From assembly GCF_016861975.1 (NCBI RefSeq), contig NZ_BOMB01000046.1:1-64000 (forward strand): 64,000 nt of DNA, in the 5' to 3' direction. Positions 1-64,000 of the stretch are shown here, piece after piece. This DNA is from Actinocatenispora rupis. GTDB taxonomy: Bacteria; Actinomycetota; Actinomycetes; Mycobacteriales; Micromonosporaceae. How positions within the stretch are numbered: position 1 is the first letter of the stretch; the number at the start of each line of letters is the position of its first letter. The notes beneath the pieces were generated by a model. It had not been told where the DNA came from and did not search any database. It was given only the letters and a program-made list of their open reading frames with translations. The position numbers were made by a program, and so were the translations under genes.

Positions 1-14
1 AGAGTCAGCCACCC

Positions 15-806
15 GTGGCGGCCGGAACCGGGGACGCCCCAGCTGACGGAGCACCGTCCGATGTGGACAGGTTCGGGTACCTGGTGGGGTTGGGGGACGA
101 CGCGCTGGTCGCCGCGCAGCGGTTGGCGGAGTGGACGGCGAACGCGCCGGAGCTGGAGGAGGACGTCGCGCTGGCGAACATCGCGCTCGACCAGCTCGGG
201 CAGGCGCGCCTGCTGCTGTCGTACGCGGCGGAGGTGGAGGGTGCCGGCCGTGACGAGGATTCCCTTGCGTACCAACGGGGTGAGCGCGAGTTCCGGAACT
301 GTCAGCTGGTCGAGCTGCCGAACGGCGACTTCGCGGTGACGATCGCGAAGCTGCTGTTCCTCGCCACGTACCAGCACGGGTTGTACGCGGCGCTCCGGTC
401 GTCGACGGACCGGCGGCTGGCGGCGATCGCGGCGAAGGCCACGAAGGAGACGGCGTACCACGTGGAGCACGCGGCGCTGTGGACGCGCCGGCTCGGCGAC
501 GGTACGGCGGTGGGGCACGAGCGGATGACGGCGGCGGTCGAGCAGGTCTGGCCGTACACGCACGAGCTGTTCTCCGACTGGGTACCGCACGGTCTGGTCG
601 CCGCGGGCGTGGCCGTGGCGCCCGGTACGCTGCGCGCCGACTGGTTGTCCACTGTGGAGTCCGCGCTGGCGGAGGCGACGGTGCCGCGGCCGGACGACGG
701 CTGGCGGCCCGGCGGTGGCCGGGACGGCGTGCACACCGAGGCGATGGGCTACCTGCTCGCCGAACTCCAGTACCTGCACCGGATCTTCCCGGGTGCGGCA
801 TGGTGA
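15..806 (+). CDS. paaC: 1,2-phenylacetyl-CoA epoxidase subunit PaaC
   Basis: Structural subunit of the ring 1,2-phenylacetyl-CoA epoxidase, which opens aerobic phenylacetate degradation in the cytoplasm. The 263-residue product is an all-helical ferritin-like protein of normal PaaC length, with the family's C-terminal block (TEAMGYLLAELQYLHRIFP). PaaC partners the catalytic diiron subunit PaaA. PaaA and PaaB should lie just upstream, outside the window. The GTG start at 15 is the first in-frame start. The stop overlaps the paaD start, so the genes are translationally coupled. The full 5' context is not visible, but the paaC-D-E order makes the call secure. Confidence 0.95.
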   Translation: MAAGTGDAPADGAPSDVDRFGYLVGLGDDALVAAQRLAEWTANAPELEEDVALANIALDQLGQARLLLSYAAEVEGAGRDEDSLAYQRGEREFRNCQLVELPNGDFAVTIAKLLFLATYQHGLYAALRSSTDRRLAAIAAKATKETAYHVEHAALWTRRLGDGTAVGHERMTAAVEQVWPYTHELFSDWVPHGLVAAGVAVAPGTLRADWLSTVESALAEATVPRPDDGWRPGGGRDGVHTEAMGYLLAELQYLHRIFPGAAW

Positions 807-1303
807 CCGGCGCCGGTACGGCACCCGCGGCGGCGGTGGCGCTGCGCGAGATCGCCGGCGCCGTACCGGATCCGGAGCTGCGCGTGGTGTCGATCGCGGA
901 GCTGGGCATCCTGCGCGACGTGTCGACGGGTCCACAGGGGACGGTCGTGACGATCACCCCGACGTACTCGGGATGCCCGGCGCTGGCGACGATCGCGGCC
1001 GACGTACGGGACGCGCTGGCCGCCGCGGGGGCGCCGGACGCGGAGGTACGGGTGGCGCTGGACCCGCCGTGGAGTACGGACGACATCACCGCGGCGGGTC
1101 GCGCGAAGCTGGCCGGCGCGGGCATCGCGCCGCCCGGTCCGACCCGGCTGGCCGGACCGGTGGCGCTACCGCTCGCGGTACGCTGCCCGCGCTGCGGATC
1201 GGCGGAAACCGTTGAGCTGTCCCGGTTCTCGGCGACCCCGTGCACCGCGCTGTGGCGTTGCACGTCCTGCGCCGAACCGTTCGACCGGGTCAAGGAGCAC
1301 TGA
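800..1303 (+). CDS. paaD: 1,2-phenylacetyl-CoA epoxidase maturation subunit PaaD
   Basis: Accessory protein thought to help assemble or insert metal clusters in the PaaABCE epoxidase. The product has 167 residues: an N-terminal MIP18/DUF59-type domain (about residues 15-105, with GCPA near the middle) and a C-terminal zinc-ribbon-like segment with CPRC near residue 129 and CTSC near 154. ATG at 800 overlaps the paaC stop; GTG at 803 in the same frame is an equally possible start. The frame stays open further upstream, but that part is a shadow of paaC. It ends in an ATGA overlap with paaE, as expected for one operon. Confidence 0.93.
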   Translation: MVTGAGTAPAAAVALREIAGAVPDPELRVVSIAELGILRDVSTGPQGTVVTITPTYSGCPALATIAADVRDALAAAGAPDAEVRVALDPPWSTDDITAAGRAKLAGAGIAPPGPTRLAGPVALPLAVRCPRCGSAETVELSRFSATPCTALWRCTSCAEPFDRVKEH

Positions 1304-2406
1304 TGCCGACCGTGACCGTGCGCCGGCCGCAGCGGCGCCGCCCCGAGTTCCACAAGCTGCCGGTGACGGCGATCGACCGCCTCACCGACGACGCGTACGC
1401 GCTGACGTTCGGGGTGCCGGACGAGCTGCGCGAGACGTTCCGGTTCCGGGCCGGGCAGCACCTGACGTTGCGGCACGCGGACGGCGCCGACGTGCGCCGC
1501 TCGTACTCGATCTGCTCGACGCCGGCGGAGCTGGCCGAGACCGGCGCGCTGCGGGTCGGGGTGCGGCTGATCCCCGGCGGCGCCTTCTCCGCGTACGTCG
1601 CGGACGGGTTGGCGGAGGGCGACCGGATCGAGGTGATGCCGCCGCTCGGGCACTTCACCACCGACCTGGATCCGTTGCGCCGCAAGCACTACGCCGCGAT
1701 CGTCGCGGGCAGCGGGATCACCCCGGTGCTGTCCCTGGTCGCCACCGCGCTCGCCATCGAGCCGCACAGCCGATTTACCCTGCTGTACGGCAACCGTGAC
1801 TCGCGTTCGGTGATGTTCGCCGAGGAGCTGGCCGACCTCAAGGACCGGTACCCGGCGCGGCTGCACCTGGTGCACGTGCTGTCCCGGGAGCCGCAGGACG
1901 CCGAGCTGCTGTCCGGCCGGCTGGATCCGGACCGGTTGCGCCGCGTGCTTCCCGCGCTGGTACCACCGTCCACTGTGGACGAATGGTTCCTGTGCGGGCC
2001 GTACGGGATGGTCGTGGGGGCGCAGCACGTGCTCGCCGAGTCCGGGGTGGCCGACGGGGCGGTGCACACCGAGCTGTTCCACGTCGCCGAGGAGCCCCCG
2101 CCGCCGCCGTCCGCGCCGCCCGAGACCGGCGGCAGCGAGGTCACGATCCGGCTCGACGGGCGCGCCAGCACCTTCCGCATGCGGTACGACGAGCGGATCC
2201 TCGACCGGGCCATGGAGGTCCGCAGCGAGCTGCCGTACTCGTGCCGCGGCGGAGTCTGCTCCACCTGCCGCGCCCGGGTCGTCGACGGCGAGGTACGGAT
2301 GGCCCGCAACTTCGCGCTGGAGCCGGACGAGCTGGCCGCCGGGTACGTGCTGACCTGCCAGTCCAGTCCGGTCACCGAGCAGGTCACCGTCGACTACGAC
2401 GGCTGA
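1303..2406 (+). CDS. paaE: 1,2-phenylacetyl-CoA epoxidase reductase subunit PaaE
   Basis: NAD(P)H-dependent reductase that feeds electrons to the PaaA diiron centre. The 367-residue protein has a ferredoxin-reductase FAD domain (RSYSICS near residue 65, then GSGITPVLS for NAD(P)H binding) up to about residue 250. A C-terminal plant-type 2Fe-2S domain follows, with the cluster cysteines in SCRGGVCSTCR and TCQSS. The start ATG overlaps the paaD stop (ATGA). Two structured proline-rich linker stretches separate the domains. It is the last gene of the paa operon; a GC-rich imperfect hairpin near 2421-2455 may end the transcript. Confidence 0.95.
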   Translation: MPTVTVRRPQRRRPEFHKLPVTAIDRLTDDAYALTFGVPDELRETFRFRAGQHLTLRHADGADVRRSYSICSTPAELAETGALRVGVRLIPGGAFSAYVADGLAEGDRIEVMPPLGHFTTDLDPLRRKHYAAIVAGSGITPVLSLVATALAIEPHSRFTLLYGNRDSRSVMFAEELADLKDRYPARLHLVHVLSREPQDAELLSGRLDPDRLRRVLPALVPPSTVDEWFLCGPYGMVVGAQHVLAESGVADGAVHTELFHVAEEPPPPPSAPPETGGSEVTIRLDGRASTFRMRYDERILDRAMEVRSELPYSCRGGVCSTCRARVVDGEVRMARNFALEPDELAAGYVLTCQSSPVTEQVTVDYDG

Positions 2407-2475
2407 CCGGATCGTTCCGGGGGCCGGCCGGATCCGGGCTGGCCGGCGGCCCGTCGCGCGGGCGAGCATGGAGGC

Positions 2476-3060
2476 ATGACCGCAGCGACGATCGTGATCG
2501 ACGTACAGGAATCGTTCCGGACTCGGCCCCTGTGGGCGGCGAACTCCAACCCGGACATCGTGCCGAAGGTGAACCGGCTCGTGGCCGCCGCGCGCGACCG
2601 CGGCGACACCGTCGTCTGGGTGCTGCACACCGAGCCCGGCACCGGCGGCGCGTTCGACCCGGCCGAGGGGCACGTACGCCTGATGGCCGGGCTCGAACCG
2701 CTCGACGGCGAGCCGCTCCTCACCAAGACCTCGCACAACGCCTTCACCACGACCAACCTCCAGCAACTGCTGACCGCCCGCGGCGTACGGTCGCTGACGG
2801 TTGCCGGGATCCGTACCGAGCAGTGCTGCGAGACGACCGCCCGGCTCGCCTCCGACCTCGGGTACGACGTGACGTTCGCGATCGACGCGACCGCCACCAA
2901 CCCGATCGAGCACCCCGACGCGCCGCCCGGCCGTACCGTGGAGGAGATCCTGGCGGACCCGCGGACGCTGTCGACCGACGCGATCCTCACCCGCACCCGG
3001 TACGCGCTGGCCGGCCGCTTCGCCACCGTCGCCACCGTCGACGAACTGACCGGATCATGA
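2476..3060 (+). CDS. isochorismatase-family cysteine hydrolase
   Basis: Predicted cytoplasmic amidase/hydrolase of the isochorismatase (nicotinamidase-like) family, 194 residues. The catalytic triad is visible: D9 in VIDVQ, K84 in LTKTS and C117 in EQCCETTA. The substrate cannot be told from sequence; nicotinamide-like amides, carbamates and similar compounds are all possible. ATG 2476 follows GGAGG at 2470-2474, spaced too closely for a good Shine-Dalgarno; GAGCAT at 2464-2469 six bases before the ATG could instead be a leaderless -10. The gene ends in an ATGA overlap with a GlxA-type regulator, so the hydrolase and regulator are co-expressed. Confidence 0.88.
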   Translation: MTAATIVIDVQESFRTRPLWAANSNPDIVPKVNRLVAAARDRGDTVVWVLHTEPGTGGAFDPAEGHVRLMAGLEPLDGEPLLTKTSHNAFTTTNLQQLLTARGVRSLTVAGIRTEQCCETTARLASDLGYDVTFAIDATATNPIEHPDAPPGRTVEEILADPRTLSTDAILTRTRYALAGRFATVATVDELTGS

Positions 3061-3974
3061 CCACCGTCGCGTTCGTACTGGTGCCCGGCCTGCACCTGCT
3101 GGACCTGGCCGGGCCGGCGCAGGCGTTCTCCGCCGCCACCGACCTCGGCCACCCGTACGACCTGCGGTACGTGGCCGAGCAGCCGGACGTACCGACCGCG
3201 CAGGGCGTCACGCTGCACGCCGACCTGTCGTGGCCGGCGCTCGGCCCGGACGACCTGGTCCTCGTACCGGGCTGGCGGGCGTCGCTGCTGCGCGGCCCGA
3301 CCCCGATCGGTTCGGCGACGGCGCAACGGATCGCCGACCATCACGCCGCCGGCGGTACCGTCGCCAGCGTCTGCGCGGGTGCCGACGCGCTCGGCCGTGC
3401 GGGGCTGCTCGACGGCCGCCGGTGCACCACGCACCACGAGGTGCAGGAGGAGTTCGCCCGGCGGTACCCGCGGGCCACGGTGGTCCGCGACGTGCTCTAC
3501 GTCGTCGACGGCCGCGTCGTCACCTCCGCCGGCATCGCCAGCGGCATCGACCTGGCGCTGCACCTGATCGCCACCCGGCACGGCCCCGCGCTCGCCGCCC
3601 GCGTCGCCCGTTCCATGGTCGTGTACGCCCGGCGCAACGGGGACGCGCCGCAGGCCAGCGCGCTGCTGCGGCACCGCGCGCACGTGTCCGACTCGGTACA
3701 CCGGGCGCAGGACCTGATCGACGAGCGCTTCGCTGAACCGCTCCCGCTCGCCGATCTCGCCGCCAGGACCGGCGTCAGCGAGCGCACCCTGACCCGCCGG
3801 TTCACCGCCGCGACCGGCCTCACCCCGCTCCGGTACCAGCAGTCGTTGCGGGTGGAGCGCGCCCGGTACCTGATCGGGCAGGGCGCGAGCGTGGAGTCGG
3901 CGGCGCGCGCGGTGGGCTTCACGGACGCCCGCATGCTGCGGACGCTGCGCGGCCGTACGGACGAGACCGTCTGA
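3057..3974 (+). CDS. GlxA-family transcriptional regulator (DJ-1/PfpI plus AraC HTH)
   Basis: The 305-residue regulator joins an N-terminal DJ-1/PfpI (class I amidotransferase-like) sensor domain, about residues 4-165, to a C-terminal AraC/XylS double helix-turn-helix, about 215-300. The nucleophile-elbow motif SVCAGA is present, with the cysteine near residue 106. The HTH part shows the usual LADLAARTGVSERTLTRRF and VGFTDARMLR blocks. ATG 3057 overlaps the stop of the cysteine hydrolase, which suggests that hydrolase and its metabolite are linked to the regulator. The frame is open upstream, but only as a shadow of the neighbouring gene. Confidence 0.9.
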   Translation: MTTVAFVLVPGLHLLDLAGPAQAFSAATDLGHPYDLRYVAEQPDVPTAQGVTLHADLSWPALGPDDLVLVPGWRASLLRGPTPIGSATAQRIADHHAAGGTVASVCAGADALGRAGLLDGRRCTTHHEVQEEFARRYPRATVVRDVLYVVDGRVVTSAGIASGIDLALHLIATRHGPALAARVARSMVVYARRNGDAPQASALLRHRAHVSDSVHRAQDLIDERFAEPLPLADLAARTGVSERTLTRRFTAATGLTPLRYQQSLRVERARYLIGQGASVESAARAVGFTDARMLRTLRGRTDETV

Positions 3975-3983
3975 CCCGGCCGG

Positions 3984-3989
3984 TAGATT
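3984..3989 (+). promoter_or_regulatory. candidate leaderless -10 element of the WYL regulator
   Basis: TAGATT lies eight bases before the GTG at 3998 and no Shine-Dalgarno sequence is visible. This is the TAnnnT-to-start arrangement known for leaderless actinobacterial mRNAs, and it supports GTG 3998 as the start. No convincing -35 was found. Confidence 0.5.
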
Positions 3990-3997
3990 CACCACCC

Positions 3998-4723
3998 GTG
4001 AACCGCACCGACCGGCTGTACGCCATGGTCGAGGAGCTGCGCGCGGTCGCGCCCCGGCCCCGCAGCGCGCGGTGGCTGGCCGCCCGGTTCGAGGTCAGCG
4101 CCCGTACCGTCGAGCGCGACCTGGCCGCGTTGCAGCAGGCCGGCGTGCCGATCCACGCGCGGACGGGACGGTCCGGCGGCTACGTGCTCGACCCGGCCCG
4201 TACGCTGCCGCCGCTGGCGATCACCGCCACCGAGGCGACCGCGCTCGCCGCCGGGCTGCACGCGCTCGCCGCCTCGCCGTTCGCCGACACCGCGCGCACC
4301 GCCCTGCAGAAGATCCTCGCCGTACTCCCCGCCTCCGAGCGGGCCGCCGCCGCAGACCTCGCCGACCGGGTACGGATGATCGGCCCGCCCGCGGAGGTAC
4401 GCGTACCGGACGCCGTACGGGTCGCGCTCGCCGGGCGGCGCGTGCTGCGCCTGGCGTACACGGACCGGGGTGGGGCGGTGAGCGAGCGTGACGTCGAGCC
4501 GGTCGGGTTCCTCGGCGGCGACCACTGGTACCTGATCGGGTGGTGCCGGCTGCGCGACGGCGTACGCGGGTTCCGGCTGGATCGGATCGTGGCGGCCGAG
4601 TCGCTCGCCGAGGTGGCGCCGCCGCGGCCGGTCGACCTGTCCGCCGTGGACGCGCTCGGGCACGAGCTCGTCGGCCTCGACGTGATCGCAAACACCGACA
4701 GGACGGTGTCGCGGTGCGGGTGA
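3998..4723 (+). CDS. WYL-domain transcriptional regulator
   Basis: The 241-residue DNA-binding regulator has a DeoR-like winged helix at about residues 5-60 ([26 protein letters not shown]) and a WYL domain at about 135-215 ([10 protein letters not shown], then [21 protein letters not shown]). WYL proteins sense ligands or nucleic acids and often control neighbouring genes. The following NTF2-like gene begins 43 bases downstream and carries an 11-bp inverted repeat in front of its start, so it is the obvious target candidate. The start is chosen for the leaderless -10 at 3984-3989. Confidence 0.9.
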
Positions 4724-4724
4724 A

Positions 4725-4764
4725 CGATGGTTCCCGGATCGCTTGACACGAAAGGGAACCACCG
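4725..4764. promoter_or_regulatory. 11-bp inverted repeat before the NTF2-like gene
   Basis: CGATGGTTCCC (4725-4735) and GGGAACCACCG (4754-4764) form an inverted repeat with 10 of 11 positions matching and an 18-base spacer. The right arm overlaps the likely ribosome binding region AAAGGGAA of the gene starting at 4767. It could be an operator for the adjacent WYL regulator or an mRNA hairpin that hides the Shine-Dalgarno. The two readings cannot be separated from sequence alone. Confidence 0.5.
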
Positions 4765-4766
4765 AC

Positions 4767-5288
4767 ATGAACGACACCACGAACACCGACACCATGAACC
4801 CCGACACCATGAACCCCGACACCACGAACACCGACACCACGAACACCGACACCACGAACACCGGCACCGGTGCCGCCGCCGACGACGCGCACCGGCACGG
4901 CGTACGCCTGTGGCAGGACTGGACCGACCTGTGGAACGGGGAGCTGGCCATCGGCCCGCGGATGCTCACCGACGACTTCCGGGTCCTGTTCGGCAGCCAG
5001 ACCGCGGCCGACAGCGGCGCCGACGACCTGGCCGGCGGGCAGGCGACCGCCGACTGGATCGGCGCCTTCCGCGCCCGGTACCGCGAGCTGCGGTACCGCA
5101 CCGAGGTCGGCCCGATCGTCGGCGGTGACGGCACCGCCGGGTACGTCACCTGCCGCTGGATCGCCGACGCCGTCGACGCCGACGGTACGGAGCGGCAGGT
5201 CGCCGGGCACGACATCCTCCGGGTACGCGGGGACCGGGTCGACCGCGCCTGGTCCGTCACCGGCCTCCGGAACCTCCTCGACCGCTGA
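4767..5288 (+). CDS. NTF2-like (SnoaL-type) protein with Asn/Thr/Asp repeat N-terminus
   Basis: The 173-residue protein. Residues about 1-35 are a low-complexity Asn/Thr/Asp/Met repeat encoded by a 15-bp minisatellite. Residues about 45-173 look like a nuclear-transport-factor-2 fold domain ([12 protein letters not shown], then [10 protein letters not shown] and [11 protein letters not shown]), a fold used by small isomerases, hydrolases and many ligand-binding proteins. No catalytic role can be assigned. ATG 4767 has AAAGGGA upstream at good spacing; an in-frame TTG at 4743 is less likely. An inverted repeat immediately upstream and the adjacent WYL gene suggest regulation by that protein. 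Confidence 0.75.
4770..4871 (+). repeat. 15-bp in-frame minisatellite
   Basis: Five 15-bp units (AACACCGACACCACG and close variants) run from 4782 to 4856, with a shortened unit before and a degenerate one after. They encode N-T/P-D-T-T/M pentapeptides. Because the period is a multiple of three, unit gain or loss would change only the length of the protein N-terminus. Confidence 0.9.
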
Positions 5289-5351
5289 CCGTGCCGGACA
5301 CCACCGGGCGATTCGCCCCGCGTACCGGGTGGGGCGTGGTGAGGTGGTGGC

Positions 5352-6317
5352 ATGGCGGAACTCGGCAGGCTCGGGCTGGTACTGCACCCGCGGCGGGACG
5401 TGTCGGCGGTGACCGGCGCCGTCGTCGACTGGGCCGGCCGGCGCGGGGTCGCGGTGCACGTCGCCGAGTTCGACGGGCACCGCGTACCGGGTGCGGTGCC
5501 GGTGCCGGAGGCGGAACTCGCCAGCTCCGACGCGCTGGTCAGCGTCGGCGGCGACGGCACCATGCTCGGCGCGCTGCGGCTCGTCGTCGACGACCCCCGC
5601 CCCGTACTCGGGGTCAACATGGGCCGGCTCGGCTTCCTCGTGGAGATCGAGCCGCCCGAACTGCTCGGCGCGCTCGACCGGCTCGCCGCCGGCGACGTCA
5701 CCGTGGAACACCACAGCTGCCTGCGCATCACCATCGGTACGGACCGGCGCGTCGCGTTCAACGACCTGGCGCTGTCCCGCCGGCCCGGCGACGGCACCGT
5801 CAACGCCATCCTCACCATCGACGACCAGCAGTACGGGTACTACCGGGCGGACGCGGTGATCATGGCCACGCCCACCGGTTCCACCGCGCACAGCTACTCG
5901 GCCGGCGGGCCGCTGCTGTCCCCGGTCACCGACGCCGTGGTCATCACCCCGGTCGCGCCGATGTCCGGCATCAGCCGCCCCCTCGTACTCGGGGCCGGGG
6001 AACGCGTCGAGTTCGACCTGCTGCCGGCCCCGCCGCAGCCGGCCGGGCCGGGGCGGTCCGGTACGGACGAGGAGCCGGTCGGCCGGGCCGCGGTCGAGAC
6101 CGACGGCCAGGTCGTCGACCACCTCGAACCCGGCCGTACGGTGCACGCCGAGCTGCACCGCGACGCCGGCCTCGTCGTACGGCTGGACGTGCGGGTCCAC
6201 CGGCAGCGCAGCCAGGCCAAGCTCAGCCTGCTCGACCTGCCGCTGCTGCCCGAGCAGCTGCGCGAACTCCTGCCCGCGCACGTACGGGACCGGCTGGCGC
6301 GCCGCGAACCGCCGTGA
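5352..6317 (+). CDS. nadK: NAD kinase
   Basis: ATP-NAD kinase making NADP in the cytoplasm; 321 residues, normal for the family. Motifs present: GGDGT at residues 66-70 (phosphate binding and catalytic aspartate), FNDLALS at about 136-142 (the usual Asn-Glu is Asn-Asp here), and the glycine-rich TPTGSTAHSYSAGG at 173-186. ATG 5352 follows GAGGTGG at 5341-5347. It stands alone between the NTF2-like gene and mqnC. Actinobacterial NAD kinases are often next to recN and tlyA, which are absent here, so this may be a second paralogue; that is inference. Confidence 0.9.
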   Translation: MAELGRLGLVLHPRRDVSAVTGAVVDWAGRRGVAVHVAEFDGHRVPGAVPVPEAELASSDALVSVGGDGTMLGALRLVVDDPRPVLGVNMGRLGFLVEIEPPELLGALDRLAAGDVTVEHHSCLRITIGTDRRVAFNDLALSRRPGDGTVNAILTIDDQQYGYYRADAVIMATPTGSTAHSYSAGGPLLSPVTDAVVITPVAPMSGISRPLVLGAGERVEFDLLPAPPQPAGPGRSGTDEEPVGRAAVETDGQVVDHLEPGRTVHAELHRDAGLVVRLDVRVHRQRSQAKLSLLDLPLLPEQLRELLPAHVRDRLARREPP

Positions 6318-6367
6318 GGGCCGTCGCCCGCAACCGGCGGCGGACGAGCGGCGCCCGGGGCACCGCG

Positions 6368-6373
6368 TACCCT
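6368..6373 (+). promoter_or_regulatory. candidate leaderless -10 element of mqnC
   Basis: TACCCT sits exactly seven bases before the GTG start at 6381, with no Shine-Dalgarno between. It matches the TAnnnT spacing of leaderless promoters and supports the chosen mqnC start. Confidence 0.5.
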
Positions 6374-6380
6374 CGGGTCC

Positions 6381-7556
6381 GTGACGGAGAACCGGGTTGT
6401 CGACGAGATCCTGCAGCGTGCGGCGGACGGCGGGCGGATCACGCCCGAGGAGGCGCTGCTCGCGTACACCGATGCGCCGTTCCACGCGCTGGGCGAGGCG
6501 GCCGACGTGGTGCGCCGCCGGCGGTACCCGGACAACATCGTCACGTACATCATCGAACGCAACATCAACTACACGAACGTGTGCCTCACGGCCTGCAAGT
6601 TCTGTGCGTTCTACCGGGCGCCGAAGCACGCCGGCGGCTGGGTGCGCGACCTCGACGAGATCCTCGCCCGCTGCGCCGAGACCGTCGAGCTGGGCGGCAC
6701 CCAGATCATGTTCCAGGGCGGCCACCACCCCGACTTCGGCGTCGAGTACTACGAGACGACGTTCGCGGCGATCAAGGAGCGCTTCCCCGAGCTGGTGATC
6801 CACTCGCTGGGCGCCAGCGAGATCGTGCACATGGCGAAGGTGTCCGGCGTGTCGACCGAGGAGGCGCTGCGGCGCATCCACACCGCCGGCCTCGACTCGC
6901 TGGCCGGCGCCGGCGCCGAGATCCTGCCCGCCCGGCCGCGCACGGTCATCGCGCCGCTCAAGGAGTCCGGCGAGCGCTGGCTGGAGGTCATGGAGCAGGC
7001 GCACGGCATGGGCATCGAGTCCACCGTGACGATGCTCATGGGTACCGGTGAGACCAACGCGGAGCGCATCGAGCACCTGCGGATGATCCGTGACGTACAG
7101 GACCGGAGCGGCGGTTTCCGCTCCTTCATCCCGTACACGTACCAGCCGGAGAACAACCACCTGAAGGGCCGCACCCAGGCGACGAACCAGGAGTACCTGC
7201 GGCTGCTCGCGGTGGCCCGGCTGTTCCTGGACAACGTGAACCACCTGCAGTCGTCCTGGCTGACCACCGGCAAGGACGTCGGCCAGCTCTCGCTGCACAT
7301 GGGCGTCGACGACCTCGGGTCGATCATGCTGGAGGAGAACGTGATCTCCTCCGCCGGCGCGCGGCACCGCTCCAACCTGCTCCAGCTCGTCTGGATGATC
7401 CGCAACGCGGACCGCATCCCGGCCCAGCGGGACACCCTCTACAACCACCTGCGGGTGCACCACACGCCCGCCGACGACCCGACCGACGAGCGGGTGCGGT
7501 CGCACGTGTCGTCGATCGCGCTCGACGACCCGCGTACCCGGCTCAACCTGGTCTGA
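6381..7556 (+). CDS. mqnC: cyclic dehypoxanthine futalosine synthase MqnC
   Basis: Radical-SAM enzyme of the futalosine menaquinone pathway that cyclises dehypoxanthinyl futalosine. The 391-residue protein has the 4Fe-4S/SAM motif C68-x3-C72-x2-C75 (CLTACKFC), with the downstream GGHHPDFG, LMGTGET and QSSWLTTGKD blocks typical of MqnC rather than of the paralogues MqnE or CofH. It indicates the organism makes menaquinone by the futalosine route. The last 14 bases overlap the end of the convergent permease gene. It belongs functionally with menG and menJ a few kilobases downstream. Confidence 0.95.
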   Translation: MTENRVVDEILQRAADGGRITPEEALLAYTDAPFHALGEAADVVRRRRYPDNIVTYIIERNINYTNVCLTACKFCAFYRAPKHAGGWVRDLDEILARCAETVELGGTQIMFQGGHHPDFGVEYYETTFAAIKERFPELVIHSLGASEIVHMAKVSGVSTEEALRRIHTAGLDSLAGAGAEILPARPRTVIAPLKESGERWLEVMEQAHGMGIESTVTMLMGTGETNAERIEHLRMIRDVQDRSGGFRSFIPYTYQPENNHLKGRTQATNQEYLRLLAVARLFLDNVNHLQSSWLTTGKDVGQLSLHMGVDDLGSIMLEENVISSAGARHRSNLLQLVWMIRNADRIPAQRDTLYNHLRVHHTPADDPTDERVRSHVSSIALDDPRTRLNLV

Positions 7557-8784
7557 CGGTTCCGTCCGGGCCGTCCTGCCGCGGCGCACCCGACCCCGGC
7601 GGTACTCCGGGCGCGGCCGGCGGCGGTGCGCCGAACGTCGGCGTCTCCGTGTACGGCCCCGTACCCACCGGCGTCTCCGCGTGCGGCGGGGCCGCGTCGT
7701 ACCCGCCGAGCGGACCCACCTCGTACGTCGGGCCGCTGGCCGGCGCGGTCCCGGGGGCTCCGGGCGGCGCGGTGAAGGCGGGGTCGGACGGGGGCATCGC
7801 GGGGGCGAGCGGGGCGCCGGCCGCGGCGGGTGGCCGGCCGGACATCCGGCTGGAGAAGGTTTCCAGCAGGCGGCTGACCGGCAGTCCGAGCACGATCGCC
7901 GCGGCGGCCAGGACCGCGATGACGCCGCTGCTCGAACCCCGCAGCGCCAGCGCGGTCTGGAGCGCGGTGATCGCGACGACGCCGAGCAGGGTGCCGGCGA
8001 TGCCGGCGCGGCGGCCGAAGACGCTGACTCCGCCGAGCAGTACGGCGCCGAGCGCGAACGCGAGGGTGTTGCCCGGGACGACCGTGGCGGACCGGATCCA
8101 CTGCGTGAAGACCACCCCGGACAGGCCGGCGAGCAGGCAGGACACGGTCAGCCCGCCGACCGCGCCGACCGCGGCGATGCCGCCCCACATGGCCGGGTCG
8201 CCGACCCGCCGGGACGACCCGAAGACCCGGCGTACCGGGGGGATCAGCCACACGGCGCCGCCGCCGAGGCTGACCAGTACGAAGAGGGTGAACCACAGGG
8301 CGCCGGACGGCGTCGTCACGTCCGCCATGGTGACGGCGCCGGCGGGGGTCAGCGCGATCATCGCGCCCTGGATCGCCGTCGCCGCACCGAATGTCACCGC
8401 CCAGCCCGGTACGGACAGCACGCCGGTGAGCCCGCCGAGGAGTACGCCGGCGAGGGTGGCGGCGGTGACCGCGACGAACCCGGCGACGGGCAGGGACCAG
8501 TGGTGCTGGCCGACCAGCCAGGCGGTGACCAGGCCGGCACCGGAGAAGATCGCGCCGGCCGCGAGGTTCGGCGTGGCGGTACGCATGGACACGGCGACGC
8601 CCGAGGCGAGCAGCCCGGTGGTGCCGGCGGTGATCAGGAAGTTCGTCAGGAGGGTGCCGCCGCCGCCCGCGGGGGCGAGTGCGACCATCACGGTCACGCA
8701 GCCGAGCGCGACCACGAACAGCACGCCCTCCCACACCAGGTGCGGCAGCAGCGGATCGCGCGGCTCCGGCCCGTTCCCGGCCAT
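7543..8784 (-). CDS. RbsC-like ABC-transporter permease homologue (orphan)
   Basis: The 413-residue polytopic membrane protein, roughly residues 15-320 with eight to ten hydrophobic segments. Blocks such as NLAAGAIFSGAGLV, GLTGVLSVPGWAVTF and the end GSSSGVIAVLAAAAIVLGLPV resemble branched/ribose-type (BPD_transp_2) permeases. No ATPase or binding-protein gene is adjacent, so a transport role is uncertain. The last about 90 residues are a Pro/Gly/Ala-rich cytoplasmic tail. ATG 8784 has a strong Shine-Dalgarno (GAGGGAGG); the longer open frame upstream reads through the divergent promoter region and was rejected. It converges with and overlaps mqnC by 14 bp. Confidence 0.7.
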   Translation of the reverse strand: MAGNGPEPRDPLLPHLVWEGVLFVVALGCVTVMVALAPAGGGGTLLTNFLITAGTTGLLASGVAVSMRTATPNLAAGAIFSGAGLVTAWLVGQHHWSLPVAGFVAVTAATLAGVLLGGLTGVLSVPGWAVTFGAATAIQGAMIALTPAGAVTMADVTTPSGALWFTLFVLVSLGGGAVWLIPPVRRVFGSSRRVGDPAMWGGIAAVGAVGGLTVSCLLAGLSGVVFTQWIRSATVVPGNTLAFALGAVLLGGVSVFGRRAGIAGTLLGVVAITALQTALALRGSSSGVIAVLAAAAIVLGLPVSRLLETFSSRMSGRPPAAAGAPLAPAMPPSDPAFTAPPGAPGTAPASGPTYEVGPLGGYDAAPPHAETPVGTGPYTETPTFGAPPPAAPGVPPGSGAPRQDGPDGTVRPG

Positions 8785-9016
8785 CGGCCCTCCCTCGAAT
8801 CGGACTGCGGGAGCGTAGCGCCGCCGCGCAACCCAGCGGGGCCGGCGCCGGGACGTACCGGGGCGTCGGGCGATCGGTCGGCGAACGTGGGCCGAACGGA
8901 TGGTCCGGAAACCGGGAAGGTTCCTTAGAGTTCTCGCGCCCCGTTGTCCGTCGGCCGGATCCGCGGCGCCCGTCCGGGGCCGTGTCCCCACCGGCCGACC
9001 TGCGAACAGGACCTGC

Positions 9017-10570
9017 ATGGATCCCAGACACTCCCGCCGGCTCCGGGCCGGTTTCGCCGTGACCCTCGGCGCGACCGCGGCCCTGGCCACCGCCCTCCCC
9101 GCGTACGCCGACTACGTGGACAACGACCTCCGGGTCGAGATGCCCGCGCACAGCGTCGCGGCCGGTTCCGCCGGCAAGCCGATGACCGTCGACGTGGTCA
9201 AGTCCGGCTCCGACGCGGCGACCAACGTGGTCGTCACGATCGACGCGTCCGGGGTCGACCCGGCGAAGGCGGCCGTCACGTTCGCCGGGCACGCCGGCTG
9301 CACCGTGGCGAACCTGGTCGAGACCTGCCACGTCGACTCGTACGCGAAGCCCGGCACCGACTCGTACGGGCTGGTCGTGACGCCGACCGCGGCGGCGACC
9401 CCGGGCAACGCCGGCCCGGTCGTCGCGTCCGTCACCAGCGACACGACGGACGAGTACACGGGCGACAACAGCGGCAGCTTCCCGGTCACGGTGACCGACC
9501 CGGGTGTCGACCTGGTCGCGCTGGCCGAGCCGGTGGCGTCGCCGATCGAGCCGGGGCACAGCCGGCCGCTGGCCCTCGCCGTCGCGAACGCCGGCAGTAC
9601 CACGGTGCACGGCGTCTCGTTCACGGTCGACACCCGCTGGTCGTGGGCGTCGCTGGCCGAGCGGTACCAGGAGTGCACGACGACCGGGACCGCCACCACC
9701 TGCGTACTCCCGGACGTGGACCTCGGTCCGGACCGGGTGCTGGCGTTCGTCGACGACAAGGGCGACAGCCTGCTGCACCTGGCGGCGGACCCGCACGCGC
9801 TGGGTCTGGCGGAGGAGAAGGGCACGTTCGAGGTGTCGCCGGCGACCGGTGCGGCGGCGAGGTCCGCGCGCGGCGGCCGGTCGCTCGCCGCGCGGCTGGC
9901 GGCGCCCACCCGGCGCGTCACCCCGCACACGGCCGACCGCGACCCGGGCGACAACACCACGACCTTCGCGTACCGGATCGCGGACAACCCGGCGGACGTG
10001 CAGGTCACGGTGCCGTCGTACCGGGCGCGGGTGGGTGACGTGGTGACGGTCCGCGCGACGGTCACGAACGCCGGCCCCGGCGACGGCCGCGGCTTCACCG
10101 TGTACGCCGACAAACCCAGCGGTACCACCCTCGTCGGTACGCCCACGCTCGCCGTCGGCGACCACTCCGAGCCGTACATGTGCGACCCGCAGGGCGGGAC
10201 GGACGGCCACGACGTCCGGTGCTTCCACGACGGCGAGTTCCTGCCCACCGGTACGAAGGGCGCCGTGTCCGGGGTGCTGACCTTCCAGCTCAAGGTCACC
10301 TCCGCGGACCTCGGCACCGGCCGGGTCACCGCGAACGACGGTGCCCACGACCCCGACCCGAAGAACAACACCGCCCCGGTACGGATCGCGCTGGAGTCCG
10401 GGTCGGCGTCGCCGTCCGCGTCGCCGACCGCGGCCGGTGGCAGCGGCGGCGGCTCCGGTTCGCTGCCCGTCACGGGTACCCGGCTCGGCCTGATCGGCGG
10501 AGCCGGCGCGGCACTGCTCGTCGCCGGCGCCGCGGTACTCGTCCTGGCGCGCCGCCGGGCACGCGCCTGA
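9017..10570 (+). CDS. LPXTG-anchored surface protein with CARDB/DUF11-like repeats
   Basis: The 517-residue secreted protein: signal peptide residues 1 to about 33 (cut after PAYA), two or three beta-sandwich modules of the DUF11/CARDB kind (VKSGSDAATNVVVTID, then VANAGSTTVHGVSF and [14 protein letters not shown]), a Ser/Pro/Gly linker, and the sorting signal LPVTG at 483-487. A hydrophobic helix and RRRARA tail follow. It should be linked to the cell wall by sortase; no sortase gene is in the window. ATG 9017 follows ACAGGA at good spacing. It is divergent from the permease gene across 232 bp. Confidence 0.85.
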   Translation: MDPRHSRRLRAGFAVTLGATAALATALPAYADYVDNDLRVEMPAHSVAAGSAGKPMTVDVVKSGSDAATNVVVTIDASGVDPAKAAVTFAGHAGCTVANLVETCHVDSYAKPGTDSYGLVVTPTAAATPGNAGPVVASVTSDTTDEYTGDNSGSFPVTVTDPGVDLVALAEPVASPIEPGHSRPLALAVANAGSTTVHGVSFTVDTRWSWASLAERYQECTTTGTATTCVLPDVDLGPDRVLAFVDDKGDSLLHLAADPHALGLAEEKGTFEVSPATGAAARSARGGRSLAARLAAPTRRVTPHTADRDPGDNTTTFAYRIADNPADVQVTVPSYRARVGDVVTVRATVTNAGPGDGRGFTVYADKPSGTTLVGTPTLAVGDHSEPYMCDPQGGTDGHDVRCFHDGEFLPTGTKGAVSGVLTFQLKVTSADLGTGRVTANDGAHDPDPKNNTAPVRIALESGSASPSASPTAAGGSGGGSGSLPVTGTRLGLIGGAGAALLVAGAAVLVLARRRARA

Positions 10571-10576
10571 CGGACC

Positions 10577-10611
10577 GCCGGGTGCGGGTGGCCCCACCGC
10601 CCGCACCCGGC
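10577..10611 (+). terminator. GC-rich hairpin after the LPXTG gene
   Basis: GCCGGGTGCGGGTGG (10577-10591) pairs with CCGCCCGCACCCGGC (10597-10611), 15 bp with one G-U pair. It starts seven bases after the stop codon and no T-run follows, as is usual in this genome. Confidence 0.7.
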
Positions 10612-10670
10612 CCACCGGGGGTTTCGGCGGTCGGCGTCGAGCTGACCGGGCGGTCTGACAGAGTGGTGGC

Positions 10671-11378
10671 GTGACCGAACAGCACGGAACCCGGGCGACG
10701 CTGGACAAGAAGCCGCGCGAGGTGGCGGCGATGTTCGACGACATCGCCGAGCGGTACGACCTGACCAACACGGTGATCGCGATGGGGCAGGACCGGCTGT
10801 GGCGCCGGGCCACCCGACGCGCGCTGGGGTTGCAGCCGGGCGACCGGTGCCTGGACGTGGCGGCCGGTACGGCGGTGTCGACGGTCGAGCTGGCGCGGTC
10901 CGGTGCCGAGGTCGTCGCGTGCGACTTCTCCCTGGGGATGCTGCGGCGCGGCCAGCGCGCCGGGCGTACGGCGCCGCGGGTGGCGGGCGACGCGATGGCG
11001 TTGCCGTTCGCGGACCACAGCTTCGACGCGGTGACGATCACGTTCGGGCTGCGCAACGTGTCGGACATCGACGCGGCGATCGCCGAGTTCGCCCGGGTCA
11101 CGCGGCCCGGCGGGCGACTGGTGATCTGCGAGTTCAGCCACCCGACCTTCCGCCCCTTCCGCGTCGTGTACGAGGAGTACCTGGTGCGCGCGCTGCCGAT
11201 CGTGGCCGGGCGGATCGGCAGCAACCCGGCGGGCTACGAGTACCTGCCGGAGTCGGTGCAGGCGTGGCCGGAGCAGGCCGACCTGGCCACCCGGATCGGC
11301 GCCGCGGGCTGGACGGACGTGGCCTGGCGGAACTTGTCGGGCGGCATCGTGGCGCTGCACCGGGCCACCCGCCGGTGA
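10671..11378 (+). CDS. menG: demethylmenaquinone methyltransferase MenG (UbiE family)
   Basis: SAM-dependent methyltransferase that converts demethylmenaquinone to menaquinone. The 235-residue protein has the SAM site [13 protein letters not shown] near residue 60 and the family blocks [22 protein letters not shown] and [10 protein letters not shown]. It works after prenylation at the membrane. GTG 10671 lacks a clear Shine-Dalgarno; CAGAGT at 10659-10664 six bases upstream may be a leaderless -10. It is followed by the menJ-type reductase and the nuo operon, so quinone synthesis and the main quinone-using complex are grouped. Confidence 0.93.
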
Positions 11379-11534
11379 CCCCGGCGCGGCACCGCGCTCC
11401 GAATCGCCGGCGCGTACCGGAAGGTGACGATCCGGCGTCGGCGGGTGCTCTGCCGGTACCCGTGCGAAGCTCCGGTCGCCGTGATGACATGGTGAAGGGG
11501 AAGCCGCAGGTCATGATCATGACCGGTGAGGCAG

Positions 11535-11553
11535 TTAGGTTCGCCTAACCGGT
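11535..11553. promoter_or_regulatory. IdeR/DtxR-like iron box
   Basis: TTAGGTTCGCCTAACCGGT matches 15 of 19 positions of the DtxR/IdeR consensus (TTAGGTTAGSCTAACCTAA as recalled), with a perfect core inverted repeat GTTAGG-TTCG-CCTAAC at 11534-11549. It lies about 20 bases before the possible -10 TAGACT (11574-11579) of the menJ-like gene, where a bound repressor would cover the -35 region. Confidence 0.6.
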
Positions 11554-11591
11554 GGCGGCCCAGCAGTGCGTCCTAGACTCCATATCGGCGC

Positions 11592-11609
11592 TCGTGAAAG
11601 TCTTCACAA
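11592..11609. promoter_or_regulatory. Rex (NADH/NAD redox sensor) operator
   Basis: TCGTGAA-AGTC-TTCACAA matches 13 of the 14 defined positions of the Rex operator TTGTGAA-N4-TTCACAA. It sits 44 bases before the menJ-like start and upstream of nuoA. In Streptomyces, Rex is known to repress respiratory genes including nuo, so the site fits the context. Confidence 0.7.
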
Positions 11610-11652
11610 GCGGCCCGATCGCCCCCATCGATCGTTCGTTTGAGAGGTCACC

Positions 11653-13017
11653 GTGACCGACTCCGGCAGTGCCACCGACACCGCCGTACCGACCGACGCC
11701 GTGCCGGGCACGGCGGACGCAGCCGGCCGGTCCGCCGACTCCGAGGCCGTGTCGGGCACGGCCGACGTGATCGTCGTCGGCGCCGGCCCCGGCGGTTCGG
11801 CCGCGGCGTACTACCTGGCCCAGCACGGGCTGGACGTCCTCCAGTTGGAGAAGACCTCGTTCCCGCGGGAGAAGGTCTGCGGCGACGGGATGACCCCGCG
11901 CTCGGTCAAGCAGCTGATCAAGATGGGCGTCGACATCGACGCGCCGGGCTGGCTGCGCAACCGCGGGCTGCGGGTGATCGGCGGCGGCATCCGGCTGGAG
12001 CTGGACTGGCCGGACCTCGCCACGTACCCGGACTTCGGGCTCACCCGTACCCGGCTGGACTTCGACGAGCTGCTCAGCGAGCGCGCCGTCGCCGCCGGAG
12101 TACGGCTGCTCACCGAGACGAACGTGACCGGTCCGATCACCGACGCCGCCGGCCGGGTCGTGGGCGTCACCGCGACGTCCGGCCGGGACAAGAAGCCGGT
12201 GGAGTACCGGGCGCCGCTGGTGCTCGCCGCCGACGGCGTGTCCGGCCGGTTCGCGCTGGCGCTCGGCATCAACAAGCGGGAGGACCGGCCGATCGGCGTC
12301 GCCGTCCGGCGCTACTACCGGTCCGAGGCCCGCACCCACGACGACTACCTGGAGTCGTGGCTGGAGCTGCGGGACGGCCGCACCGGGGCGGACAACCTGC
12401 TCCCCGGGTACGGCTGGATCTTCGGTCTCGGTGACGGCCGGGTGAACGTGGGGCTCGGCGTACTCAACTCGTCGAGCAGCTTCGGCCAGGCGAACTACCG
12501 GCAGATGCTGACGGACTGGCTGGCCAGTACGCCGGACGACTGGACCATGAACGACGAGCAGTACGCGGACGGTCCGGTGCGCGGTGCGGCCCTGCCGATG
12601 GGCTTCAACCGGGTGCCGCACTACACCCGCGGCGTCATGCTGGTCGGCGACTCGGGCGGCATGGTCAACCCGTTCAACGGCGAGGGCATCGCGTACGCGA
12701 TGGAGTCGGGCGAGCTGGCCGCGGAGATCGCGGCGCAGGCGCTGGCCCGGCAGCCCGGTCCGGCCCGCGAGCGGATGCTGCGCTACTACCCGAAGGAGCT
12801 GTCCCACCGGTACGGGGGCTACTACCGGCTGGGCGGCTGGTTCGTGAAGTTGATCGGCAATCCCGAGGTCATGAAGCTGTGCACCCGGCACGGCATGCCG
12901 CACCCGATGCTGATGCGGTTCGTGCTGAAGCTCCTGGCCAACCTCACCGACCCCCGTGGGGGTGACGCGATGGACCGGATCATCAACACGCTGACCCGCG
13001 TCGCGCCCGCGGTGTAG
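11653..13017 (+). CDS. menJ: menaquinone reductase MenJ-like (geranylgeranyl reductase family)
   Basis: FAD flavoprotein of the geranylgeranyl reductase family, 454 residues. The dinucleotide motif VVGAGPGGSA is at 41-50, preceded by an acidic Ala/Thr-rich N-terminal extension of about 35 residues. The family blocks EKVCGDGMTPRSV, GWIFGLGDGRVNVGLG and GDSGGMVNPFNGEGI follow. The closest known role is MenJ of mycobacteria, which saturates one isoprene unit of the menaquinone tail; reduction of another prenyl lipid cannot be excluded. GTG 11653 has GAGAGG upstream. Context between menG and nuoA supports the menaquinone role. Rex and iron-box-like sites precede it. Confidence 0.85.
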   Translation: MTDSGSATDTAVPTDAVPGTADAAGRSADSEAVSGTADVIVVGAGPGGSAAAYYLAQHGLDVLQLEKTSFPREKVCGDGMTPRSVKQLIKMGVDIDAPGWLRNRGLRVIGGGIRLELDWPDLATYPDFGLTRTRLDFDELLSERAVAAGVRLLTETNVTGPITDAAGRVVGVTATSGRDKKPVEYRAPLVLAADGVSGRFALALGINKREDRPIGVAVRRYYRSEARTHDDYLESWLELRDGRTGADNLLPGYGWIFGLGDGRVNVGLGVLNSSSSFGQANYRQMLTDWLASTPDDWTMNDEQYADGPVRGAALPMGFNRVPHYTRGVMLVGDSGGMVNPFNGEGIAYAMESGELAAEIAAQALARQPGPARERMLRYYPKELSHRYGGYYRLGGWFVKLIGNPEVMKLCTRHGMPHPMLMRFVLKLLANLTDPRGGDAMDRIINTLTRVAPAV

Positions 13018-13023
13018 CGGGTC

Positions 13024-13065
13024 GCGCGCCGGCCACCCCCGCTAGCAGCGCGGACGCCGGCGCGC
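13024..13065 (+). terminator. hairpin between menJ-like gene and nuo operon
   Basis: GCGCGCCGGC (13024-13033) pairs perfectly with GCCGGCGCGC (13056-13065), with a further CCGC/GCGG pairing inside the loop. It begins seven bases after the stop codon and separates menJ from the nuo promoter region. Confidence 0.55.
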
Positions 13066-13151
13066 AATAGGGTAAGTCGGTTTTGAAGAGAGTGCATTAG
13101 GCAGGCAGACGCGCGCGCCACCCGGCGCGCCGGGAACTGGAGACAAAGGCG
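13066..13151 (+). promoter_or_regulatory. probable nuo operon promoter and 5' leader
   Basis: This short stretch is less GC-rich than its surroundings (AATAGGGTAAG, then GGTTTTGAAGAG). TAGGGT at 13069-13074 could be a -10, but no good -35 is seen. It contains a half-match to a Rex site (TTTTGAA) without a convincing second half, and the palindrome CCCGGCGCGCCGGG at 13121-13134. GGAG at 13138-13141 precedes the nuoA ATG. Confidence 0.35.
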
Positions 13152-13511
13152 ATGTCGATCGCGCCGTACGTGCCGATTGCGGGGTTGCTCGTCCTCGGCG
13201 CTCTGTTCGCGCTGTTCTCCTGCACCATCGCCCCCTTGGTCGGCCCGAAGCGGTTCAACAAGGCCAAGCTTGAGGCGTACGAGTGCGGGATCGAGCCGGC
13301 GCCGGTGCCCGCGGGCCGGTTCCCGATCCGCTTCTATCTGACGGCGATGCTGTTCATCGTCTTCGACATCGAGATCATCTTCCTGTACCCGTGGGCGGTC
13401 TCGTTCGACATGCTCGGCACCTTCGGGTTCGTCGAGATGCTGCTGTTCATCGTCACCGTCTTCATCGCGTACGCCTATGTCTGGCGGCGCGGCGGGCTGG
13501 ACTGGGACTGA
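13152..13511 (+). CDS. nuoA: NADH-quinone oxidoreductase subunit A
   Basis: Small membrane subunit at the Q-module/membrane-arm junction of complex I; 119 residues with three transmembrane helices. The loop between helices 1 and 2 has YECGIEP, including the conserved cysteine that changes exposure during turnover in NuoA/ND3. ATG 13152 has GGAG upstream. It is the first of 14 genes in conserved order nuoA-N, and its stop lies 11 bases from nuoB. Confidence 0.97.
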
Positions 13512-13522
13512 GGGGGCGCGAC

Positions 13523-14206
13523 ATGGGTCTGGAGGAGAACCTCCCCGGCATCCTGCTGGTTTCGGTCGAGAAGCTGGTGAACGTCGTACGCAAGACGTCG
13601 ATGTGGCCGGCGCAGTTCGGCCTGGCGTGCTGCGCGATCGAGATGATGACCACCGGCGCCGCCCGGTACGACACGGGTCGGTGGGGCATGGAGGTCTTCC
13701 GCGCCTCGCCGCGGCAGGCCGACCTGATGATCGTGGCGGGCCGGGTGAGCCAGAAGATGGCACCGGTGCTGCGCCGCATCTACGACCAGATGGCCGACCC
13801 GAAGTGGGTGCTGTCGATGGGCGTGTGCGCCAGTTCCGGCGGCATGTTCAACAACTACGCGATCGTGCAGGGCGTCGACCACGTCGTCCCGGTGGACATG
13901 TACCTGCCGGGCTGCCCGCCGCGGCCGGAGATGCTGCTCGACGCGATCCTCAAGCTGCACGAGAAGATCCTGCACGAGCCGCTCGGCGAGAAGCGCCGCG
14001 CGCAGCTCGCCGAGATCGCGAAGACGGTACCGGCGCCGGCGGTGCGGCCGGGCACCATGCCGTCGAGCTACCGGTACAACAAGGCCAAGCGCCGGCAGTG
14101 GACGGCGGCCGCGGCCGAGGGGCGCGAGGAGCAGCTCCGGATCGAGAACTGGATGCACGAGAACGGCGACAAGGCGCCCGTCGTGCGCGACCGGTGGAAG
14201 GGGTAG
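13523..14206 (+). CDS. nuoB: NADH-quinone oxidoreductase subunit B
   Basis: Carries the N2 4Fe-4S cluster that passes electrons to menaquinone. The 227-residue protein has all four cluster cysteines: C36 and C37 (ACCAIE), C102 (VCASSGG) and C131 (PGCPPRP). The C-terminal part from about residue 165 is a charged extension beyond the minimal subunit, as in many actinobacteria. ATG 13523 was chosen because the upstream open frame overlaps nuoA. Peripheral, cytoplasmic side. Confidence 0.97.
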
Positions 14207-14209
14207 TCG

Positions 14210-15094
14210 GTGGCCGACGAGAAGCTTCCCCACCCTGCGGACGACGAGCCGGCGGCCGACGCCAAGCCGGCCGGCGAGAGGCTCCCGCAGGGCCGGGACG
14301 TGACCGAGGGGCCCGCGGACGAGAAGGTGTATCCGGGGCACGCTGCCGCGGGTGAGCCGGACGCGCTGCCGGTGAAGCACCCGACGGACAGCATCGACCC
14401 GCTGCAGGCGGAGGCCGAGCTGGACGAGGTGGTCGCCGGCGGCGCGGTGCCGACGAGCGTGCCGGCGGAGCAGGGCATGTTCGGTGTGCACGGCTCGGGC
14501 GACACGTCCGGCATGGGCGGCCTGGTCCGCCGCCGGCCGCTGCCCGTCCCCGCCGAGCGCCCGTACGGGTCGTACTTCGACGAGACGGTGGACGCGCTGG
14601 CGGAGGCGTTCCCGCAGTTCCACGAGGCCATCGAGATGGTCAACGTGGACCGCGACGAGCTGACCATCTACGTCCGGCCGCGCTTCATCGCCGAGGTCTG
14701 CAAGACCATGCGCGACGACGAGGCCCTGCGGTACGAGTTCTGCTCGTCCGTGTCCGGCGTCGACTACCTGGGCGAGCGGCGCCGGCTGCACGTGACGTAC
14801 CACCTGCTGTCGATGACGTACCGGCGGCGGGTGCGGCTGGAGGTCGCGGTCACCACCGAGAACCCGCACGTGCCGACCGTGACGCCGGTGTACCCGACGG
14901 CGGACTGGCAGGAGCGCGAGACGTACGACATGTTCGGCGTCGTGTTCGACGGGCACCCGAACCTGACCCGGATCCTCATGCCGGACGACTGGGAGGGCTA
15001 CCCGCAGCGGAAGGACTACCCGCTGGGTGGCGTGCCGGTCGAGTACAAGGGCGCCGAGATTCCACCGCCGGACGAGCGGAGGGCATACAAGTGA
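14210..15094 (+). CDS. nuoC: NADH-quinone oxidoreductase subunit C
   Basis: The 30-kDa subunit of the complex I connecting arm, 294 residues. The conserved domain is in the second half ([22 protein letters not shown], then [29 protein letters not shown]). The first about 110 residues are acidic and proline/alanine-rich and unlike the family core. GTG 14210 starts four bases after nuoB; the extension is kept because no later start has a better ribosome site. It overlaps nuoD by GTGA. Confidence 0.95.
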
Positions 15095-16425
15095 GCACCA
15101 CCCCGAACAAGGACCCCTACGCGGCCACGTCCCGGGACACCACCGAGGGCAAGGTGTACACGGTCACCGGCGGCGACTGGGACACGATCGTCGGCTCCGA
15201 CGACCCGCTGCACCACGAGAAGCTGGTCATCAACATGGGCCCGCAGCACCCGTCGACGCACGGCGTACTGCGGCTGGTGCTGGAGATGGAGGGCGAGACC
15301 GTCACCGACGTCCGCCCGGTCATCGGCTACCTGCACACCGGCATCGAGAAGAACATGGAGTACCGCACCTGGACGCAGGGCTCCACGTTCGTCACCCGCG
15401 CCGACTACCTGTCGCCGATCGCCAACGAGACGGTGTACTGCCTGGCCGTCGAGAAGCTGCTCGGCATCGAGCTGCCGAAGCGGGCCGAGCTGATCCGCGT
15501 GATCATGCTGGAGCTGAACCGGATCGCGTCGCACCTGGTGTGGTTCGCGACGACCGGCATGGAGCTGGGCGCGACCACGATGATGATCATCGGGTTCCGC
15601 GAGCGCGAGATGGTCCTGGAGATCTTCGAGCTCGTCAGCGGCCTCCGGATGAACATGGCGTACGTGCGGCCCGGTGGGGTGGCGCAGGACTTCACGCCGG
15701 AGGCCGTCGAGGCGATCCGCGAGTTCCTCAAGGTCATGCCGAAGCGGCTGAAGCAGTACGAGAACCTGATGAACGGTCAGCCGATCCTGCACGAGCGGGC
15801 CAAGGGCGTGGCGTACCTGGACGTGTCGGGTGCGCTGGCGCTGGGCGTGACCGGCCCCGTACTGCGGTCCGCGGGTCTGCCGTGGGACCTCCGCAAGACC
15901 ACGCCGTACCTGGGCTACGAGACGTACGACTTCGAGGTGCCGACCGAGACCACCTGCGACGTGTTCGGCCGTTGGATGGTCCGGTTCCACGAGTGCTGGG
16001 AGTCGCTGAAGATCATCGAGCAGGCGCTGGACCGGCTGGAGCCGGGCCCGGTGATGGTCGAGGACAAGAAGGTCGCGTGGCCGGCGCAGCTCGCGATCGG
16101 CACCGACGGCATGGGCAACTCGCTGTCCCACGTCGCCAAGATCATGGGCCAGTCGATGGAGGCCCTGATCCACCACTTCAAGCTGGTCACCGAGGGTTTC
16201 CGGGTACCGGCCGGCCAGGTGTACACGGCGGTCGAGTCGCCGCGCGGCGAGATCGGCTGCCACGCCGTGTCCGACGGCGGCACCCGGCCGTACCGCGTGC
16301 ACGTGCGGGAACCCAGCTTCGTGAACCTGCAGGCGCTGCCCGCGATCTCCGAGGGTGGCCTGCTCGCCGACGTCGTCGCCGGTGGCGCATCGCTGGACCC
16401 GGTCATGGGTGGGGTTGATCGTTGA
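15091..16425 (+). CDS. nuoD: NADH-quinone oxidoreductase subunit D
   Basis: The 49-kDa subunit that forms the quinone pocket together with NuoB; 444 residues, full length. Family landmarks: [14 protein letters not shown] near residue 50 with the quinone-site histidine, [16 protein letters not shown], and the C-terminal [15 protein letters not shown]. It is the only nuoD in the window, which matters because the second nuo locus has none. GTG start overlaps nuoC (GTGA) and the stop overlaps nuoE (TGATG). Confidence 0.97.
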
Positions 16426-17129
16426 TGTCGTACGAAGAGCTGGACACCGAGGAACTCCGGACCCGCGCCGCCGAGATCAGGGCGCGGTTCCCGGAGGGCC
16501 GCGAGCGGTCCGCGCTGCTCCCGCTGCTGCACCTGGTGCAGTCGGTCGAGGGCAAGGTCACCCCGAACGGCGTACGGTTCTGCGCCGAGCAGCTCGGCAT
16601 CACCCGGGCGCAGGTCGGCGCGGTCGCGACCTTCTACACCATGTACAAGCGCCGTACCGGTGGGAAGCACCTCGTCAGCGTCTGCACCAACACGCTGTGC
16701 GGGATGATGGGCGGCGACAAGACGTACAAGGCGCTGTCGGAGCATCTCGGGGTCGGCCACGAGGAGACCACCGAGGACGGCAGCATCACGCTGGAGCACG
16801 CCGAGTGCCTCGCCGCGTGCGACTACGCGCCGGTCCTCACCGTCGACTACGAGTTCTACAACAACGTCGACGAGGAGAAGGGCCTGGAGATCGTGAAGCG
16901 GCTGCAGGCCGGCGAGATCCCCATGCCGGACCGCGGTGCCACCCCGGCCGGGCTGGCCGGCATCGGCGAGCAGCTCGCCGGGTACGGCGACGGTCGACCC
17001 GGCGCGGTCGCCGAGAACGCGACCGGCGAGCCGACGCTGCGCGGCGCCCGGCTGGCCGCCGACCACGGCATCTCGGTGCCGGGCTTCGACCCGAACACGC
17101 CGATCCCCTCGAAGCAGGAGGGCAAGTAA
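16425..17129 (+). CDS. nuoE: NADH-quinone oxidoreductase subunit E
   Basis: The 24-kDa thioredoxin-like 2Fe-2S subunit of the NADH module, 234 residues. Cluster N1a cysteines C87, C92, C128 and C132 are present (CTNTLC and CLAAC). A tail of about 65 residues after residue 170 is Ala/Gly-rich and not part of the core fold. ATG 16425 shares one base with the nuoD stop. An in-frame TTG three bases earlier is less likely. Confidence 0.95.
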   Translation: MSYEELDTEELRTRAAEIRARFPEGRERSALLPLLHLVQSVEGKVTPNGVRFCAEQLGITRAQVGAVATFYTMYKRRTGGKHLVSVCTNTLCGMMGGDKTYKALSEHLGVGHEETTEDGSITLEHAECLAACDYAPVLTVDYEFYNNVDEEKGLEIVKRLQAGEIPMPDRGATPAGLAGIGEQLAGYGDGRPGAVAENATGEPTLRGARLAADHGISVPGFDPNTPIPSKQEGK

Positions 17130-17130
17130 G

Positions 17131-18444
17131 TTGTCTCCCTCGCAGGATGTGCTCAACAAGCTGACGCCCGTGCTGACCAAGCGGTGGCTGTCGCCGGACG
17201 CGTGGCGCATCAACACGTACGAGAAGCTCGACGGGTACCAGGGGCTGAAGAAGGCGCTGAAGGCCCACCCGGACGACCTGATCCAGCTGGTGAAGGACTC
17301 CGGGCTGCGCGGCCGCGGCGGCGCCGGCTTCCCGACCGGGTTGAAGTGGTCGTTCATCCCGCAGAACGACGGCAAGCCGCACTACCTGGTGGTCAACGCC
17401 GACGAGGGCGAGCCGGGTACCTGCAAGGACCTGCCGCTGATGATGAACGACCCGCACTCGCTGATCGAGGGCGTCATCATCACGTGCTACGCGATCCGCG
17501 CCGAGCGGGCGTACATCTACATCCGCGGTGAGGCGGTGCACGCCGCTCGCCGGCTGCGCAACGCCGTCGCCGAGGCGTACGCGCGGGGTTACCTGGGCCG
17601 CAACATCCTCGGTACCGGGCTGAACGTCGAGCTGGTCGTCCACAGTGGAGCCGGGGCGTACATCTGCGGCGAGGAGACGGCGCTGCTGGACTCGCTGGAG
17701 GGCTTCCGCGGTCAGCCGCGACTGAAGCCGCCGTTCCCGGCGACGCACGGGCTCTACTCCTCGCCGACCGTGGTGAACAACGTCGGCACCATCGCGTCCG
17801 TGCCGTACATCGTGCTCGGCGGGGTCGACTGGTGGCGCCAGATGGGTACGGAGAAGTCGTCCGGCCCGATGATCTACTCGCTGTCCGGCCGCGTCGTGAA
17901 CCCCGGGCAGTACGAGTGCACGATGGGCATCACGCTGCGGGAGCTGCTGGAGCTGGCCGGCGGCATGCAGCCGGGCCACGAGCTGAAGTTCTGGACGCCG
18001 GGCGGGTCGTCGACGCCGATGTTCACCGCCGAGCACCTGGACGTCCCGCTGGACTTCGACTCGGTGGCGGCGCAGGGCTCGATGCTGGGCACCACGGCGA
18101 CGCAGATCTTCTCCGACCAGGACTGCCCGGTGTACGCGACGTACCGGTGGATCGAGTTCTACGCGCACGAGTCGTGCGGCAAGTGCACCCCGTGCCGTGA
18201 GGGCAACTACTGGATGGTCCGGATCCTGCGCCGGATCCTGTCCGGCCAGGGCACCCACGACGACCTCGACACCCTGCTGGACGCCTGCGACAACCTGCTG
18301 GGCCGGTCGTTCTGCGCGCTGGGCGACGGTGCGACCTCCCCGGTCACCTCGTCCATCAAGTACTTCAAGCAGGACTACCTGGACTACATCGAGGGCCGTA
18401 CGAAGCCCCTGCTCGACGCTCGCGAACTCGTGGGAGCGCACTGA
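17131..18444 (+). CDS. nuoF: NADH-quinone oxidoreductase subunit F
   Basis: The 51-kDa subunit that oxidises NADH through FMN; 437 residues. The FMN/NADH glycine motif [10 protein letters not shown] is at 61-70 and cluster N3 ligands are C349, C352, C355 and C395 ([12 protein letters not shown] and SFCALG). The likely start is TTG at 17131: AGGAGG at about 17116-17121, inside the end of nuoE, is nine bases upstream. A GTG at 17149 has no ribosome site. A TTG start could limit NADH-module translation. Confidence 0.93.
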
Positions 18445-18445
18445 C

Positions 18446-20992
18446 ATGACCATTGCTCCGCAGCAGGGCCAGGCGGTCGAGACCGTCACCCTGACCATCG
18501 ACGGCGTCGAAGCCACCGTGCCGAAGGGCACGCTGGTGATCCGGGCCGCCGAGCAGTTGGGCATCGCGATCCCGCGGTTCTGCGACCACCCGCTGCTGGA
18601 CCCGGCCGGCGCCTGCCGGCAGTGCCTCGTCGAGGTGGAGGGTCAGCGCAAGCCGCTGGCGTCCTGCACCACGACCTGCACCGAGGGCATGGTGGTGAAG
18701 ACGCAGCTCTCCTCGCCTGTCGCCAAGAAGGCGCAGGAGGGGATCATGGAGTTCCTGCTGATCAACCACCCGCTCGACTGCCCCATCTGCGACAAGGGCG
18801 GCGAGTGCCCCCTGCAGAACCAGGCGATGAGCGCCGGCCGGCCGGACTCGCGGTTCGTCGAGCAGAAGCGGGAGTACCCGAAGCCGCTGGCGATCTCGAC
18901 GCAGGTGCTGCTGGACCGGGAGCGCTGCGTACTCTGCCAGCGCTGCACGCGGTTCTCCGAGGAGATCGCGGGCGACCCGTTCATCGACCTGATGGAGCGG
19001 GGCGCGGCGGAGCAGATCGGCGTCTACTCCGACTCGCCGTACGTCGGCGTCGCCGGTGGCGACCGAGACGGCATTGCGGACGGGGCACTGAATTCCGAAG
19101 GCGACCCGTTCAACTCGTACTTCTCGGGCAACACGATCCAGATCTGTCCGGTGGGCGCGCTGACCTCCAGCGACTACCGGTTCCGGTCGCGGCCGTTCGA
19201 CCTGGTGTCGTCGCCGGCGATCAACGAGCACGACTCGTCCGGTGACGCGATCCGCGTCGACCACCGGCGCGGCAAGGTCACCCGCCGGCTGTCCGGCGAG
19301 GACGCCGCGGTCAACGAGGAGTGGATCAGCGACAAGGCCCGCTTCGCCTTCCGGTACGCGACGGCCCACGACCGCCTGACGTACCCGCTGGTGCGGGAGG
19401 ACGGCGAGCTGCGCCAGGCGTCCTGGACCGAGGCGCTGGCGAAGGCCGCGGAGGGCCTGGCCGCCGCACGTGACGCCGGCGGTGTCGGGGTGCTGACCGG
19501 CGGCCGGCTCACCGTCGAGGACGCGTACGCGTACGCCAAGTTCGCACGGGTCGCGTTGCGTACCAACGACATCGACTTCCGGGTGCGGCCGCACTCGGCC
19601 GAGGAGGCGGCGTTCCTGGCCGACTACGCGGCCGGCGTCAGCCCGAACAACGGTGGCGTGACGTACACCGACGTGGAGCACGCGCCGGTGGTACTGCTGG
19701 CCGGGCTGGAGCCGGAGGAGGAGGCCCCGTCGGTCTTCCTGCGGCTGCGCAAGGGTTTCCGCAAGCACGGGCTGCGGCTGTTCTCGGTGCAGCCGTTCGA
19801 GACCCCGGCGGTCGCCAAGACCGGCGGCACGCTCATCCAGGCCGCCCCCGGTACCGAGGCGGAGATCCTGTCCGCGCTCGCCGGTGACGCGCCGGTGGGC
19901 GTCGCCGAGATCGAGGCGGCGCGCCAGGCGGTGCGTACCGCGGGCGCGGTGGTCCTGGTCGGCGAGCGGCTGGCCGCGGTGCCGGGCGGGCTGTCCGCGG
20001 CGGCGCTGCTGGCCGACGTGACCGGCGCCCGGCTGGCCTGGGTGCCGCGCCGCGCCGGTGACCGCGGCGCGGTCGACGCCGGCTGCCTGCCCACGCTGCT
20101 GCCGGGTGCGCGTCCGGTCACCGACCTGTCCGGCCGGGTGCAGCTCGCGTCGTACTGGGGCGTCGAGTCGCTGCCGAGTACGCCGGGTCGGGACACCGCG
20201 GAGATCCTGGTCGCGGCCGCCACCGGGCAGCTCGCCGGCCTGGTCGTCGGCGGTGTCGACCCGGGCGACCTGCCCGACCCGGACGCCGCCGAGCAGGCGC
20301 TCGACGCGGTCGGCTTCCTGGTCTCGCTGGAACTCCGGGACAGCTGGGTGACCCGGCACGCCGACGTGGTGCTGCCGGTCGCCCCGGCGGTCGAGAAGTC
20401 CGGCTCCTTCCTGAACTGGGAGGGCCGGCTGCGGATCTTCGAGACGGTGCTGTCGACCGGCGCGATGACCGATGCCCGGGTACTCGACGCGATCGCCGCG
20501 GAGCTGGGCATCGCGCTCGGTACGGGTGACCCGCGCCGGATCCGCGCGGAGCTGGCCGGTCTGCCCGCGCACGAGGTACGCCCGACCCCGCCGAACCACC
20601 TGCCCGCCGAGCCGCCCACGCCGGGCGCCGGCCAGGCGGTCCTGGCGAGCTGGCACCACCTGCTCGACCTGGGCAGCCTGCAGGACGAGGCCGACTACCT
20701 GGCCGGTACGGCCCGGGCCGCCGTGGTACGGCTGTCCGCGACCACCGCCGCCGAGATCGGCGCCGCGGACGGGGCGCCGGTCACGGTGTCGACCGGGCGG
20801 GGCGCGATCACGCTGCCGTTGCGGATCACCGACATGCCGGACCGGGTGGTGTGGCTGCCGACCAACTCCGCCGGGAGTACGGTGCGGCGCACGCTCGGCA
20901 CCGACGCCGGCGCGGTCGTCGCGATCGCCGCCGACGGTGGCGGCACGAGCGGCCCGCTGCTCGCGCAGCAGACCAAGGAGGAGGACCAGTGA
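18446..20992 (+). CDS. nuoG: NADH-quinone oxidoreductase subunit G
   Basis: Large iron-sulfur subunit, 848 residues. The first about 240 residues hold a 2Fe-2S ferredoxin domain ([20 protein letters not shown]), the His-ligated cluster region ([17 protein letters not shown]) and a 4Fe-4S site ([10 protein letters not shown], later CPVGAL). A degenerate molybdopterin oxidoreductase-like domain fills the rest, with a C-terminal MopB-like beta-barrel ([16 protein letters not shown]). It passes electrons from NuoF/E toward NuoI/B. ATG 18446 follows nuoF directly; it ends in GTGA overlap with nuoH. Confidence 0.96.
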
Positions 20993-22407
20993 ACACCTCC
21001 GGCCTCGCAGGGCTGGCGGCGGGCGGGCAGCCCGCCGGGTTCGGGCACGACGTCTGGTGGATCGTTCTCATCAAGGTCGTCGCGGCCTTCGTCCTGTTGC
21101 TGTTGCTGACGCTGTTCGCGGTCGTGTTCGAGCGCAAGGTGATCGGCGCCTTCCAGGTGCGTCCGGGGCCGAACCGGAAGGCCCGCGGCTTCGGCTGGCT
21201 GCAGAGCCTCGCCGACGGTCTGAAGCTGGCGTTCAAGGAAGAGATCATCCCGACGCTGGCCGACAAGCCGGTGTACTTCATCGCCCCGGTGATCTCCGGC
21301 GCGGTGGCGTTCCTGTCGTTCGCGGTGATCCCGCTGGGGCCCGAGGTCAGCATCTTCGGGCACCACACGATGCTCCAGGTCTCCGACGTACCGGTGGCGG
21401 TGCTGGTGATCCTGGCCGCCTCGTCGATGGCGGTGTACGGCACGGTCCTCGCCGGCTGGGCCTCCGGTACGAGCTGGCCGCTGCTGGGCGGCATGCGCGC
21501 CGCGGCCCAGATGATCTCGTACGAGGTCGCGATGGGGTTGTCGATGGTCGCGGTGTTCATGACCGCGCACTCGATGTCCACCTCGGAGATCGTGGCCGCG
21601 CAGGCGCACGGCGCGTCCCTGGAGCTCGGCGTCTTCACCACGCACATCCCCAGCTGGTACTTCATCCCGCTGCTGCCGAGCTTCGTCATCTACTTCATCT
21701 CGGCGCTGGGTGAGGGCAACCGGACCCCGTTCGACCTGCCCGAGGGCGAGTCGGAGCTGACCGGCGGATACCTGACCGAGTACTCGTCGTTCAAGTTCGC
21801 GATGTTCTACCTGGCGGAGTACATCGCGATGGTGACGATCTCCGCCCTGTGCGTGACGCTGTTCTTCGGCGGTTGGCGCGCACCGTGGCCGATCTCGCTG
21901 TGGTCCGGCGCGAACTCCGGCTGGGTGCCGATCATCTGGTTCCTGGCCAAGACGATCATCTTCATGGGCGTCCTGGTGTGGATCCGGGCGACGCTGCCCC
22001 GGGTGCGCTACGACCAGCTCATGAAGCTGGGCTGGAAGGTCCTCATGCCGGTCAACCTGGTCTGGATCCTGATCCTGGCCGGGCTGCGGGTGGCGGCGCG
22101 CAACAACGACCAGACGAAGTACCTGGTACTCGCCGGGATCGTGGTCACGGTGCTGCTGCTGGTGCTCGTGTGGCCGGAGAAGCAGAAGGACGACCGCACC
22201 CAGCTGAAGCGCGAGATCGACACCGGCGTCGGTGGCTACCCGGTGCCGCCGCTCGACCTGGTGGTACCGCCGAATCCGCGGCTGAAGCGGCTCGAAGCGG
22301 AGCGCGCCGAGGAACCGGTCGGGGCCGGCAGCAAGGGATCGGCCGGTAGTGGTGCCGCCGCGGGCGGCCCGAGCGAGACTGCCGCCTCCGGCGGCAGCGA
22401 GGAGTGA
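20989..22407 (+). CDS. nuoH: NADH-quinone oxidoreductase subunit H
   Basis: Membrane subunit contacting the quinone channel, 472 residues with eight or nine transmembrane helices in residues 20-400. Family motifs [25 protein letters not shown] and [20 protein letters not shown] are present. The last about 70 residues form a soluble Lys/Glu then Gly/Ser-rich tail that minimal NuoH lacks. GTG 20989 overlaps the nuoG stop. Confidence 0.96.
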
Positions 22408-22410
22408 GTC

Positions 22411-22977
22411 GTGTTCGAACCCATCAAGGGTTTCGGGGTCTCCCTCGCGAACATGTTCAAGCCGCATGTGACCGAGAAGTACCCGGAGAAGATGCGGCCG
22501 ACGGCACCCCGGTACCACGGCCGGCACATCCTGAACCGGCACCCGGACGGGCTGGAGAAGTGCGTCGGCTGCGAGCTGTGCGCGTGGGCCTGCCCGGCCG
22601 ACGCGATCTACGTCGAGGGTGCCGACAACACCGACGAGGAGCGCTTCTCGCCCGGTGAGCGGTACGCCGGGACGTACCAGATCAACTACCTGCGCTGCAT
22701 CTTCTGCGGCCTGTGCATCGAGGCGTGCCCGACCCGTTCGCTGACCATGAGCAACGAGTACGAGCTGGCCAACGACAGCCGGCAGGACCTGATCTTCACG
22801 AAGGAGCAGCTGCTCGCGCCGCTGCTGCCGGGCATGGAGCAGCCGCCGCACGACATGCGCCTCGGCCACTCCGAGCAGGACTACTACGTCGGCGCCCTGG
22901 AGAACCCGGGCATGTCCGCCGGCGCCGAGTACTCGGTCCAGCAGGAGACGGCGCGCAAGTCGGGGGGTGCGGCATGA
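22411..22977 (+). CDS. nuoI: NADH-quinone oxidoreductase subunit I
   Basis: Ferredoxin-like subunit carrying clusters N6a and N6b, 188 residues. Both CxxCxxCxxxCP motifs are intact: [15 protein letters not shown] near residue 50 and [14 protein letters not shown] near 95. It relays electrons to NuoB. GTG start three bases after nuoH; ends with an ATGA overlap with nuoJ. Confidence 0.97.
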
Positions 22978-23789
22978 CCCACGTACTCGCGCATCCGCTC
23001 GCCGGTCAGGTGCTCGCGCTCGCCAGCCCGGGCGCGATGGGTACCGGCGAGAAGGTGGCGTTCTGGGTCCTCGGCATCATCGCGCTGGGCTGCGCGATCG
23101 CGATGGTCGCCGCCCGCAACGCCATGCACTCGGCGCTGTTCCTCGTGGTCACGATGTTCTGCCTGGGGATCTTCTACATCATCCAGGCCGGGCCGTTCAT
23201 CGGCATGGCCCAGATCATCGTGTACACCGGCGCGATCATGATGCTGTTCCTCTTCGTACTGATGCTGGTCGGACGGGACGTGTCCGACTCGCTGATCGAG
23301 ACGCTGCGCGGGCAGCGTACGGCGGGCATCCTGGTGGGCCTCGGCCTCGCCGGCCTGCTCGGCGGCGGCATCGCCCGCGCGCTCGGCTCGATCGATGCGA
23401 AGGGCCTGGAGCAGGCGAACGCGACGCACGGCGGCAACGTGCCGGGCCTCGCCGCGCTGATGTTCACCCGGTACGTGTTCGCCTTCGAGGTCACCAGCGC
23501 CCTGCTGATCACCGCCGCCGTCGGCGCGATGATCCTGGCGCACGTGCAGCGCAACGGCGAGAAGAAGACGCAGAAGGAACAGTCCCGGGAGCGGTTCGCC
23601 GAGGGCAACCACCCGGCGCCGAAGGCGGGTCCGGGCGTGTTCGCGCACAGCAACTCGGTGGCCACCCCGGCGATCCTCCCGGACGGGACGCGGTCGGCGC
23701 GGAGCATCTCGCCGCTCGTCGAGCCGCGCGAGCTGACCGCCGAGGACACCCGCCCGAAGGACACCCTGACGGGAGGCGGAAACCAGTGA
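22974..23789 (+). CDS. nuoJ: NADH-quinone oxidoreductase subunit J
   Basis: Membrane-arm subunit with five transmembrane helices in residues about 15-195 ([23 protein letters not shown] is the pi-bulge helix region known in ND6). Total 271 residues; about 75 C-terminal residues are a charged cytoplasmic tail. ATG 22974 overlaps nuoI; it ends overlapping nuoK. Confidence 0.96.
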
Positions 23790-24085
23790 CCCCGACGTAC
23801 TACCTGGTGCTGTCCGCGGCGCTGTTCTGTGTCGGCGCGGTCGGCGTACTGATCCGGCGCAACGCGATCGTGGTCTTCATGTCCGTCGAGCTGATGCTGA
23901 ACGCGGGCAACCTGGCGCTGGTCACGTTCGCGCGGATCAACGGCTCGCTGGACGGGCAGATCATGGCGTTCTTCGTGATGGTGGTGGCCGCGGCCGAGGT
24001 GGTGGTCGGTCTTGCGATCATCATGTCGATCTTCCGAACGCGCCGCTCGGCCTCCGTCGACGACTCCAACCTGCTGAAGTACTGA
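23786..24085 (+). CDS. nuoK: NADH-quinone oxidoreductase subunit K
   Basis: The 99-residue, three-helix membrane subunit; homologue of the Mrp antiporter subunit C. Conserved membrane glutamates are visible in [10 protein letters not shown] and [13 protein letters not shown] 23786 overlaps the nuoJ stop (GTGA). The short upstream open frame is a shadow of nuoJ. Confidence 0.97.
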
Positions 24086-24095
24086 GGACATTTCG

Positions 24096-26015
24096 ATGAC
24101 ACTGGCCGAACAGGTGCAGTACCAGAGCGCCACCGGTGCCCTGTCGAGCGTCTGGCTGCTCATCGCGATCCCGCTGGCGAGCGCCGCGGTGTTGCTGCTG
24201 CTGGGCCGCAAGGCGGACCGGTGGGGCCACATCCTCGGCTGCGCCAGCATCGGGGCGTCGTTCGTCCTCGGGCTCTGGTACTTCTTCACGCTGCGCGGGC
24301 TCGGCCACAAGGCCGTGTCGCTCGACCTTTTCAACTTCATCCAGGTCGGCCGGTTCAAGGTCGACTGGGGCATCCTGTACGACCCGCTCTCCGCCACCTT
24401 CGTCCTGCTGATCACCGGCGTGGGTTTCCTCATCCACGTGTACGCGGTCGGCTACATGAAGGAGGACCCGGGCCGTCGCCGCTTCTTCGGGTACTTCAAC
24501 CTGTTCGCCTCGGCGATGCTGCTTCTGGTGCTGGGCAACAGCTTCCTGATGACGTTCATCGGCTGGGAGGGCGTGGGTCTCGCGTCGTACCTGCTGATCT
24601 CCTGGTACCAGGACCGGCCGGCCGCGGCGACCGCGGGCAAGAAGGCGTTCCTGATGAACCGGGTCGGTGACGCCGCGTTCCTGGTCGCCATGTTCCTGAT
24701 GTTCGCGAACCTCGGCAGCACCGACTTCGCCACCGTGTTCAACGGGGTCGGCGCGCTGCCCCACGGGGTGACGCTGGCGATGGCGCTGCTGCTGCTCGCC
24801 GGCGCGTGCGGCAAGTCCGGCCAGTTCCCGCTGCAGGCGTGGCTGCCGGACGCGATGGAGGGCCCGACCCCGGTGTCGGCGCTGATCCACGCGGCGACGA
24901 TGGTGACCGCCGGCGTGTACCTGATCGCCCGGTCGAACCCGATCTTCGACGCCACCTCGCTCGGCCAGACCATCGTGGTCGCGGTCGGCGCGTTCACGCT
25001 GCTGCTCGGGTGCGTCATCGGCTGCGCGAAGGACGACATCAAGCGCGTCCTCGCGTACTCGACGGTCAGCCAGATCGGGTACATGTTCCTCGCCGTCGGT
25101 CTCGGCGGCGGGGCGTACGCGCTGGGCATCCTGCACCTGCTGGCGCACGGCTTCTTCAAGGCCGGGCTGTTCCTCGGCGCCGGTTCGGTCATGCACGGGA
25201 TGAAGGACCAGACCGACCTCCGCCGGTTCGGTGGCCTGTGGCGGTACATGCCGGTCACCTGGGCCACGGTGGGCCTCGGATACCTGGCCATCATCGGGAT
25301 CCCGCCGCTGTCCGGGTTCTTCTCGAAGGACCCGATCATCGACGCGGCGTTCGCCCGTGGCGGCTGGCAGGGCTGGGTATTCGGCCTGGCCGCGCTGCTC
25401 GGCGCCGGCCTGACCGCGTTCTACATGACGCGGCTGTTCGTGCTCACGTTCCACGGCAAGAAGCGGTGGACGGACGACATCGAGCACCCGCACGAGTCGC
25501 CCGGCGTGATGAAGCTGCCGATGATCCTGCTCGCGGTCGGCTCGGTCGCGGCCGGCGGCCTGCTGGTGTACGGCGGCTTCACGACCTGGCTGGAGCCGGT
25601 GTTCGGCACCACGGAGGTGCCGGGCCACGAGCCCAACAGGGCCATGATGATCGGCATCAGCCTCGCCGTCGTGCTGGTCGGCGTCGCGATCGCCTGGCTG
25701 CTGTTCCGCCGCGGTACGGCGCTCGTCGAGCAGCCGGCCCGCAGCCCGATCGTCCGCGCGGCCCGGGAGAACCTGTACGGGGACGTCTTCAACGAGACCG
25801 TCTTCGAACTGCCCGGCAAGCTGCTGACCCGCGCGGCGGTCTTCTTTGACGGCAAGGGAATCGACGGCATCGTGACCGGGCTGGCCGCCATCGTCGGCGG
25901 CAGTTCGAGCCGGCTGCGTCGACTCCAGACCGGCTTCGTCCGGTCGTACGCGTTGACGATCCTCGGAGGTGCACTCGTCGTGGTAGCGGCGCTCATGGCG
26001 GTGAAGCTCGGATGA
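24096..26015 (+). CDS. nuoL: NADH-quinone oxidoreductase subunit L
   Basis: Distal Mrp-type proton-pumping subunit, 639 residues with about 16 membrane helices including the long lateral helix at the C-terminus. Core motifs: GWEGVGLASYLLISWYQDRP (helix-5 glutamate), KSGQFPLQAWLPDAMEGPTPVSALIHAATMV and CAKDDIKRVLAYSTVSQIGYM. ATG 24096 follows GAGGAC. The stop is overlapped by a 27-codon linker frame that leads to nuoM. Confidence 0.97.
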   Translation: MTLAEQVQYQSATGALSSVWLLIAIPLASAAVLLLLGRKADRWGHILGCASIGASFVLGLWYFFTLRGLGHKAVSLDLFNFIQVGRFKVDWGILYDPLSATFVLLITGVGFLIHVYAVGYMKEDPGRRRFFGYFNLFASAMLLLVLGNSFLMTFIGWEGVGLASYLLISWYQDRPAAATAGKKAFLMNRVGDAAFLVAMFLMFANLGSTDFATVFNGVGALPHGVTLAMALLLLAGACGKSGQFPLQAWLPDAMEGPTPVSALIHAATMVTAGVYLIARSNPIFDATSLGQTIVVAVGAFTLLLGCVIGCAKDDIKRVLAYSTVSQIGYMFLAVGLGGGAYALGILHLLAHGFFKAGLFLGAGSVMHGMKDQTDLRRFGGLWRYMPVTWATVGLGYLAIIGIPPLSGFFSKDPIIDAAFARGGWQGWVFGLAALLGAGLTAFYMTRLFVLTFHGKKRWTDDIEHPHESPGVMKLPMILLAVGSVAAGGLLVYGGFTTWLEPVFGTTEVPGHEPNRAMMIGISLAVVLVGVAIAWLLFRRGTALVEQPARSPIVRAARENLYGDVFNETVFELPGKLLTRAAVFFDGKGIDGIVTGLAAIVGGSSSRLRRLQTGFVRSYALTILGGALVVVAALMAVKLG

Positions 26016-26095
26016 GCGAGCGTATGCGAGCGAATCGGGAAGCACCGCGCGTCGTGCCTCATGACCGGTCGGAACGAAGCGGAGAGCGGGCATGA
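26012..26095 (+). CDS. 27-residue linker mini-ORF between nuoL and nuoM
   Basis: ATG 26012 overlaps the nuoL stop (ATGA). The 27-codon frame, beginning MSERMRANRE and rich in Arg/Glu, ends exactly in another ATGA overlap with nuoM. It belongs to the same repeat family as the two mini-ORFs between nuoM2 and nuoN2: all start MSER and share GTCGTGC-GCCTC core segments. The coding phase is intact but the peptide may have no function; its main effect may be to keep translation coupled across an inserted repeat. Confidence 0.55.
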   Translation: MSERMRANREAPRVVPHDRSERSGERA

Positions 26096-27615
26096 GTGGG
26101 TTTCCGTTCCTTCCGGTGCTGACTGTTGCGCCGGCGGTGGGTGCGCTGGTGGTGGCGCTGCTGCCGCGCAGCAACGCGCAGCTCGCCAAGGTCGTGGCAC
26201 TGGTCTGGTCGCTGGCCGTCCTGGTCGTGACCGCGGTGATGTGCGTGGTCTTCCAGGCCAACGGCAAGCGGTTCCAGTTCCACGACTCGTACCCGTGGAT
26301 CAAGACGTGGGGCATCAACTTCACGTTCCAGGTGGACGGCATCGCGCTGGTGATGCTGGCCCTGACCGCGGTCCTGGTCCCGATCGTCATCGTGGCGAGC
26401 TGGCACGACGCCGAGCGGTCGAAGCGTTCGGTGAACACGTACATGGCGCTGCTGCTGGCGCTGGAGGCGACGATGGTCGGCGTCTTCGCCGCCTCGGACA
26501 TCTTCCTGTTCTACGTGTTCTTCGAGGTCATGCTCGTCCCGATGTACTTCCTGATCGGGTCGTACGGTGGCCAGCGCCGGCAGTACGCGGCGGTCAAGTT
26601 CTTCCTGTACTCGCTGTTCGGCGGTCTGCTGATGCTGGCCGCGGTGATCGGCCTGTGGGTCGTCGGCGGGCACACCCTCGACTGGAACTCGTTGCAGCAC
26701 GCGAACCTCGACACCGGGGTGGCGCGCTGGATCTTCCTCGGGTTCTTCCTGGCGTTCGCGATCAAGGCGCCGTTCTTCCCGTTCCACACCTGGCTGCCGG
26801 ACGCCGGTGGCGCCGCGCCGGCCGGTGCTGCCGCGCTGCTCGTCGGCGTACTCGACAAGGTCGGCACGTACGGGATCCTGCGGTTCTGCCTGCCGCTGTT
26901 CCCGGAGGCGTCGCGGTTCTTCGCGCCGCTCGCGCTGGCCCTGTCGGTCATCGGGATCATCTACGGCGCGCTGCTCGCCGTCGGGCAGAACGACCTGAAG
27001 CGGCTCGTGGCGTACACGTCGATCGCGCACTTCGGGTTCATCGGCATCGGCATCTTCGCCTTCACCAGCCAGGCCGGTACGGGCGCGGTGCTCTACATGC
27101 TCAACCACGGCCTGTCGACCGGCGCGCTGTTCCTCATCGTCGGGATGCTCGTACAGCGGCGCGGTTCGGCGAACGTCCGGGACTTCGGCGGCGCGGCGAA
27201 GCTGGTACCGGTGCTCGCCGGGTGCTTCTTCATCGCCGGGCTGTCGTCGCTGGCGCTGCCGGGCACCTCGCCGTTCGTGAGCGAGTTCCTGGTCCTGCTC
27301 GGCACGTTCACCACGCACAAGGCGCTCGCGATCGTGGCGACGTCGGGCGTCATCCTCGCCGCCGGCTACATCCTCTGGATGTACCAGCGGTCCATGCAGG
27401 GCACGCTGAACCCGGAGCTGGCGAAGTCGGACGGCTTCAAGCAGGACCTGACCGGTCGGGAGAAGTGGGTCGTCGCGCCGCTGATCCTGCTGATCCTGGT
27501 ACTCGGGGTCTACCCGAAGCCGGTGATCAACGTGATCAGCCCCGCCGTGACCGCGACCATGCACGACATCGGCAAGTCCGATCCGGTCCCTAGCGCGGTA
27601 GGGGAGCACAAGTGA
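26092..27615 (+). CDS. nuoM: NADH-quinone oxidoreductase subunit M
   Basis: Mrp-type proton-pumping subunit, 507 residues, about 14 membrane helices. Motifs FFEVMLVPMYFLIGSYGG (helix-5 glutamate), KAPFFPFHTWLPDAGGAAPAGAAALL and VGQNDLKRLVAYTSIAHFGFI. ATG 26092 overlaps the linker mini-ORF and the ribosome region GGAGAGCGGGC directly precedes it. It ends GTGA into nuoN. Confidence 0.97.
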   Translation: MSGFPFLPVLTVAPAVGALVVALLPRSNAQLAKVVALVWSLAVLVVTAVMCVVFQANGKRFQFHDSYPWIKTWGINFTFQVDGIALVMLALTAVLVPIVIVASWHDAERSKRSVNTYMALLLALEATMVGVFAASDIFLFYVFFEVMLVPMYFLIGSYGGQRRQYAAVKFFLYSLFGGLLMLAAVIGLWVVGGHTLDWNSLQHANLDTGVARWIFLGFFLAFAIKAPFFPFHTWLPDAGGAAPAGAAALLVGVLDKVGTYGILRFCLPLFPEASRFFAPLALALSVIGIIYGALLAVGQNDLKRLVAYTSIAHFGFIGIGIFAFTSQAGTGAVLYMLNHGLSTGALFLIVGMLVQRRGSANVRDFGGAAKLVPVLAGCFFIAGLSSLALPGTSPFVSEFLVLLGTFTTHKALAIVATSGVILAAGYILWMYQRSMQGTLNPELAKSDGFKQDLTGREKWVVAPLILLILVLGVYPKPVINVISPAVTATMHDIGKSDPVPSAVGEHK

Positions 27616-29174
27616 ACCCGGTACTCGCGGCGGACATCACGCTGCCGCACATCAACTACGGTGCGATCGCGCCGATCCTGATCCTGCTGGGGATGGCGTG
27701 CGTCGGGGTCCTGGCCGAGGCGTTCCTGCCGCGCACCCTGCGGTACCCGGTGCAGGTGCTCGTGTCGCTGGTGGCGCAGGTGGCCGGGCTGGCCACGATC
27801 ATCGGGCTGGCGCTGAGCAACTACGCGAAGAAGCCGACCCTGACCGCCGGTGACGCGCTCGCCGTCGACGGTCCGGGCCTGTTCCTCCAGGGCGCGGTAC
27901 TCGTACTGGGCATCGTGGCCACGCTGCTGATCGCGGAGCGGTCGGTGGAGCGCGGCGGGGCGTTCGTCGCGCAGGCGGCGGTCACCGCCGGCAGCGAGGC
28001 CGACGCCGAGCAGGCCCGGCGGCAGCCGAGCCAGACGGAGATCTTCCCGCTGTCGCTGTTCGCGCTCGGCGGCATGATGCTGTTCGTCTCGGCGAACGAC
28101 CTGCTGACGATGTTCGTGGCGCTGGAGGTCTTCTCCCTCCCGCTGTACCTGATGTGCGCGCTGGCCCGGCGCCGTCGCCTGCTGTCGCAGGAGGCCGCCG
28201 TCAAGTACTTCCTGCTCGGCGCGTTCTCCTCGGCGTTCTTCGTGTACGGCATCGCCATGCTGTACGGCTTCGCCGGCTCGGTGAAGTTCCACGACATCGC
28301 CGTGGCGGCGATCTCGTCGGGCAAGAGCGACCTGCTGATGTTCATCGGCCTGGCGATGCTGGCGATCGGCCTGCTGTTCAAGGCCGCGGCGGTCCCGTTC
28401 CACGTGTGGACCCCGGACGTGTACCAGGGCGCGCCGACGCCGGTGACCGCGCTGATGGCGTCCTGCACGAAGGTCGCCGCGTTCGGTGGCATCCTGCGGA
28501 TCTTCTACGTGGCGTTCCTGGACAGCCGGTGGGACTGGCGGCCGGTCATCGGCGTCATCGCGGTCCTCACCATGGTCATCGGCGCGATCCTGGCCGTCAC
28601 GCAGACCGACATCAAGCGCCTCCTGGCGTACTCGTCGATCGCGAACGCCGGGTACGTGCTGACCGGGGTGCTCGCCATGCAGAAGGACGGCATCTCGTCG
28701 TCGCTGTTCTACCTGGTGACGTACGGCTTCACGGTGCTGGCCGCGTTCGGGCTGGTGACCCTGGTCCGGGACCAGGACGGCGAGGCGACGCACCTGTCCC
28801 GCTGGGCCGGCCTCGGCCGCAAGGCCCCGGTACTCGCCGGCGTGTTCACGTTCCTGATGCTGTCGTTCGCGGGTATTCCGCTGACCTCCGGCTTCACCGG
28901 CAAGTTCGCGGTGTTCTCGGCGGCGCTCGGCGGCGGCCAGACCACGCTGGTGATCTTCGGTGTACTGTCCAGCGTCCTGCTGGCCTTCCCGTACCTGCGG
29001 GTCGTCGTGCTGATGTACCTGCAGGAGCCGGCCGCCGACGCGCCGACCGTGGCGGTGCCCGGCGCGCTCACCTCGGCCGCGCTGGCGATCGGCGCGATCG
29101 TCACCCTGCTCCTCGGCGTCTGGCCCAGCGTCCTGCTGGACGTGGCGAACAGCGCCGCCCAGTTCGTGGGTTGA
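27612..29174 (+). CDS. nuoN: NADH-quinone oxidoreductase subunit N
   Basis: Third Mrp-type pumping subunit, 520 residues. Visible landmarks: VALEVFSLPLYLMCAL (helix-5 glutamate), KAAAVPFHVWTPDVYQGAPTPVTALMAS and VTQTDIKRLLAYSSIANAGYV. A polar insert (residues about 115-140, including AEQARRQPSQTE) lies before helix 4. GTG 27612 overlaps nuoM. It is the last operon gene, followed after 18 bases by a strong hairpin. Confidence 0.97.
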   Translation: MNPVLAADITLPHINYGAIAPILILLGMACVGVLAEAFLPRTLRYPVQVLVSLVAQVAGLATIIGLALSNYAKKPTLTAGDALAVDGPGLFLQGAVLVLGIVATLLIAERSVERGGAFVAQAAVTAGSEADAEQARRQPSQTEIFPLSLFALGGMMLFVSANDLLTMFVALEVFSLPLYLMCALARRRRLLSQEAAVKYFLLGAFSSAFFVYGIAMLYGFAGSVKFHDIAVAAISSGKSDLLMFIGLAMLAIGLLFKAAAVPFHVWTPDVYQGAPTPVTALMASCTKVAAFGGILRIFYVAFLDSRWDWRPVIGVIAVLTMVIGAILAVTQTDIKRLLAYSSIANAGYVLTGVLAMQKDGISSSLFYLVTYGFTVLAAFGLVTLVRDQDGEATHLSRWAGLGRKAPVLAGVFTFLMLSFAGIPLTSGFTGKFAVFSAALGGGQTTLVIFGVLSSVLLAFPYLRVVVLMYLQEPAADAPTVAVPGALTSAALAIGAIVTLLLGVWPSVLLDVANSAAQFVG

Positions 29175-29192
29175 CGCAGGCTTGTCCCGCCG

Positions 29193-29241
29193 GGTCAGGG
29201 CGTCCCGCACGTCGCGTACCGCGACGCGGGGCGCCCTGACC
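29193..29241 (+). terminator. long hairpin ending the nuoA-N operon
   Basis: GGTCAGGGCG (29193-29202) pairs perfectly with CGCCCTGACC (29232-29241). The inner arms (TCCCGC with GCGGGG, GTCGCG with CGCGAC) extend the stem to almost the whole 49 bases. No T-run follows. Confidence 0.75.
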
Positions 29242-29287
29242 GTGTGCGGCGGGCTCCACCGTTCGGGCAGAGAGGCGGTGTGGCATC

Positions 29288-30316
29288 GTGGGTGACGTGG
29301 CAAGGACGCAGGCGGATCCGATGGCGACGATGGTCGTACCCGGGCTGGACTTCGGCGACGACGAGCTGCGCGGCTCGCTGGTGGCCGGGCTGGCGGAGGT
29401 CGAGCGCGAGCTGATGGACGCCGTCGCCGGCGCCGACCCGTTCGTCACGGAGGTCGCCCGGCATCTGATCCCCGCCGGCGGCAAGCGCACCCGCCCGCTG
29501 CTGGTGCTGCTCGGCTCGCACTTCGGCAAGCCGGTCAGCCCCGAGGTGGTGCGCGCGGCGGTCGTCGTCGAGCTGACCCACCTCGCCACCCTGTACCACG
29601 ACGACGTCATGGACGAGGCGTACGTGCGGCGCAGTACCGAGAGCGCGAACTCGCGGTTCGGCAACTCGGTGGCGATCCTCACCGGCGACTACCTGTTCGC
29701 CCGCGCCTCCGACGTGGTCGCCGACCTGGGCCCGGAGGCGGTCCGGATCCAGGCGCGCACGTTCGCCCGGCTGGTACACGGGCAGATCCGGGAGACCAGC
29801 GGGCCGCGCGGCGCCGACCCGATCGTGCACTACCTCGACGTACTCGCGGAGAAGACCGGGTCGCTGATCGCCACGTCGGCGCGGTTCGGCGCGATGTTCG
29901 GCGGGGCGGAGCCGGAGACGGTCGAGGCGCTGGCCGAGTTCGGCGAGACGTTCGGGATGGCGTTCCAGCTCGCGGACGACCTGCTCGACATCGCGTCGGA
30001 GAGCGACCAGTCGGGCAAGACCCCCGGCACCGACCTGCGCGAGGGCGTCCTCACCCTCCCCGTGCTGTACGCGCTGAACGCCGGTGACCGCGCCGGGCGC
30101 CGGCTCAGCGAGATCGTTCAGGGGCCGGTCACCGACGACGACCTGCACGCCGAGGCGTTGAGCCTGCTCCGCGCCTCCGACGGGATGCAGCGGGCCCGGG
30201 CCACCGTCCGGGAGTACGCGGACCGGGCGCGGGCGCAGCTCGCCCCGCTGCCCGACGTACCGGCGCGGGCGGCGCTGGAGATCCTCTGCGACTACGTGGT
30301 CGACCGCACCGGCTGA
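29288..30316 (+). CDS. all-trans polyprenyl diphosphate synthase
   Basis: Isoprenyl chain-elongating enzyme, 342 residues, with both aspartate-rich motifs: DDVMD at 105-109 and DDLLD at 230-234, plus GGKRTRP near 64 and the basic KTPGTDLREG loop. Bulky residues before the first motif (THLATLYH) fit a long-chain product, so it most likely makes the menaquinone side chain (hepta- to nonaprenyl), consistent with placement behind nuo. GTG 29288 is the first start after the nuo terminator. A downstream ATG at 29321 is an alternative. Confidence 0.88.
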   Translation: MGDVARTQADPMATMVVPGLDFGDDELRGSLVAGLAEVERELMDAVAGADPFVTEVARHLIPAGGKRTRPLLVLLGSHFGKPVSPEVVRAAVVVELTHLATLYHDDVMDEAYVRRSTESANSRFGNSVAILTGDYLFARASDVVADLGPEAVRIQARTFARLVHGQIRETSGPRGADPIVHYLDVLAEKTGSLIATSARFGAMFGGAEPETVEALAEFGETFGMAFQLADDLLDIASESDQSGKTPGTDLREGVLTLPVLYALNAGDRAGRRLSEIVQGPVTDDDLHAEALSLLRASDGMQRARATVREYADRARAQLAPLPDVPARAALEILCDYVVDRTG

Positions 30317-30326
30317 GCCGAGCCAC

Positions 30327-30383
30327 GGCCGCGTGCCCCCTGGTCGGCGGTTGCGCCCGCGCCGATCGACGGGGCCACGCGGC
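30327..30383. terminator. bidirectional hairpin between convergent genes
   Basis: GGCCGCGTGCCCC (30327-30339) pairs with GGGGCCACGCGGC (30371-30383) with a bulge, and GGTCGGCG/CGCCGATC pairs inside it. It lies between the ends of the polyprenyl synthase and the TPM gene and could serve both. Confidence 0.5.
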
Positions 30384-30391
30384 GGGCCGGG

Positions 30392-31312
30392 TCACCAGCT
30401 GGTCGAGCCGCCGCCGTCCCCACCGCTGCTGCCGCTGTCGGTACTGCCGCCGCTGTCGAAACCCCCGCCCGAGTCACCGCCGCCGGAGTCGAAGCCGCTG
30501 CCCGAGTCGCTGCTGCCGCTGTCGTACGAGCTGGCGGTGTCGAACGCGGCGAACGAGGTGCCGTTGTCGTACGGGCGGTAGGTGGAGGATCCGCTGCCCC
30601 AGCCACCGCCGCCGGACGTGGCGGTGCCGCCGGTCGAGCGGCGGACCAGCGCGATGACCACGCAGGCGACGAGTACGGCCACGGAGATGCAGAGCACGCC
30701 GGTGCCGGACGTGAGCCCCGACGTGCCGGTACCGGTGGCGGCCGGGTCGGACGGGCTGTCGGTGGGGTCGGCGTACGGGTCGTCGCCGTACCCGGTGGTG
30801 GAGGTACGGGTGAGCTGCTCGTGCAGCGCGCGCAGGCCGGCGTCCAGGCCGTCCGCGTACCGGGACTGCTGGAAGTCGGGGTTCATCCGCCGGGTCTGGA
30901 TGTCCCGCCAGCTGTCGTCGAGCACGCTGGACCAGTTGTCGCCGTAGTAGATGCCGGTCTGGCGGTCGTGGACCGACACCGCGACGACGAGCAGGTCGCT
31001 GCGCCGTGAGCCGGACTCGTACCAGGTCGGGCAGGCGGCCTCGTCGGCCTGCTCGGCGGCGGCGATCCCGCCGGACGGGAGCGTCCCGTACATCCGGAGG
31101 TGGAACTCGGCGCCGTCGTCGACGAGCTGGTCGGCGTCCTCGTGCAGCCGCGCCAGGTCGGCGGCGTCGAGCACGCTGGTCGGGTCGTACAGCGCGGTGT
31201 CGCAGCGGTCGGGCGACGGGCTCGGGGTCGGCGCGGCGGCCGCGGCGGTGGGAACCGCGACGGCGGCCACCAGCGCGGCCGCGACCAGGACGCACCGTAC
31301 GGGGGGTCTCAT
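30392..31312 (-). CDS. TPM-domain membrane protein
   Basis: The 306-residue protein: signal sequence residues 1 to about 28, an extracytoplasmic TPM domain (about 40-165, with GGIAAAEQADEAACPTWY and LLVVAVSVHDRQTGIYYGDNW), a transmembrane helix near 200-222, and a Ser/Gly/Asp-rich tail ending GGGSTSW. TPM proteins are implicated in photosystem repair and as acid phosphatases in other bacteria; in actinobacteria they are mostly uncharacterised. ATG 31312 was chosen as it begins a sensible signal peptide (MRPPVRCVLVAA); an in-frame start nine codons earlier exists. Confidence 0.82.
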   Translation of the reverse strand: MRPPVRCVLVAAALVAAVAVPTAAAAAPTPSPSPDRCDTALYDPTSVLDAADLARLHEDADQLVDDGAEFHLRMYGTLPSGGIAAAEQADEAACPTWYESGSRRSDLLVVAVSVHDRQTGIYYGDNWSSVLDDSWRDIQTRRMNPDFQQSRYADGLDAGLRALHEQLTRTSTTGYGDDPYADPTDSPSDPAATGTGTSGLTSGTGVLCISVAVLVACVVIALVRRSTGGTATSGGGGWGSGSSTYRPYDNGTSFAAFDTASSYDSGSSDSGSGFDSGGGDSGGGFDSGGSTDSGSSGGDGGGSTSW

Positions 31313-31343
31313 GCCGGGCAGGCTATGAGGTGCCCGCAACGGA

Positions 31344-32243
31344 TCAGCCGGTCAGGTACTTGAGGGCCGCGTCCAGCGCGTCCGCCTCGTCCACCGGTAC
31401 GTCCGGGGCGACGCCGGTGCCCTCCCAGTTGGTACCGGTGACCGCGTTGCGGGTGCGCGCGACCGGGACGCTCGCCTCCAGGTACGGGTGCAGGCGGATG
31501 CCGATGCGCGGGTGTGCGCCGCCGGCGGTGGTCTCGCCGAACAGGGTGGCGCGCCCGGTGTGCTTCAGGTCGTACGCCAGCTCCTCGCCGCCGGAGAACG
31601 TACGCGGGCCGATGAGGACGGCGATCGGACGCTCGGTGCCGTAGCGGGGGCCCGGCACGTACGGCAGGGTCCGGAACTGGGTGCTGCGCTCGCCGCCGCC
31701 GGGCACCCGTTCGATCATGTCGTTGAGGTGCGTCTCGGGCGCCAGCAGGTACGTGCACAGGTACGCGACGACGCCGGGGTCGCCGCCGACGCAGCCGCGC
31801 AGGTCGATGACGAGCCCGCTCGTACGGGCGAGGATCGTCATGGCGGCGGTCATCGCGTCGCCGACCAGTTCGGCGTTCCAGAGCACGGGTTCGATCTCCA
31901 GCAGCCCGATGCCGCCGTCGAGGCGCTGGATGCGGGCGATGCCGCCCATGGTCCGCTCGGCCCGCGCGGCGAACACCGCCTCGACGGCCTCCTCGCCGGG
32001 CAGGTCGGCGAGCGGTTCGGCATGGGCGATGAGCCGCAGATGCTTGTCCCCGTTGGCTTCCTGTACGTCGGCGGTGACGCGCGCGGCGAGGTCGGCCGGG
32101 TCGGCGACCCCGTCGTACCGGCCGGCGGCGGCGCGTTCGCCGAGCAGGTCGGCGACGCGGGCGGCGACGTCGGGGAAGACGTACCGCTCGGTGACGAGCG
32201 TGCGCAGGTCGCCGACGACCCGCGTGACCTCGTGCTGTTCCAT
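31344..32243 (-). CDS. S41-family (tail-specific protease-like) peptidase
   Basis: The 299-residue protein without signal peptide. The second half is a TSPc/C-terminal-processing-protease domain: LVIDLRGCVGGDPG, then GPRTFSGGEELAYDLKHTGRATLFGETTAGG, with the serine in TFSGGEE and the lysine in DLKHTG at catalytic positions. The N-terminal part resembles the IRBP/tricorn-type helper domain; no PDZ domain is evident. It may be a cytoplasmic hydrolase of unknown substrate. GAAGGGGG precedes ATG 32243. It is divergent from an ArsR-type regulator across 75 bp holding a palindrome. Confidence 0.82.
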   Translation of the reverse strand: MEQHEVTRVVGDLRTLVTERYVFPDVAARVADLLGERAAAGRYDGVADPADLAARVTADVQEANGDKHLRLIAHAEPLADLPGEEAVEAVFAARAERTMGGIARIQRLDGGIGLLEIEPVLWNAELVGDAMTAAMTILARTSGLVIDLRGCVGGDPGVVAYLCTYLLAPETHLNDMIERVPGGGERSTQFRTLPYVPGPRYGTERPIAVLIGPRTFSGGEELAYDLKHTGRATLFGETTAGGAHPRIGIRLHPYLEASVPVARTRNAVTGTNWEGTGVAPDVPVDEADALDAALKYLTG

Positions 32244-32267
32244 GGTGCTGCCCCCTTCGACGGAGGG

Positions 32268-32297
32268 AGTAGAGCACCCCGGTTGACAAAGTGTCAA
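32268..32297. promoter_or_regulatory. palindromic operator overlapping an S41-gene promoter
   Basis: TTGACA-AAG-TGTCAA (32283-32297) is a perfect 15-bp inverted repeat. On the minus strand its TTGACA serves as a -35, with TCTACT (32273-32268) as -10 at 18-bp spacing, for the S41 gene. A repressor bound here would block both divergent genes; the neighbouring ArsR-like protein is the natural candidate. Confidence 0.65.
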
Positions 32298-32318
32298 GAA
32301 CTGCAGACGCTTGATGGC

Positions 32319-32825
32319 GTGTCCGACACCCCACGCGACGAGGTCCTGCACGTCTCCACACCGGCGCAGTTCAAGGCGCTCGGCCACCCGTTCCGGCAGC
32401 GGTTGATGTTCCGGCTCGGCCAGCAACCGGCGACGATCAGCCAGCTCGCCGCGGCGCTCGGCGCGCAGAAGGGCAACGTCGCGCACCACCTCAAGGTGCT
32501 GCGCGAGGCCGGCATGGTCCGCGTCGTCGAAACCCGGCAGGTACGCGGCGGCACCGAGCAGTACTACCAGCGCAGCGCCCGGCGGATGGACATCGACGGC
32601 TGGCAGACCGGACCCGCCACCGCGATGGTCGGCGCGGTCGCCGAGGAGCTCGCCGGCGTCACCGACGACCCGCTGCTGACCGTACGACACCTGCGGCTCA
32701 CGCCGGAACGCGCGGCGCGGCTCGCCGAGGCGTTGTCCGAGCTGGTCGACGGCGCCGAGGACGACGGCCCCGACCACCCGCGGTACGGCCTGCTCGTCAC
32801 CCTCTACCGCCCCGACACCGACTGA
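32319..32825 (+). CDS. ArsR-family winged-helix regulator
   Basis: The 168-residue repressor-type protein with an ArsR winged helix at residues about 14-75 (LGHPFRQRLMFRLGQQPATISQLAAALGAQKGNVAHHLKVLREAGMV, beta-wing VVETRQVRGGTEQYYQR). No metal-binding cysteine pairs are visible, so it is unlikely to be a metal sensor. GTG 32319 is chosen as the first start after the operator palindrome; longer upstream frames overlap the divergent S41 gene. It most likely autoregulates and controls the S41 peptidase. Confidence 0.87.
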   Translation: MSDTPRDEVLHVSTPAQFKALGHPFRQRLMFRLGQQPATISQLAAALGAQKGNVAHHLKVLREAGMVRVVETRQVRGGTEQYYQRSARRMDIDGWQTGPATAMVGAVAEELAGVTDDPLLTVRHLRLTPERAARLAEALSELVDGAEDDGPDHPRYGLLVTLYRPDTD

Positions 32826-32851
32826 CCGCGCCACGCCGCCGGGGGTGACCT

Positions 32852-32872
32852 CCTCGCCCGGCAACGGCGAGG
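32852..32872 (+). terminator. hairpin after the ArsR gene
   Basis: CCTCGCC (32852-32858) pairs with GGCGAGG (32866-32872) around a seven-base loop, between convergent genes. Confidence 0.5.
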
Positions 32873-32923
32873 ATCGCCGGTCTGGTTCGGGTCCGACGGG
32901 GCCGGAGCACGCCGGCCCGATCG

Positions 32924-33592
32924 TCAGGCGTGCAGCCAGATCCGCAGCGGGGACAACGGGGTCAGCCCGGCGCGTACGGCGGCGGCCAGGTCGTCGCCGT
33001 GCTCGTACCCGACGACGGGGTGCCGGCCGAACACCCGGTACGCCGCGGCCACCGCGCCCGCCCACGCCCGCCCGGGGTCCGCCCCGAACAGGTTGCTCAC
33101 GCCGATCGCGCCGGCCGCGCGGTTGACCGTGGCGCCCGCGCCGACGCGACCGTCGTCGTACCGGGCGAGGACGGCGACGTCGGCGTCGGCCAGCAGCTCC
33201 GGTACGACGATGCCGGTGCCGCCGCCCCACGCGTCGACCCAGCCGGCGAGCGCCGTGGCGTCCCGGACGGCGACCCACCCGTCGTCGACCGCGTCGTACG
33301 CGGGGGTGTGCAGCCACGTCGCCTCGATGACGACGCCGAAGCCGCGGCCGGTGAGGTCGAGCGTGCCGAAGCTGTCCTTGACCGAGCAGCCCGGCCCGGC
33401 GTCCACCCGGTCCAGCGCGTCGACCGGGCAGTCCGGGTCCAGCGTCACGAGATCCGGATAGTACGGCGGGGTGCGGCGCGGGCTGGCCCACGCGTACCGG
33501 TCGGTGGTGGTGGGCAGGCCGTGCGCGCGGCAGACGGCGGCGCACCAGGCGGCGTTGTTGGCCACGGCGGTCGCCGTACGGTCGTCGGTCAC
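32924..33592 (-). CDS. GNAT-like protein of unknown substrate
   Basis: The 222-residue protein. The N-terminal block [42 protein letters not shown] and the C-terminal [22 protein letters not shown], then [27 protein letters not shown], resemble an actinobacterial acetyltransferase-like family (the last block is the usual GNAT-like GDDL..A...GF arrangement). No biochemical function is known to me. GTG 33592 overlaps the stop of the TetR gene by four bases, so the two are co-transcribed. Confidence 0.6.
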
Positions 33593-34203
33593 CGGTCGAT
33601 CGTGCCAGGGACCAGGGCGTCCCAGGCGGCGAGGGCGGTGTCGGCGACGGCGGTCAGCTCGGCACGCGACCGGCCGTCGCGCGCCTGCACGGACAGTCCA
33701 TTGAGGACAGTGGAGTAGAAGGCGGCCAGCGCCGCCGTGTCGACACCCGCGGGTACGTCGCCGTCGGCGACCCCCCGGTCGATCCGGGCCCGGATCGTGG
33801 CGCGCACGTCGTCCCGCAGCCCCCGCACGTACTCCCGGACGTCGGCGTGGTCGGGCGCGCCGACCGGGGCCGACAGTACGACGAGGCAGCCGCGCGGCTG
33901 ACCCGGCCGGGTGTACTCGGTGATGTTGTCGGCGAGCATCGCGGCGATCGCGGCCCGCGCGGTGGGTTCCTCGGCCAGGGCGCGGCCGGTACGCGAGCCG
34001 GCGTGCTTGCCGTACAGGGCGACGGCGTCGCGGAAGAGCTTCTCCTTGCAGCCGAACGTGGCGTACAGGCTGGGGGAGTTGATGCCCATGGCGCCGGTGA
34101 GCATGGCCATCGAGCTGCCCTCGTAGCCGTGTTCCCAGAAGACGGCCATGGCGCGGGCGAGCGCCTCGTCGCGGTCGAAGCCGCGGGGTCGTCCACGTGG
34201 CAC
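33589..34203 (-). CDS. TetR-family transcriptional regulator
   Basis: The 204-residue repressor: TetR HTH at residues about 8-55 ([46 protein letters not shown]) and a TetR_C-type ligand domain behind it. Similar proteins regulate SDR or efflux genes. GTG 34203 has AAAGGGGG eight bases upstream. Two near-identical palindromic sites lie between it and the divergent SDR gene, which it very likely controls together with itself. Confidence 0.9.
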
Positions 34204-34218
34204 GACGCGCCCCCTTTC

Positions 34219-34287
34219 TGTGCTGATCGTTACACAAACCTTGTCCGGCCGTCCAGCCGGGCCTTAATTTGTGCCGACCGATACAAA
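34219..34287. promoter_or_regulatory. two TetR operator copies between TetR and SDR genes
   Basis: Site 1, TGTGCTGATCGTTACACA (34219-34236), and site 2, TTTGTGCCGACCGATACAAA (34268-34287), share GTGCYGAYCGWTACAMAAA. Each is an imperfect palindrome of the TGTRnCGnYCG type common for TetR regulators. Site 2 lies 13 bases before the SDR start, site 1 just before the TetR start. Confidence 0.7.
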
Positions 34288-34300
34288 AATGGAGGCGGAG

Positions 34301-35044
34301 ATGGCAGTACTGGACGGCAAGGTGGCGCTCGTGACCGGCGGGAGCCGCGGCATCGGGGCAGCGATCGCGCGGCGGCTCGCGGCCGACGGCGCCGACGTCG
34401 CCCTCACGTACGCGACGGCCGCGGACCGGGCCGCCAAGGTGGTCACCGAGATCGAGGAGCACGGCCGGCGCGGACTCGCGATCGCCGCTGACGCCGCCGA
34501 TCCCGACGCCGTACGCGCCGCCGTCGAGCGCACCGTCGCCGACCTCGGCCGGCTCGACATCCTCGTCAACAACGCCGGGATCTACCTGACCGGACCGCTC
34601 GCCGACCTCACCGACGCCGACGTCGACCGCACCCTCGCCGTACACGTGCGGGCGCCGTTCGTCGCTGCGCAGGCCGCCGCGCCGCACCTGCCGGACGGGG
34701 ACGGGCGCATCGTCACCATCGGCAGCGACCTCGCCGAGCGCGCACCCTGGCCCGGCCTCACCCTGTACTCGGCCAGCAAGTCCGCGCTCGTCGGCCTCAC
34801 CAAGGGCCTCGCCCGCGAACTCGGCCCCCGCGGCATCACCGCCAACCTCGTCCACCCCGGCTCCACCGACACCGAGATGAACCCCGCCGACGGCCCGCAC
34901 GCCGAGCAGCAGCGCGCCCTCATCCCGCTCGGCCGTTTCGGTACCGGTGCCGACGTCGCCGCGATGGTCGCGCACCTCGCCGGCCCCGACGGGCGGTACG
35001 TCACCGGTGCGTCGATCCTCGTCGACGGCGGCTTCACGGCCTGA
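34301..35044 (+). CDS. short-chain dehydrogenase/reductase (3-oxoacyl reductase-like)
   Basis: NAD(P)H-dependent oxidoreductase, 247 residues. Rossmann motif TGGSRGIG at 12-19, NNAG at 90-93, catalytic S142, Y156 and K160, and the end LAGPDGRYVTGASILVDGGFTA, typical of FabG-like SDRs. Substrate unknown. ATG 34301 has GGAGG at 34291-34295; in-frame ATG 34289 and GTG 34271 lack a ribosome site. The latter lies in operator site 2. Expected to be induced by the ligand of the divergent TetR protein. Confidence 0.9.
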   Translation: MAVLDGKVALVTGGSRGIGAAIARRLAADGADVALTYATAADRAAKVVTEIEEHGRRGLAIAADAADPDAVRAAVERTVADLGRLDILVNNAGIYLTGPLADLTDADVDRTLAVHVRAPFVAAQAAAPHLPDGDGRIVTIGSDLAERAPWPGLTLYSASKSALVGLTKGLARELGPRGITANLVHPGSTDTEMNPADGPHAEQQRALIPLGRFGTGADVAAMVAHLAGPDGRYVTGASILVDGGFTA

Positions 35045-35048
35045 CCAC

Positions 35049-35083
35049 CCGGTACGCCCGGTCCACCGTGCCGGGCGTACCGG
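35049..35083 (+). terminator. perfect 13-bp hairpin after the SDR gene
   Basis: CCGGTACGCCCGG (35049-35061) pairs perfectly with CCGGGCGTACCGG (35071-35083), loop of nine bases, starting four bases after the stop. Confidence 0.75.
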
Positions 35084-35107
35084 CGGCGGGGCGTGGCGGG
35101 CGAAACG

Positions 35108-35113
35108 TACGCT
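35108..35113 (+). promoter_or_regulatory. candidate leaderless -10 element of the DUF2127 gene
   Basis: TACGCT is seven bases before GTG 35121, with no Shine-Dalgarno; it supports that start over the longer upstream frame. Confidence 0.5.
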
Positions 35114-35120
35114 CGCATCC

Positions 35121-35870
35121 GTGGACTGGAACAGGCGGGCGTGCTCCCGGCGCGGGCACGTGACGTACGCACCGGACGAGGCCGGCCTGCGCGACCGGCT
35201 GCACGCCGACACCCCGCAAGGCGAGGCATGGCGCTGCCTGCGCTGCGGCGACTACGCGATCGGCCCGGTCGCCGCATCGGGCCCGGCCGACCACGCCCCC
35301 CTCGTCCCGCGCGGCGCCGCCATCCGCGACCGGCTCGTCATCCGCGTCCTCGCCGTCGAGCGTTTCCTCCGCGGGCTGCTCATCGCCGCCGGCGCGTTCG
35401 CCGTCTTCTGGTTCCGCGACTCGCAGGCCAACCTGCACCGCGTCTTCGAGTCCGACCTGCCGCTGTTCCGCCCCCTCGCCGACAAGTTCGGGTACGACCT
35501 GACCGACTCGCCGATCGTCGACGAGATCCGCAAGAGCTTCACCCTCAGCCACACCCTGCTGCTCGTCATCTCCGCCGCCCTCCTCGCGTACGCCCTCATC
35601 GAACTCGTCGAAGGCGTCGGCCTGTGGCTCCTCAAACGCTGGGCCGAGTACTTCACCGTCGTGGCCACCGCGGCGTTCCTGCCCCTGGAGATCTACGAAC
35701 TCGCCGAGAAGGTCACCTGGCTGCGCATCGGCGCGCTGCTGTTCAACATCGCCGCCGTCGTGTACCTGCTGTTCTCCAAGCGGCTGTTCGGCATCCGCGG
35801 CGGCGCCAAGGCCGCCCACGCCGCCCTCCTGGGCGAATCCCTACTAGAAGTCGAACGCGCTGCTGTTTGA
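35121..35870 (+). CDS. DUF2127 membrane protein with N-terminal zinc-ribbon-like segment
   Basis: The 249-residue protein. Residues about 1-45 hold cysteines in ACSRRGH and RCLRCGDY that may bind zinc. From about 75 onward it is a DUF2127-type membrane domain with four helices (LIAAGAFAVFWF, TLLLVISAALLAYALIELVEGVGLWLLKRWAEYFTVVATAAFLPLEIYEL, IGALLFNIAAVVYLLF). Function unknown. The stop is followed directly by the large inverted repeat at 35875-35980. It is monocistronic. Confidence 0.8.
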   Translation: MDWNRRACSRRGHVTYAPDEAGLRDRLHADTPQGEAWRCLRCGDYAIGPVAASGPADHAPLVPRGAAIRDRLVIRVLAVERFLRGLLIAAGAFAVFWFRDSQANLHRVFESDLPLFRPLADKFGYDLTDSPIVDEIRKSFTLSHTLLLVISAALLAYALIELVEGVGLWLLKRWAEYFTVVATAAFLPLEIYELAEKVTWLRIGALLFNIAAVVYLLFSKRLFGIRGGAKAAHAALLGESLLEVERAAV

Positions 35871-35874
35871 GGTC

Positions 35875-35980
35875 GCGGGGCGGGCCCGTTCGTCCGCTGG
35901 CGGCGTTGTCGTCGCCCCCGAGTGCGTTCGCACACGGGGGCTCCTCCGCCTTGCCAGCGAACGAACGGACCTCGCCCCGC
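35875..35980. repeat. 27-bp inverted repeat enclosing a strong hairpin
   Basis: The left arm (35875-35901) and right arm (35953-35980) match at 25 of 28 positions with one bulge. Between them lies a second hairpin, 35914-35941, in which GCCCCCG-A-GTGC pairs with GCAC-A-CGGGGGC. The whole 106-bp unit can fold as one cruciform. It may be a terminator for the DUF2127 gene or a small non-coding mobile element; no flanking target duplication was recognised. Confidence 0.6.
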
Positions 35981-35982
35981 TT

Positions 35983-36094
35983 CCGTCCCCACGGGGTTGG
36001 GGTTTACACCGAAACCCCTTCATGGAGCCGGGCGCCGCCGTGCCGGCGGACGACCTCGGCCGCTCCGTCCCCACGGGGCTCGGGTTTACACCGA
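35983..36094 (+). repeat. 30-bp direct repeat, two copies 82 bp apart
   Basis: 35983-36012 and 36065-36094 agree at 28 of 30 positions. Each starts CCGTCCCCACGGGG, a small self-complementary stem, and ends GGGTTTACACCGA. A shared CTTCA and GGAGCCG follow each copy. No gene lies in 35871-36155. The function is unknown. Confidence 0.65.
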
Positions 36095-36155
36095 CCGACT
36101 CTTCACCACGGAGCCGCGTTCACCAGGGATCGCGTCGCGGAGCCGGGCTACACGC

Positions 36156-37076
36156 TCAGGCGTTGGAGGGGTCGGGGGTACGGGTGGCGACCAGGCGCGC
36201 GGTGCGGCGGTGCTGGCGTACCAGGTCGGCGGTGAAGATGGCGAGGGCGAGCCAGACGAGGACGAAGCCGATGAGTTCGGCGGGCGGCATCGGCTCGTGG
36301 AAGAGCAGCAGGCCGCAGCCGAGTTGCAGGATCGGCGCCACGTACTGGAGGACGCCGATGGCGGACAGCGGCAGCCGGTTCGCGGCGGAGGCGAAGCACA
36401 GCAACGGGATCGCGGTCACGACGCCGGCGCCGAGGAGCAGCAGGGTGTGGCCGGCGGAGACCGTACCGAGGGTGCCGGCACCGGTGAACGCCAGGTACGC
36501 GAGGTAGCCGGCGGCGGGCAGCGCGAGTACCGCGGACTCGGCGAACAGGCCACGGGCGGCGGGCAGGCCGAGGGTCTTCTTGGCCAGCGCGTAGCAGCCG
36601 AACGAGCACGCCAGCGTCAGCGCGATCCACGGCGGGCGGCCGTAGTCGACGGTGATGACGGCGACCGCGGCGACGCCGACCGCGATCGCGATCCACTGCG
36701 GCCGGCGCAGCCGCTCCCGCAGGACGACGACACCGAGCGCGATCGACACGAGCGGATTGATGAAGTATCCGAGGGACGTCTCGACGACGTGCCCGGAGTT
36801 GACGCCGTAGATGTACGTGCCCCAGTTGACGGCGATCAGCAGCGCCGCCGTGACGAGCTTCGCCACCGTACGGGGGGAGCGGGCGACGTCGGCGATCCAG
36901 CGCCACTGGCGCAGTACGGCGAGCAGCAGGGCGCAGCAGACCGCCGACCAGAGGACCCGGTTGGCCAGGATCTCGACGGCGCCGGCCGGCTTCAGCAGCT
37001 TCCAGTAGATCGGGAACAGACCCCAGATCCCGTACGCCGCGAGCCCGTACAGGTATCCGCGCCGCGTTTCGTCCAC
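36156..37076 (-). CDS. rarD: RarD-type EamA-family transporter
   Basis: Ten-helix drug/metabolite-type inner-membrane transporter, 306 residues, matching RarD (YLYGLAAYGIWGLFPIYWKLLKP, then VNWGTYIYGVNSGHVVETSLGYFINPLV and LGFLQYVAPILQL-like AIGVLQYVAPILQLGCGLLLF). Substrate unknown. GTG 37076 was preferred because TACGGT at 37089-37084 lies exactly seven bases upstream (leaderless arrangement); GTG 37085 three codons earlier is the longest choice. It ends 285 bp from the DUF2127 gene across the repeat region. Confidence 0.85.
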   Translation of the reverse strand: MDETRRGYLYGLAAYGIWGLFPIYWKLLKPAGAVEILANRVLWSAVCCALLLAVLRQWRWIADVARSPRTVAKLVTAALLIAVNWGTYIYGVNSGHVVETSLGYFINPLVSIALGVVVLRERLRRPQWIAIAVGVAAVAVITVDYGRPPWIALTLACSFGCYALAKKTLGLPAARGLFAESAVLALPAAGYLAYLAFTGAGTLGTVSAGHTLLLLGAGVVTAIPLLCFASAANRLPLSAIGVLQYVAPILQLGCGLLLFHEPMPPAELIGFVLVWLALAIFTADLVRQHRRTARLVATRTPDPSNA

Positions 37077-37204
37077 AGGGCACACCGTAAGGGGCGTACC
37101 CGGGGCCGGTCCTAACGGTTGTGTCGGGCTTCACGCGCGATGTCCCGCATCGTGGACGGGCGTGGGGGTGTGGCCGGCGACGACGGGTCGCCGCCGGCGC
37201 CGGC

Positions 37205-37582
37205 TCAGTCCTTGTCCCGCGGCTCCGGGATGATGAGGCTCAGCACGAAGCTGACCACGGACACGATGATCGCGCCCCAGAACCCGGCCCAGAAGCCGTC
37301 CACGTGGAACCCGAGGTGCAGCTTGTCGGCGAGCCATCCGGTGAGCAGGAACAGCAGCGCGTTCACCACGACGGCGATGAGGCCGAGGGTGAGCACGTAC
37401 AGCCCGCAGCCGACGACCTTGATGATCGGCTTCAGCACGGCGTTGATCACACCGAAGATCACCGCGACCGCGAGCAACGAGAGCACCTTGTGCCCCGTCG
37501 TGCCGGTGAGCGAGATGCCGGGCAGCAGGGTCGACGCCCAGAGCGCCAACGCGTTGATGACGATCCTGATCAGAATCCGCAC
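37205..37582 (-). CDS. phage-holin-4-like membrane protein
   Basis: The 125-residue, four-helix membrane protein of the actinobacterial phage_holin_4_2 (YvlD-like) family, with the blocks ILIRIVINALALWASTLL, GVINAVLKPIIKVVGCGLYVLTLGLIAVVVNALLFLLTGWLADKL and FWGAIIVSVVSFVLSLII. Despite the family name these are chromosomal housekeeping-type proteins, not lysis genes, and there is no prophage here. GTG 37582 has GACGAT six bases upstream; the longer frame upstream lacks features of this family. Confidence 0.8.
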   Translation of the reverse strand: MRILIRIVINALALWASTLLPGISLTGTTGHKVLSLLAVAVIFGVINAVLKPIIKVVGCGLYVLTLGLIAVVVNALLFLLTGWLADKLHLGFHVDGFWAGFWGAIIVSVVSFVLSLIIPEPRDKD

Positions 37583-37948
37583 GAGTTGATCGTCGCACGC
37601 GTCCGCCCGCCCCGCAGGAGATGGTGTGCGCGCCGTCATACCGGCGTACGGAATGGTCGGTGCGGGCACGCCGTTGTGCAGGGCGGCTGGTGTGGTTCGA
37701 GTCCCCGGGCCTCACCTATTGCCGTCGCGGAATACCGCGGTCCGGTCGTACGACCGGCCGGCTGGAGCCGCGCCGCGCCACTCGCCGAGAGGCGACCGCC
37801 ATGCCAGCCGCCCAGGTGCCCCCGGCCCGTTCCACGGGTCGGGGGCGTTCGGCGTTCCGGGCACGGTTGTCCACAGGTCGTCCGGCGCTGTCCACAGACT
37901 GCCGTTACCCGGTTGCCGTCCGGCCCCGTGACCGGCGACGATGCCGCC
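37583..37948. other. 366-bp gene-free region with a row of hairpins
   Basis: No convincing gene. It contains five consecutive hairpins: 37689-37716 (GGTG/CACC with a T-arm-like TTCGAGT loop), 37726-37739 (CGCGG-AATA-CCGCG), 37742-37757 (perfect CCGGTCGT/ACGACCGG), 37782-37795 (TCGCC-GAGA-GGCGA) and 37818-37846 (GCCCCCGGCCCG-TTCCA-CGGGTCGGGGGC). Two DnaA-box-like 9-mers follow: TTGTCCACA at 37867-37875 and CTGTCCACA at 37888-37896. It could hold a structured RNA or the leader of the holin-like gene. Confidence 0.45.
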
Positions 37949-38431
37949 ATGACGGAGGTACGCGTGATCACGCCCGACGACTGGGCGCTGTGGCGGGAGG
38001 TGCGGCTCGCCGCGCTCCACGAGGCGCCGTACGCGTACGGCTCGACGTACGCGGACTGGGTGGACGCGCCGGAGCAGCGGTGGCGGGACCGGCTCGGCGG
38101 CGCCTTCCGGAACCTGCTGGTCCTCGTGGACGGGCAGCCCGGCGGCATCGCCAGCGGGATCCCGGCCGAGGACCCCGGCGTCGTCGAGATCGTCTCCATG
38201 TACGTGCTGCCCGCCGCGCGCGGCCGCGGTGTCGGCGACCGTCTCCTCACCGAGCTGGCCGACTGGGCCCGCGCGCGGGGCGCGACCGCCCTCCGGCTGG
38301 CCGTCACCGTGGGGAACGAGCACGCGACCGCGCTGTACCGCCGGCACGGGTTCCGGCACACCGCGACCCATGAGGAGACCGGCCCGCACGGCACGCGGTA
38401 CGAGCGGACCATGGTGCTCCCGCTCGCCTGA
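37949..38431 (+). CDS. GNAT-family N-acetyltransferase
   Basis: The 160-residue acetyl-CoA-dependent acetyltransferase. The acetyl-CoA loop is in VLPAARGRGVGDRLLTEL (V-x-P-x5-R-G-x-G motif A), then LAVTVGNEHATALYRRHGF (motif B). Substrate unknown. ATG 37949 has GACGAT six bases upstream and no Shine-Dalgarno. The large overlapping frame upstream is a shadow. It converges with korB across a perfect hairpin. Confidence 0.88.
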   Translation: MTEVRVITPDDWALWREVRLAALHEAPYAYGSTYADWVDAPEQRWRDRLGGAFRNLLVLVDGQPGGIASGIPAEDPGVVEIVSMYVLPAARGRGVGDRLLTELADWARARGATALRLAVTVGNEHATALYRRHGFRHTATHEETGPHGTRYERTMVLPLA

Positions 38432-38435
38432 CGCA

Positions 38436-38468
38436 CGACGGCCCGGACCTGGTCGGTCCGGGCCGTCG
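38436..38468. terminator. perfect 14-bp bidirectional terminator
   Basis: CGACGGCCCGGACC (38436-38449) pairs with GGTCCGGGCCGTCG (38455-38468), loop of five bases, centred between the convergent GNAT and korB genes. Confidence 0.8.
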
Positions 38469-38483
38469 GTGGCGTCCGCTGGG

Positions 38484-39557
38484 TCAGACGATCGCCCAGG
38501 TGTCGCCCGAGTAGAGCAGGCGGTCCAGGTCCTCCTCCGGTACGGCGCCGGTCGCGGCGTGCTCGACCTGCGCCCGCACCAGGTCGTCGTACGAGGGCCG
38601 CGGCACGTCGCGCAGCACGCCCATCGGCGTGTGCATCAGCGCATCGCTGCCGGCGGGCAGCCGCGACAGGGCGAACGCGTACGTCGGGTCGGCGTCGTGC
38701 GCGTCGTGTACGACGATGTCGGCCGGGTCGACGGACGCGGTGTCGGCGACCGCCAGGCCGAAGCCGGAGCGTACGACGCAGCGGGAGCCGTCCGGGCCGA
38801 ACGTGATCGGCTGCCCGTGCTCGACGCGGATCACGGCCTCGTCCCGCGACGACGGGTCCTTCAACACCTCGAACGCGTCGTCGTTGAAGATCGGGCAGTT
38901 CTGGTAGATCTCGATGAACGCGCTGCCGTTGTGCTCGGCCGCGGCGGCGAGTACGGAGGTCAGGTGCTTGCGGTCGGAGTCGAGCGTACGGGCGACGAAC
39001 GACGCCTCCGCGCCGAGCGCCAGCGAGACCGGGTTGAACGGCGCGTCCGTCGAGCCGAACGGCGTCGACTTGGTGACCTTGCCCAGCTCCGAGGTCGGCG
39101 AGTACTGACCCTTGGTCAGGCCGTAGATCCGGTTGTTGAACAGCAGGATCTTCAGGTTGACGTTGCGGCGCAGGGCGTGGATCAGGTGGTTGCCGCCGAT
39201 AGACAGCGCGTCGCCGTCGCCGGTGATCATCCACACCGACAGGTCCGGCCGGGACACCGACAGGCCGGACGCGATCGCCGGCGCGCGGCCGTGGATCGAG
39301 TGCATGCCGTACGTGTTCATGTAGTAGGGGAAGCGGGACGAGCAGCCGATGCCGGAGACGACGACGGTGTTCTCCCGCTTGATGCCGAGCGACGGCAGGA
39401 AGCTCTGGAACGCGGCCAGGATCGCGTAGTCACCGCAACCCGGGCACCAGCGCACCTCCTGGTCGCTCTTGAACTCCTTCGCGGTCTGCTTGTCCTCGGC
39501 CTTGGGTACCAGCGACAGGGCGTGCCGGCCGTTCGGGATCGTGACGGGGTCAGACAT
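38484..39557 (-). CDS. korB: 2-oxoglutarate:ferredoxin oxidoreductase beta subunit
   Basis: The 357-residue TPP-binding beta subunit. WCPGCGDYAI near residue 38 is the cluster-binding segment, and GDGDALSIGGNHL, with NNRIYGLTKGQYSPTS behind it, forms the TPP-Mg site. With KorA it oxidises 2-oxoglutarate to succinyl-CoA and reduces ferredoxin, an oxygen-tolerant alternative to the dehydrogenase complex in some actinobacteria. ATG 39557 overlaps the korA stop by eight bases. Its proximity to nuo2 suggests where the reduced ferredoxin could go. Confidence 0.94.
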   Translation of the reverse strand: MSDPVTIPNGRHALSLVPKAEDKQTAKEFKSDQEVRWCPGCGDYAILAAFQSFLPSLGIKRENTVVVSGIGCSSRFPYYMNTYGMHSIHGRAPAIASGLSVSRPDLSVWMITGDGDALSIGGNHLIHALRRNVNLKILLFNNRIYGLTKGQYSPTSELGKVTKSTPFGSTDAPFNPVSLALGAEASFVARTLDSDRKHLTSVLAAAAEHNGSAFIEIYQNCPIFNDDAFEVLKDPSSRDEAVIRVEHGQPITFGPDGSRCVVRSGFGLAVADTASVDPADIVVHDAHDADPTYAFALSRLPAGSDALMHTPMGVLRDVPRPSYDDLVRAQVEHAATGAVPEEDLDRLLYSGDTWAIV

Positions 39558-41412
39558 TCTTGACGATCTCCTCCAGCGCCGTCTCCAGCTCGCCAGCGGT
39601 GAACGGAAGGCCGCGTACCTTGTTGTAGCCGATCACGTCGATCAGGAACTTCCCGCGCAGCAGCTGGGACAGCTGGCCCAGGTTCATCTCCGGCACCACG
39701 ACCTTGTCGTACCGGCGGAGCAGCTCCTCGGTGTTGGGGGGCAACGGGTTCAGGTGGCGCAGGTGGGCCTGCGCGATCTGGTGGCCGCTGCCGCGCAGCC
39801 GCCGCACCGCCGCCCCGATCGGCCCGTACGTCGAGCCCCAGCCGAGGACGAGTACCTTCGCCTCGCCGGTCGGGTCGTCGGCCTCCAGATCGGGGATGCT
39901 GCGCGCGATCGCGTCGACCTTCGCCTGCCGCAGCCGCACCATCGTGTCGTGGTTGGCCGGGTCGTACGAGATCTCGCCGGTGCCGTCGGCCTTCTCGATG
40001 CCGCCGATCCGGTGCTCCAGGCCGGGCGTGCCGGGGATCGCCCACGGGCGGGCGAGCGTCTCCGGATCCCTTTGGTACGGCCAGAAGCTGGTGCTGCCGT
40101 CGGGGTTCTCGTGGTTGTGCTCGGTGGCGAAGTCGACGGTGATCGCGGGCAGCTCGTCGACCTTCGGCAGCTTCCACGGCTCCGACCCGTTCGCCAGGTA
40201 GCCGTCGGACAGCAGCAGCACCGGCACCCGGTACGTCAGGGCGATCCGGCACGCCTCCATCGCCGCGTAGAAGCAGTCGGACGGGGAACTCGCGGCGACG
40301 ACCGCGGCCGGCGACTCGCCGTGCCGCCCGTACAGCGCCATGTTGAGGTCGGCCTGCTCGGTCTTGGTCGGCATGCCCGTCGACGGGCCGGCGCGCTGGA
40401 TGTCGCAGATGACCAGCGGCAGCTCCTGCATGACCGCCAGGCCGATCGTCTCGCCCTTCAGCGCGACACCCGGGCCGGAGGTCGACGTCACGCCGAGCGC
40501 CCCGCCGTACGACGCGCCGAGCGCCGCGCCGACCGCCGCGATCTCGTCCTCCGCCTGGAACGTCACCACGCCGAACTTCTTGTGCTTGCTCAGCTCGTGC
40601 AGCACGTCCGAGGCCGGCGTGATCGGGTACGCGCCGAGGAACAGCGGCCGGCCGGACCGCACGCTCGCCGCGATCAACCCGTACGCCAGGGCCAGGTTGC
40701 CGGTGATGTTCCGGTACGTGCCCGGGGGCAGCTTCGCCGGCTTCACCTCGTACCGGACGGCGAACTCCTCGGTGGTCTCGCCGTAGTTCCACCCGGCCTT
40801 CAGCGCCGTGACGTTCGCCTCGACCAGCTCCGGCCGGTTCGCGAACTTCTTGCGCAGGAACGCCTCGGTGCCCTCCACCGACCGGTTGTACATCCAGGAC
40901 AGCAGACCCAGGGCGAACATGTTCTTCGACCGCTCGGCGTCCTTCTTCGAGATGTCGAAGCTCTCCAGCGCCTTGACGGTCAGCGACGTCAACGGCACCC
41001 GGTGCACCGCGTACGCGTCGAGCGAGTCGTCGTCGAGCGGGCTCACCTCGTACCCGACCTTGGCCAGGTTGCGCTTGGTGAACTCGTCGGTGTTGACGAT
41101 GATCTCGGCGGCGCGCGGGACGTCGCGCAGGTTGGCCTTGAGCGCGGCCGGGTTCATCGCGACCAGCACGTTCGGCGCGTCGCCGGGCGTCAGGATGTCG
41201 TAGTCGGCGAAGTGCAGCTGGAAGCTCGACACGCCGGGCAGGGTGCCGGCAGGGGCACGGATCTCGGCCGGGAAGTTCGGCAGTGTCGACAGGTCGTTGC
41301 CGAGCTGCGCCGACTCCGCGGTGAACCGGTCACCGGTGAGCTGCATGCCGTCGCCGGAGTCACCGGCGAACCGGATGACCACCCGATCCAATTGTCGGAC
41401 CTGCTTGGCCAC
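39550..41412 (-). CDS. korA: 2-oxoglutarate:ferredoxin oxidoreductase alpha subunit (gamma-alpha fusion)
   Basis: The 620-residue fused subunit. Residues about 8-190 are the gamma domain (VVIRFAGDSGDGMQLTGD, then GVSSFQLHFADYDI) and about 210-600 the alpha pyruvate/2-oxoacid:ferredoxin domain (GAYPITPASDVLHELS, then TSTSGPGVALKGETIGLAVMQELPLV). GTG 41412 follows AGGAGGT at good spacing; the frame is open further but without a ribosome site. Actinobacterial enzymes of this layout use 2-oxoglutarate, which is inferred here. A possible promoter is TAGCAT on the minus strand at 41496-41491. Confidence 0.93.
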   Translation of the reverse strand: MAKQVRQLDRVVIRFAGDSGDGMQLTGDRFTAESAQLGNDLSTLPNFPAEIRAPAGTLPGVSSFQLHFADYDILTPGDAPNVLVAMNPAALKANLRDVPRAAEIIVNTDEFTKRNLAKVGYEVSPLDDDSLDAYAVHRVPLTSLTVKALESFDISKKDAERSKNMFALGLLSWMYNRSVEGTEAFLRKKFANRPELVEANVTALKAGWNYGETTEEFAVRYEVKPAKLPPGTYRNITGNLALAYGLIAASVRSGRPLFLGAYPITPASDVLHELSKHKKFGVVTFQAEDEIAAVGAALGASYGGALGVTSTSGPGVALKGETIGLAVMQELPLVICDIQRAGPSTGMPTKTEQADLNMALYGRHGESPAAVVAASSPSDCFYAAMEACRIALTYRVPVLLLSDGYLANGSEPWKLPKVDELPAITVDFATEHNHENPDGSTSFWPYQRDPETLARPWAIPGTPGLEHRIGGIEKADGTGEISYDPANHDTMVRLRQAKVDAIARSIPDLEADDPTGEAKVLVLGWGSTYGPIGAAVRRLRGSGHQIAQAHLRHLNPLPPNTEELLRRYDKVVVPEMNLGQLSQLLRGKFLIDVIGYNKVRGLPFTAGELETALEEIVKNV

Positions 41413-41671
41413 GGGCGAGGTACCTCCTGTCGCCGGGCCGGGAATCGCCGCATGTTCGGCTGGGAGACGGCCCACTTACTCCTCCCTCGGATGCTACGTC
41501 GGGCCGGTAAGGGTGTCCTATCGCGGGCGTCACGTCCCGGTAGGCGGCATGCCTCTCGCCGGTTCCGTACCGGAAGGGGCCGCCGGCTTCGTCGTGGCTC
41601 GCCCCGGACGTCAGCGAATCGTCACCATTGGCGGGCGCCCGTGCGGCCCCGGACGAACGATGCTGGAAGGC

Positions 41672-43183
41672 ATGGGACGGCGGACGACCGGCGCGGTGGC
41701 CGGGGTGCTCGCGGGCGCGGTCGCGCTCGGCGTGGCGGAGCTGGCGGCGGCCTTCGTACGGCCGGAGTCGGCGCCGGTCGAGGCGGTCGGCGCCGGCGTG
41801 GTGCGGTTGACCCCGGCCGCGGTCAAGGACTTCGCCATCCGGACTTTCGGGGCGTACGACAAGACCGCGCTGATCGTCGGCATCCTCGTACTGCTCGTCC
41901 CGATCGCCGCGCTACTCGGGATGCTCGCCGCCCGGCGCCGCTGGATCGGCATGCTCGGCTTCGCCGCGTTCGGCCTGCTCGGGGTCGTGGCGGCGGCGGT
42001 GCAGCCGGACGCCGGCCCGCTCGATCCGGTGCCGTCGCTGGTCGGCGCCGTCGTCGGGCTCGGCACCCTCGGCCTGCTGCTGCGCACCCCCGACCCCGAG
42101 ATCACCCCCGAGGGGTACGAGCGGCGCCGGTTCCTCGCGCTCGCCGGCGCGTCCGTGGCCGCCGCCGCGCTCGCCGGGTACGGCGGGCGGGCGTTGCAGA
42201 AGGCGCGGTTCGCCGCCGACCGGTCCCGCGCCGCCGTACGCATCCCGCGCGCCGCGAGCCCCGCCCCACCCGTACCGGCCGGCGCCGACCTGCGGCTGCC
42301 CGGACTGAGCCCGTGGCGTACCGGCGACGCCGACTTCTACCGGGTGGACACCGCGCTGACGCTGCCGCAGGTGGCGGCGGAGACGTGGCGCCTGACCGTA
42401 CACGGGCGGGTGGACCACCCCGTCACGCTCACGTACGAGGAGCTGCTGAAACGGCCGCTGATCGAGCGGGACATCACGCTGTGCTGCGTGTCGAACCCGG
42501 TCGGCGGGCCGTACATCGGGAACGCGCGGTGGACCGGCGTCCGGCTGGCCGACCTGCTGCGCGAGGCCGGTGTCCACCCCGACGCCGACCAGATCGTCAG
42601 CCGCTCCGCCGACGGCATGACCATCGGCACCCCCACCGCCGTCGTACTCGACGGCCGCGACGCGATGCTCGCGGTGGCGATGAACGGCGTACCGCTGCCG
42701 ATCAAGCACGGCTTCCCCGTCCGGATGCTCGTCCCCGGCCTGTACGGCTACGTCTCCGCCTGCAAGTGGCTCGTCGACCTGGAACTCACCACGTTCGCCG
42801 ACTACGACGCGTACTGGGTGCCCCGCGGGTACTCGGCGCAGGCGCCGGTCAAGACGGAGTCCCGGATCGACACGCCGCGGGACGGGGCGCGGCGGCCCGC
42901 CGGTCGGGTCGCGGTCGCCGGGGTGGCGTGGGCGCAGCACAAGGGCATCAGCCGCGTCGAGGTACGCGTGGACGACGGTCCGTGGCGGCCGGCGCGGCTG
43001 GCCCCCGTACCGACGGCCGACACCTGGCGCCAGTGGGTGTACGACTGGGACGCCACGCCCGGCGACCACGTCCTGCGGGTCCGCGCCACCGACTCCACCG
43101 GGTACACGCAGACGGGCGCGCAGGCGGACGTGGCGCCGAACGGCGCGACCGGCTGGCACTCGGCCAGCGTCACGGTCGGCTGA
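41672..43183 (+). CDS. membrane-anchored sulfite-oxidase-type molybdopterin protein
   Basis: The 503-residue protein with about four transmembrane helices in residues 8-125, a twin-Arg-like segment (RRRFLALAGAS) near 150, and an extracytoplasmic sulfite oxidase-type molybdopterin domain from about 215. The Mo-ligand cysteine lies in LCCVSNPVGGPYIGNARWTGV, and a C-terminal Ig-like dimerisation domain ends WHSASVTVG. Substrate unknown; homologues are called sulfite or nitrate reductase-like without proof. ATG 41672 is preferred (GATGCT seven bases upstream); ATG 41660 is in the same frame. Confidence 0.85.
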   Translation: MGRRTTGAVAGVLAGAVALGVAELAAAFVRPESAPVEAVGAGVVRLTPAAVKDFAIRTFGAYDKTALIVGILVLLVPIAALLGMLAARRRWIGMLGFAAFGLLGVVAAAVQPDAGPLDPVPSLVGAVVGLGTLGLLLRTPDPEITPEGYERRRFLALAGASVAAAALAGYGGRALQKARFAADRSRAAVRIPRAASPAPPVPAGADLRLPGLSPWRTGDADFYRVDTALTLPQVAAETWRLTVHGRVDHPVTLTYEELLKRPLIERDITLCCVSNPVGGPYIGNARWTGVRLADLLREAGVHPDADQIVSRSADGMTIGTPTAVVLDGRDAMLAVAMNGVPLPIKHGFPVRMLVPGLYGYVSACKWLVDLELTTFADYDAYWVPRGYSAQAPVKTESRIDTPRDGARRPAGRVAVAGVAWAQHKGISRVEVRVDDGPWRPARLAPVPTADTWRQWVYDWDATPGDHVLRVRATDSTGYTQTGAQADVAPNGATGWHSASVTVG

Positions 43184-43191
43184 GCCGTCGG

Positions 43192-43437
43192 TCAGTGCGT
43201 GCCGGGGATCTTGTTCGGAGCGCCGAGAAAGCCCTGGATCAGCGCGAACGCGACGATCGCGACGATCGCCAGGATCGCGGCGATCATCTGCCGCCGGCGG
43301 GTGCGGCGGTGCTGGGCGGGGTCGACCGGCTCGGCCTGCGCCGCACGCTGGGTGTCGGGCTCGGCCCGGTCGGGCCGGTGCGGGCGCTCGGGCGAGGAGC
43401 CGGAGGCGGGCACCCGGGCGCCGGGAGGATTCGTCAT
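43192..43437 (-). CDS. small proline-rich single-pass membrane protein
   Basis: The 81-residue protein: residues 1-48 are Pro/Arg/Ala-rich and probably cytoplasmic, then RTRRRQ stop-transfer and one helix (MIAAILAIVAIVAFALIQGF, about 50-69) with a short outer end. No domain is recognised. ATG 43437 has GGAG six bases upstream. It converges with the molybdopterin gene nine bases away and is divergent from nuoA2. Confidence 0.65.
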   Translation of the reverse strand: MTNPPGARVPASGSSPERPHRPDRAEPDTQRAAQAEPVDPAQHRRTRRRQMIAAILAIVAIVAFALIQGFLGAPNKIPGTH

Positions 43438-43650
43438 GATCTGCTCCGGTACGCGACGGGCTGGTCCTGATGCGTCGGCGCGGGCGCGATCTGCGACGTC
43501 ATGGCTGGTCGGACAACCAGGAAAGCCCGCCGGCCGAGACTGGCCGCCGGGCGCGTCCGGGCGGGGAACCCGACCATCAACACCGGTCCATCGTGCCACC
43601 CCGGCGCGAGGCACCCCGGCGAGGAGTCGCCCGAACCGGTGATCGGCCCG

Positions 43651-43656
43651 TACGCT
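43651..43656 (+). promoter_or_regulatory. candidate leaderless -10 element of nuoA2
   Basis: TACGCT followed by seven bases and GTG 43664, with no Shine-Dalgarno. It is the same arrangement as before the DUF2127 gene (identical hexamer). Confidence 0.55.
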
Positions 43657-43663
43657 CTGTGGC

Positions 43664-44035
43664 GTGTCTGGCTATCTCGGCTCGTACGCCACGCTCGGCA
43701 TCCTGCTGGTCGTGGGCGTCGTGCTGTTCGGTGCGGCGTTCGCGGGGAACCGGCTGCTTCGTCCGCACCGTCCCGATCCGGGCAAGCTCACGACGTACGA
43801 GTCGGGCGTGGACCCGGTCGGCGGTGACTGGGCGCAGGCCGAGATCCGCTACTACGTCTTCGCGTACCTGTACGTGCTGTTCGCCGTGGAGAGCGTTTTC
43901 CTGTTCCCGTGGGCGCTCGTGTTCGCCCGCCCCGGCTTCGGTACGACGACGCTCGTCGAGATGGCCGTCTTCGTCGCCGTCCTGCTCCTCGGCCTGCTGT
44001 ACGCGTGGCGCAAGGGCGTCCTGCGCTGGACCTGA
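43664..44035 (+). CDS. nuoA2: second NADH-quinone oxidoreductase-like subunit A (NuoA2)
   Basis: The 123-residue, three-helix homologue of NuoA. The first loop has TTYESGVDPVG, in which the conserved Cys of YECG is replaced by Ser (compare YECGIEP in NuoA1), so the switch cysteine is missing. It opens the second complex I locus, which lacks the NADH module. It is separated from nuoB2 by 312 bp of unusual sequence. GTG 43664 is supported by the leaderless -10. Confidence 0.93.
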   Translation: MSGYLGSYATLGILLVVGVVLFGAAFAGNRLLRPHRPDPGKLTTYESGVDPVGGDWAQAEIRYYVFAYLYVLFAVESVFLFPWALVFARPGFGTTTLVEMAVFVAVLLLGLLYAWRKGVLRWT

Positions 44036-44347
44036 CCGCCCCCCCGGGTCCTTCGCGTCGTGCTCGGTGCTCGCCGCGACCTTGCCGACCGTGCCGACCC
44101 GCCCGGGAAGTCGCCGGGCGTCGACAAGGGGACGTCGAGCGTCGCGTTCCGCAGGTCCTGGTACCGCGGGGCGAACGCGGTCGGTCCGCCGGTCTGGTGG
44201 AACCCCGACCCGTCCCGGCCGTACGTCCGCCACTGCGTCTGCCCGTGCCGGACACGTACCGGGTCGGGGGGTGGTTGCGCGTCGTCCGGGCGCATCGTCC
44301 GGCGGTAGGTTGGGGCACGGGAGTACGACGAGGACCGTGGAGGCGGG
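44036..44347. other. 312-bp gap between nuoA2 and nuoB2 with antisense coding-like sequence
   Basis: On the minus strand an ATG at 44295 opens a frame (MRPDDAQPPPDPVRVRHG onward) with third-position G/C bias like real genes for about 65 codons. At about 44105 the bias passes to another frame (VGTVGKVAASTEHDAKDP), as after a frameshift, and neither frame stops before running antisense into nuoA2. It may be a decayed gene or an unannotated small gene. On the plus strand TAGGTT (44306-44311) is a possible nuoB2 -10. Confidence 0.4.
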
Positions 44348-44941
44348 ATGACCGGACCGGTGCCGCTGCCGACACCCGCGCCGCGGCGCGGGGTGGCCGG
44401 CGTGCTCGGCGAGCCGATCCGCTTCGTACTGAACTGGGGCCGGCGGTATTCGCTGTGGGTCTTCAACTTCGGCCTCGCCTGCTGCGCGATCGAGTTCATC
44501 GCGGCGTCGATGGGCCGGCACGACTTCATCCGGCTCGGCGTCATCCCGTTCGCGCACGGGCCGCGGCAGGCCGACCTGATGGTCGTCTCCGGAACCGTCA
44601 CCGACAAGATGGCCCCCGCGATCAAGCGGCTGTACGACCAGATGGCCGAGCCGAAGTACGTGATCTCGTTCGGTGCCTGCTCGAACTCCGGCGGCCCCTA
44701 CTGGGACTCGTACTCGGTGACCAAGGGCGTCGACCAGCTCATCCCCGTCGACGTGTACGTGCCGGGCTGCCCGCCGCGGCCGGAGGCGTTGCTGCACGGC
44801 ATCCTGCGGCTCCAGGACCGGATCGCGCGCGAGCAGGTCGGCCTCGGCGGCGCCCGCCGCGACGACCCGCTGGCACCCGGTGTCGCCCGCGCCGGCGCCA
44901 CCGACGCCGCCACGCTGACCGCCCCGCCGGTACGGCCGTAG
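44348..44941 (+). CDS. nuoB2: second NADH-quinone oxidoreductase-like subunit B (NuoB2)
   Basis: The 197-residue NuoB paralogue with all N2 cluster ligands: C45, C46, C111 (ACSNSGG) and C141 (PGCPPRP). It has the [21 protein letters not shown] block and a short C-terminal extension. It can therefore accept electrons and pass them to a quinone-like acceptor, though the partner NuoD is not encoded nearby. ATG 44348 has GGAGG upstream. Confidence 0.95.
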
Positions 44942-45104
44942 CGTCTGTAGCAGCGCGACCCGGCCGTCCGCGGCGCGGGGCACGGGGCCGGGGAGCATGG
45001 TGACCGATCGGCCGGCCGTACCGGGGCGGAACGGGGCAAACCCGCGCGACGCGGTGGGCCGGCGCGAGACGGTGCACGGACCCGGTCGGCAATAGGATCG
45101 GGTC

Positions 45105-45146
45105 ATGAGAACCGCCGACGTACTCCGTTCGACGGGGGCGGCATGA
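45105..45146 (+). CDS. 13-residue leader mini-ORF before nuoC2
   Basis: ATG 45105 opens MRTADVLRSTGAA and ends in an ATGA overlap with the nuoC2 start. TAGGAT at 45093-45098, six bases upstream, may be a leaderless -10 or, through its AGGA, a Shine-Dalgarno. It probably couples translation into nuoC2. The rest of the 201-bp nuoB2-nuoC2 gap shows no gene. Confidence 0.5.
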   Translation: MRTADVLRSTGAA

Positions 45147-45754
45147 GTGCAGACGGGTCCGGCGCCGCGGGCCACGGGCCGGGCGCGGGTGTGGGCGCGC
45201 GGCTGGCCGAGCTGCTGGGCGACGGCTGCGTCGCGTCCGTGTCCGGCGGCGGCGACTGGGCGCGGGACACCGTCGACGTACCGCCGGGGCGGTGGGTGGC
45301 GGCGCTGACCGCCGCGCGCGACGAGCTGGGCTGCGACTTCTTCGACTGGTTGTCCGCGGTCGACGAGCTGCCGGACGGGTTCCGCGTGGTGGCGCACCTG
45401 TGGTCGGTCGCCGGCCGGTACGGGGTGCTCGTGCGTACCCTGCTCGACCCGGCGGACTCCACTGTGGACAGTGTGGTGCCGGTGTACCCCGGGGCCGCGT
45501 GGCACGAGCGCGAGACGTACGAGATGTTCGGGATCGGGTTCGCGGGGCACGAGGACCTGCGCCCGCTGCTGCTGCCGGACGGCTTCGAGGGGCACCCGCT
45601 GCGCAAGGACTTCATCCTGGCGAGCCGGGTGGCGAAGCCGTGGCCCGGCGCCAAGGAACCGGGTGAGAGCCATGCCGGCTCGGCCGGTGCCGGCAAGCGG
45701 GCGCCGATGCGGCCACCGGGCGTACCGGCGCCGGGCGAGTGGGGTGACGCCTGA
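45143..45754 (+). CDS. nuoC2: second NADH-quinone oxidoreductase-like subunit C (NuoC2)
   Basis: The 203-residue 30-kDa-type subunit, core at about 35-165 (LGCDFFDWLSAVDELPDGFRVVAHLWS, then WHERETYEMFGIGFAGHEDLRPLLLPDGFEGHPLRKDF). A proline-rich tail of about 35 residues follows. It is not fused to a NuoD domain, and the next gene is nuoH2, sharing one base with its stop, so the subunit D normally found here is missing. Confidence 0.93.
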   Translation: MSADGSGAAGHGPGAGVGARLAELLGDGCVASVSGGGDWARDTVDVPPGRWVAALTAARDELGCDFFDWLSAVDELPDGFRVVAHLWSVAGRYGVLVRTLLDPADSTVDSVVPVYPGAAWHERETYEMFGIGFAGHEDLRPLLLPDGFEGHPLRKDFILASRVAKPWPGAKEPGESHAGSAGAGKRAPMRPPGVPAPGEWGDA

Positions 45755-46716
45755 TGCCGCTCTGGGCCGAGCTGGTACTGCGGCTCGCCGGCGTGATCGT
45801 CGCGTTCCTGGTGCTGCCGCTGGTGGTGGGCCAGATCGAGCACAAGGTGATGGCGCACATGCAGGGCCGCCTCGGCCCCATGTACGCCGGCGCCTTCCAC
45901 GGCTGGGCGCAGCTCGTCGCCGACGGCGTCAAGTTCGTACAGAAGGAGGAGGTCGTCCCGGCCGCCGCGGACAGGCACGTGTTCCGCGCCGCCCCGATCC
46001 TCGCCCTGCTGCCGTACCTGGCGGTCATGTTGGTGTTGCCGCTCGGGCCGGGGCTCGCCGGGCAGGCCCTCGACATCGGCCTGTTCCTGGTACTCGCGGT
46101 CGTCGGGGTCGGCGTCGTCGCGGTACTCATGGCCGCGTGGTCCAGCGCGAACAAGTACAGCCTGCTCGGTGGGCTGCGGGCGGCGGCGCAGCTGCTCGGC
46201 TACGAGCTGCCGTTCGTACTCTCCGCGGCGAGCGTGGCGATGGCGGCCGGCACGCTGTCACTGTCCGGCATCGTCGAGGCGTGGCACCCGTGGTGGCTGG
46301 CGTGGCAGCTGCCGGCCCTGCTGGTGTTCTTCACGGCCGGGCTGGCGGAGATCCGGCGCCCACCGTTCGACATGCCGGTGGCCGACTCCGAGCTGGTGTT
46401 CGGCTACATGACCGAGTACACGGGGCTGCGGTTCGCGCTGTTCCTGCTCGCCGAGTACGTGGGGATCGTGGTGATCTCGGCGCTGACCACGGTGCTGTTC
46501 CTGGGCGGCTGGCGCGGGCCGTTCGCGGACGACGCGCTCGGCTGGCTGTGGACGCTGGTCAAGGTGTTCCTGGTCGCGTTCGTGATCATCTGGGTACGGG
46601 TGAGTTTCCCGCGCCTGCGCGCCGACCAGTTGCAGCGGTTCTGCTGGCTGGTGCTGGTACCGGTGTCGCTGGGGCAGCTGGTGTTGACCGCCGTCGTGCG
46701 CGTCGCGATGTCCTGA
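45754..46716 (+). CDS. nuoH2: second NADH-quinone oxidoreductase-like subunit H (NuoH2)
   Basis: The 320-residue, eight-helix NuoH paralogue without the long soluble tail of NuoH1. Motifs: EHKVMAHMQGRLGPMYAGAFHGWAQLVADGVKF, EIRRPPFDMPVADSELVFGYMTEYTGLRF. The loop glutamate/arginine pattern (AEIRRPPFD) replaces EGNRTPFD of NuoH1. ATG 45754 follows nuoC2 with one shared base. A strong hairpin ends this transcript, separating it from nuoI2. Confidence 0.94.
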   Translation: MPLWAELVLRLAGVIVAFLVLPLVVGQIEHKVMAHMQGRLGPMYAGAFHGWAQLVADGVKFVQKEEVVPAAADRHVFRAAPILALLPYLAVMLVLPLGPGLAGQALDIGLFLVLAVVGVGVVAVLMAAWSSANKYSLLGGLRAAAQLLGYELPFVLSAASVAMAAGTLSLSGIVEAWHPWWLAWQLPALLVFFTAGLAEIRRPPFDMPVADSELVFGYMTEYTGLRFALFLLAEYVGIVVISALTTVLFLGGWRGPFADDALGWLWTLVKVFLVAFVIIWVRVSFPRLRADQLQRFCWLVLVPVSLGQLVLTAVVRVAMS

Positions 46717-46777
46717 CGCCGGCTCGGGAATCCCTTGGTACGCCGGGGAATCCGGCTACGGGCGGGGAGTCCTGAGC

Positions 46778-46817
46778 GGGGAAAAGGGCGCGGCCCCGAT
46801 CGGCCGCGTCCCTTCCC
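46778..46817 (+). terminator. terminator after nuoH2
   Basis: GGGAAAAGGGCGCGGCC and GGCCGCGTCCCTTCCC (46778-46817) pair over about 15 bp with small bulges around CCGATC. It suggests nuoA2-C2-H2 and nuoI2-N2 are separate transcripts. Confidence 0.65.
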
Positions 46818-47138
46818 TGCACCCCCCGCAGTACTGGCCACCGGCGTCGAAACGGTACGCCGGGGTCGTTCGGACCCTAGCACCTGTATTGAGAATTTGA
46901 CCGCTGCAAGTTGCACCGAACACGTCGGAACGGGTGCCGTCAAGCGAGGATCCGACAACCCGGACGGGGTGCGTACAGCTGACAAAAGTATTCAATCGAT
47001 CATGAAAGTCCCCTTATGTGGAAGCGGTTGACGACCGCTGAGGGGGACCGGCGATGCCACGGGGGCCGCCGAGTTCGTGGGTGCGGAGCAGACGGGAGGC
47101 GTCCGCCTTCCGCCACCACACACCACGAAGGGGCAGCA
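46818..47138 (+). promoter_or_regulatory. AT-richer leader of the glucosaminidase gene
   Basis: The gap contains the lowest-GC stretch seen in the window (about 46885-47020, e.g. GTATTGAGAATTTGACC). A mini-ORF MKVPLCGSG (47002-47031) includes a TTA leucine codon. Across it, GTCCCCT (47008-47014) can pair with AGGGGGAC (47041-47048), enclosing AGCGGT-TGACG-ACCGCT (47023-47039). No ydaO/c-di-AMP riboswitch motif, which often precedes actinobacterial cell-wall hydrolases, could be recognised. Confidence 0.4.
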
Positions 47139-48599
47139 GTGACGGAACACCACGCGCGCGGCGACACGCATCGCCGGCGTACCAGGTTCGCCGCGGTCGC
47201 GGTACTCGCGGTCGTCGCCAGCGTCCTGACCGGATCCCTGATCGGATCGGGCCGGGCCGCCGCGCAACCACCCAACACGTTCATCGCCCGGGCCGTCCCC
47301 GGCGCGCAGGCGTCGGAACGCACCACCGGGGTACCGGCCGCGGTGACGATCGCCCAGGCGGCCTGGGAGTCCGCGTGGGGCGACGCGGCGCCGGGAAACA
47401 ACTTCTTCGGCATCAAGTGCACCAGCCCGAACGACCCGGGCCCCAACGGCACCGGCTGCACCCGGCGCAAGACCACCGAGTGCGACCCCACCTGCCACCC
47501 CGCCTACGCGTACTTCCGGGACTACGCCTCGCCCGAGGGGTCCTTCAAGGACCACGGCGAGTTCCTCCGGGACAACAAGCGGTACGCCACGGCGTTCAGG
47601 TACACGAACGATCCGGACCGGTTCATCACGGAGGTGGCCCGGGCCGGATACGCCACGGATCCCAACTACGCCAAGAACATCATCGGCATCATGCGTTCCC
47701 ACAACCTCTACCAGTACGACGTCGGTGGGGGCGGTGGCACCCCGCCGCCGCCGGCGAAGCAGGACACGACGCTGGCGTACACGGGGGCGAAGCACGTGGC
47801 GAACGGTGCGGCGGCGACCCTGTCGGCCGTGCTCACCACGAAGTCCGGCTCGGCCATCGACGGGCGGACCGTGAGCTTCGCGCTGGGTACGGGGAACGGT
47901 GCGCAGTCGTGCACCGCGAAGACCGACGGCAAGGGCACCGCGTCGTGCGTGGTGCGCTCGGTGCGGCAGCCGCTGACCGCGGACGCGACCGTACCGGTGA
48001 AGGCGACGTTCGGCGGTGACGACAGGTACGCGGCGTCGTCGACGAACGCCACCGTCCGGCTCACGTACGCGACGGGCCGGGCCTACGGGCTGTCGCTGTC
48101 CGCCGGCCTGCCGGGCCTGTCCGTACGGCTCGTGCCGCAGCCGGACACCGGCGCGGTGCGTACGGCGGACCCGACGGCGCGGCACGCCCGGTGCACGGCC
48201 ACGCTCGACCTCGCGGTCGCGCACGCCCACGCCGTCTGCCCGACCGTGACCACCGCGACCGGTACGGCCACGGCCACCACCACGGTGTCGGACGTGACGG
48301 TGGGTCTCAAGGACCTGCCCCTCGTCCAGATCTCCGCGGTACGCGCCACCGCCACCGCCCGGTGCGACGGCACGACCGGCTCCGCCACCGTGCACGTGAC
48401 CGTCGGCGGCGTACCGGTGCACGTGTCGACCGGGCCGAACTCGACGGTCGACCTCGGCGACGGCCTCCGCCTCGTCGTCGACGAGCAGGTACGCGGCGAC
48501 GGCGGGCTCACCGTCAACGCCGTACACCTGACCGCGGCGTCCGGCGCGGTCGACCTCGTGGTCGGCTCCGCCACCGCCGCCATGCACAACTGCTCCTGA
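47139..48599 (+). CDS. secreted glucosaminidase-type cell-wall hydrolase
   Basis: The 486-residue secreted protein. Signal peptide to about residue 42 (AVLAVVASVLTGSLIGSGRAAA). FlgJ/AcmA-type N-acetylglucosaminidase domain at about 45-192, with the catalytic-glutamate block TIAQAAWESAWGDAAPGNNFFGIKC and YRDY-like YFRDYASPEGSFKDHGEFL. Then a bacterial Ig-like domain (about 205-305) and a C-terminal beta domain resembling choice-of-anchor-P (about 310-486). It cleaves peptidoglycan glycan strands. GTG 47139 has GAAGGGG upstream. Together with its two neighbours it splits the nuo2 locus. Confidence 0.87.
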   Translation: MTEHHARGDTHRRRTRFAAVAVLAVVASVLTGSLIGSGRAAAQPPNTFIARAVPGAQASERTTGVPAAVTIAQAAWESAWGDAAPGNNFFGIKCTSPNDPGPNGTGCTRRKTTECDPTCHPAYAYFRDYASPEGSFKDHGEFLRDNKRYATAFRYTNDPDRFITEVARAGYATDPNYAKNIIGIMRSHNLYQYDVGGGGGTPPPPAKQDTTLAYTGAKHVANGAAATLSAVLTTKSGSAIDGRTVSFALGTGNGAQSCTAKTDGKGTASCVVRSVRQPLTADATVPVKATFGGDDRYAASSTNATVRLTYATGRAYGLSLSAGLPGLSVRLVPQPDTGAVRTADPTARHARCTATLDLAVAHAHAVCPTVTTATGTATATTTVSDVTVGLKDLPLVQISAVRATATARCDGTTGSATVHVTVGGVPVHVSTGPNSTVDLGDGLRLVVDEQVRGDGGLTVNAVHLTAASGAVDLVVGSATAAMHNCS

Positions 48600-48640
48600 C
48601 GGGATGCGCCGGGTTGCCCGGTGCCGCACCACCGTCCGAT

Positions 48641-48671
48641 CCGCCCCGTACCGCCGCGCGGTGCGGGGCGG
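48641..48671 (+). terminator. hairpin after the glucosaminidase gene
   Basis: CCGCCCCGTACCGC (48641-48654) pairs with GCGGTGCGGGGCGG (48658-48671) with one T-G pair. Confidence 0.65.
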
Positions 48672-48922
48672 CTTCGCGCACTGCGGGTTCGCGGTGCGGG
48701 GTTCGCGGTGCGGGGCGAGTTCGTGCTTTGCGGGCGCGTTGCGCGGGCCGCCGGGCGGGGCGGGTTCGCTTGCGTACCGGCGGATCCGGGTTCCGATTCG
48801 GGTGGATCGGCGGCGTAGCACCGGGATCGTCCTCGTCCGTACGGCCGGTTCCGGGCCGGTCGCAGCGCGTCTAACCTCCGCTTCCGGTGGAAACCCCGCC
48901 AGAACTTGAGGAGATCCCCCCG
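48672..48922 (+). other. gap and promoter region before the proline-rich membrane gene
   Basis: No gene. It holds two short direct repeats (GGTTCGCGGTGCGGGG-like, about 48687-48716). TAACCT at 48872-48877 is a plausible -10 for the following gene, giving a leader of about 40 bases with GAGGAG at 48908-48913. Confidence 0.4.
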
Positions 48923-51190
48923 TTGAACGAGAACGACAGACAGCCCGACGATCCGCGCCCCGACCCCGAAGCCCGGCCCGCCCCCGCGGATCCCACCGCG
49001 GGCCCCACCTCGGACGCTGCGCCCGGCGCGCCGCCGTCGCCGTGGGCGCGCCCGGCCGACGGCGCCCCCACCTCGCCCGAGGTTCCCACCGAACCGCCGG
49101 TTCCCACCGCACCTGGGCTTCCCACCGGGGTTCCCGCCGCAGCAGGGGTTCCCGCCGCGCCGCCGCTTCCTACCGCACCTGAGGTCTCCGCCGCGCCGCC
49201 GGTTCCTGCCGCGCCCGAGGTTTCCGCCGCGCCGCCAGTTCCTCCCGCGCCGCCGGTTTCCGCTGCGGCGCCGGGCGAGCCGTACGCTTCGACCGCGGCG
49301 CCGGGCGAGCCGTACGCCCGGACCGCGCCCCCGGTCGACGCGTACGGTGCCGCGCCCGGCGCGCCGTCGGCGCTGGACGCGGGGTACCGGCCGGGCGAGC
49401 CGTACGCGATCCGGATCGGACTGGACGAGCCCGGGTACGTGCCGCCACCGCCGCCACCGCCGACGCGACGCCGGCGTACCGGGATGCTGGTGGGTGGTCT
49501 CGCGGTCGTGGTGGTGCTCGCGCTGGCCGTGGGGCTCGTCGGGATTCCGCTCTACCACAAGCTTTTCGCGCCGTCGCCGACCGAGCGGGTGCTGGCCGCG
49601 GCGGCCGAGGTCGCCGCCGCCGACGCGGTGCACCTGACCGGCGGGCTGTCCGTCGACGAGACCGACACCCAGCAGACCGTCGACCTCACCGTGGACGTCA
49701 AGGGCCGGGCGTACGGGACGGTCCGGCGGGCCGGCGGACGCGCCGACGTGGTGTCCGACGGCGACGGGAACACGTACGTGCGGGGTGACCGGCGGTGGGT
49801 GCTCGCCACCGATCCGGCGCGCGCCGGGTATCTGGTGGGGAAGTGGGCGACCGCCGGGTCGGGGCTGACCGTGCTGCCGTCGAAGCTGTCGCCGACCGAT
49901 CTCGCCGCGTACCTGAAGGCGGGGCTGCGGGCGGACGACCCGCGGCACGCGGCGGTGGACGCCGACCCGGCGTACCCGCGGTCGGTGCACGGGACGGCGG
50001 TCACGCCGCTGAAGCTGCCGGGCGGCGGCGTGGCGTACGTGACGGCGGACGAGCCGTACCGGCTGGTCGCGGTGGACGGTGGGGTGGGCGCCGCGGACAC
50101 CGCGCACGTCGCGTTCGACGTGACGCACGTGCGGAAGTCGGCGTTCGACAAGGGCATCGCCGGGTACGGCGGCGTCGACCGGGACCGTGACCCGGTGGCG
50201 CCCGCCCGGTACGAGGTCGGCAAGGCCGACAACGGGTACTGCGACGAGTCGTCCTGCTCGGAGTCCGGCACCGTCAAGGCGGACGGCGGGGACACCACCC
50301 GGCGCGGCCACCTCGTCGGCCTGTTCTCCACGGACAAGGCGGGCAAGCACGCGTTCGCCACCTGTACGGCGAAGCTGCCGGCGATCCGGCCGAACCACTC
50401 CGCCAAGGTGACCTGCTCGGCCGACCCGGACGAGTGGCGGGCGTGGACGGCCACCTCGCCCGACCCCCACTTCTGGGTCTTCCTGCTCCCGCTGAGCGGC
50501 GGGTACGACGACGACCCGAAGCTGGTACTGGACCTGCTCCGGTCCAACCGGCTCAGCACGTACGGCGCGCTGGCCGGCGGGGACGCGGTCGACTCGACGG
50601 CGGCGCTGGATCTGGTGAACCGGTTGGGAAAGCGGCATGGCTGGACCGGTGACGCCGCGGTCGAGGCGGTGGCCCAGCTCGCCGAGAGCGGTGCGCTCGG
50701 CGTGGTGCAGCCGCTGGTCGCCGGCGATCACCTCACCCTCGACGCCGAGACGTTCAACGCGCGGTTCCGCCCCACCGACCTCCCCCGGTACGACGAGGCC
50801 GCGCGACGGGTGGCCGGCGGTACCGGGCGGGTGGCGATCGGGCCGTGGACCGACAGCGACGGCAGCACGTACGAGGGGGACGTGTTCGACCTGACCGGCA
50901 AGCGGGTCGTCACCGTCACCGACCTCGGCGGTACCGGTCGGGCCGCGGTGCGCGCCGCGGTCGTCGGCGGCGCCCGCGACGCCCGGTCGGCGAAGGTACC
51001 GGCCGGGTTCGGGCGGGACCTGCGGCTGGTCGCCGGCGCCAGCAGCCCCCTGTACCGGGTGGGGCGCGGTGACGTACGTGCCGCGCTGCGCGACGCCGGA
51101 GTACGGCGGAAGGATCTGGCGGGGTTGACGGCGATCGTCGTCGGTACGGGCGGCGGCACGGTGACGCTGCACCCGGCCGACTTCGCCTGA
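48923..51190 (+). CDS. proline-rich single-pass membrane protein of unknown function
   Basis: The 755-residue protein. Residues 1 to about 185 are Pro/Ala-rich with imperfect repeats (PEVSAAPPVPAAP, APGEPYA twice), then a run of seven or more prolines and TRRRRTG before one transmembrane helix (about 190-212). The outer part has a LppX/LprAFG-like or DUF-type beta domain (SPTERVLAAAAEVAAADAVHLTGGLSVDETD) and two further domains with single Cys pairs. TTG 48923 is favoured because GAGGAG is nine bases upstream; GTG 48887 in frame has no ribosome site. Function unknown; it may be an outer-surface lipoprotein-like or ESX-linked protein. Confidence 0.65.
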   Translation: MNENDRQPDDPRPDPEARPAPADPTAGPTSDAAPGAPPSPWARPADGAPTSPEVPTEPPVPTAPGLPTGVPAAAGVPAAPPLPTAPEVSAAPPVPAAPEVSAAPPVPPAPPVSAAAPGEPYASTAAPGEPYARTAPPVDAYGAAPGAPSALDAGYRPGEPYAIRIGLDEPGYVPPPPPPPTRRRRTGMLVGGLAVVVVLALAVGLVGIPLYHKLFAPSPTERVLAAAAEVAAADAVHLTGGLSVDETDTQQTVDLTVDVKGRAYGTVRRAGGRADVVSDGDGNTYVRGDRRWVLATDPARAGYLVGKWATAGSGLTVLPSKLSPTDLAAYLKAGLRADDPRHAAVDADPAYPRSVHGTAVTPLKLPGGGVAYVTADEPYRLVAVDGGVGAADTAHVAFDVTHVRKSAFDKGIAGYGGVDRDRDPVAPARYEVGKADNGYCDESSCSESGTVKADGGDTTRRGHLVGLFSTDKAGKHAFATCTAKLPAIRPNHSAKVTCSADPDEWRAWTATSPDPHFWVFLLPLSGGYDDDPKLVLDLLRSNRLSTYGALAGGDAVDSTAALDLVNRLGKRHGWTGDAAVEAVAQLAESGALGVVQPLVAGDHLTLDAETFNARFRPTDLPRYDEAARRVAGGTGRVAIGPWTDSDGSTYEGDVFDLTGKRVVTVTDLGGTGRAAVRAAVVGGARDARSAKVPAGFGRDLRLVAGASSPLYRVGRGDVRAALRDAGVRRKDLAGLTAIVVGTGGGTVTLHPADFA
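49075..49320 (+). repeat. imperfect Pro/Ala/Val-coding repeats
   Basis: Variants of GGTTCCCACCGC, GAGGTTTCCGCCGCGCCGCC and GCGCCGGGCGAGCCGTACGC recur with mixed periods of 12-30 bp, encoding the proline-rich cytoplasmic segment. Confidence 0.7.
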
Positions 51191-51197
51191 CCGGGTA

Positions 51198-51228
51198 CCG
51201 CGGGCCCCCGGTGGACGGGGGCCCGCGG
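51198..51228. terminator. perfect 13-bp bidirectional terminator
   Basis: CCGCGGGCCCCCG (51198-51210) pairs with CGGGGGCCCGCGG (51216-51228), loop GTGGA, between convergent genes. Confidence 0.8.
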
Positions 51229-51232
51229 CGGG

Positions 51233-52222
51233 TCAGGAGTGACCCGAGACGGGCTTCGGCCGGTACGGCTCGGCCAGCAGCGCCAGCTCCTCCGCCGACA
51301 GCCGCAGTTCGGTCGCGGCGAGCGCGTCGTCCAGGTGGTGCGCCTTCGTCGCGCCCACGATCGGCGCGGTCACGGCCGGTTGGTGCAGCAGCCACGCCAG
51401 CGCCACCTGCGCCTGCGGTACGCCGTGCGCCTCGGCGACGTCCGCGACCCGGTCCACGATCGTGAAGTCCGACTCGTCGTACGCGTAGAAGCCGAGGTTG
51501 CCCGGGTCCGTACGGGACCGGACCGTGTGCTGCTGCCCGTCCCGGCCGCGGTTGCCGGCGAGGAAACCGCGGGCCAGCGGCGACCACGGCACTATGCCCA
51601 CACCCTGGTCGGCACACAGCGGGATCATCTCCCGCTCCTCCTCGCGGTACACCAGGTTGTAGTGGTTCTGCATGGACACGAAGCGGGTCCAGCCGTGCGC
51701 CTCCGCCGTGTGCTGCGCCTTCGCGAACTGCCACGCCCACATCGACGACGCCCCGATGTACCGGGCCTTGCCGGCGCGGACCACGTCGTGCAGCGCGGCC
51801 ATCGTCTCCTCGACGGGCGTCTCCGGATCGAACCGGTGGATCTGGTACAGGTCCACGTAGTCGGTACCGAGCCGGCGCAGCGACGCGTCGATCGAGTCCA
51901 TGATGTGCGCGCGGGACAGGCCGCGGTCGTTCGGCCCGTCGCCGGTCGGGTGGTACACCTTCGTCGCCACCACGTAGTCCTCGCGGCGGGTGAAGAACCG
52001 GCGCAGCAGCCGGCCGGTGATCTCCTCGCTGGCGCCCAGCGAGTACATGTCGGCGGTGTCGTAGAAGGTGACGCCGCCCTCGACGGCGCGCCGTACGAAC
52101 GGTGCCGCGTCGGCCTCCGGCAGCACCCACTCGCGCCAGTTCACCGGGTCGCCGTAGCTCATCATGCCCAGGCACAGCCGGGACACCTTGAGCCCGCTCG
52201 TGCCGAGTCGTACGTATTCCAC
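51233..52222 (-). CDS. aldo/keto reductase
   Basis: NADPH-dependent oxidoreductase of 329 residues. Tetrad in order: FYDTADMYS (Asp and Tyr), VATKVY (Lys) and LYQIHRFD (His), with the NADPH-binding end APIVGATKAHHLDDAL. Closest in layout to YajO/YhdN-like AKRs acting on small aldehydes or ketones; substrate unknown. GTG 52222 has AGGAAGGA about eight bases upstream. It points away from nuoI2, whose start is 133 bp beyond its own. Confidence 0.92.
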   Translation of the reverse strand: MEYVRLGTSGLKVSRLCLGMMSYGDPVNWREWVLPEADAAPFVRRAVEGGVTFYDTADMYSLGASEEITGRLLRRFFTRREDYVVATKVYHPTGDGPNDRGLSRAHIMDSIDASLRRLGTDYVDLYQIHRFDPETPVEETMAALHDVVRAGKARYIGASSMWAWQFAKAQHTAEAHGWTRFVSMQNHYNLVYREEEREMIPLCADQGVGIVPWSPLARGFLAGNRGRDGQQHTVRSRTDPGNLGFYAYDESDFTIVDRVADVAEAHGVPQAQVALAWLLHQPAVTAPIVGATKAHHLDDALAATELRLSAEELALLAEPYRPKPVSGHS

Positions 52223-52354
52223 CGGGCTGTCCTTCCTGCGCGGCCCGCGTCGACGGCGTGACCTGCGGTGTGACGGGTCTGGCGGGTTCGATTCTGACAA
52301 CCCCGCCGTCGGCCGCGCCGGCGGGCGGGTGTACGCGGTGGCAGGATGGGCGGC

Positions 52355-53020
52355 ATGGGCGGATCGGTACCGGGCGGCGGCCTGGCCAGGGGACTGGCCA
52401 CGACGCTGAAGACGATGGTGCGGCCGGCGCACACCGAGCAGTACCCGGACGTCCAGCCGGAGCTGCCGCCCCGGTCCCGCGGCGTCATCGCGCTGCTGGC
52501 GGAGAACTGCACGGTCTGCATGCTGTGCGCCCGCGAATGCCCCGACTGGTGCATCTACATCGACTCGCACAAGGAGACCGTGCAGGTACCCGGCGCGGCG
52601 CGGGCCCGGCAGAAGAACATGCTGGACCGCTTCGCGATCGACTTCTCCCTCTGCATGTACTGCGGGATCTGCATCGAGGCGTGCCCGTTCGACGCCCTGT
52701 ACTGGACCCCCGAGTTCGAGTACGCGGAGTACGACATCCGCGACCTGCTGCACGAGAAGGAACGGCTCGGCGACTGGATGGCGACCGTACCGGCGCCGCC
52801 CGCGCACGACCCGAACGGCGAGCCGGCCAAGGAGGTCACCGCCGCCGAGCGCAAGGGTTCCGCACCCGCCGCCCGGGTACGCGTCAGCCGCCCGCCGTCC
52901 CGCCCCGCGGCACCGCCTGCGGATCCGGCCCCGCCGTCCGGGTCGACGCCGCCTGCCGGCCCGACACCGCCGTCCGATGCGACGCCGCCGTCGGAGCCGG
53001 ACCCGCCGGCCGGGTCCTGA
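52355..53020 (+). CDS. nuoI2: second NADH-quinone oxidoreductase-like subunit I (NuoI2)
   Basis: The 221-residue two-4Fe-4S ferredoxin-type subunit, with both motifs intact: [14 protein letters not shown] near residue 50 and [14 protein letters not shown] near 92. About 75 residues at the C-terminus are Pro/Ala/Ser-rich and may be a flexible tail. ATG 52355 has AGGA seven bases upstream; ATG 52346 is in frame. It could dock a soluble ferredoxin directly because no NuoE/F/G paralogue is present. Confidence 0.93.
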
Positions 53021-53076
53021 CACCCGCTGCGGAGTGTTGTCGCGCCGTGCGTCCCGACACGGCAGGATGGATCACC

Positions 53077-53097
53077 ATGGGTGGGTTGGTGCCGTGA
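53077..53097 (+). CDS. six-residue mini-ORF coupled to nuoJ2
   Basis: ATG 53077 encodes MGGLVP and ends in a GTGA overlap with the nuoJ2 start; AGGAT at 53064-53068 is a suitable Shine-Dalgarno for the mini-ORF, while nuoJ2 has none of its own. Coupling is inferred. Confidence 0.4.
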   Translation: MGGLVP

Positions 53098-53588
53098 CGG
53101 TCGCGGACGTACTGCTGGTGGCGCTGGGCGCGGTGACGCTCGGCGCCGGCGTGCTGGTGGTGACCGGTCGGCACCTCGTCCGGTGCGGGTTGTGGCTGGT
53201 GGTCTCGCTGGGCGGGCTGGCCGGCATGTACCTGGTGCTCACGGCCGAGCTGGTCGCCTGGGTGCAGATCCTGCTGTACGTCGGGGCCGTCGTGGTGCTG
53301 CTGCTGTTCGGGGTGATGCTGACGCGCGCGCCGATCGGCCCGTCGCCGGACCTGGACCGGCCGCGGTTCGCCGGGCTGCTGGTGGGTGGCGGGGCCGGGC
53401 TGGGGCTCGCCGCGCTGCTCGTCGACGCGTACCGGTGGGGTCGGGTCGACCAGCCGCCGCCGGGTACCGCGGCCCGGATCGGCGCGGCACTGTTCCGGCA
53501 GTGGGTGCTGCCGTTCGAGGTGGTGTCGGTGTTGCTGCTGGCCGCGCTGGTCGGCGCGATCGTGCTGTCCCGCCGGGGTGACCGCTGA
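53094..53588 (+). CDS. nuoJ2: second NADH-quinone oxidoreductase-like subunit J (NuoJ2)
   Basis: The 164-residue, five-helix ND6-type subunit without the long charged tail of NuoJ1. The pi-bulge helix is seen as VAWVQILLYVGAVVVLLLFGVML. GTG 53094 is the first reasonable start. Its stop shares one base with the nuoK2 ATG. Confidence 0.92.
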   Translation: MTVADVLLVALGAVTLGAGVLVVTGRHLVRCGLWLVVSLGGLAGMYLVLTAELVAWVQILLYVGAVVVLLLFGVMLTRAPIGPSPDLDRPRFAGLLVGGGAGLGLAALLVDAYRWGRVDQPPPGTAARIGAALFRQWVLPFEVVSVLLLAALVGAIVLSRRGDR

Positions 53589-53962
53589 TGCACCCGGTCA
53601 TTCCGTACGTGGTGGCCGCGCTGCTGTTCGGCGTCGGCGTCTACGGCGTCCTGGTACGACGCAACGCCGTGCTGCTGCTCATGTCCATCGAGCTGATGCT
53701 CAACGCGGTCAACCTGATGTTCGTCACCGCGGACACCTCGATCGTCGGCGTACCGCGGTCGGGTCAGGTGTTCACGCTGTTCGTGATCGTGCTGGCGGCG
53801 GCCGAGGTGGGTGTCGGGCTCGCGGTGATCCTGCGGTTCTTCCGGCTGCGCGCCTCGGTGGAGACCGACGGCGTCGGCGCCGCCACCGAGACCGACGCCC
53901 CGCGCGAGGCCGATGCCCCGCGCGCCGCGGTACGACCGGACCCGGACGGGGAGGCGCGGTGA
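53588..53962 (+). CDS. nuoK2: second NADH-quinone oxidoreductase-like subunit K (NuoK2)
   Basis: The 124-residue, three-helix subunit with both membrane glutamates (SIELMLNAVN and AAAEVGVGLA) and an Ala/Asp-rich tail of about 30 residues after residue 93, absent from NuoK1. TGATG junction with nuoJ2; GTGA overlap with nuoL2. Confidence 0.94.
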   Translation: MHPVIPYVVAALLFGVGVYGVLVRRNAVLLLMSIELMLNAVNLMFVTADTSIVGVPRSGQVFTLFVIVLAAAEVGVGLAVILRFFRLRASVETDGVGAATETDAPREADAPRAAVRPDPDGEAR

Positions 53963-55878
53963 GCCTGCCGACCGTGCTCGCGGTACTGCTGCCGACGGTG
54001 CCGGGCGCCGCCGGTCTCGCCGGCCTGCTCGTACGGCCCGCGGCGCGACGTACCGCGGCGGCGTTGGGGATCGCGGCGACGGCGGTGGCGCTGGTGGCCG
54101 CCGTCGCGCTCACCGCGCTGCGGCAGACGGCCACGGGCTCGGTGACGCTGGCCGACCTCGGCGACGTCACCGTGCACGTCGGCGTACGGGTGGATCCGGT
54201 CGCGGCGGCGGTGGCGGTCGCGGTCGGCACCGTGGCCCTGCTCGTGCAGGTGTACTCGGTGGCCTACCTCGACCGCGACGACCGGTACGCACCGTACGCG
54301 GCGCAGGTCAGCCTGTTCTGCGCGGCGATGCTGACCGTGGTGGTGGCCTCCGACCTGATCCAGCTGCTGGTCGGCTGGGAGGTCATGGGCATCTGCTCGT
54401 ACCTGCTGATCGCGCACGACCGTACGTTGCCGGAGGCGCCGGCCGCGGCGGTCAAGGCGTTCCTGGTGACGCGGGTCGGTGACGTCGGGTTCTGGCTCGG
54501 CGTGATCCTGCTGGGCACGGGCGCCGACAGCTTCCGGATCGACGACGTGATCCGGGCCGCCGCGTCCGGCGAACTGTCGCACGCCCGGGTCACCGCCGCC
54601 TGCCTGCTGCTGCTCGCCGGGGTCGCCGGCAAGAGCGCGCAGTTCCCGCTGCACACCTGGCTGCCGGACGCGATGGCCGGCCCCACCCCGATCAGCGCGC
54701 TGATCCACGCGGCCACCATGGTCGCCGCCGGCATCTACGTCGTCGCCCGGCTGTACCCGCTGTTCCTCGGCGCGCCGGCGGCGCTCACCGTACTGGGGGT
54801 CATGGCGGCGGTGACGATGCTGCTCGGCGCGCTCGCCGCGACCGCGCAGGACGACATCAAACGCGTACTCGCCTGGTCGACGGTGAGCCAGCTGGCGTAC
54901 ATGGCGGGTGCGCTCGCGGCCGGTTCGGACCAGGCGGCGATCTTCCACCTGCTGACACACGCGGCGTTCAAGGCGCTGCTCTTCCTGGCGGCCGGCTCGG
55001 TCATCCACGCCGCCGGTACGAACCTGATGAGCCGGATGGGCGGGCTGCGCCGCGGCATGCCGGTCACGTTCTGGACGATGACGGTCGGGCTCGCGGCGCT
55101 GGCCGGCGTACCGCCGTTCGCGGGGTTCTGGAGCAAGGAGGCGGTACTGGACGCGGCGGCGCGCGGCTCGTCCGGCACGGTGCTGGCGAGCCTGGCGCCG
55201 GTGCACCTGCTGGTCCTCGTCGCCGGCCTGGTCACCGTCGCCATCACCGCCTGGTACGCCACGCGGCTGTGGCTGCGGACGTTCTTCGGCGCGTCGCGCG
55301 GCGCGGCGGGGCACGAGCCGGCACGGACCATGTGGATCCCGCTGGTCGTGCTGGCCGTACCGGCGGTGGGTCTCGGCGCGCTGACCCTGGTGCCGCGCAC
55401 CACCGAGTTCGGCTGGTTCGCGTACGCGCCGGCGCGGCACTTCGGGGTGTTCACCGCGGCGTCCGGGTACGGCCGCGGGGCGTTCGGCGGGGCGGAGCTG
55501 GACCCGGTCGTCGTGGCGATCAGCCTGGCGATGACCGCCGCCGGCGTACTCGGCGCGTACCTGCTGTGGCGCCGGGACACCGCCGCCGACCCGGCCCGCG
55601 TACTCGGCCGCGCGGGTGCGCTGTTCGCCGCCGGGTTCCGGCTGGACGACGTGCAGCGCGCCCTGGTCGTACGGCCGGTGCAGGCGGTGGCGACCGCGGT
55701 GTGGCTCGGCGACGCCCGGGTCGTCGACGGCGGCGTCACCGGTACGGCCCGCGGCGCGCGCCGCCTCGGCCGTACGCTGGCGCGCCTGCACACCGGCCTG
55801 CCCGGCTACCTCACCGCGGTACTCGCCGGCGCCCTCGTCCTCGGCCTCGTCGCCGTACTCGTCGGAGGTGTGCGGTGA
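53959..55878 (+). CDS. nuoL2: second NADH-quinone oxidoreductase-like subunit L (NuoL2)
   Basis: The 639-residue Mrp-type pumping subunit, same length as NuoL1. Key blocks: LVGWEVMGICSYLLIAHDRT (helix-5 glutamate), GKSAQFPLHTWLPDAMAGPTPISALIHAATMV and TAQDDIKRVLAWSTVSQLAYM, so pumping residues appear intact. The C-terminal lateral helix region is present. GTG 53959 overlaps nuoK2; GTGA overlap with nuoM2. Confidence 0.95.
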   Translation: MSLPTVLAVLLPTVPGAAGLAGLLVRPAARRTAAALGIAATAVALVAAVALTALRQTATGSVTLADLGDVTVHVGVRVDPVAAAVAVAVGTVALLVQVYSVAYLDRDDRYAPYAAQVSLFCAAMLTVVVASDLIQLLVGWEVMGICSYLLIAHDRTLPEAPAAAVKAFLVTRVGDVGFWLGVILLGTGADSFRIDDVIRAAASGELSHARVTAACLLLLAGVAGKSAQFPLHTWLPDAMAGPTPISALIHAATMVAAGIYVVARLYPLFLGAPAALTVLGVMAAVTMLLGALAATAQDDIKRVLAWSTVSQLAYMAGALAAGSDQAAIFHLLTHAAFKALLFLAAGSVIHAAGTNLMSRMGGLRRGMPVTFWTMTVGLAALAGVPPFAGFWSKEAVLDAAARGSSGTVLASLAPVHLLVLVAGLVTVAITAWYATRLWLRTFFGASRGAAGHEPARTMWIPLVVLAVPAVGLGALTLVPRTTEFGWFAYAPARHFGVFTAASGYGRGAFGGAELDPVVVAISLAMTAAGVLGAYLLWRRDTAADPARVLGRAGALFAAGFRLDDVQRALVVRPVQAVATAVWLGDARVVDGGVTGTARGARRLGRTLARLHTGLPGYLTAVLAGALVLGLVAVLVGGVR

Positions 55879-57422
55879 CCGTGTTGCTGGTCGCGACGCT
55901 GGCCGTACCGGCGCTGGGTGCGCTGGCCGCCGCGCTGCTGCCGGACCGTACCGGCCGGGTCGTGGGGACGGTGGCCGCGGCGCTGGCGTTCCTGGCGTCG
56001 GTGGCGCTGGCGTTCGGCCGGGAGCCGGGCGGCACGGGCGCGATCCGGCCGTGGCACCAGCTCGACGTGCCCTGGGCGCCGGCCCTCGACCTGCGCTTCC
56101 ACCTCGGCGTGGACGGCATCTCCTGGCCGCTGGTCGTCCTCACCACCCTGCTCACGCTGCTGTGCTGCGGGTACACGGTGTGGCGGGTGCCGGTGCCGGG
56201 GGTGGACCGGCCCGGCGTCGACCCGGGCGGGCCGGCCGAGGAGGCGCGACCGGACGACCGCGGGCGCTACCTGGTGGCGCTGCTGCTGGCGATCGAGGTC
56301 GGCATCCTCGGCGTGTTCGAGTCGCTGGACCTGGTGCTGTTCTTCGTGTTCTTCGAGATCGTCCTGCTCCCCATGTACGCGGTGATCGCGGTGTGGGGCG
56401 GCCCGCGCCGGCGTGCCGCGGCGACCAAGTTCGTGCTGTACACGCTGTTCGGGTCGGTGCTGCTGCTGGCCGGCGTGTTCGTGGTGGTGGCGGGCGCGGG
56501 GACGGCCGACCTGGTCACGCTCACCCAGCGCGGCGGCGCCGGCCTCGGCCACGGTACGCAGGTGGTGGCGTTCGCGTTGCTGGCGCTGGCGTTCGCGGTG
56601 AAGTCGCCGCTGTGGCCGCTGCACACCTGGCTGCCCGACGCGCACACCGAGGCGCCGACGGTCGGCTCCGTGATCCTCGCCGGCGTACTGCTCAAGATGG
56701 GCACGTACGGGCTGCTCCGCGTCGCGGTCGGCACCGTACCGGGCGGTGCGCGCACGCTCGCCCCGCTGCTCGGCGTGCTCGCCACCGCCGCGATCCTCAT
56801 CGGTGCGCTGGTGTGCCTGCGGCAGACCGAGCTGAAACGCCTGATCGCGTACTCCTCCGTCGGCCACATGGGCTTCGTACTGCTCGGCATCGCCACGCTG
56901 AGCGCCACCGGGTTCCAGGCCGCGCTGGTCGGCAACATCGCGCACGGGCTGCTCACCGGCCTGCTGTTCTTCCTGGCCGGTGCGCTGAAGGACCGGGCGC
57001 ACACCGGTGAGCTGGACCGGCTCGGCGGCCTGCGCGAGGTCGCGCCGGGCCTCGCCGGTCTGCTCGCGTTCGCCGCGATCGGTTCACTCGGACTGCCCGG
57101 CCTCGCCGGCTTCTGGGGCGAGCTGTTCACCGTGTACGCCGCGGTCCGGCACGGCGGTCCACTGTGGATGGTCCTGGCCGTACTGGCCGCGGTCGGCGGC
57201 GCGCTGGCCGCGGCGTACTTCCTGCGGTTGCTGCGGCGGGTGACGCACGGGCCGGCGGTGAACGCCGTGGTGGGCCTGCGTCCGACGGCGCTGGCCGGGG
57301 CCGAACTCGTCGCCTGGTCGCCCCTGGTACTGCTGGCGCTCGCCGTCGGCCTCGCCCCCTCCCTCGTCCTCGCGCTCACCGCGGCCCCGGTGCACGCCCT
57401 GGTGACGGCGGTGACCCCGTGA
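55875..57422 (+). CDS. nuoM2: second NADH-quinone oxidoreductase-like subunit M (NuoM2)
   Basis: The 515-residue pumping subunit with FFEIVLLPMYAVIAVWGG (helix-5 glutamate), KSPLWPLHTWLPDAHTEAPTVGSVILAGVLLKMGTYG and RQTELKRLIAYSSVGHMGFV. It has an Asp/Pro/Glu-rich insert near residues 115-135. It ends in a GTGA overlap with the first of two tandem linker mini-ORFs. Confidence 0.95.
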   Translation: MTVLLVATLAVPALGALAAALLPDRTGRVVGTVAAALAFLASVALAFGREPGGTGAIRPWHQLDVPWAPALDLRFHLGVDGISWPLVVLTTLLTLLCCGYTVWRVPVPGVDRPGVDPGGPAEEARPDDRGRYLVALLLAIEVGILGVFESLDLVLFFVFFEIVLLPMYAVIAVWGGPRRRAAATKFVLYTLFGSVLLLAGVFVVVAGAGTADLVTLTQRGGAGLGHGTQVVAFALLALAFAVKSPLWPLHTWLPDAHTEAPTVGSVILAGVLLKMGTYGLLRVAVGTVPGGARTLAPLLGVLATAAILIGALVCLRQTELKRLIAYSSVGHMGFVLLGIATLSATGFQAALVGNIAHGLLTGLLFFLAGALKDRAHTGELDRLGGLREVAPGLAGLLAFAAIGSLGLPGLAGFWGELFTVYAAVRHGGPLWMVLAVLAAVGGALAAAYFLRLLRRVTHGPAVNAVVGLRPTALAGAELVAWSPLVLLALAVGLAPSLVLALTAAPVHALVTAVTP

Positions 57423-57508
57423 GCGAGCGAACCAGAATCGTCGTGCGCTGTCCCCAGCCGCGTCGCGGCTGCCTCGTCGGGGTTCCGACGGAGGAGGAAC
57501 GCCGATGA
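57419..57508 (+). CDS. 29-residue linker mini-ORF 1 between nuoM2 and nuoN2
   Basis: GTG 57419 overlaps the nuoM2 stop. The 29-residue frame starts MSERTRIVVR, ends LVGVPTEEERR and stops in an ATGA overlap with mini-ORF 2. Its 3' part contains the stem CGTCGG-GGTT-CCGACG followed by GAGGAGGAAC, a strong Shine-Dalgarno for the next start. It is a copy of the repeat family also seen at nuoL/nuoM. Confidence 0.55.
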   Translation: MSERTRIVVRCPQPRRGCLVGVPTEEERR

Positions 57509-57585
57509 GCGAGCGTCAGCGAGTGAGTCAGGATCGTCGTGCGTGGTGCCTCGTCGGGGTTCCGACGGAGGAGGAACGCCGATGA
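57505..57585 (+). CDS. 26-residue linker mini-ORF 2 between nuoM2 and nuoN2
   Basis: ATG 57505 overlaps mini-ORF 1. It starts MSERQRVSQDRR and ends with the identical LVGVPTEEERR, stopping in an ATGA overlap with nuoN2. The last about 42 bases of both copies are the same, showing a recent tandem duplication or a second insertion. Confidence 0.55.
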   Translation: MSERQRVSQDRRAWCLVGVPTEEERR

Positions 57586-59111
57586 GCGTGCAGGCGATCG
57601 ACCAGGTGGCGTTGCTGCCGGCGTACCTGGCGGCGGTGACGGCGGTCGCCGCGTTCGTCACCGATCTCGTCGTACCGGGGCGGCGCGGGCCGGTGCTGTC
57701 CGTCGCGGCTCTCGGTACGGTCGCGACCGCGGTGGCGGCGGGGATCGTCGGCGCCGGGCCGCGCCGCGGCACGTTCTGCACCGCCGGTGGCGTACTGCCG
57801 GGCGGGGTGCACGTCGGCACGTCCTGCTCGTACGTCGCGGACCACACCGGCGCGCTGGTCGCCGTCGCGTTCTGCGCGGTCGCGCTGGCCGTACTGGGCC
57901 TGTCGGTACCGGCGCTGCGGGCGCGCGTCGCGCCGAGCGGCGAGTACACCTTCCTGGTGTTGGCGTCGCTGACCGGCGGCGTGGTGCTGGGCTACTCGCG
58001 CGACCTGATCACGCTGGTGATCGCCCTGGAGACCCTCACCCTCCCGCTGTACGTGCTGGTCGGGCTGCGCCGCCGCACCCGTGCCGACGACGTACGGGGA
58101 CCGCGGGACGCGGCGGCCGGGTCGGTGACGTTCTTCGCGGTGTCGGTGGTGTCGACGGCGGTGACGCTGCTCGGCGCCGCCCTGCTGTACGGGCTGACCG
58201 GCGCGGTGCACCTGGACCGGCTGGCTGCCGCGCTCGCGCACCGCGACGACCTGCGACACGTACCGCTGACCGCGGCGGCGGTGCTGCTGATCCTGGTGGG
58301 GCTGGCGTTCAAGGTGGCGGCGGTGCCGTTCCACGGCTGGGCGCCGGCCACGTACGACGGGGCGCCGCTGCCCGTCGCGGCGTACCTGTCAACCGCGTCG
58401 AAGCTCGGCGGCATCGTCGCCCTGCTGTACGTGGGGGTCGACGCGCTGCGCCCGTGGCTCGACGTCGCCGGTCCCCTCTTCGCCGTACTCGCGGTGGCGA
58501 CCATGACGGTCGGCAACCTGACCGCGCTGCGCCAGGTACGGATGGTGCGGCTGCTCGCGTTCTCCTCGGTGGCGCAGGCCGGCTACCTGATCGCGCCGCT
58601 CGGTGCGCTCGCCGCCCCGGCCGGTCGCGAGCCGGCGGCGCTGCGGGTCATCGTCGCCGGCACCCTCGGGTACACGATCTTCTACCTGCTGCTGGAGCTG
58701 GGCGCGTTCGCCGGAGTGGTCGCGTTGCGCGGCGCGGACGGCGGCGGTGAGCTGGCCGAGTACCGGGGGGTGGGGCGGGCGCGGCCGGTGGTCGGCGCGG
58801 CGCTGGCGCTGGCCCTGGTCGGCCTGGCCGGGTTGCCGCCGGGCCTCGCCGGACTGTTCGCCAAGGTCACCGTGGTCCGCGCGACGCTGGCCGGCGGTGC
58901 CGCCTGGCTCGCCGTCGTGATCGGCCTCAACGCCGTCGTCGGCCTCGCGTACTACCTGCGTGTCGTGGTGCAGCTGTACCGCCCGGGCGAGCCGGCACCG
59001 GCGCCCCGCGTACCGGTGACGGTGGGGGTGGTGCTCGCCGCGGTGACGGCCGCCGCGGTCGTCGTCGGCTTCGCCCCGCAGCTCGTCCTGGACGCCGCCG
59101 CGCTCTTCTGA
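57582..59111 (+). CDS. nuoN2: second NADH-quinone oxidoreductase-like subunit N (NuoN2)
   Basis: The 509-residue third pumping subunit: VIALETLTLPLYVLVGL (helix-5 glutamate), KVAAVPFHGWAPATYDGAPLPVAAYLSTASKLGG and LRQVRMVRLLAFSSVAQAGYL. ATG 57582 is supplied with a GAGGAGG Shine-Dalgarno by the upstream linker repeat. It is the last nuo2 gene, followed by a hairpin and htpX. Confidence 0.95.
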   Translation: MSVQAIDQVALLPAYLAAVTAVAAFVTDLVVPGRRGPVLSVAALGTVATAVAAGIVGAGPRRGTFCTAGGVLPGGVHVGTSCSYVADHTGALVAVAFCAVALAVLGLSVPALRARVAPSGEYTFLVLASLTGGVVLGYSRDLITLVIALETLTLPLYVLVGLRRRTRADDVRGPRDAAAGSVTFFAVSVVSTAVTLLGAALLYGLTGAVHLDRLAAALAHRDDLRHVPLTAAAVLLILVGLAFKVAAVPFHGWAPATYDGAPLPVAAYLSTASKLGGIVALLYVGVDALRPWLDVAGPLFAVLAVATMTVGNLTALRQVRMVRLLAFSSVAQAGYLIAPLGALAAPAGREPAALRVIVAGTLGYTIFYLLLELGAFAGVVALRGADGGGELAEYRGVGRARPVVGAALALALVGLAGLPPGLAGLFAKVTVVRATLAGGAAWLAVVIGLNAVVGLAYYLRVVVQLYRPGEPAPAPRVPVTVGVVLAAVTAAAVVVGFAPQLVLDAAALF

Positions 59112-59176
59112 ACGTCAGCGTTTTCCCAGCTCGTTACCAGCGGACCGGGGCATCCTGGAGTCGGACCCGGCAACCC

Positions 59177-59207
59177 GCGGCCCGGGATGAAACGGCATCC
59201 CGGCCGC
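59177..59207 (+). terminator. terminator after the nuo2 operon
   Basis: GCGGCCCGGGATG (59177-59189) pairs with CATCCCGGCCGC (59196-59207) with one bulged C, about 66 bases after the nuoN2 stop. Confidence 0.65.
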
Positions 59208-59241
59208 GTTGTACGTGGTCCACGGGACATTCCAGGGAGTG

Positions 59242-60129
59242 ATGAGGGTGGCCGTGCACCGGCACCACAACGGCCTGCGGACCGCGCTGCTGCTCGGTCT
59301 GCTGACCGCACTGATCATCGGCATCGGGTACCTGATCGGCGGCGGCACCGGTCTGGTCGTCGCGGTGCTGATCTCGCTCGCCATGAACGCCGCGACGTAC
59401 TTCTGGTCCGACAAGATCGCGCTGCGGTCGATGGGCGCCCAGCCGGTCAGCGAGGCCCAGGCACCCCAGCTGTACGCGATGGTCCGCGAGCTGTCGACGG
59501 CCGCGCGCCAGCCCATGCCCCGCCTGTACATCAGCCCGACGGCGCAACCCAACGCGTTCGCCACCGGGCGCAACCCGAAGAACGCGGCGGTCTGCGTCAC
59601 CGACGGCATCATGCGCATCCTGGCCCCGCGCGAGCTGCGGGCCGTGATCGGACACGAGCTGTCCCACGTGTACAACCGGGACATCCTCATCTCCAGCGTG
59701 GCCGCGGCGCTGGGCGGGATCATCACCGCGCTGGCGTACCTGGCGTGGTTCATCCCGTTCGGGCGGTCGGACGACGACGACGGCCCCGGCATCCTCGGCG
59801 TACTCGCGATGCTGATCCTCGGCCCGATCGCCGCGTCGCTGATCCAGCTCGGCATCAGCCGCAGCCGCGAGTTCGAGGCGGACGCGGACGGCGCGCGGCT
59901 GTCGAACGACCCACTGGCGCTCGCCAGCGCGCTGCGCAAGATCGACGCGGGCGCCAGCGCGATGCCGCTGCAACCGACGAGCCAGCTCCAGTCCAGCGCC
60001 CACCTGATGATCGCGAACCCGCTGCGCGCGGCCGGCGTCGCGAAGCTCTTCTCGACCCACCCGCCGATGGCGGAGCGCGTCGAGCGGCTGGAACAGATGG
60101 CCATCACGGGCGGCCCCGCACGGCTCTGA
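59242..60129 (+). CDS. htpX: HtpX-type membrane zinc metalloprotease
   Basis: Membrane-embedded M48 protease for quality control of membrane proteins, 295 residues. Two N-terminal helices (about 15-55), the zinc motif HELSH at 138-142 and the third ligand E210 in [10 protein letters not shown]. Two further helices lie between. ATG 59242 was used; GTG 59248 in the same frame has better spacing to AGGGAG at 59234-59239. Location straight after nuo2 suggests a role near respiratory membrane complexes, and as far as I recall the nuo2-htpX order recurs in Streptomyces. Confidence 0.92.
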
Positions 60130-60154
60130 CCAGCCCTTCGACCCCGCACCACCA

Positions 60155-60185
60155 CGTCCCGGTCCGTCCCGTACGGGCCGGGACG
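60155..60185 (+). terminator. hairpin after htpX
   Basis: CGTCCCGG (60155-60162) pairs with CCGGGACG (60178-60185) with inner CCGT/ACGG pairing. Confidence 0.6.
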
Positions 60186-60208
60186 TTCCGTACCCCGGGT
60201 GCGTGGAC

Positions 60209-60214
60209 TACCGT
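60209..60214 (+). promoter_or_regulatory. candidate leaderless -10 element
   Basis: TACCGT, seven bases before ATG 60222, no Shine-Dalgarno. Confidence 0.5.
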
Positions 60215-60221
60215 CGCCGTC

Positions 60222-60485
60222 ATGATCCACGTGGTCCGGCACGCCGAACCCGAGGTACGCCCGGACACCCCGCCCGACCGCTGGCCCCTGACACCCGCCG
60301 AGCACACCGAACGCGCCGCCGGCCGCCCGCTCGTCCTCGGTACGCAGGGCATGGCGCTCACCGTCTGGCTGCGTACCGTCGCCGAGCTGCCCGACCCGAC
60401 CGCGTTCTGGGCCGCGCTCCGCTTCCCCGATCTGCTGCGGGTCGATCCCGCGGCCCGCACCGTACTCCCGGAGGTCCTGCCGTGA
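60222..60485 (+). CDS. shortened histidine-phosphatase-like protein
   Basis: The 87-residue product. Residues 1-34 (MIHVVRHAEPEVRP, then PPDRWPLTPAEHTERAAG) match the N-terminus of histidine phosphatases, with RHAE in place of RHG. It then jumps to what looks like the family's C-terminal part (RPLVLGTQGMALTVWLRTVAEL, then DPTAFWAALRFPDLLRVD), with the middle about 90 residues missing and the second catalytic His replaced in GTQG. It is probably inactive as a phosphatase: an internal-deletion remnant or a small derived family. Start and promoter look intact, and it overlaps the next gene by GTGA. Confidence 0.6.
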   Translation: MIHVVRHAEPEVRPDTPPDRWPLTPAEHTERAAGRPLVLGTQGMALTVWLRTVAELPDPTAFWAALRFPDLLRVDPAARTVLPEVLP

Positions 60486-61297
60486 CGGATGTCGAGCTGA
60501 CCCACCTCGCCGGTACCCGCGGCGACGTCGTCGTGCACCGCTGGCCGCACCCCGCCCCCACCCACCGCGTACTCCTGGCCCACGGGTACGGCGAGCATCT
60601 CGGCCGGTACCACCACGTGGCCGCCGCCCTGCACGCCAACGGTGCCGAGGTCGTCGGCCCGGACCACCTCGGGCACGGCCGGTCCGAGGGCGAACGCGTC
60701 CTCGTCGAGTCGTACGACGACGTGCTGGCCGACTTCCACGCCGCCGCCCAGCAGACCCCGACCGACCTCCCCGTCGTACTCGTCGGGCACTCGATGGGCG
60801 GCATGATCGCCGCCCGGTACGCCCAGCTGCACGCCGCGGACCTCACCGCCGTCGTCCTGTCCGGACCGGTACTCGGCAGCTGGTACCCGGTGGAGGAGTT
60901 CGCCGACGGCGAGATCCCGGACGAGCCGCTGGACGTCAGCACCCTGTCCCGCGACCCGGCCGTCGGCGAGCGGTACGCGGCCGATCCGCTGATCTGGCAC
61001 GGTCCGTTCAAGCGCCCCACGCTGCGCGCCATCGGCCGCTGCCTCGACGAGATCAACAACGGCCCGCGCATCACGAAGCCGACGTTGTGGGCGCACGGCG
61101 GCGACGACCAGCTCGTACCGATCGGGCCGACGCGGGCCGGGGTGGCGCGCATCCGCGGCGAGAACCTGACCGCCGTCGAGTACCCGGGGGCGCGGCACGA
61201 GATCTTCAACGAGACCAACGCCGACGACATCCTGGCCGACGTCACCCGCTTCGTCACCTCGGCGCTGCGCGGCACACCCGCCGGCCTGCCCCGCTGA
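60482..61297 (+). CDS. alpha/beta hydrolase, monoacylglycerol-lipase-like
   Basis: The 271-residue serine hydrolase of the alpha/beta fold: oxyanion region LLAHGYGEHLGRY, nucleophile elbow GHSMGG (near residue 103), acid in HGGDDQLVP and histidine in GARHEIFNE. The HGYGEH and DHLGHGRSEG blocks are those of lysophospholipase/monoglyceride lipase (Hydrolase_4). No signal peptide. GTG 60482 overlaps the preceding gene (GTGA), so it shares that gene's leaderless promoter. Confidence 0.9.
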   Translation: MTDVELTHLAGTRGDVVVHRWPHPAPTHRVLLAHGYGEHLGRYHHVAAALHANGAEVVGPDHLGHGRSEGERVLVESYDDVLADFHAAAQQTPTDLPVVLVGHSMGGMIAARYAQLHAADLTAVVLSGPVLGSWYPVEEFADGEIPDEPLDVSTLSRDPAVGERYAADPLIWHGPFKRPTLRAIGRCLDEINNGPRITKPTLWAHGGDDQLVPIGPTRAGVARIRGENLTAVEYPGARHEIFNETNADDILADVTRFVTSALRGTPAGLPR

Positions 61298-61317
61298 CCC
61301 CGCCACCGCCGGCGGGG
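61298..61317. terminator. hairpin between convergent genes
   Basis: CCCCGCC (61298-61304) pairs with GGCGGGG (61311-61317), directly after the hydrolase stop and close to the yajQ stop on the other strand. Confidence 0.6.
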
Positions 61318-61330
61318 TCGGGGCGCGGCG

Positions 61331-61822
61331 TCAGCGGTAGTTCGTGAACTGGAGCGGGATCTCCAGGTCCGCCTGCTTGAGCAGCGTGATGACCGCCTGC
61401 AGGTCGTCCTTCTTCTTGCCGGTGACGCGCAGCTGGTCGCCCTGGATCTGCGCCTGCACGCCCTTCGGGCCCTCGTCCCGGATCAGCTTGCCGATCTTCT
61501 TGGCCTGGTCCTGCTCGATCCCGGACACCAACCCACAACTGATCTTGTACGTCTTGCCCGACGCCTGCGGCTCCCCGGCGTCCAGCGCCTTGAGCGAGAC
61601 GTTCCGCTTGACCAGCTTCTCCTTGAAGACGTCCAGTACCGCCTTCACGCGCTCCTCGGTCTCCGCGGTCAGCGTCACCGCCTCCTCGCCCGACCAGGAG
61701 ATGTCGGCACCGGTACCCCGGAAGTCGAACCGCTGACTGATCTCCTTGGCCGCCTGGTTGACCGCGTTGTCGACCTCCTGCCGGTCCAGCTTGCTGACGA
61801 TGTCGAAGCTCGGATTCGCCAC
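61331..61822 (-). CDS. yajQ: YajQ-family nucleotide-binding protein
   Basis: The 163-residue UPF0234 protein, with the full family pattern: [33 protein letters not shown], then [41 protein letters not shown] and the ending LQFTNYR. YajQ binds nucleotides and, in some bacteria, cyclic di-GMP. GTG 61822 has GGAG upstream. The larger frame extends over tRNA-Tyr and is an artefact. Confidence 0.94.
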
Positions 61823-61990
61823 GGATCGTGCTCCCGTACTGCGTCGATGACCTGCTCTGCCCGTACCGCGGGCACGCCCGGACCGCTGCCTCGTGCCCAC
61901 CCGCGACGCCGACGCTACCCGTTTGCGTCGCCCCCGGGGCGTACGGCTATCCTTCTCTCGCACCCCGTGCTGACGCGCGTGGCGCACCCT

Positions 61991-62072
61991 GGCGGGTTGC
62001 CCGAGTGGCCAAAGGGAGCGGACTGTAAATCCGTCGGCTTCGCCTACACAGGTTCGAATCCTGTACCCGCCA
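61991..62072 (+). tRNA. tRNA-Tyr (anticodon GTA)
   Basis: An 82-base class II tRNA: acceptor GGCGGGT/ACCCGCC, D-arm GCCCGAGTGGCC, anticodon GTA in CTGTAAA, a long variable arm, T-arm ACAGG-TTCGAATC-CTGT and discriminator A. CCA is not encoded. Confidence 0.95.
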
Positions 62073-62082
62073 CGCCAGGGTT

Positions 62083-62128
62083 GACGAAGGCCCCCGACCA
62101 GCAGCAATGCCGGTCGGGGGCCTTCGTC
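62083..62128 (+). terminator. 17-bp terminator after tRNA-Tyr
   Basis: GACGAAGGCCCCCGACC (62083-62099) pairs perfectly with GGTCGGGGGCCTTCGTC (62112-62128), loop of 12 bases. Confidence 0.85.
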
Positions 62129-62149
62129 GTGCCTGGCTCGCGGCGTGCC

Positions 62150-62236
62150 TCAGCCGATGCCCTGCCGGTCCACGAGCCCCAGCGTCGGGGCGAACCACAT
62201 GGTGTCGCGCAGACGTTCGCGCAGCGGCGAGACCTG
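62150..62236 (-). pseudogene. possible remnant of a DUF2254-like membrane gene
   Basis: A 28-codon frame bounded by TAG and TGA reads LRERLRDTMWFAPTLGLV in the middle, which recalls the N-terminal helix start of DUF2254-type membrane proteins. No start codon with a ribosome site and no continuation are present. Codon bias fits coding DNA. It may be a leftover of a lost gene beside the tRNA. Confidence 0.25.
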
Positions 62237-62738
62237 CTACCCGTCGTACGCATCGAACGGGCCGGTCGCGCGCCGTCGGCTCCGCGAGCGCCGGGTACGC
62301 AAGGCATGTCGCATTGGTGGACCGAGACCGGGCGTACGGTATCGGCAAGATCATGTCGCGCCGGGCGCCCACGGCCGGAAGATCGGGTGCAACGCGCTCG
62401 GGGCGCCGTGCGTGTGCTCGGGTGAGTCCACCGGTACGCGAGGGTTCGGCGGCGCAGAGGTAAACGGAGCGTGGTGCCCGGAGTACGGAAGGGATGGATC
62501 GCGCGATCGGGCCCGGCGAATGTCTGCCGGAGCCGAAGTGGGTGAAGCTGCGCCGATCGGATCATCCGGTCAGGTAACTTTCCCGGCAAACCGCCATCTA
62601 AGCCGCGACGTGCTCGAACGTTCGGGTGGAGACGCGCGGTGATCCCTTCTGTTGGCGTCGCGCTTGCGGCTAGCATCAGGGCCTGGCCGGTCGCCGGTTG
62701 CGACCCGATCCCGATCGTGAGTGGTTCAGGAGAGTCTC
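62237..62738. other. gene-free stretch with the promoter region of the small peptide gene
   Basis: No supported gene. Frames here lack consistent codon bias. TAGCAT at 62671-62676 is a likely -10 for the peptide gene, giving a leader of about 56 bases; no clear -35. A palindrome CGAACGTTCG is at 62615-62624. Several conserved-looking single-strand motifs were checked for known riboswitches without a match. Confidence 0.4.
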
Positions 62739-62870
62739 ATGCGTAAGCTCAAGACGTCCCGTTGGGCGGTACGCGTGGCCGCGCTGGCTGCTGCTGCAAC
62801 CGCTGGCGCACTCGTGTTCGCGTCCAACGCCGCCGCCGCGGACTACGGCTGGACGCTGGTCGGTCGCTGA
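62739..62870 (+). CDS. 43-residue secreted peptide precursor
   Basis: Perfect Shine-Dalgarno CAGGAGAG lies seven bases before ATG 62739. The product is almost all signal peptide: basic n-region (MRKLKTSRWAVR), hydrophobic core (about residues 13-28) and an Ala-rich cleavage site (NAAAA). Cleavage would leave about nine residues, DYGWTLVGR. This is not a known lipoprotein or bacteriocin pattern. The next gene encodes a membrane signalling protein, so a signal-peptide/pheromone role is a possible inference. Not in the list of recognised families. Confidence 0.6.
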   Translation: MRKLKTSRWAVRVAALAAAATAGALVFASNAAAADYGWTLVGR

Positions 62871-62890
62871 CCGTCCCGGTGCATCACCAC

Positions 62891-62934
62891 GTCTGACCCG
62901 TCAGACCAGACGGTGCCGCACTCACCCCGGTGAG
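62891..62934 (+). promoter_or_regulatory. mutually exclusive hairpins behind the peptide gene
   Basis: GTCTGA-CCCG-TCAGAC (62891-62906) competes with CGTCTG (62890-62895) pairing CAGACG (62907-62912); a third palindrome CTCACC-CC-GGTGAG follows (62921-62934). Together they could form a terminator or attenuator between the peptide and the sensor gene. Confidence 0.4.
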
Positions 62935-63019
62935 TCCGTCGAGAGGCAATGTCCTTCGAGTGGCAACGCCCTTCGACAGGCAATGTCCGTCGAGGAGCCA
63001 ACGTCCGTCGAGAGGCAAC
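62934..63019 (+). repeat. five tandem 17-bp repeats before the sensor gene
   Basis: Units GTCCGTCGAGAGGCAAT, GTCCTTCGAGTGGCAAC, GCCCTTCGACAGGCAAT, GTCCGTCGAGGAGCCAAC (18 bp) and GTCCGTCGAGAGGCAAC lie head to tail. Each contains a purine-rich, Shine-Dalgarno-like core. They end ten bases before the sensor gene start. Confidence 0.85.
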
Positions 63020-63029
63020 GGATGCGCGC

Positions 63030-64000
63030 ATGAGTCCTGCGACGCCTGTCTCTGGTCGCGCGGCGATGTACTCCTGGCTCATCACGTCAGGACTCATCGT
63101 TCTGACCGTGGCGTTGACCGTACCCACCGCGGGCGTGAGCCACTTCCGGTTCGGCCCGTGGTGGCTGTTCGCCGCGCTCGCGGCGCTGTTCCTGGCGGGC
63201 CAGGCGATCAACCTCCATCTGGAGGTCGGTCGCCAGAGCATGACGGTGGCGCTGGTCGAGATCCCGCTGCTGCTGTCCCTCTTCCTGCTCCACCCCCTCG
63301 GCGTACTCGCGGCGCGCGTGCTCGCCGGCGCCGTCGTGTACCTGTGGCGTACCAAGGACGTCACCAAGTACTTCTTCAACGTCTTCCTGTTCGCGGCCGC
63401 GACCGCCGTGGCGAACGCGGTGGTCGTCGCGTTCGGGCCGCTGTCGCCGACGCACCCGCAGAGCTGGGTCGTGGCGCTCTCCGCGATCCTGATGGCCGAG
63501 CTGGTGACGTACCTCGGGGTGGCGTTGGTGATCAGCGTCGTCCAGGGCGGGCTCACCACCCGCGGCCTGCTGCGCAACGCGCAACCGATGGCGGCCGGTC
63601 TGGTCTGCGCCGTCATCGGCCTGATCATGTTGCTGGCCATCCAGGTCACGCTCTGGTCGCTGCTCCTGCTGCTGGGGCTCACGGTGGCCGTGGCGCTGGC
63701 GTACCGGGCGTATGCGCGGTTCCTCAGCGAGCACCAGAAACTCGACCAGATGTACGAACTGACCCGCGCGGTGCGGCGGGCGAGTTCCGAGGGCGAGCTG
63801 GCCGACATCCTGCTCGCCCGCGTACGCGAGATGCTCCGCGCCGAGTACGCGACGCTCTGGTTGCCCGCCTCCGGTCGGTACCCGGAGGTGTTGTTGACGG
63901 CGAAGGAGGGCGTGCGCGGCCTGCTGGACAAGGCGCCCGCGCCGCACAGCCTGCGCGCCGAGGTGATCGAGGAGGGCGCGACCCGGGCGGTCGGGCCGAA
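63030..64000 (+). CDS. membrane-bound GAF-domain signalling protein (partial)
   Basis: Reading frame open to the window end, at least 323 codons. Residues about 14-215 contain roughly seven hydrophobic helices (MYSWLITSGLIVLTVALT first). Then a coiled-coil-like linker (RFLSEHQKLDQMYELTRAVRRA) and the start of a GAF-like domain (ILLARVREMLRAEYATLWLPAS). This layout in Micromonosporaceae usually leads to GGDEF/EAL cyclic-di-GMP domains or a histidine kinase, which the window does not show. ATG 63030 overlaps a three-codon frame (MRA at 63022) by ATGA; that frame has GAGAGG seven bases upstream. ATG 63066 is an alternative start. Confidence 0.75.
   Translation, partial: MSPATPVSGRAAMYSWLITSGLIVLTVALTVPTAGVSHFRFGPWWLFAALAALFLAGQAINLHLEVGRQSMTVALVEIPLLLSLFLLHPLGVLAARVLAGAVVYLWRTKDVTKYFFNVFLFAAATAVANAVVVAFGPLSPTHPQSWVVALSAILMAELVTYLGVALVISVVQGGLTTRGLLRNAQPMAAGLVCAVIGLIMLLAIQVTLWSLLLLLGLTVAVALAYRAYARFLSEHQKLDQMYELTRAVRRASSEGELADILLARVREMLRAEYATLWLPASGRYPEVLLTAKEGVRGLLDKAPAPHSLRAEVIEEGATRAVGP

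Follow-up and report, generated by a model that had tools for sequence, protein, structure and literature searches.

A small gene with a conserved tail motif beside a predicted c-di-GMP sensor in Micromonosporaceae: a candidate peptide-signalling precursor

The peptide gene and its neighbourhood in Actinocatenispora rupis

The window analysed here is a stretch of 64,000 nucleotides of the Actinocatenispora rupis genome (contig NZ_BOMB01000046.1, positions 1 to 64,000), near the end of which a very small gene lies directly before the gene of a large membrane protein, hereafter the sensor. The features of this region are:

62671..62676, forward strand: candidate -10 element TAGCAT, 62 nt upstream of the peptide ATG
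62728..62732, forward strand: Shine-Dalgarno sequence AGGAG, 6 nt from the ATG
62739..62870, forward strand: peptide precursor ORF, 43 amino acids and stop, with homologues upstream of the sensor in relatives (dN/dS 0.36)
62739..62840, forward strand: signal-peptide-like N-terminus, 34 amino acids, read from the translation, with an inferred cleavage point
62841..62867, forward strand: tail DYGWTLVGR with the motif D-Y-G-W-T, conserved in comparison with relatives
63030..64000, forward strand: gene of the sensor, with membrane domain, GAF, GGDEF and EAL, truncated at the end of the window; it ends at contig position 65552
63138..63656, forward strand: membrane domain modelled with an S-component fold, approximately residues 37-209 of the sensor (AlphaFold2 model, VIA-align Z 10.4-14.3)

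The 43-codon gene with its ribosome site, on which the original prediction was built, was confirmed, and its translation is MRKLKTSRWAVRVAALAAAATAGALVFASNAAAADYGWTLVGR followed by the stop codon. An alternative GTG start at 62721 would yield 49 amino acids, but the ATG is preferred because the ribosome site fits it. The N-terminus has a basic start, an Ala-rich hydrophobic core and the residues AAAA preceding D, where a cut would release exactly DYGWTLVGR; the N-terminus is thus signal-peptide-like, and the exact nonapeptide is a putative product. The peptide of the window and those of five relatives matched no Pfam model above the cut-off, and six peptides matched none in NCBIfam; sub-threshold matches (Pfam E 0.029 and 0.12, NCBIfam E 0.078 and 0.09) belonged to unrelated families and were discarded.

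The sensor gene (1131-3653 on the extracted locus L054) starts 159 nt after the peptide stop codon. This start at 63030 was assigned by homology of starts, another in-frame ATG being located at 62949, and the ribosome site that precedes the sensor in the window is a poor one. The adjoining membrane protein with a GAF domain had been recognised from the outset; its full content proved to be that of a GAF-GGDEF-EAL protein (Pfam, full sensor: GGDEF E 9.4e-32, EAL E 1.2e-73, GAF also matched), with both catalytic domains of c-di-GMP turnover, whose activity is predicted from sequence. The GGDEF motif is intact; in the EAL domain, which is normal in other respects, the signature is ECL. The RxxD inhibitory site, which can precede GGDEF, was not found ahead of the GGDEF motif of the sensor.

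A consensus scan of 62000-64000 returned neither a sigma-70-like promoter nor a terminator. In the 80 named loci of the family (see below), a DNA motif, TGTGGCAC(C/G)ATC, is strongly conserved ahead of the peptide gene and is probably part of the promoter. Its core TGTGGCAC is present in 65 of the 80 upstream regions, approximately 50-63 nt before the peptide start (in one letter shuffle, the best 8-mer reached 6), and GGCACCATC, beginning 50-63 nt before the ATG, in 40 of them. We read the TAGCAT of the window as the equivalent of this motif, whose position suggests that transcription could start just before the peptide gene and run into the sensor.

Between the peptide and sensor genes of the window, a 17-bp direct repeat (GTCCGTCGAGAGGCAAC) occurs in five copies (62934-63020), and it is not apparent upstream of the sensor in three relatives of the genus. 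A tRNA-Tyr gene is located at 61991-62073, about 1 kb before the sensor, and is followed directly by a self-complementary stretch (62074-62137, found as a reverse-strand self match) that is probably the tRNA-Tyr terminator hairpin and is absent from the list of the terminator scan. In three relatives (L044, L045, L046) the distance from tRNA-Tyr to sensor is 7 to 38 kb, and two of these have additional copies of the tRNA-Tyr 3' part in between (one and two copies), so that the region looks, as far as sequence can tell, like an integration site for islands. That the peptide ORF is cargo of such an island was rejected, as the small ORF stays at the sensor despite the 7-38 kb separation.

Conservation of the gene pair in Micromonosporaceae

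Direct sequence searches had suggested an orphan peptide. The 43-residue peptide gave weak, signal-peptide-like matches outside its own genome among 200 family genomes (best E 0.0019), and a pattern spelling out the tail exactly had two hits among 354 genomes, both in this genus; it passed over the window itself, whose ACG codon it did not permit. This picture was overturned by following the sensor gene instead. The first 323 residues of the sensor were matched in 158 of 160 Micromonosporaceae genomes, and the upstream DNA was examined for 110 of these 158 with a procedure that required a start codon, a Shine-Dalgarno-like box, a limited length and an end near the sensor start, and that took the most hydrophobic candidate.

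Where the sensor start could be placed by tblastn, such an ORF was found at 73 of 74 loci, and all 73 tails contain Trp. With looser rules for ribosome site and distance, the 16 unplaced loci and the one miss (L140) all yielded an ORF (17/17, 16 with Trp), as did 20 more distant loci of the family (20/20; Trp in eight, a different motif in 12). The linkage postulated in the original prediction holds in relatives: in every one of the 110 genomes examined the ORF immediately precedes the sensor, with Trp in the tail of 97. The 13 genomes without Trp are the 13 examined out of the 19 of a single genus, g12, which keeps the architecture in 13 of 13 and carries motifs of the form S-[GSN]-[DE]-[IVL] in one to seven copies (e.g., SSGEVA seven times, GSGEIS six times, NSGDVA four times). 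In a set of 80 named loci, which overlaps the 110 genomes, all 80 have the ORF and all 80 ORFs contain Trp, and a hydrophobic score of at least 1.6 at the N-terminus is reached in 79 of these homologues; this signal-peptide-likeness arises partly by construction, because the procedure favours hydrophobic candidates, which does not apply to the motif and its repeats. At one locus, that of Micromonospora craterilacus (L213:2501-3496), the stretch matched by the sensor contains an in-frame stop codon, which may stem from a gap in the alignment or mean that the gene is broken.

The supposed mature part is conserved within the genus as well, in the forms DYGWT, DYGWN and DLTWT. Three other Actinocatenispora genomes, A. 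comari among them, encode sensors 62-65% identical to that of the window, each directly preceded by a 20-residue ORF with a similar ribosome site (MRMHVASAHRSDYGWNIIGR, MRMHVASAHRTDYGWNILGR and MRHHVASARRSDLTWTVIGR), in which the tail is retained and the signal peptide is missing. The MRMHVASAHRSDYGWNIIGR and MRMHVASAHRTDYGWNILGR ORFs differ by five synonymous and two replacement codon changes, and compared to MRHHVASARRSDLTWTVIGR they show two synonymous and six replacement changes, and six and eight, respectively. As translated, these ORFs do not fit simple Sec secretion in those genomes and are the main observation that speaks against it. Of the proposed pair of exported peptide and membrane sensor, tail conservation and linkage are thus upheld, while the export signal fails in these three members of the genus.

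Motif, repeats and selection

The common tail motif can be written as D-hydrophobic-x-W-x. Its strict form D-[VFYIL]-x-W is matched at 44 of the 80 named loci. Among 122 Trp residues, position -3 is occupied by D (63), G (21), S (15) or E (10), position -2 mostly by V, F, Y, I or L, and position +1 mostly by T, G, N or Q; the last Trp is the penultimate residue at 31 of the 80 loci. More than one Trp follows residue 20 in 26 of the 80, the extra Trp not being a motif copy in some. Multi-copy precursors include those of Micromonospora sp. 15K316 (DYSWG six times) and M. parastrephiae (DIVWQ/H four times), as well as others with three copies of GVEWG, DFTWG or SVDWT. Within a precursor, the five-residue stretches share on average 2.77 of four flanking residues (64 pairs), compared to 0.74 between precursors (7196 pairs). 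Identical copies often differ in codons; since copies were chosen by motif, their lack of replacement changes exists by construction.

Fourteen independent close pairs of family homologues gave dN 0.087, dS 0.24 and dN/dS 0.36, and the ORF is therefore constrained as a protein. The motif is not under more constraint than the rest of the ORF (dN/dS 0.43 for the motif core vs 0.36). When the procedure and a motif filter were applied at 161 starts of long ORFs in the window and the 80 loci, all 65 hits were these peptides, and this strict filter was passed by 72 of the 80 loci. A chance hydrophobic ORF was rejected on the basis of this control and of dN/dS. The genome of A. rupis contains 15 GGDEF matches, six with a gene start outside the fetched flank and one of the remaining nine being the sensor itself, with its peptide beyond the locus; upstream of the eight other GGDEF genes with a visible start no such ORF occurs (0/8).

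Once the motif's covariation with the remainder of the sensor was accounted for, none with the membrane domain was detected (partial rank correlation 0.024 over 79 pairs; 161 of 500 permutations were as high). The highest-scoring single columns (208, 221 and 156) were selected out of many, and no claim is made for them. This absence may reflect short, noisy motifs or a sensor that does not read the variable positions.

Trp-repeat tails of proteases beyond the family

When 198 genomes of the phylum were searched with a profile of the sensor N-terminus, 32 gave a match, the genome of the window being one of them, and 29 other, distant actinobacterial loci were examined. In 18 of these, the neighbour is an ORF on the same strand that ends within approximately 310 nt of the sensor start and has a tail built of Trp repeats, e.g., (GASWT)n, (SSSWS)n or (GTRWT)n; all ten of those scanned matched Peptidase_S8. 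At L151, from another family of the window's class, a signal-peptide-like start leads into 18 perfect GASLT copies immediately before the sensor homologue, and these repeats are a third motif class, without Trp. At L171, a short hydrophobic ORF ends in STWR and is possibly a chance occurrence, and in nine of the 29 loci nothing recognisable was seen in the flank.

Searching from the protease side produced matches in 52 of 198 genomes, and the closest 30 loci were read. As the protease runs off the locus in three, 27 were counted, of which 25 have at least nine Trp in the last 90 residues. A sensor homologue is present at 23 of the 27, two of them on the opposite strand, a rate biased upwards because the query was itself sensor-linked and the closest hits were read; the loci are moreover not independent, many being the same as in the sensor-profile search.

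Fold of the sensor membrane domain

An AlphaFold2 model was built on 34 aligned sensors and covers less than the full-length sensor (mean pLDDT 75, pTM 0.65). In VIA-align, the top 23 rows are all ECF S components with Z 10.4-14.3, the next row having 7.0; values below approximately 13 can mean a common helical-bundle arrangement, and four rows exceed 13. Foldseek returned a best E of 3.6e-3 with probability 1.00, and none below E 0.001. Sequences of solved structures gave one chance-level match (E 0.16) to the sensor profile. As modelled, the membrane domain of the sensor would have the ECF S-component fold, of the vitamin-binding type, and ligands are taken up from the outer side by the known relatives of such components. 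An extra N-terminal, H0-like helix (residues 10-36) precedes the matched range 37-209. R68, in the loop region after helix 44-59, is invariant in the 34 sensors, among which no conserved N-x-R, the motif placed between helices 1 and 2 in 5TMR-type receptors, was seen.

This fold is also that of the 5TMR receptor domains, for which the accessible part of one paper describes an S-component fold with a helix H0, fusion to GAF, GGDEF, EAL and other domains, and proposed ligand binding in the outward cavity (Partipilo and Slotboom, 2024; PMC11109136). The experimental example given in that part is the pyruvate sensor BtsS, and no peptide ligand is named there. The full sensor did not match Pfam 5TMR_LYT (PF07694) at E up to 1, only EAL, GGDEF and GAF models being listed, and it is therefore not filed as a member of that family. 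No 5TMR receptor structure was seen in the VIA-align list, an absence that is not evidence.

A candidate ligand for the sensor, and its alternatives

What these loci share is a short motif, single or repeated and in many cases at the extreme end, carried by a protein that is probably exported, together with a GGDEF-EAL protein of predicted S-component fold; a ligand and its receptor would be the simplest account. It appears reasonably probable that the small gene encodes a precursor from which an exported peptide is made as ligand of the adjoining sensor. The peptide would be exported via Sec and then cut by signal peptidase, multi-copy precursors perhaps being cut by further proteases, and the motif would dock in the cavity on the outer side of the membrane domain, where docking could shift c-di-GMP synthesis or breakdown. 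The signal might be shared between cells or might report on the producer's own envelope or export, so that the pheromone originally proposed is one of several readings. An extension to the whole phylum is tentative, and we rate its chance as a little short of even: a polymorphic system in which short exported motifs, on one-copy or multi-copy precursors in Micromonosporaceae and on protease-borne Trp-repeat tails elsewhere, would be read by S-component-fold receptors with direct control of c-di-GMP.

Alternatively, the peptide might not be released at all, its hydrophobic N-terminus serving as membrane anchor and its tail as a tethered regulator in cis or a small subunit of the sensor. Many precursors, e.g., those of Micromonospora, lack an obvious AxA site near the hydrophobic stretch, and the partner is always encoded next door; but elsewhere the sites are textbook-like (ASPAAA before DSVDWT in L180). 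Release or display, rather than a one-to-one subunit, also agrees better with the up to six or seven motif copies of a precursor and with the presence of motifs on S8 proteases of secreted type. We regard this alternative as unlikely.

It is improbable that the ORF is a leader frame that acts like a SecM-like secretion monitor, its translation or stalling controlling how the sensor is translated or targeted to the membrane. Such a role would agree with the position of a small ORF, conserved at its end, right ahead of the gene of a membrane protein, with the tail that persists without signal peptide in three Actinocatenispora genomes and with the poor ribosome site of the window's sensor. This alternative, already considered in the original prediction, is nevertheless disfavoured because the motif is repeated within one precursor, up to six or seven times, and distant homologues lie beside Trp-repeat protease tails. 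Two to seven occurrences per ORF are incompatible with a stalling motif; the motif also varies among genera and, in distant relatives, terminates a full S8 protease.

We likewise give little credence to the motif being a structural tail that binds, for example, wall polymers, with a sensor that monitors the envelope without binding it: the Trp repeats of the long protease tails could anchor enzymes to polymers and motif and membrane domain do not covary, but in Micromonosporaceae the exported part consists of little beyond the motif and the sensor is its constant partner, and the S-component fold suits the binding of a small ligand from outside (PMC11109136, section 8).

The arrangement seen in the relatives examined suggests a hitherto undescribed form of peptide signalling among soil actinobacteria. 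In the open-access literature we found no description of the peptides, of the Trp-repeat tails or of a link to c-di-GMP sensors, and the word 'peptide' is absent from the text of a paper on c-di-GMP enzymes of Streptomyces (PMC6205966), according to whose abstract the development of filamentous actinobacteria, Streptomyces for example, is governed by the messenger c-di-GMP. In Actinoplanes, a GGDEF-EAL gene is located in a maltase operon, a different neighbourhood (PMC6828939).

For many GGDEF/EAL proteins the input signal is not known. An S-component-fold c-di-GMP sensor with a genetically linked candidate ligand makes the question of input directly testable, and the Trp class, the S-[GSN]-[DE]-[IVL] class, the GASLT repeats and the protease tails represent natural variants for swapping. 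If true, the proposal would provide a peptide route into c-di-GMP for actinobacteria.

Comparison with known systems

As proposed, the system would be a case of peptide signalling via an S-component-fold receptor with c-di-GMP output. On the receptor side, the sensor resembles the 5TMR/LytS receptors in its modelled S-component fold, extra N-terminal helix and cytoplasmic GAF, GGDEF or EAL domains, but differs from them in a membrane part without Pfam match, 5TMR_LYT included. On the side of the small gene, leaders of the SecM type likewise are short, signal-peptide-like ORFs whose end is conserved and which precede the gene of a membrane protein. Instead of the single stalling motif at the ORF end that characterises SecM, however, several species have two to seven copies, and here the motif varies among genera and ends S8 proteases in distant relatives.

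The repetition of near-identical short motifs in one probably secreted precursor recalls yeast alpha-factor, a multi-copy pheromone precursor, although the present system is bacterial, no processing sites were identified in it and its signalling role is putative. Among bacteria, parallels are offered by the peptide pheromone-receptor pairs of Firmicutes, ComC/ComD and Agr, which act through histidine kinases. They are alike in the small, here probably exported, peptide encoded beside a putative membrane receptor and in the species-variability of that peptide, whereas here the predicted output is c-di-GMP metabolism rather than a histidine kinase and the short motif is often present in multiple copies.
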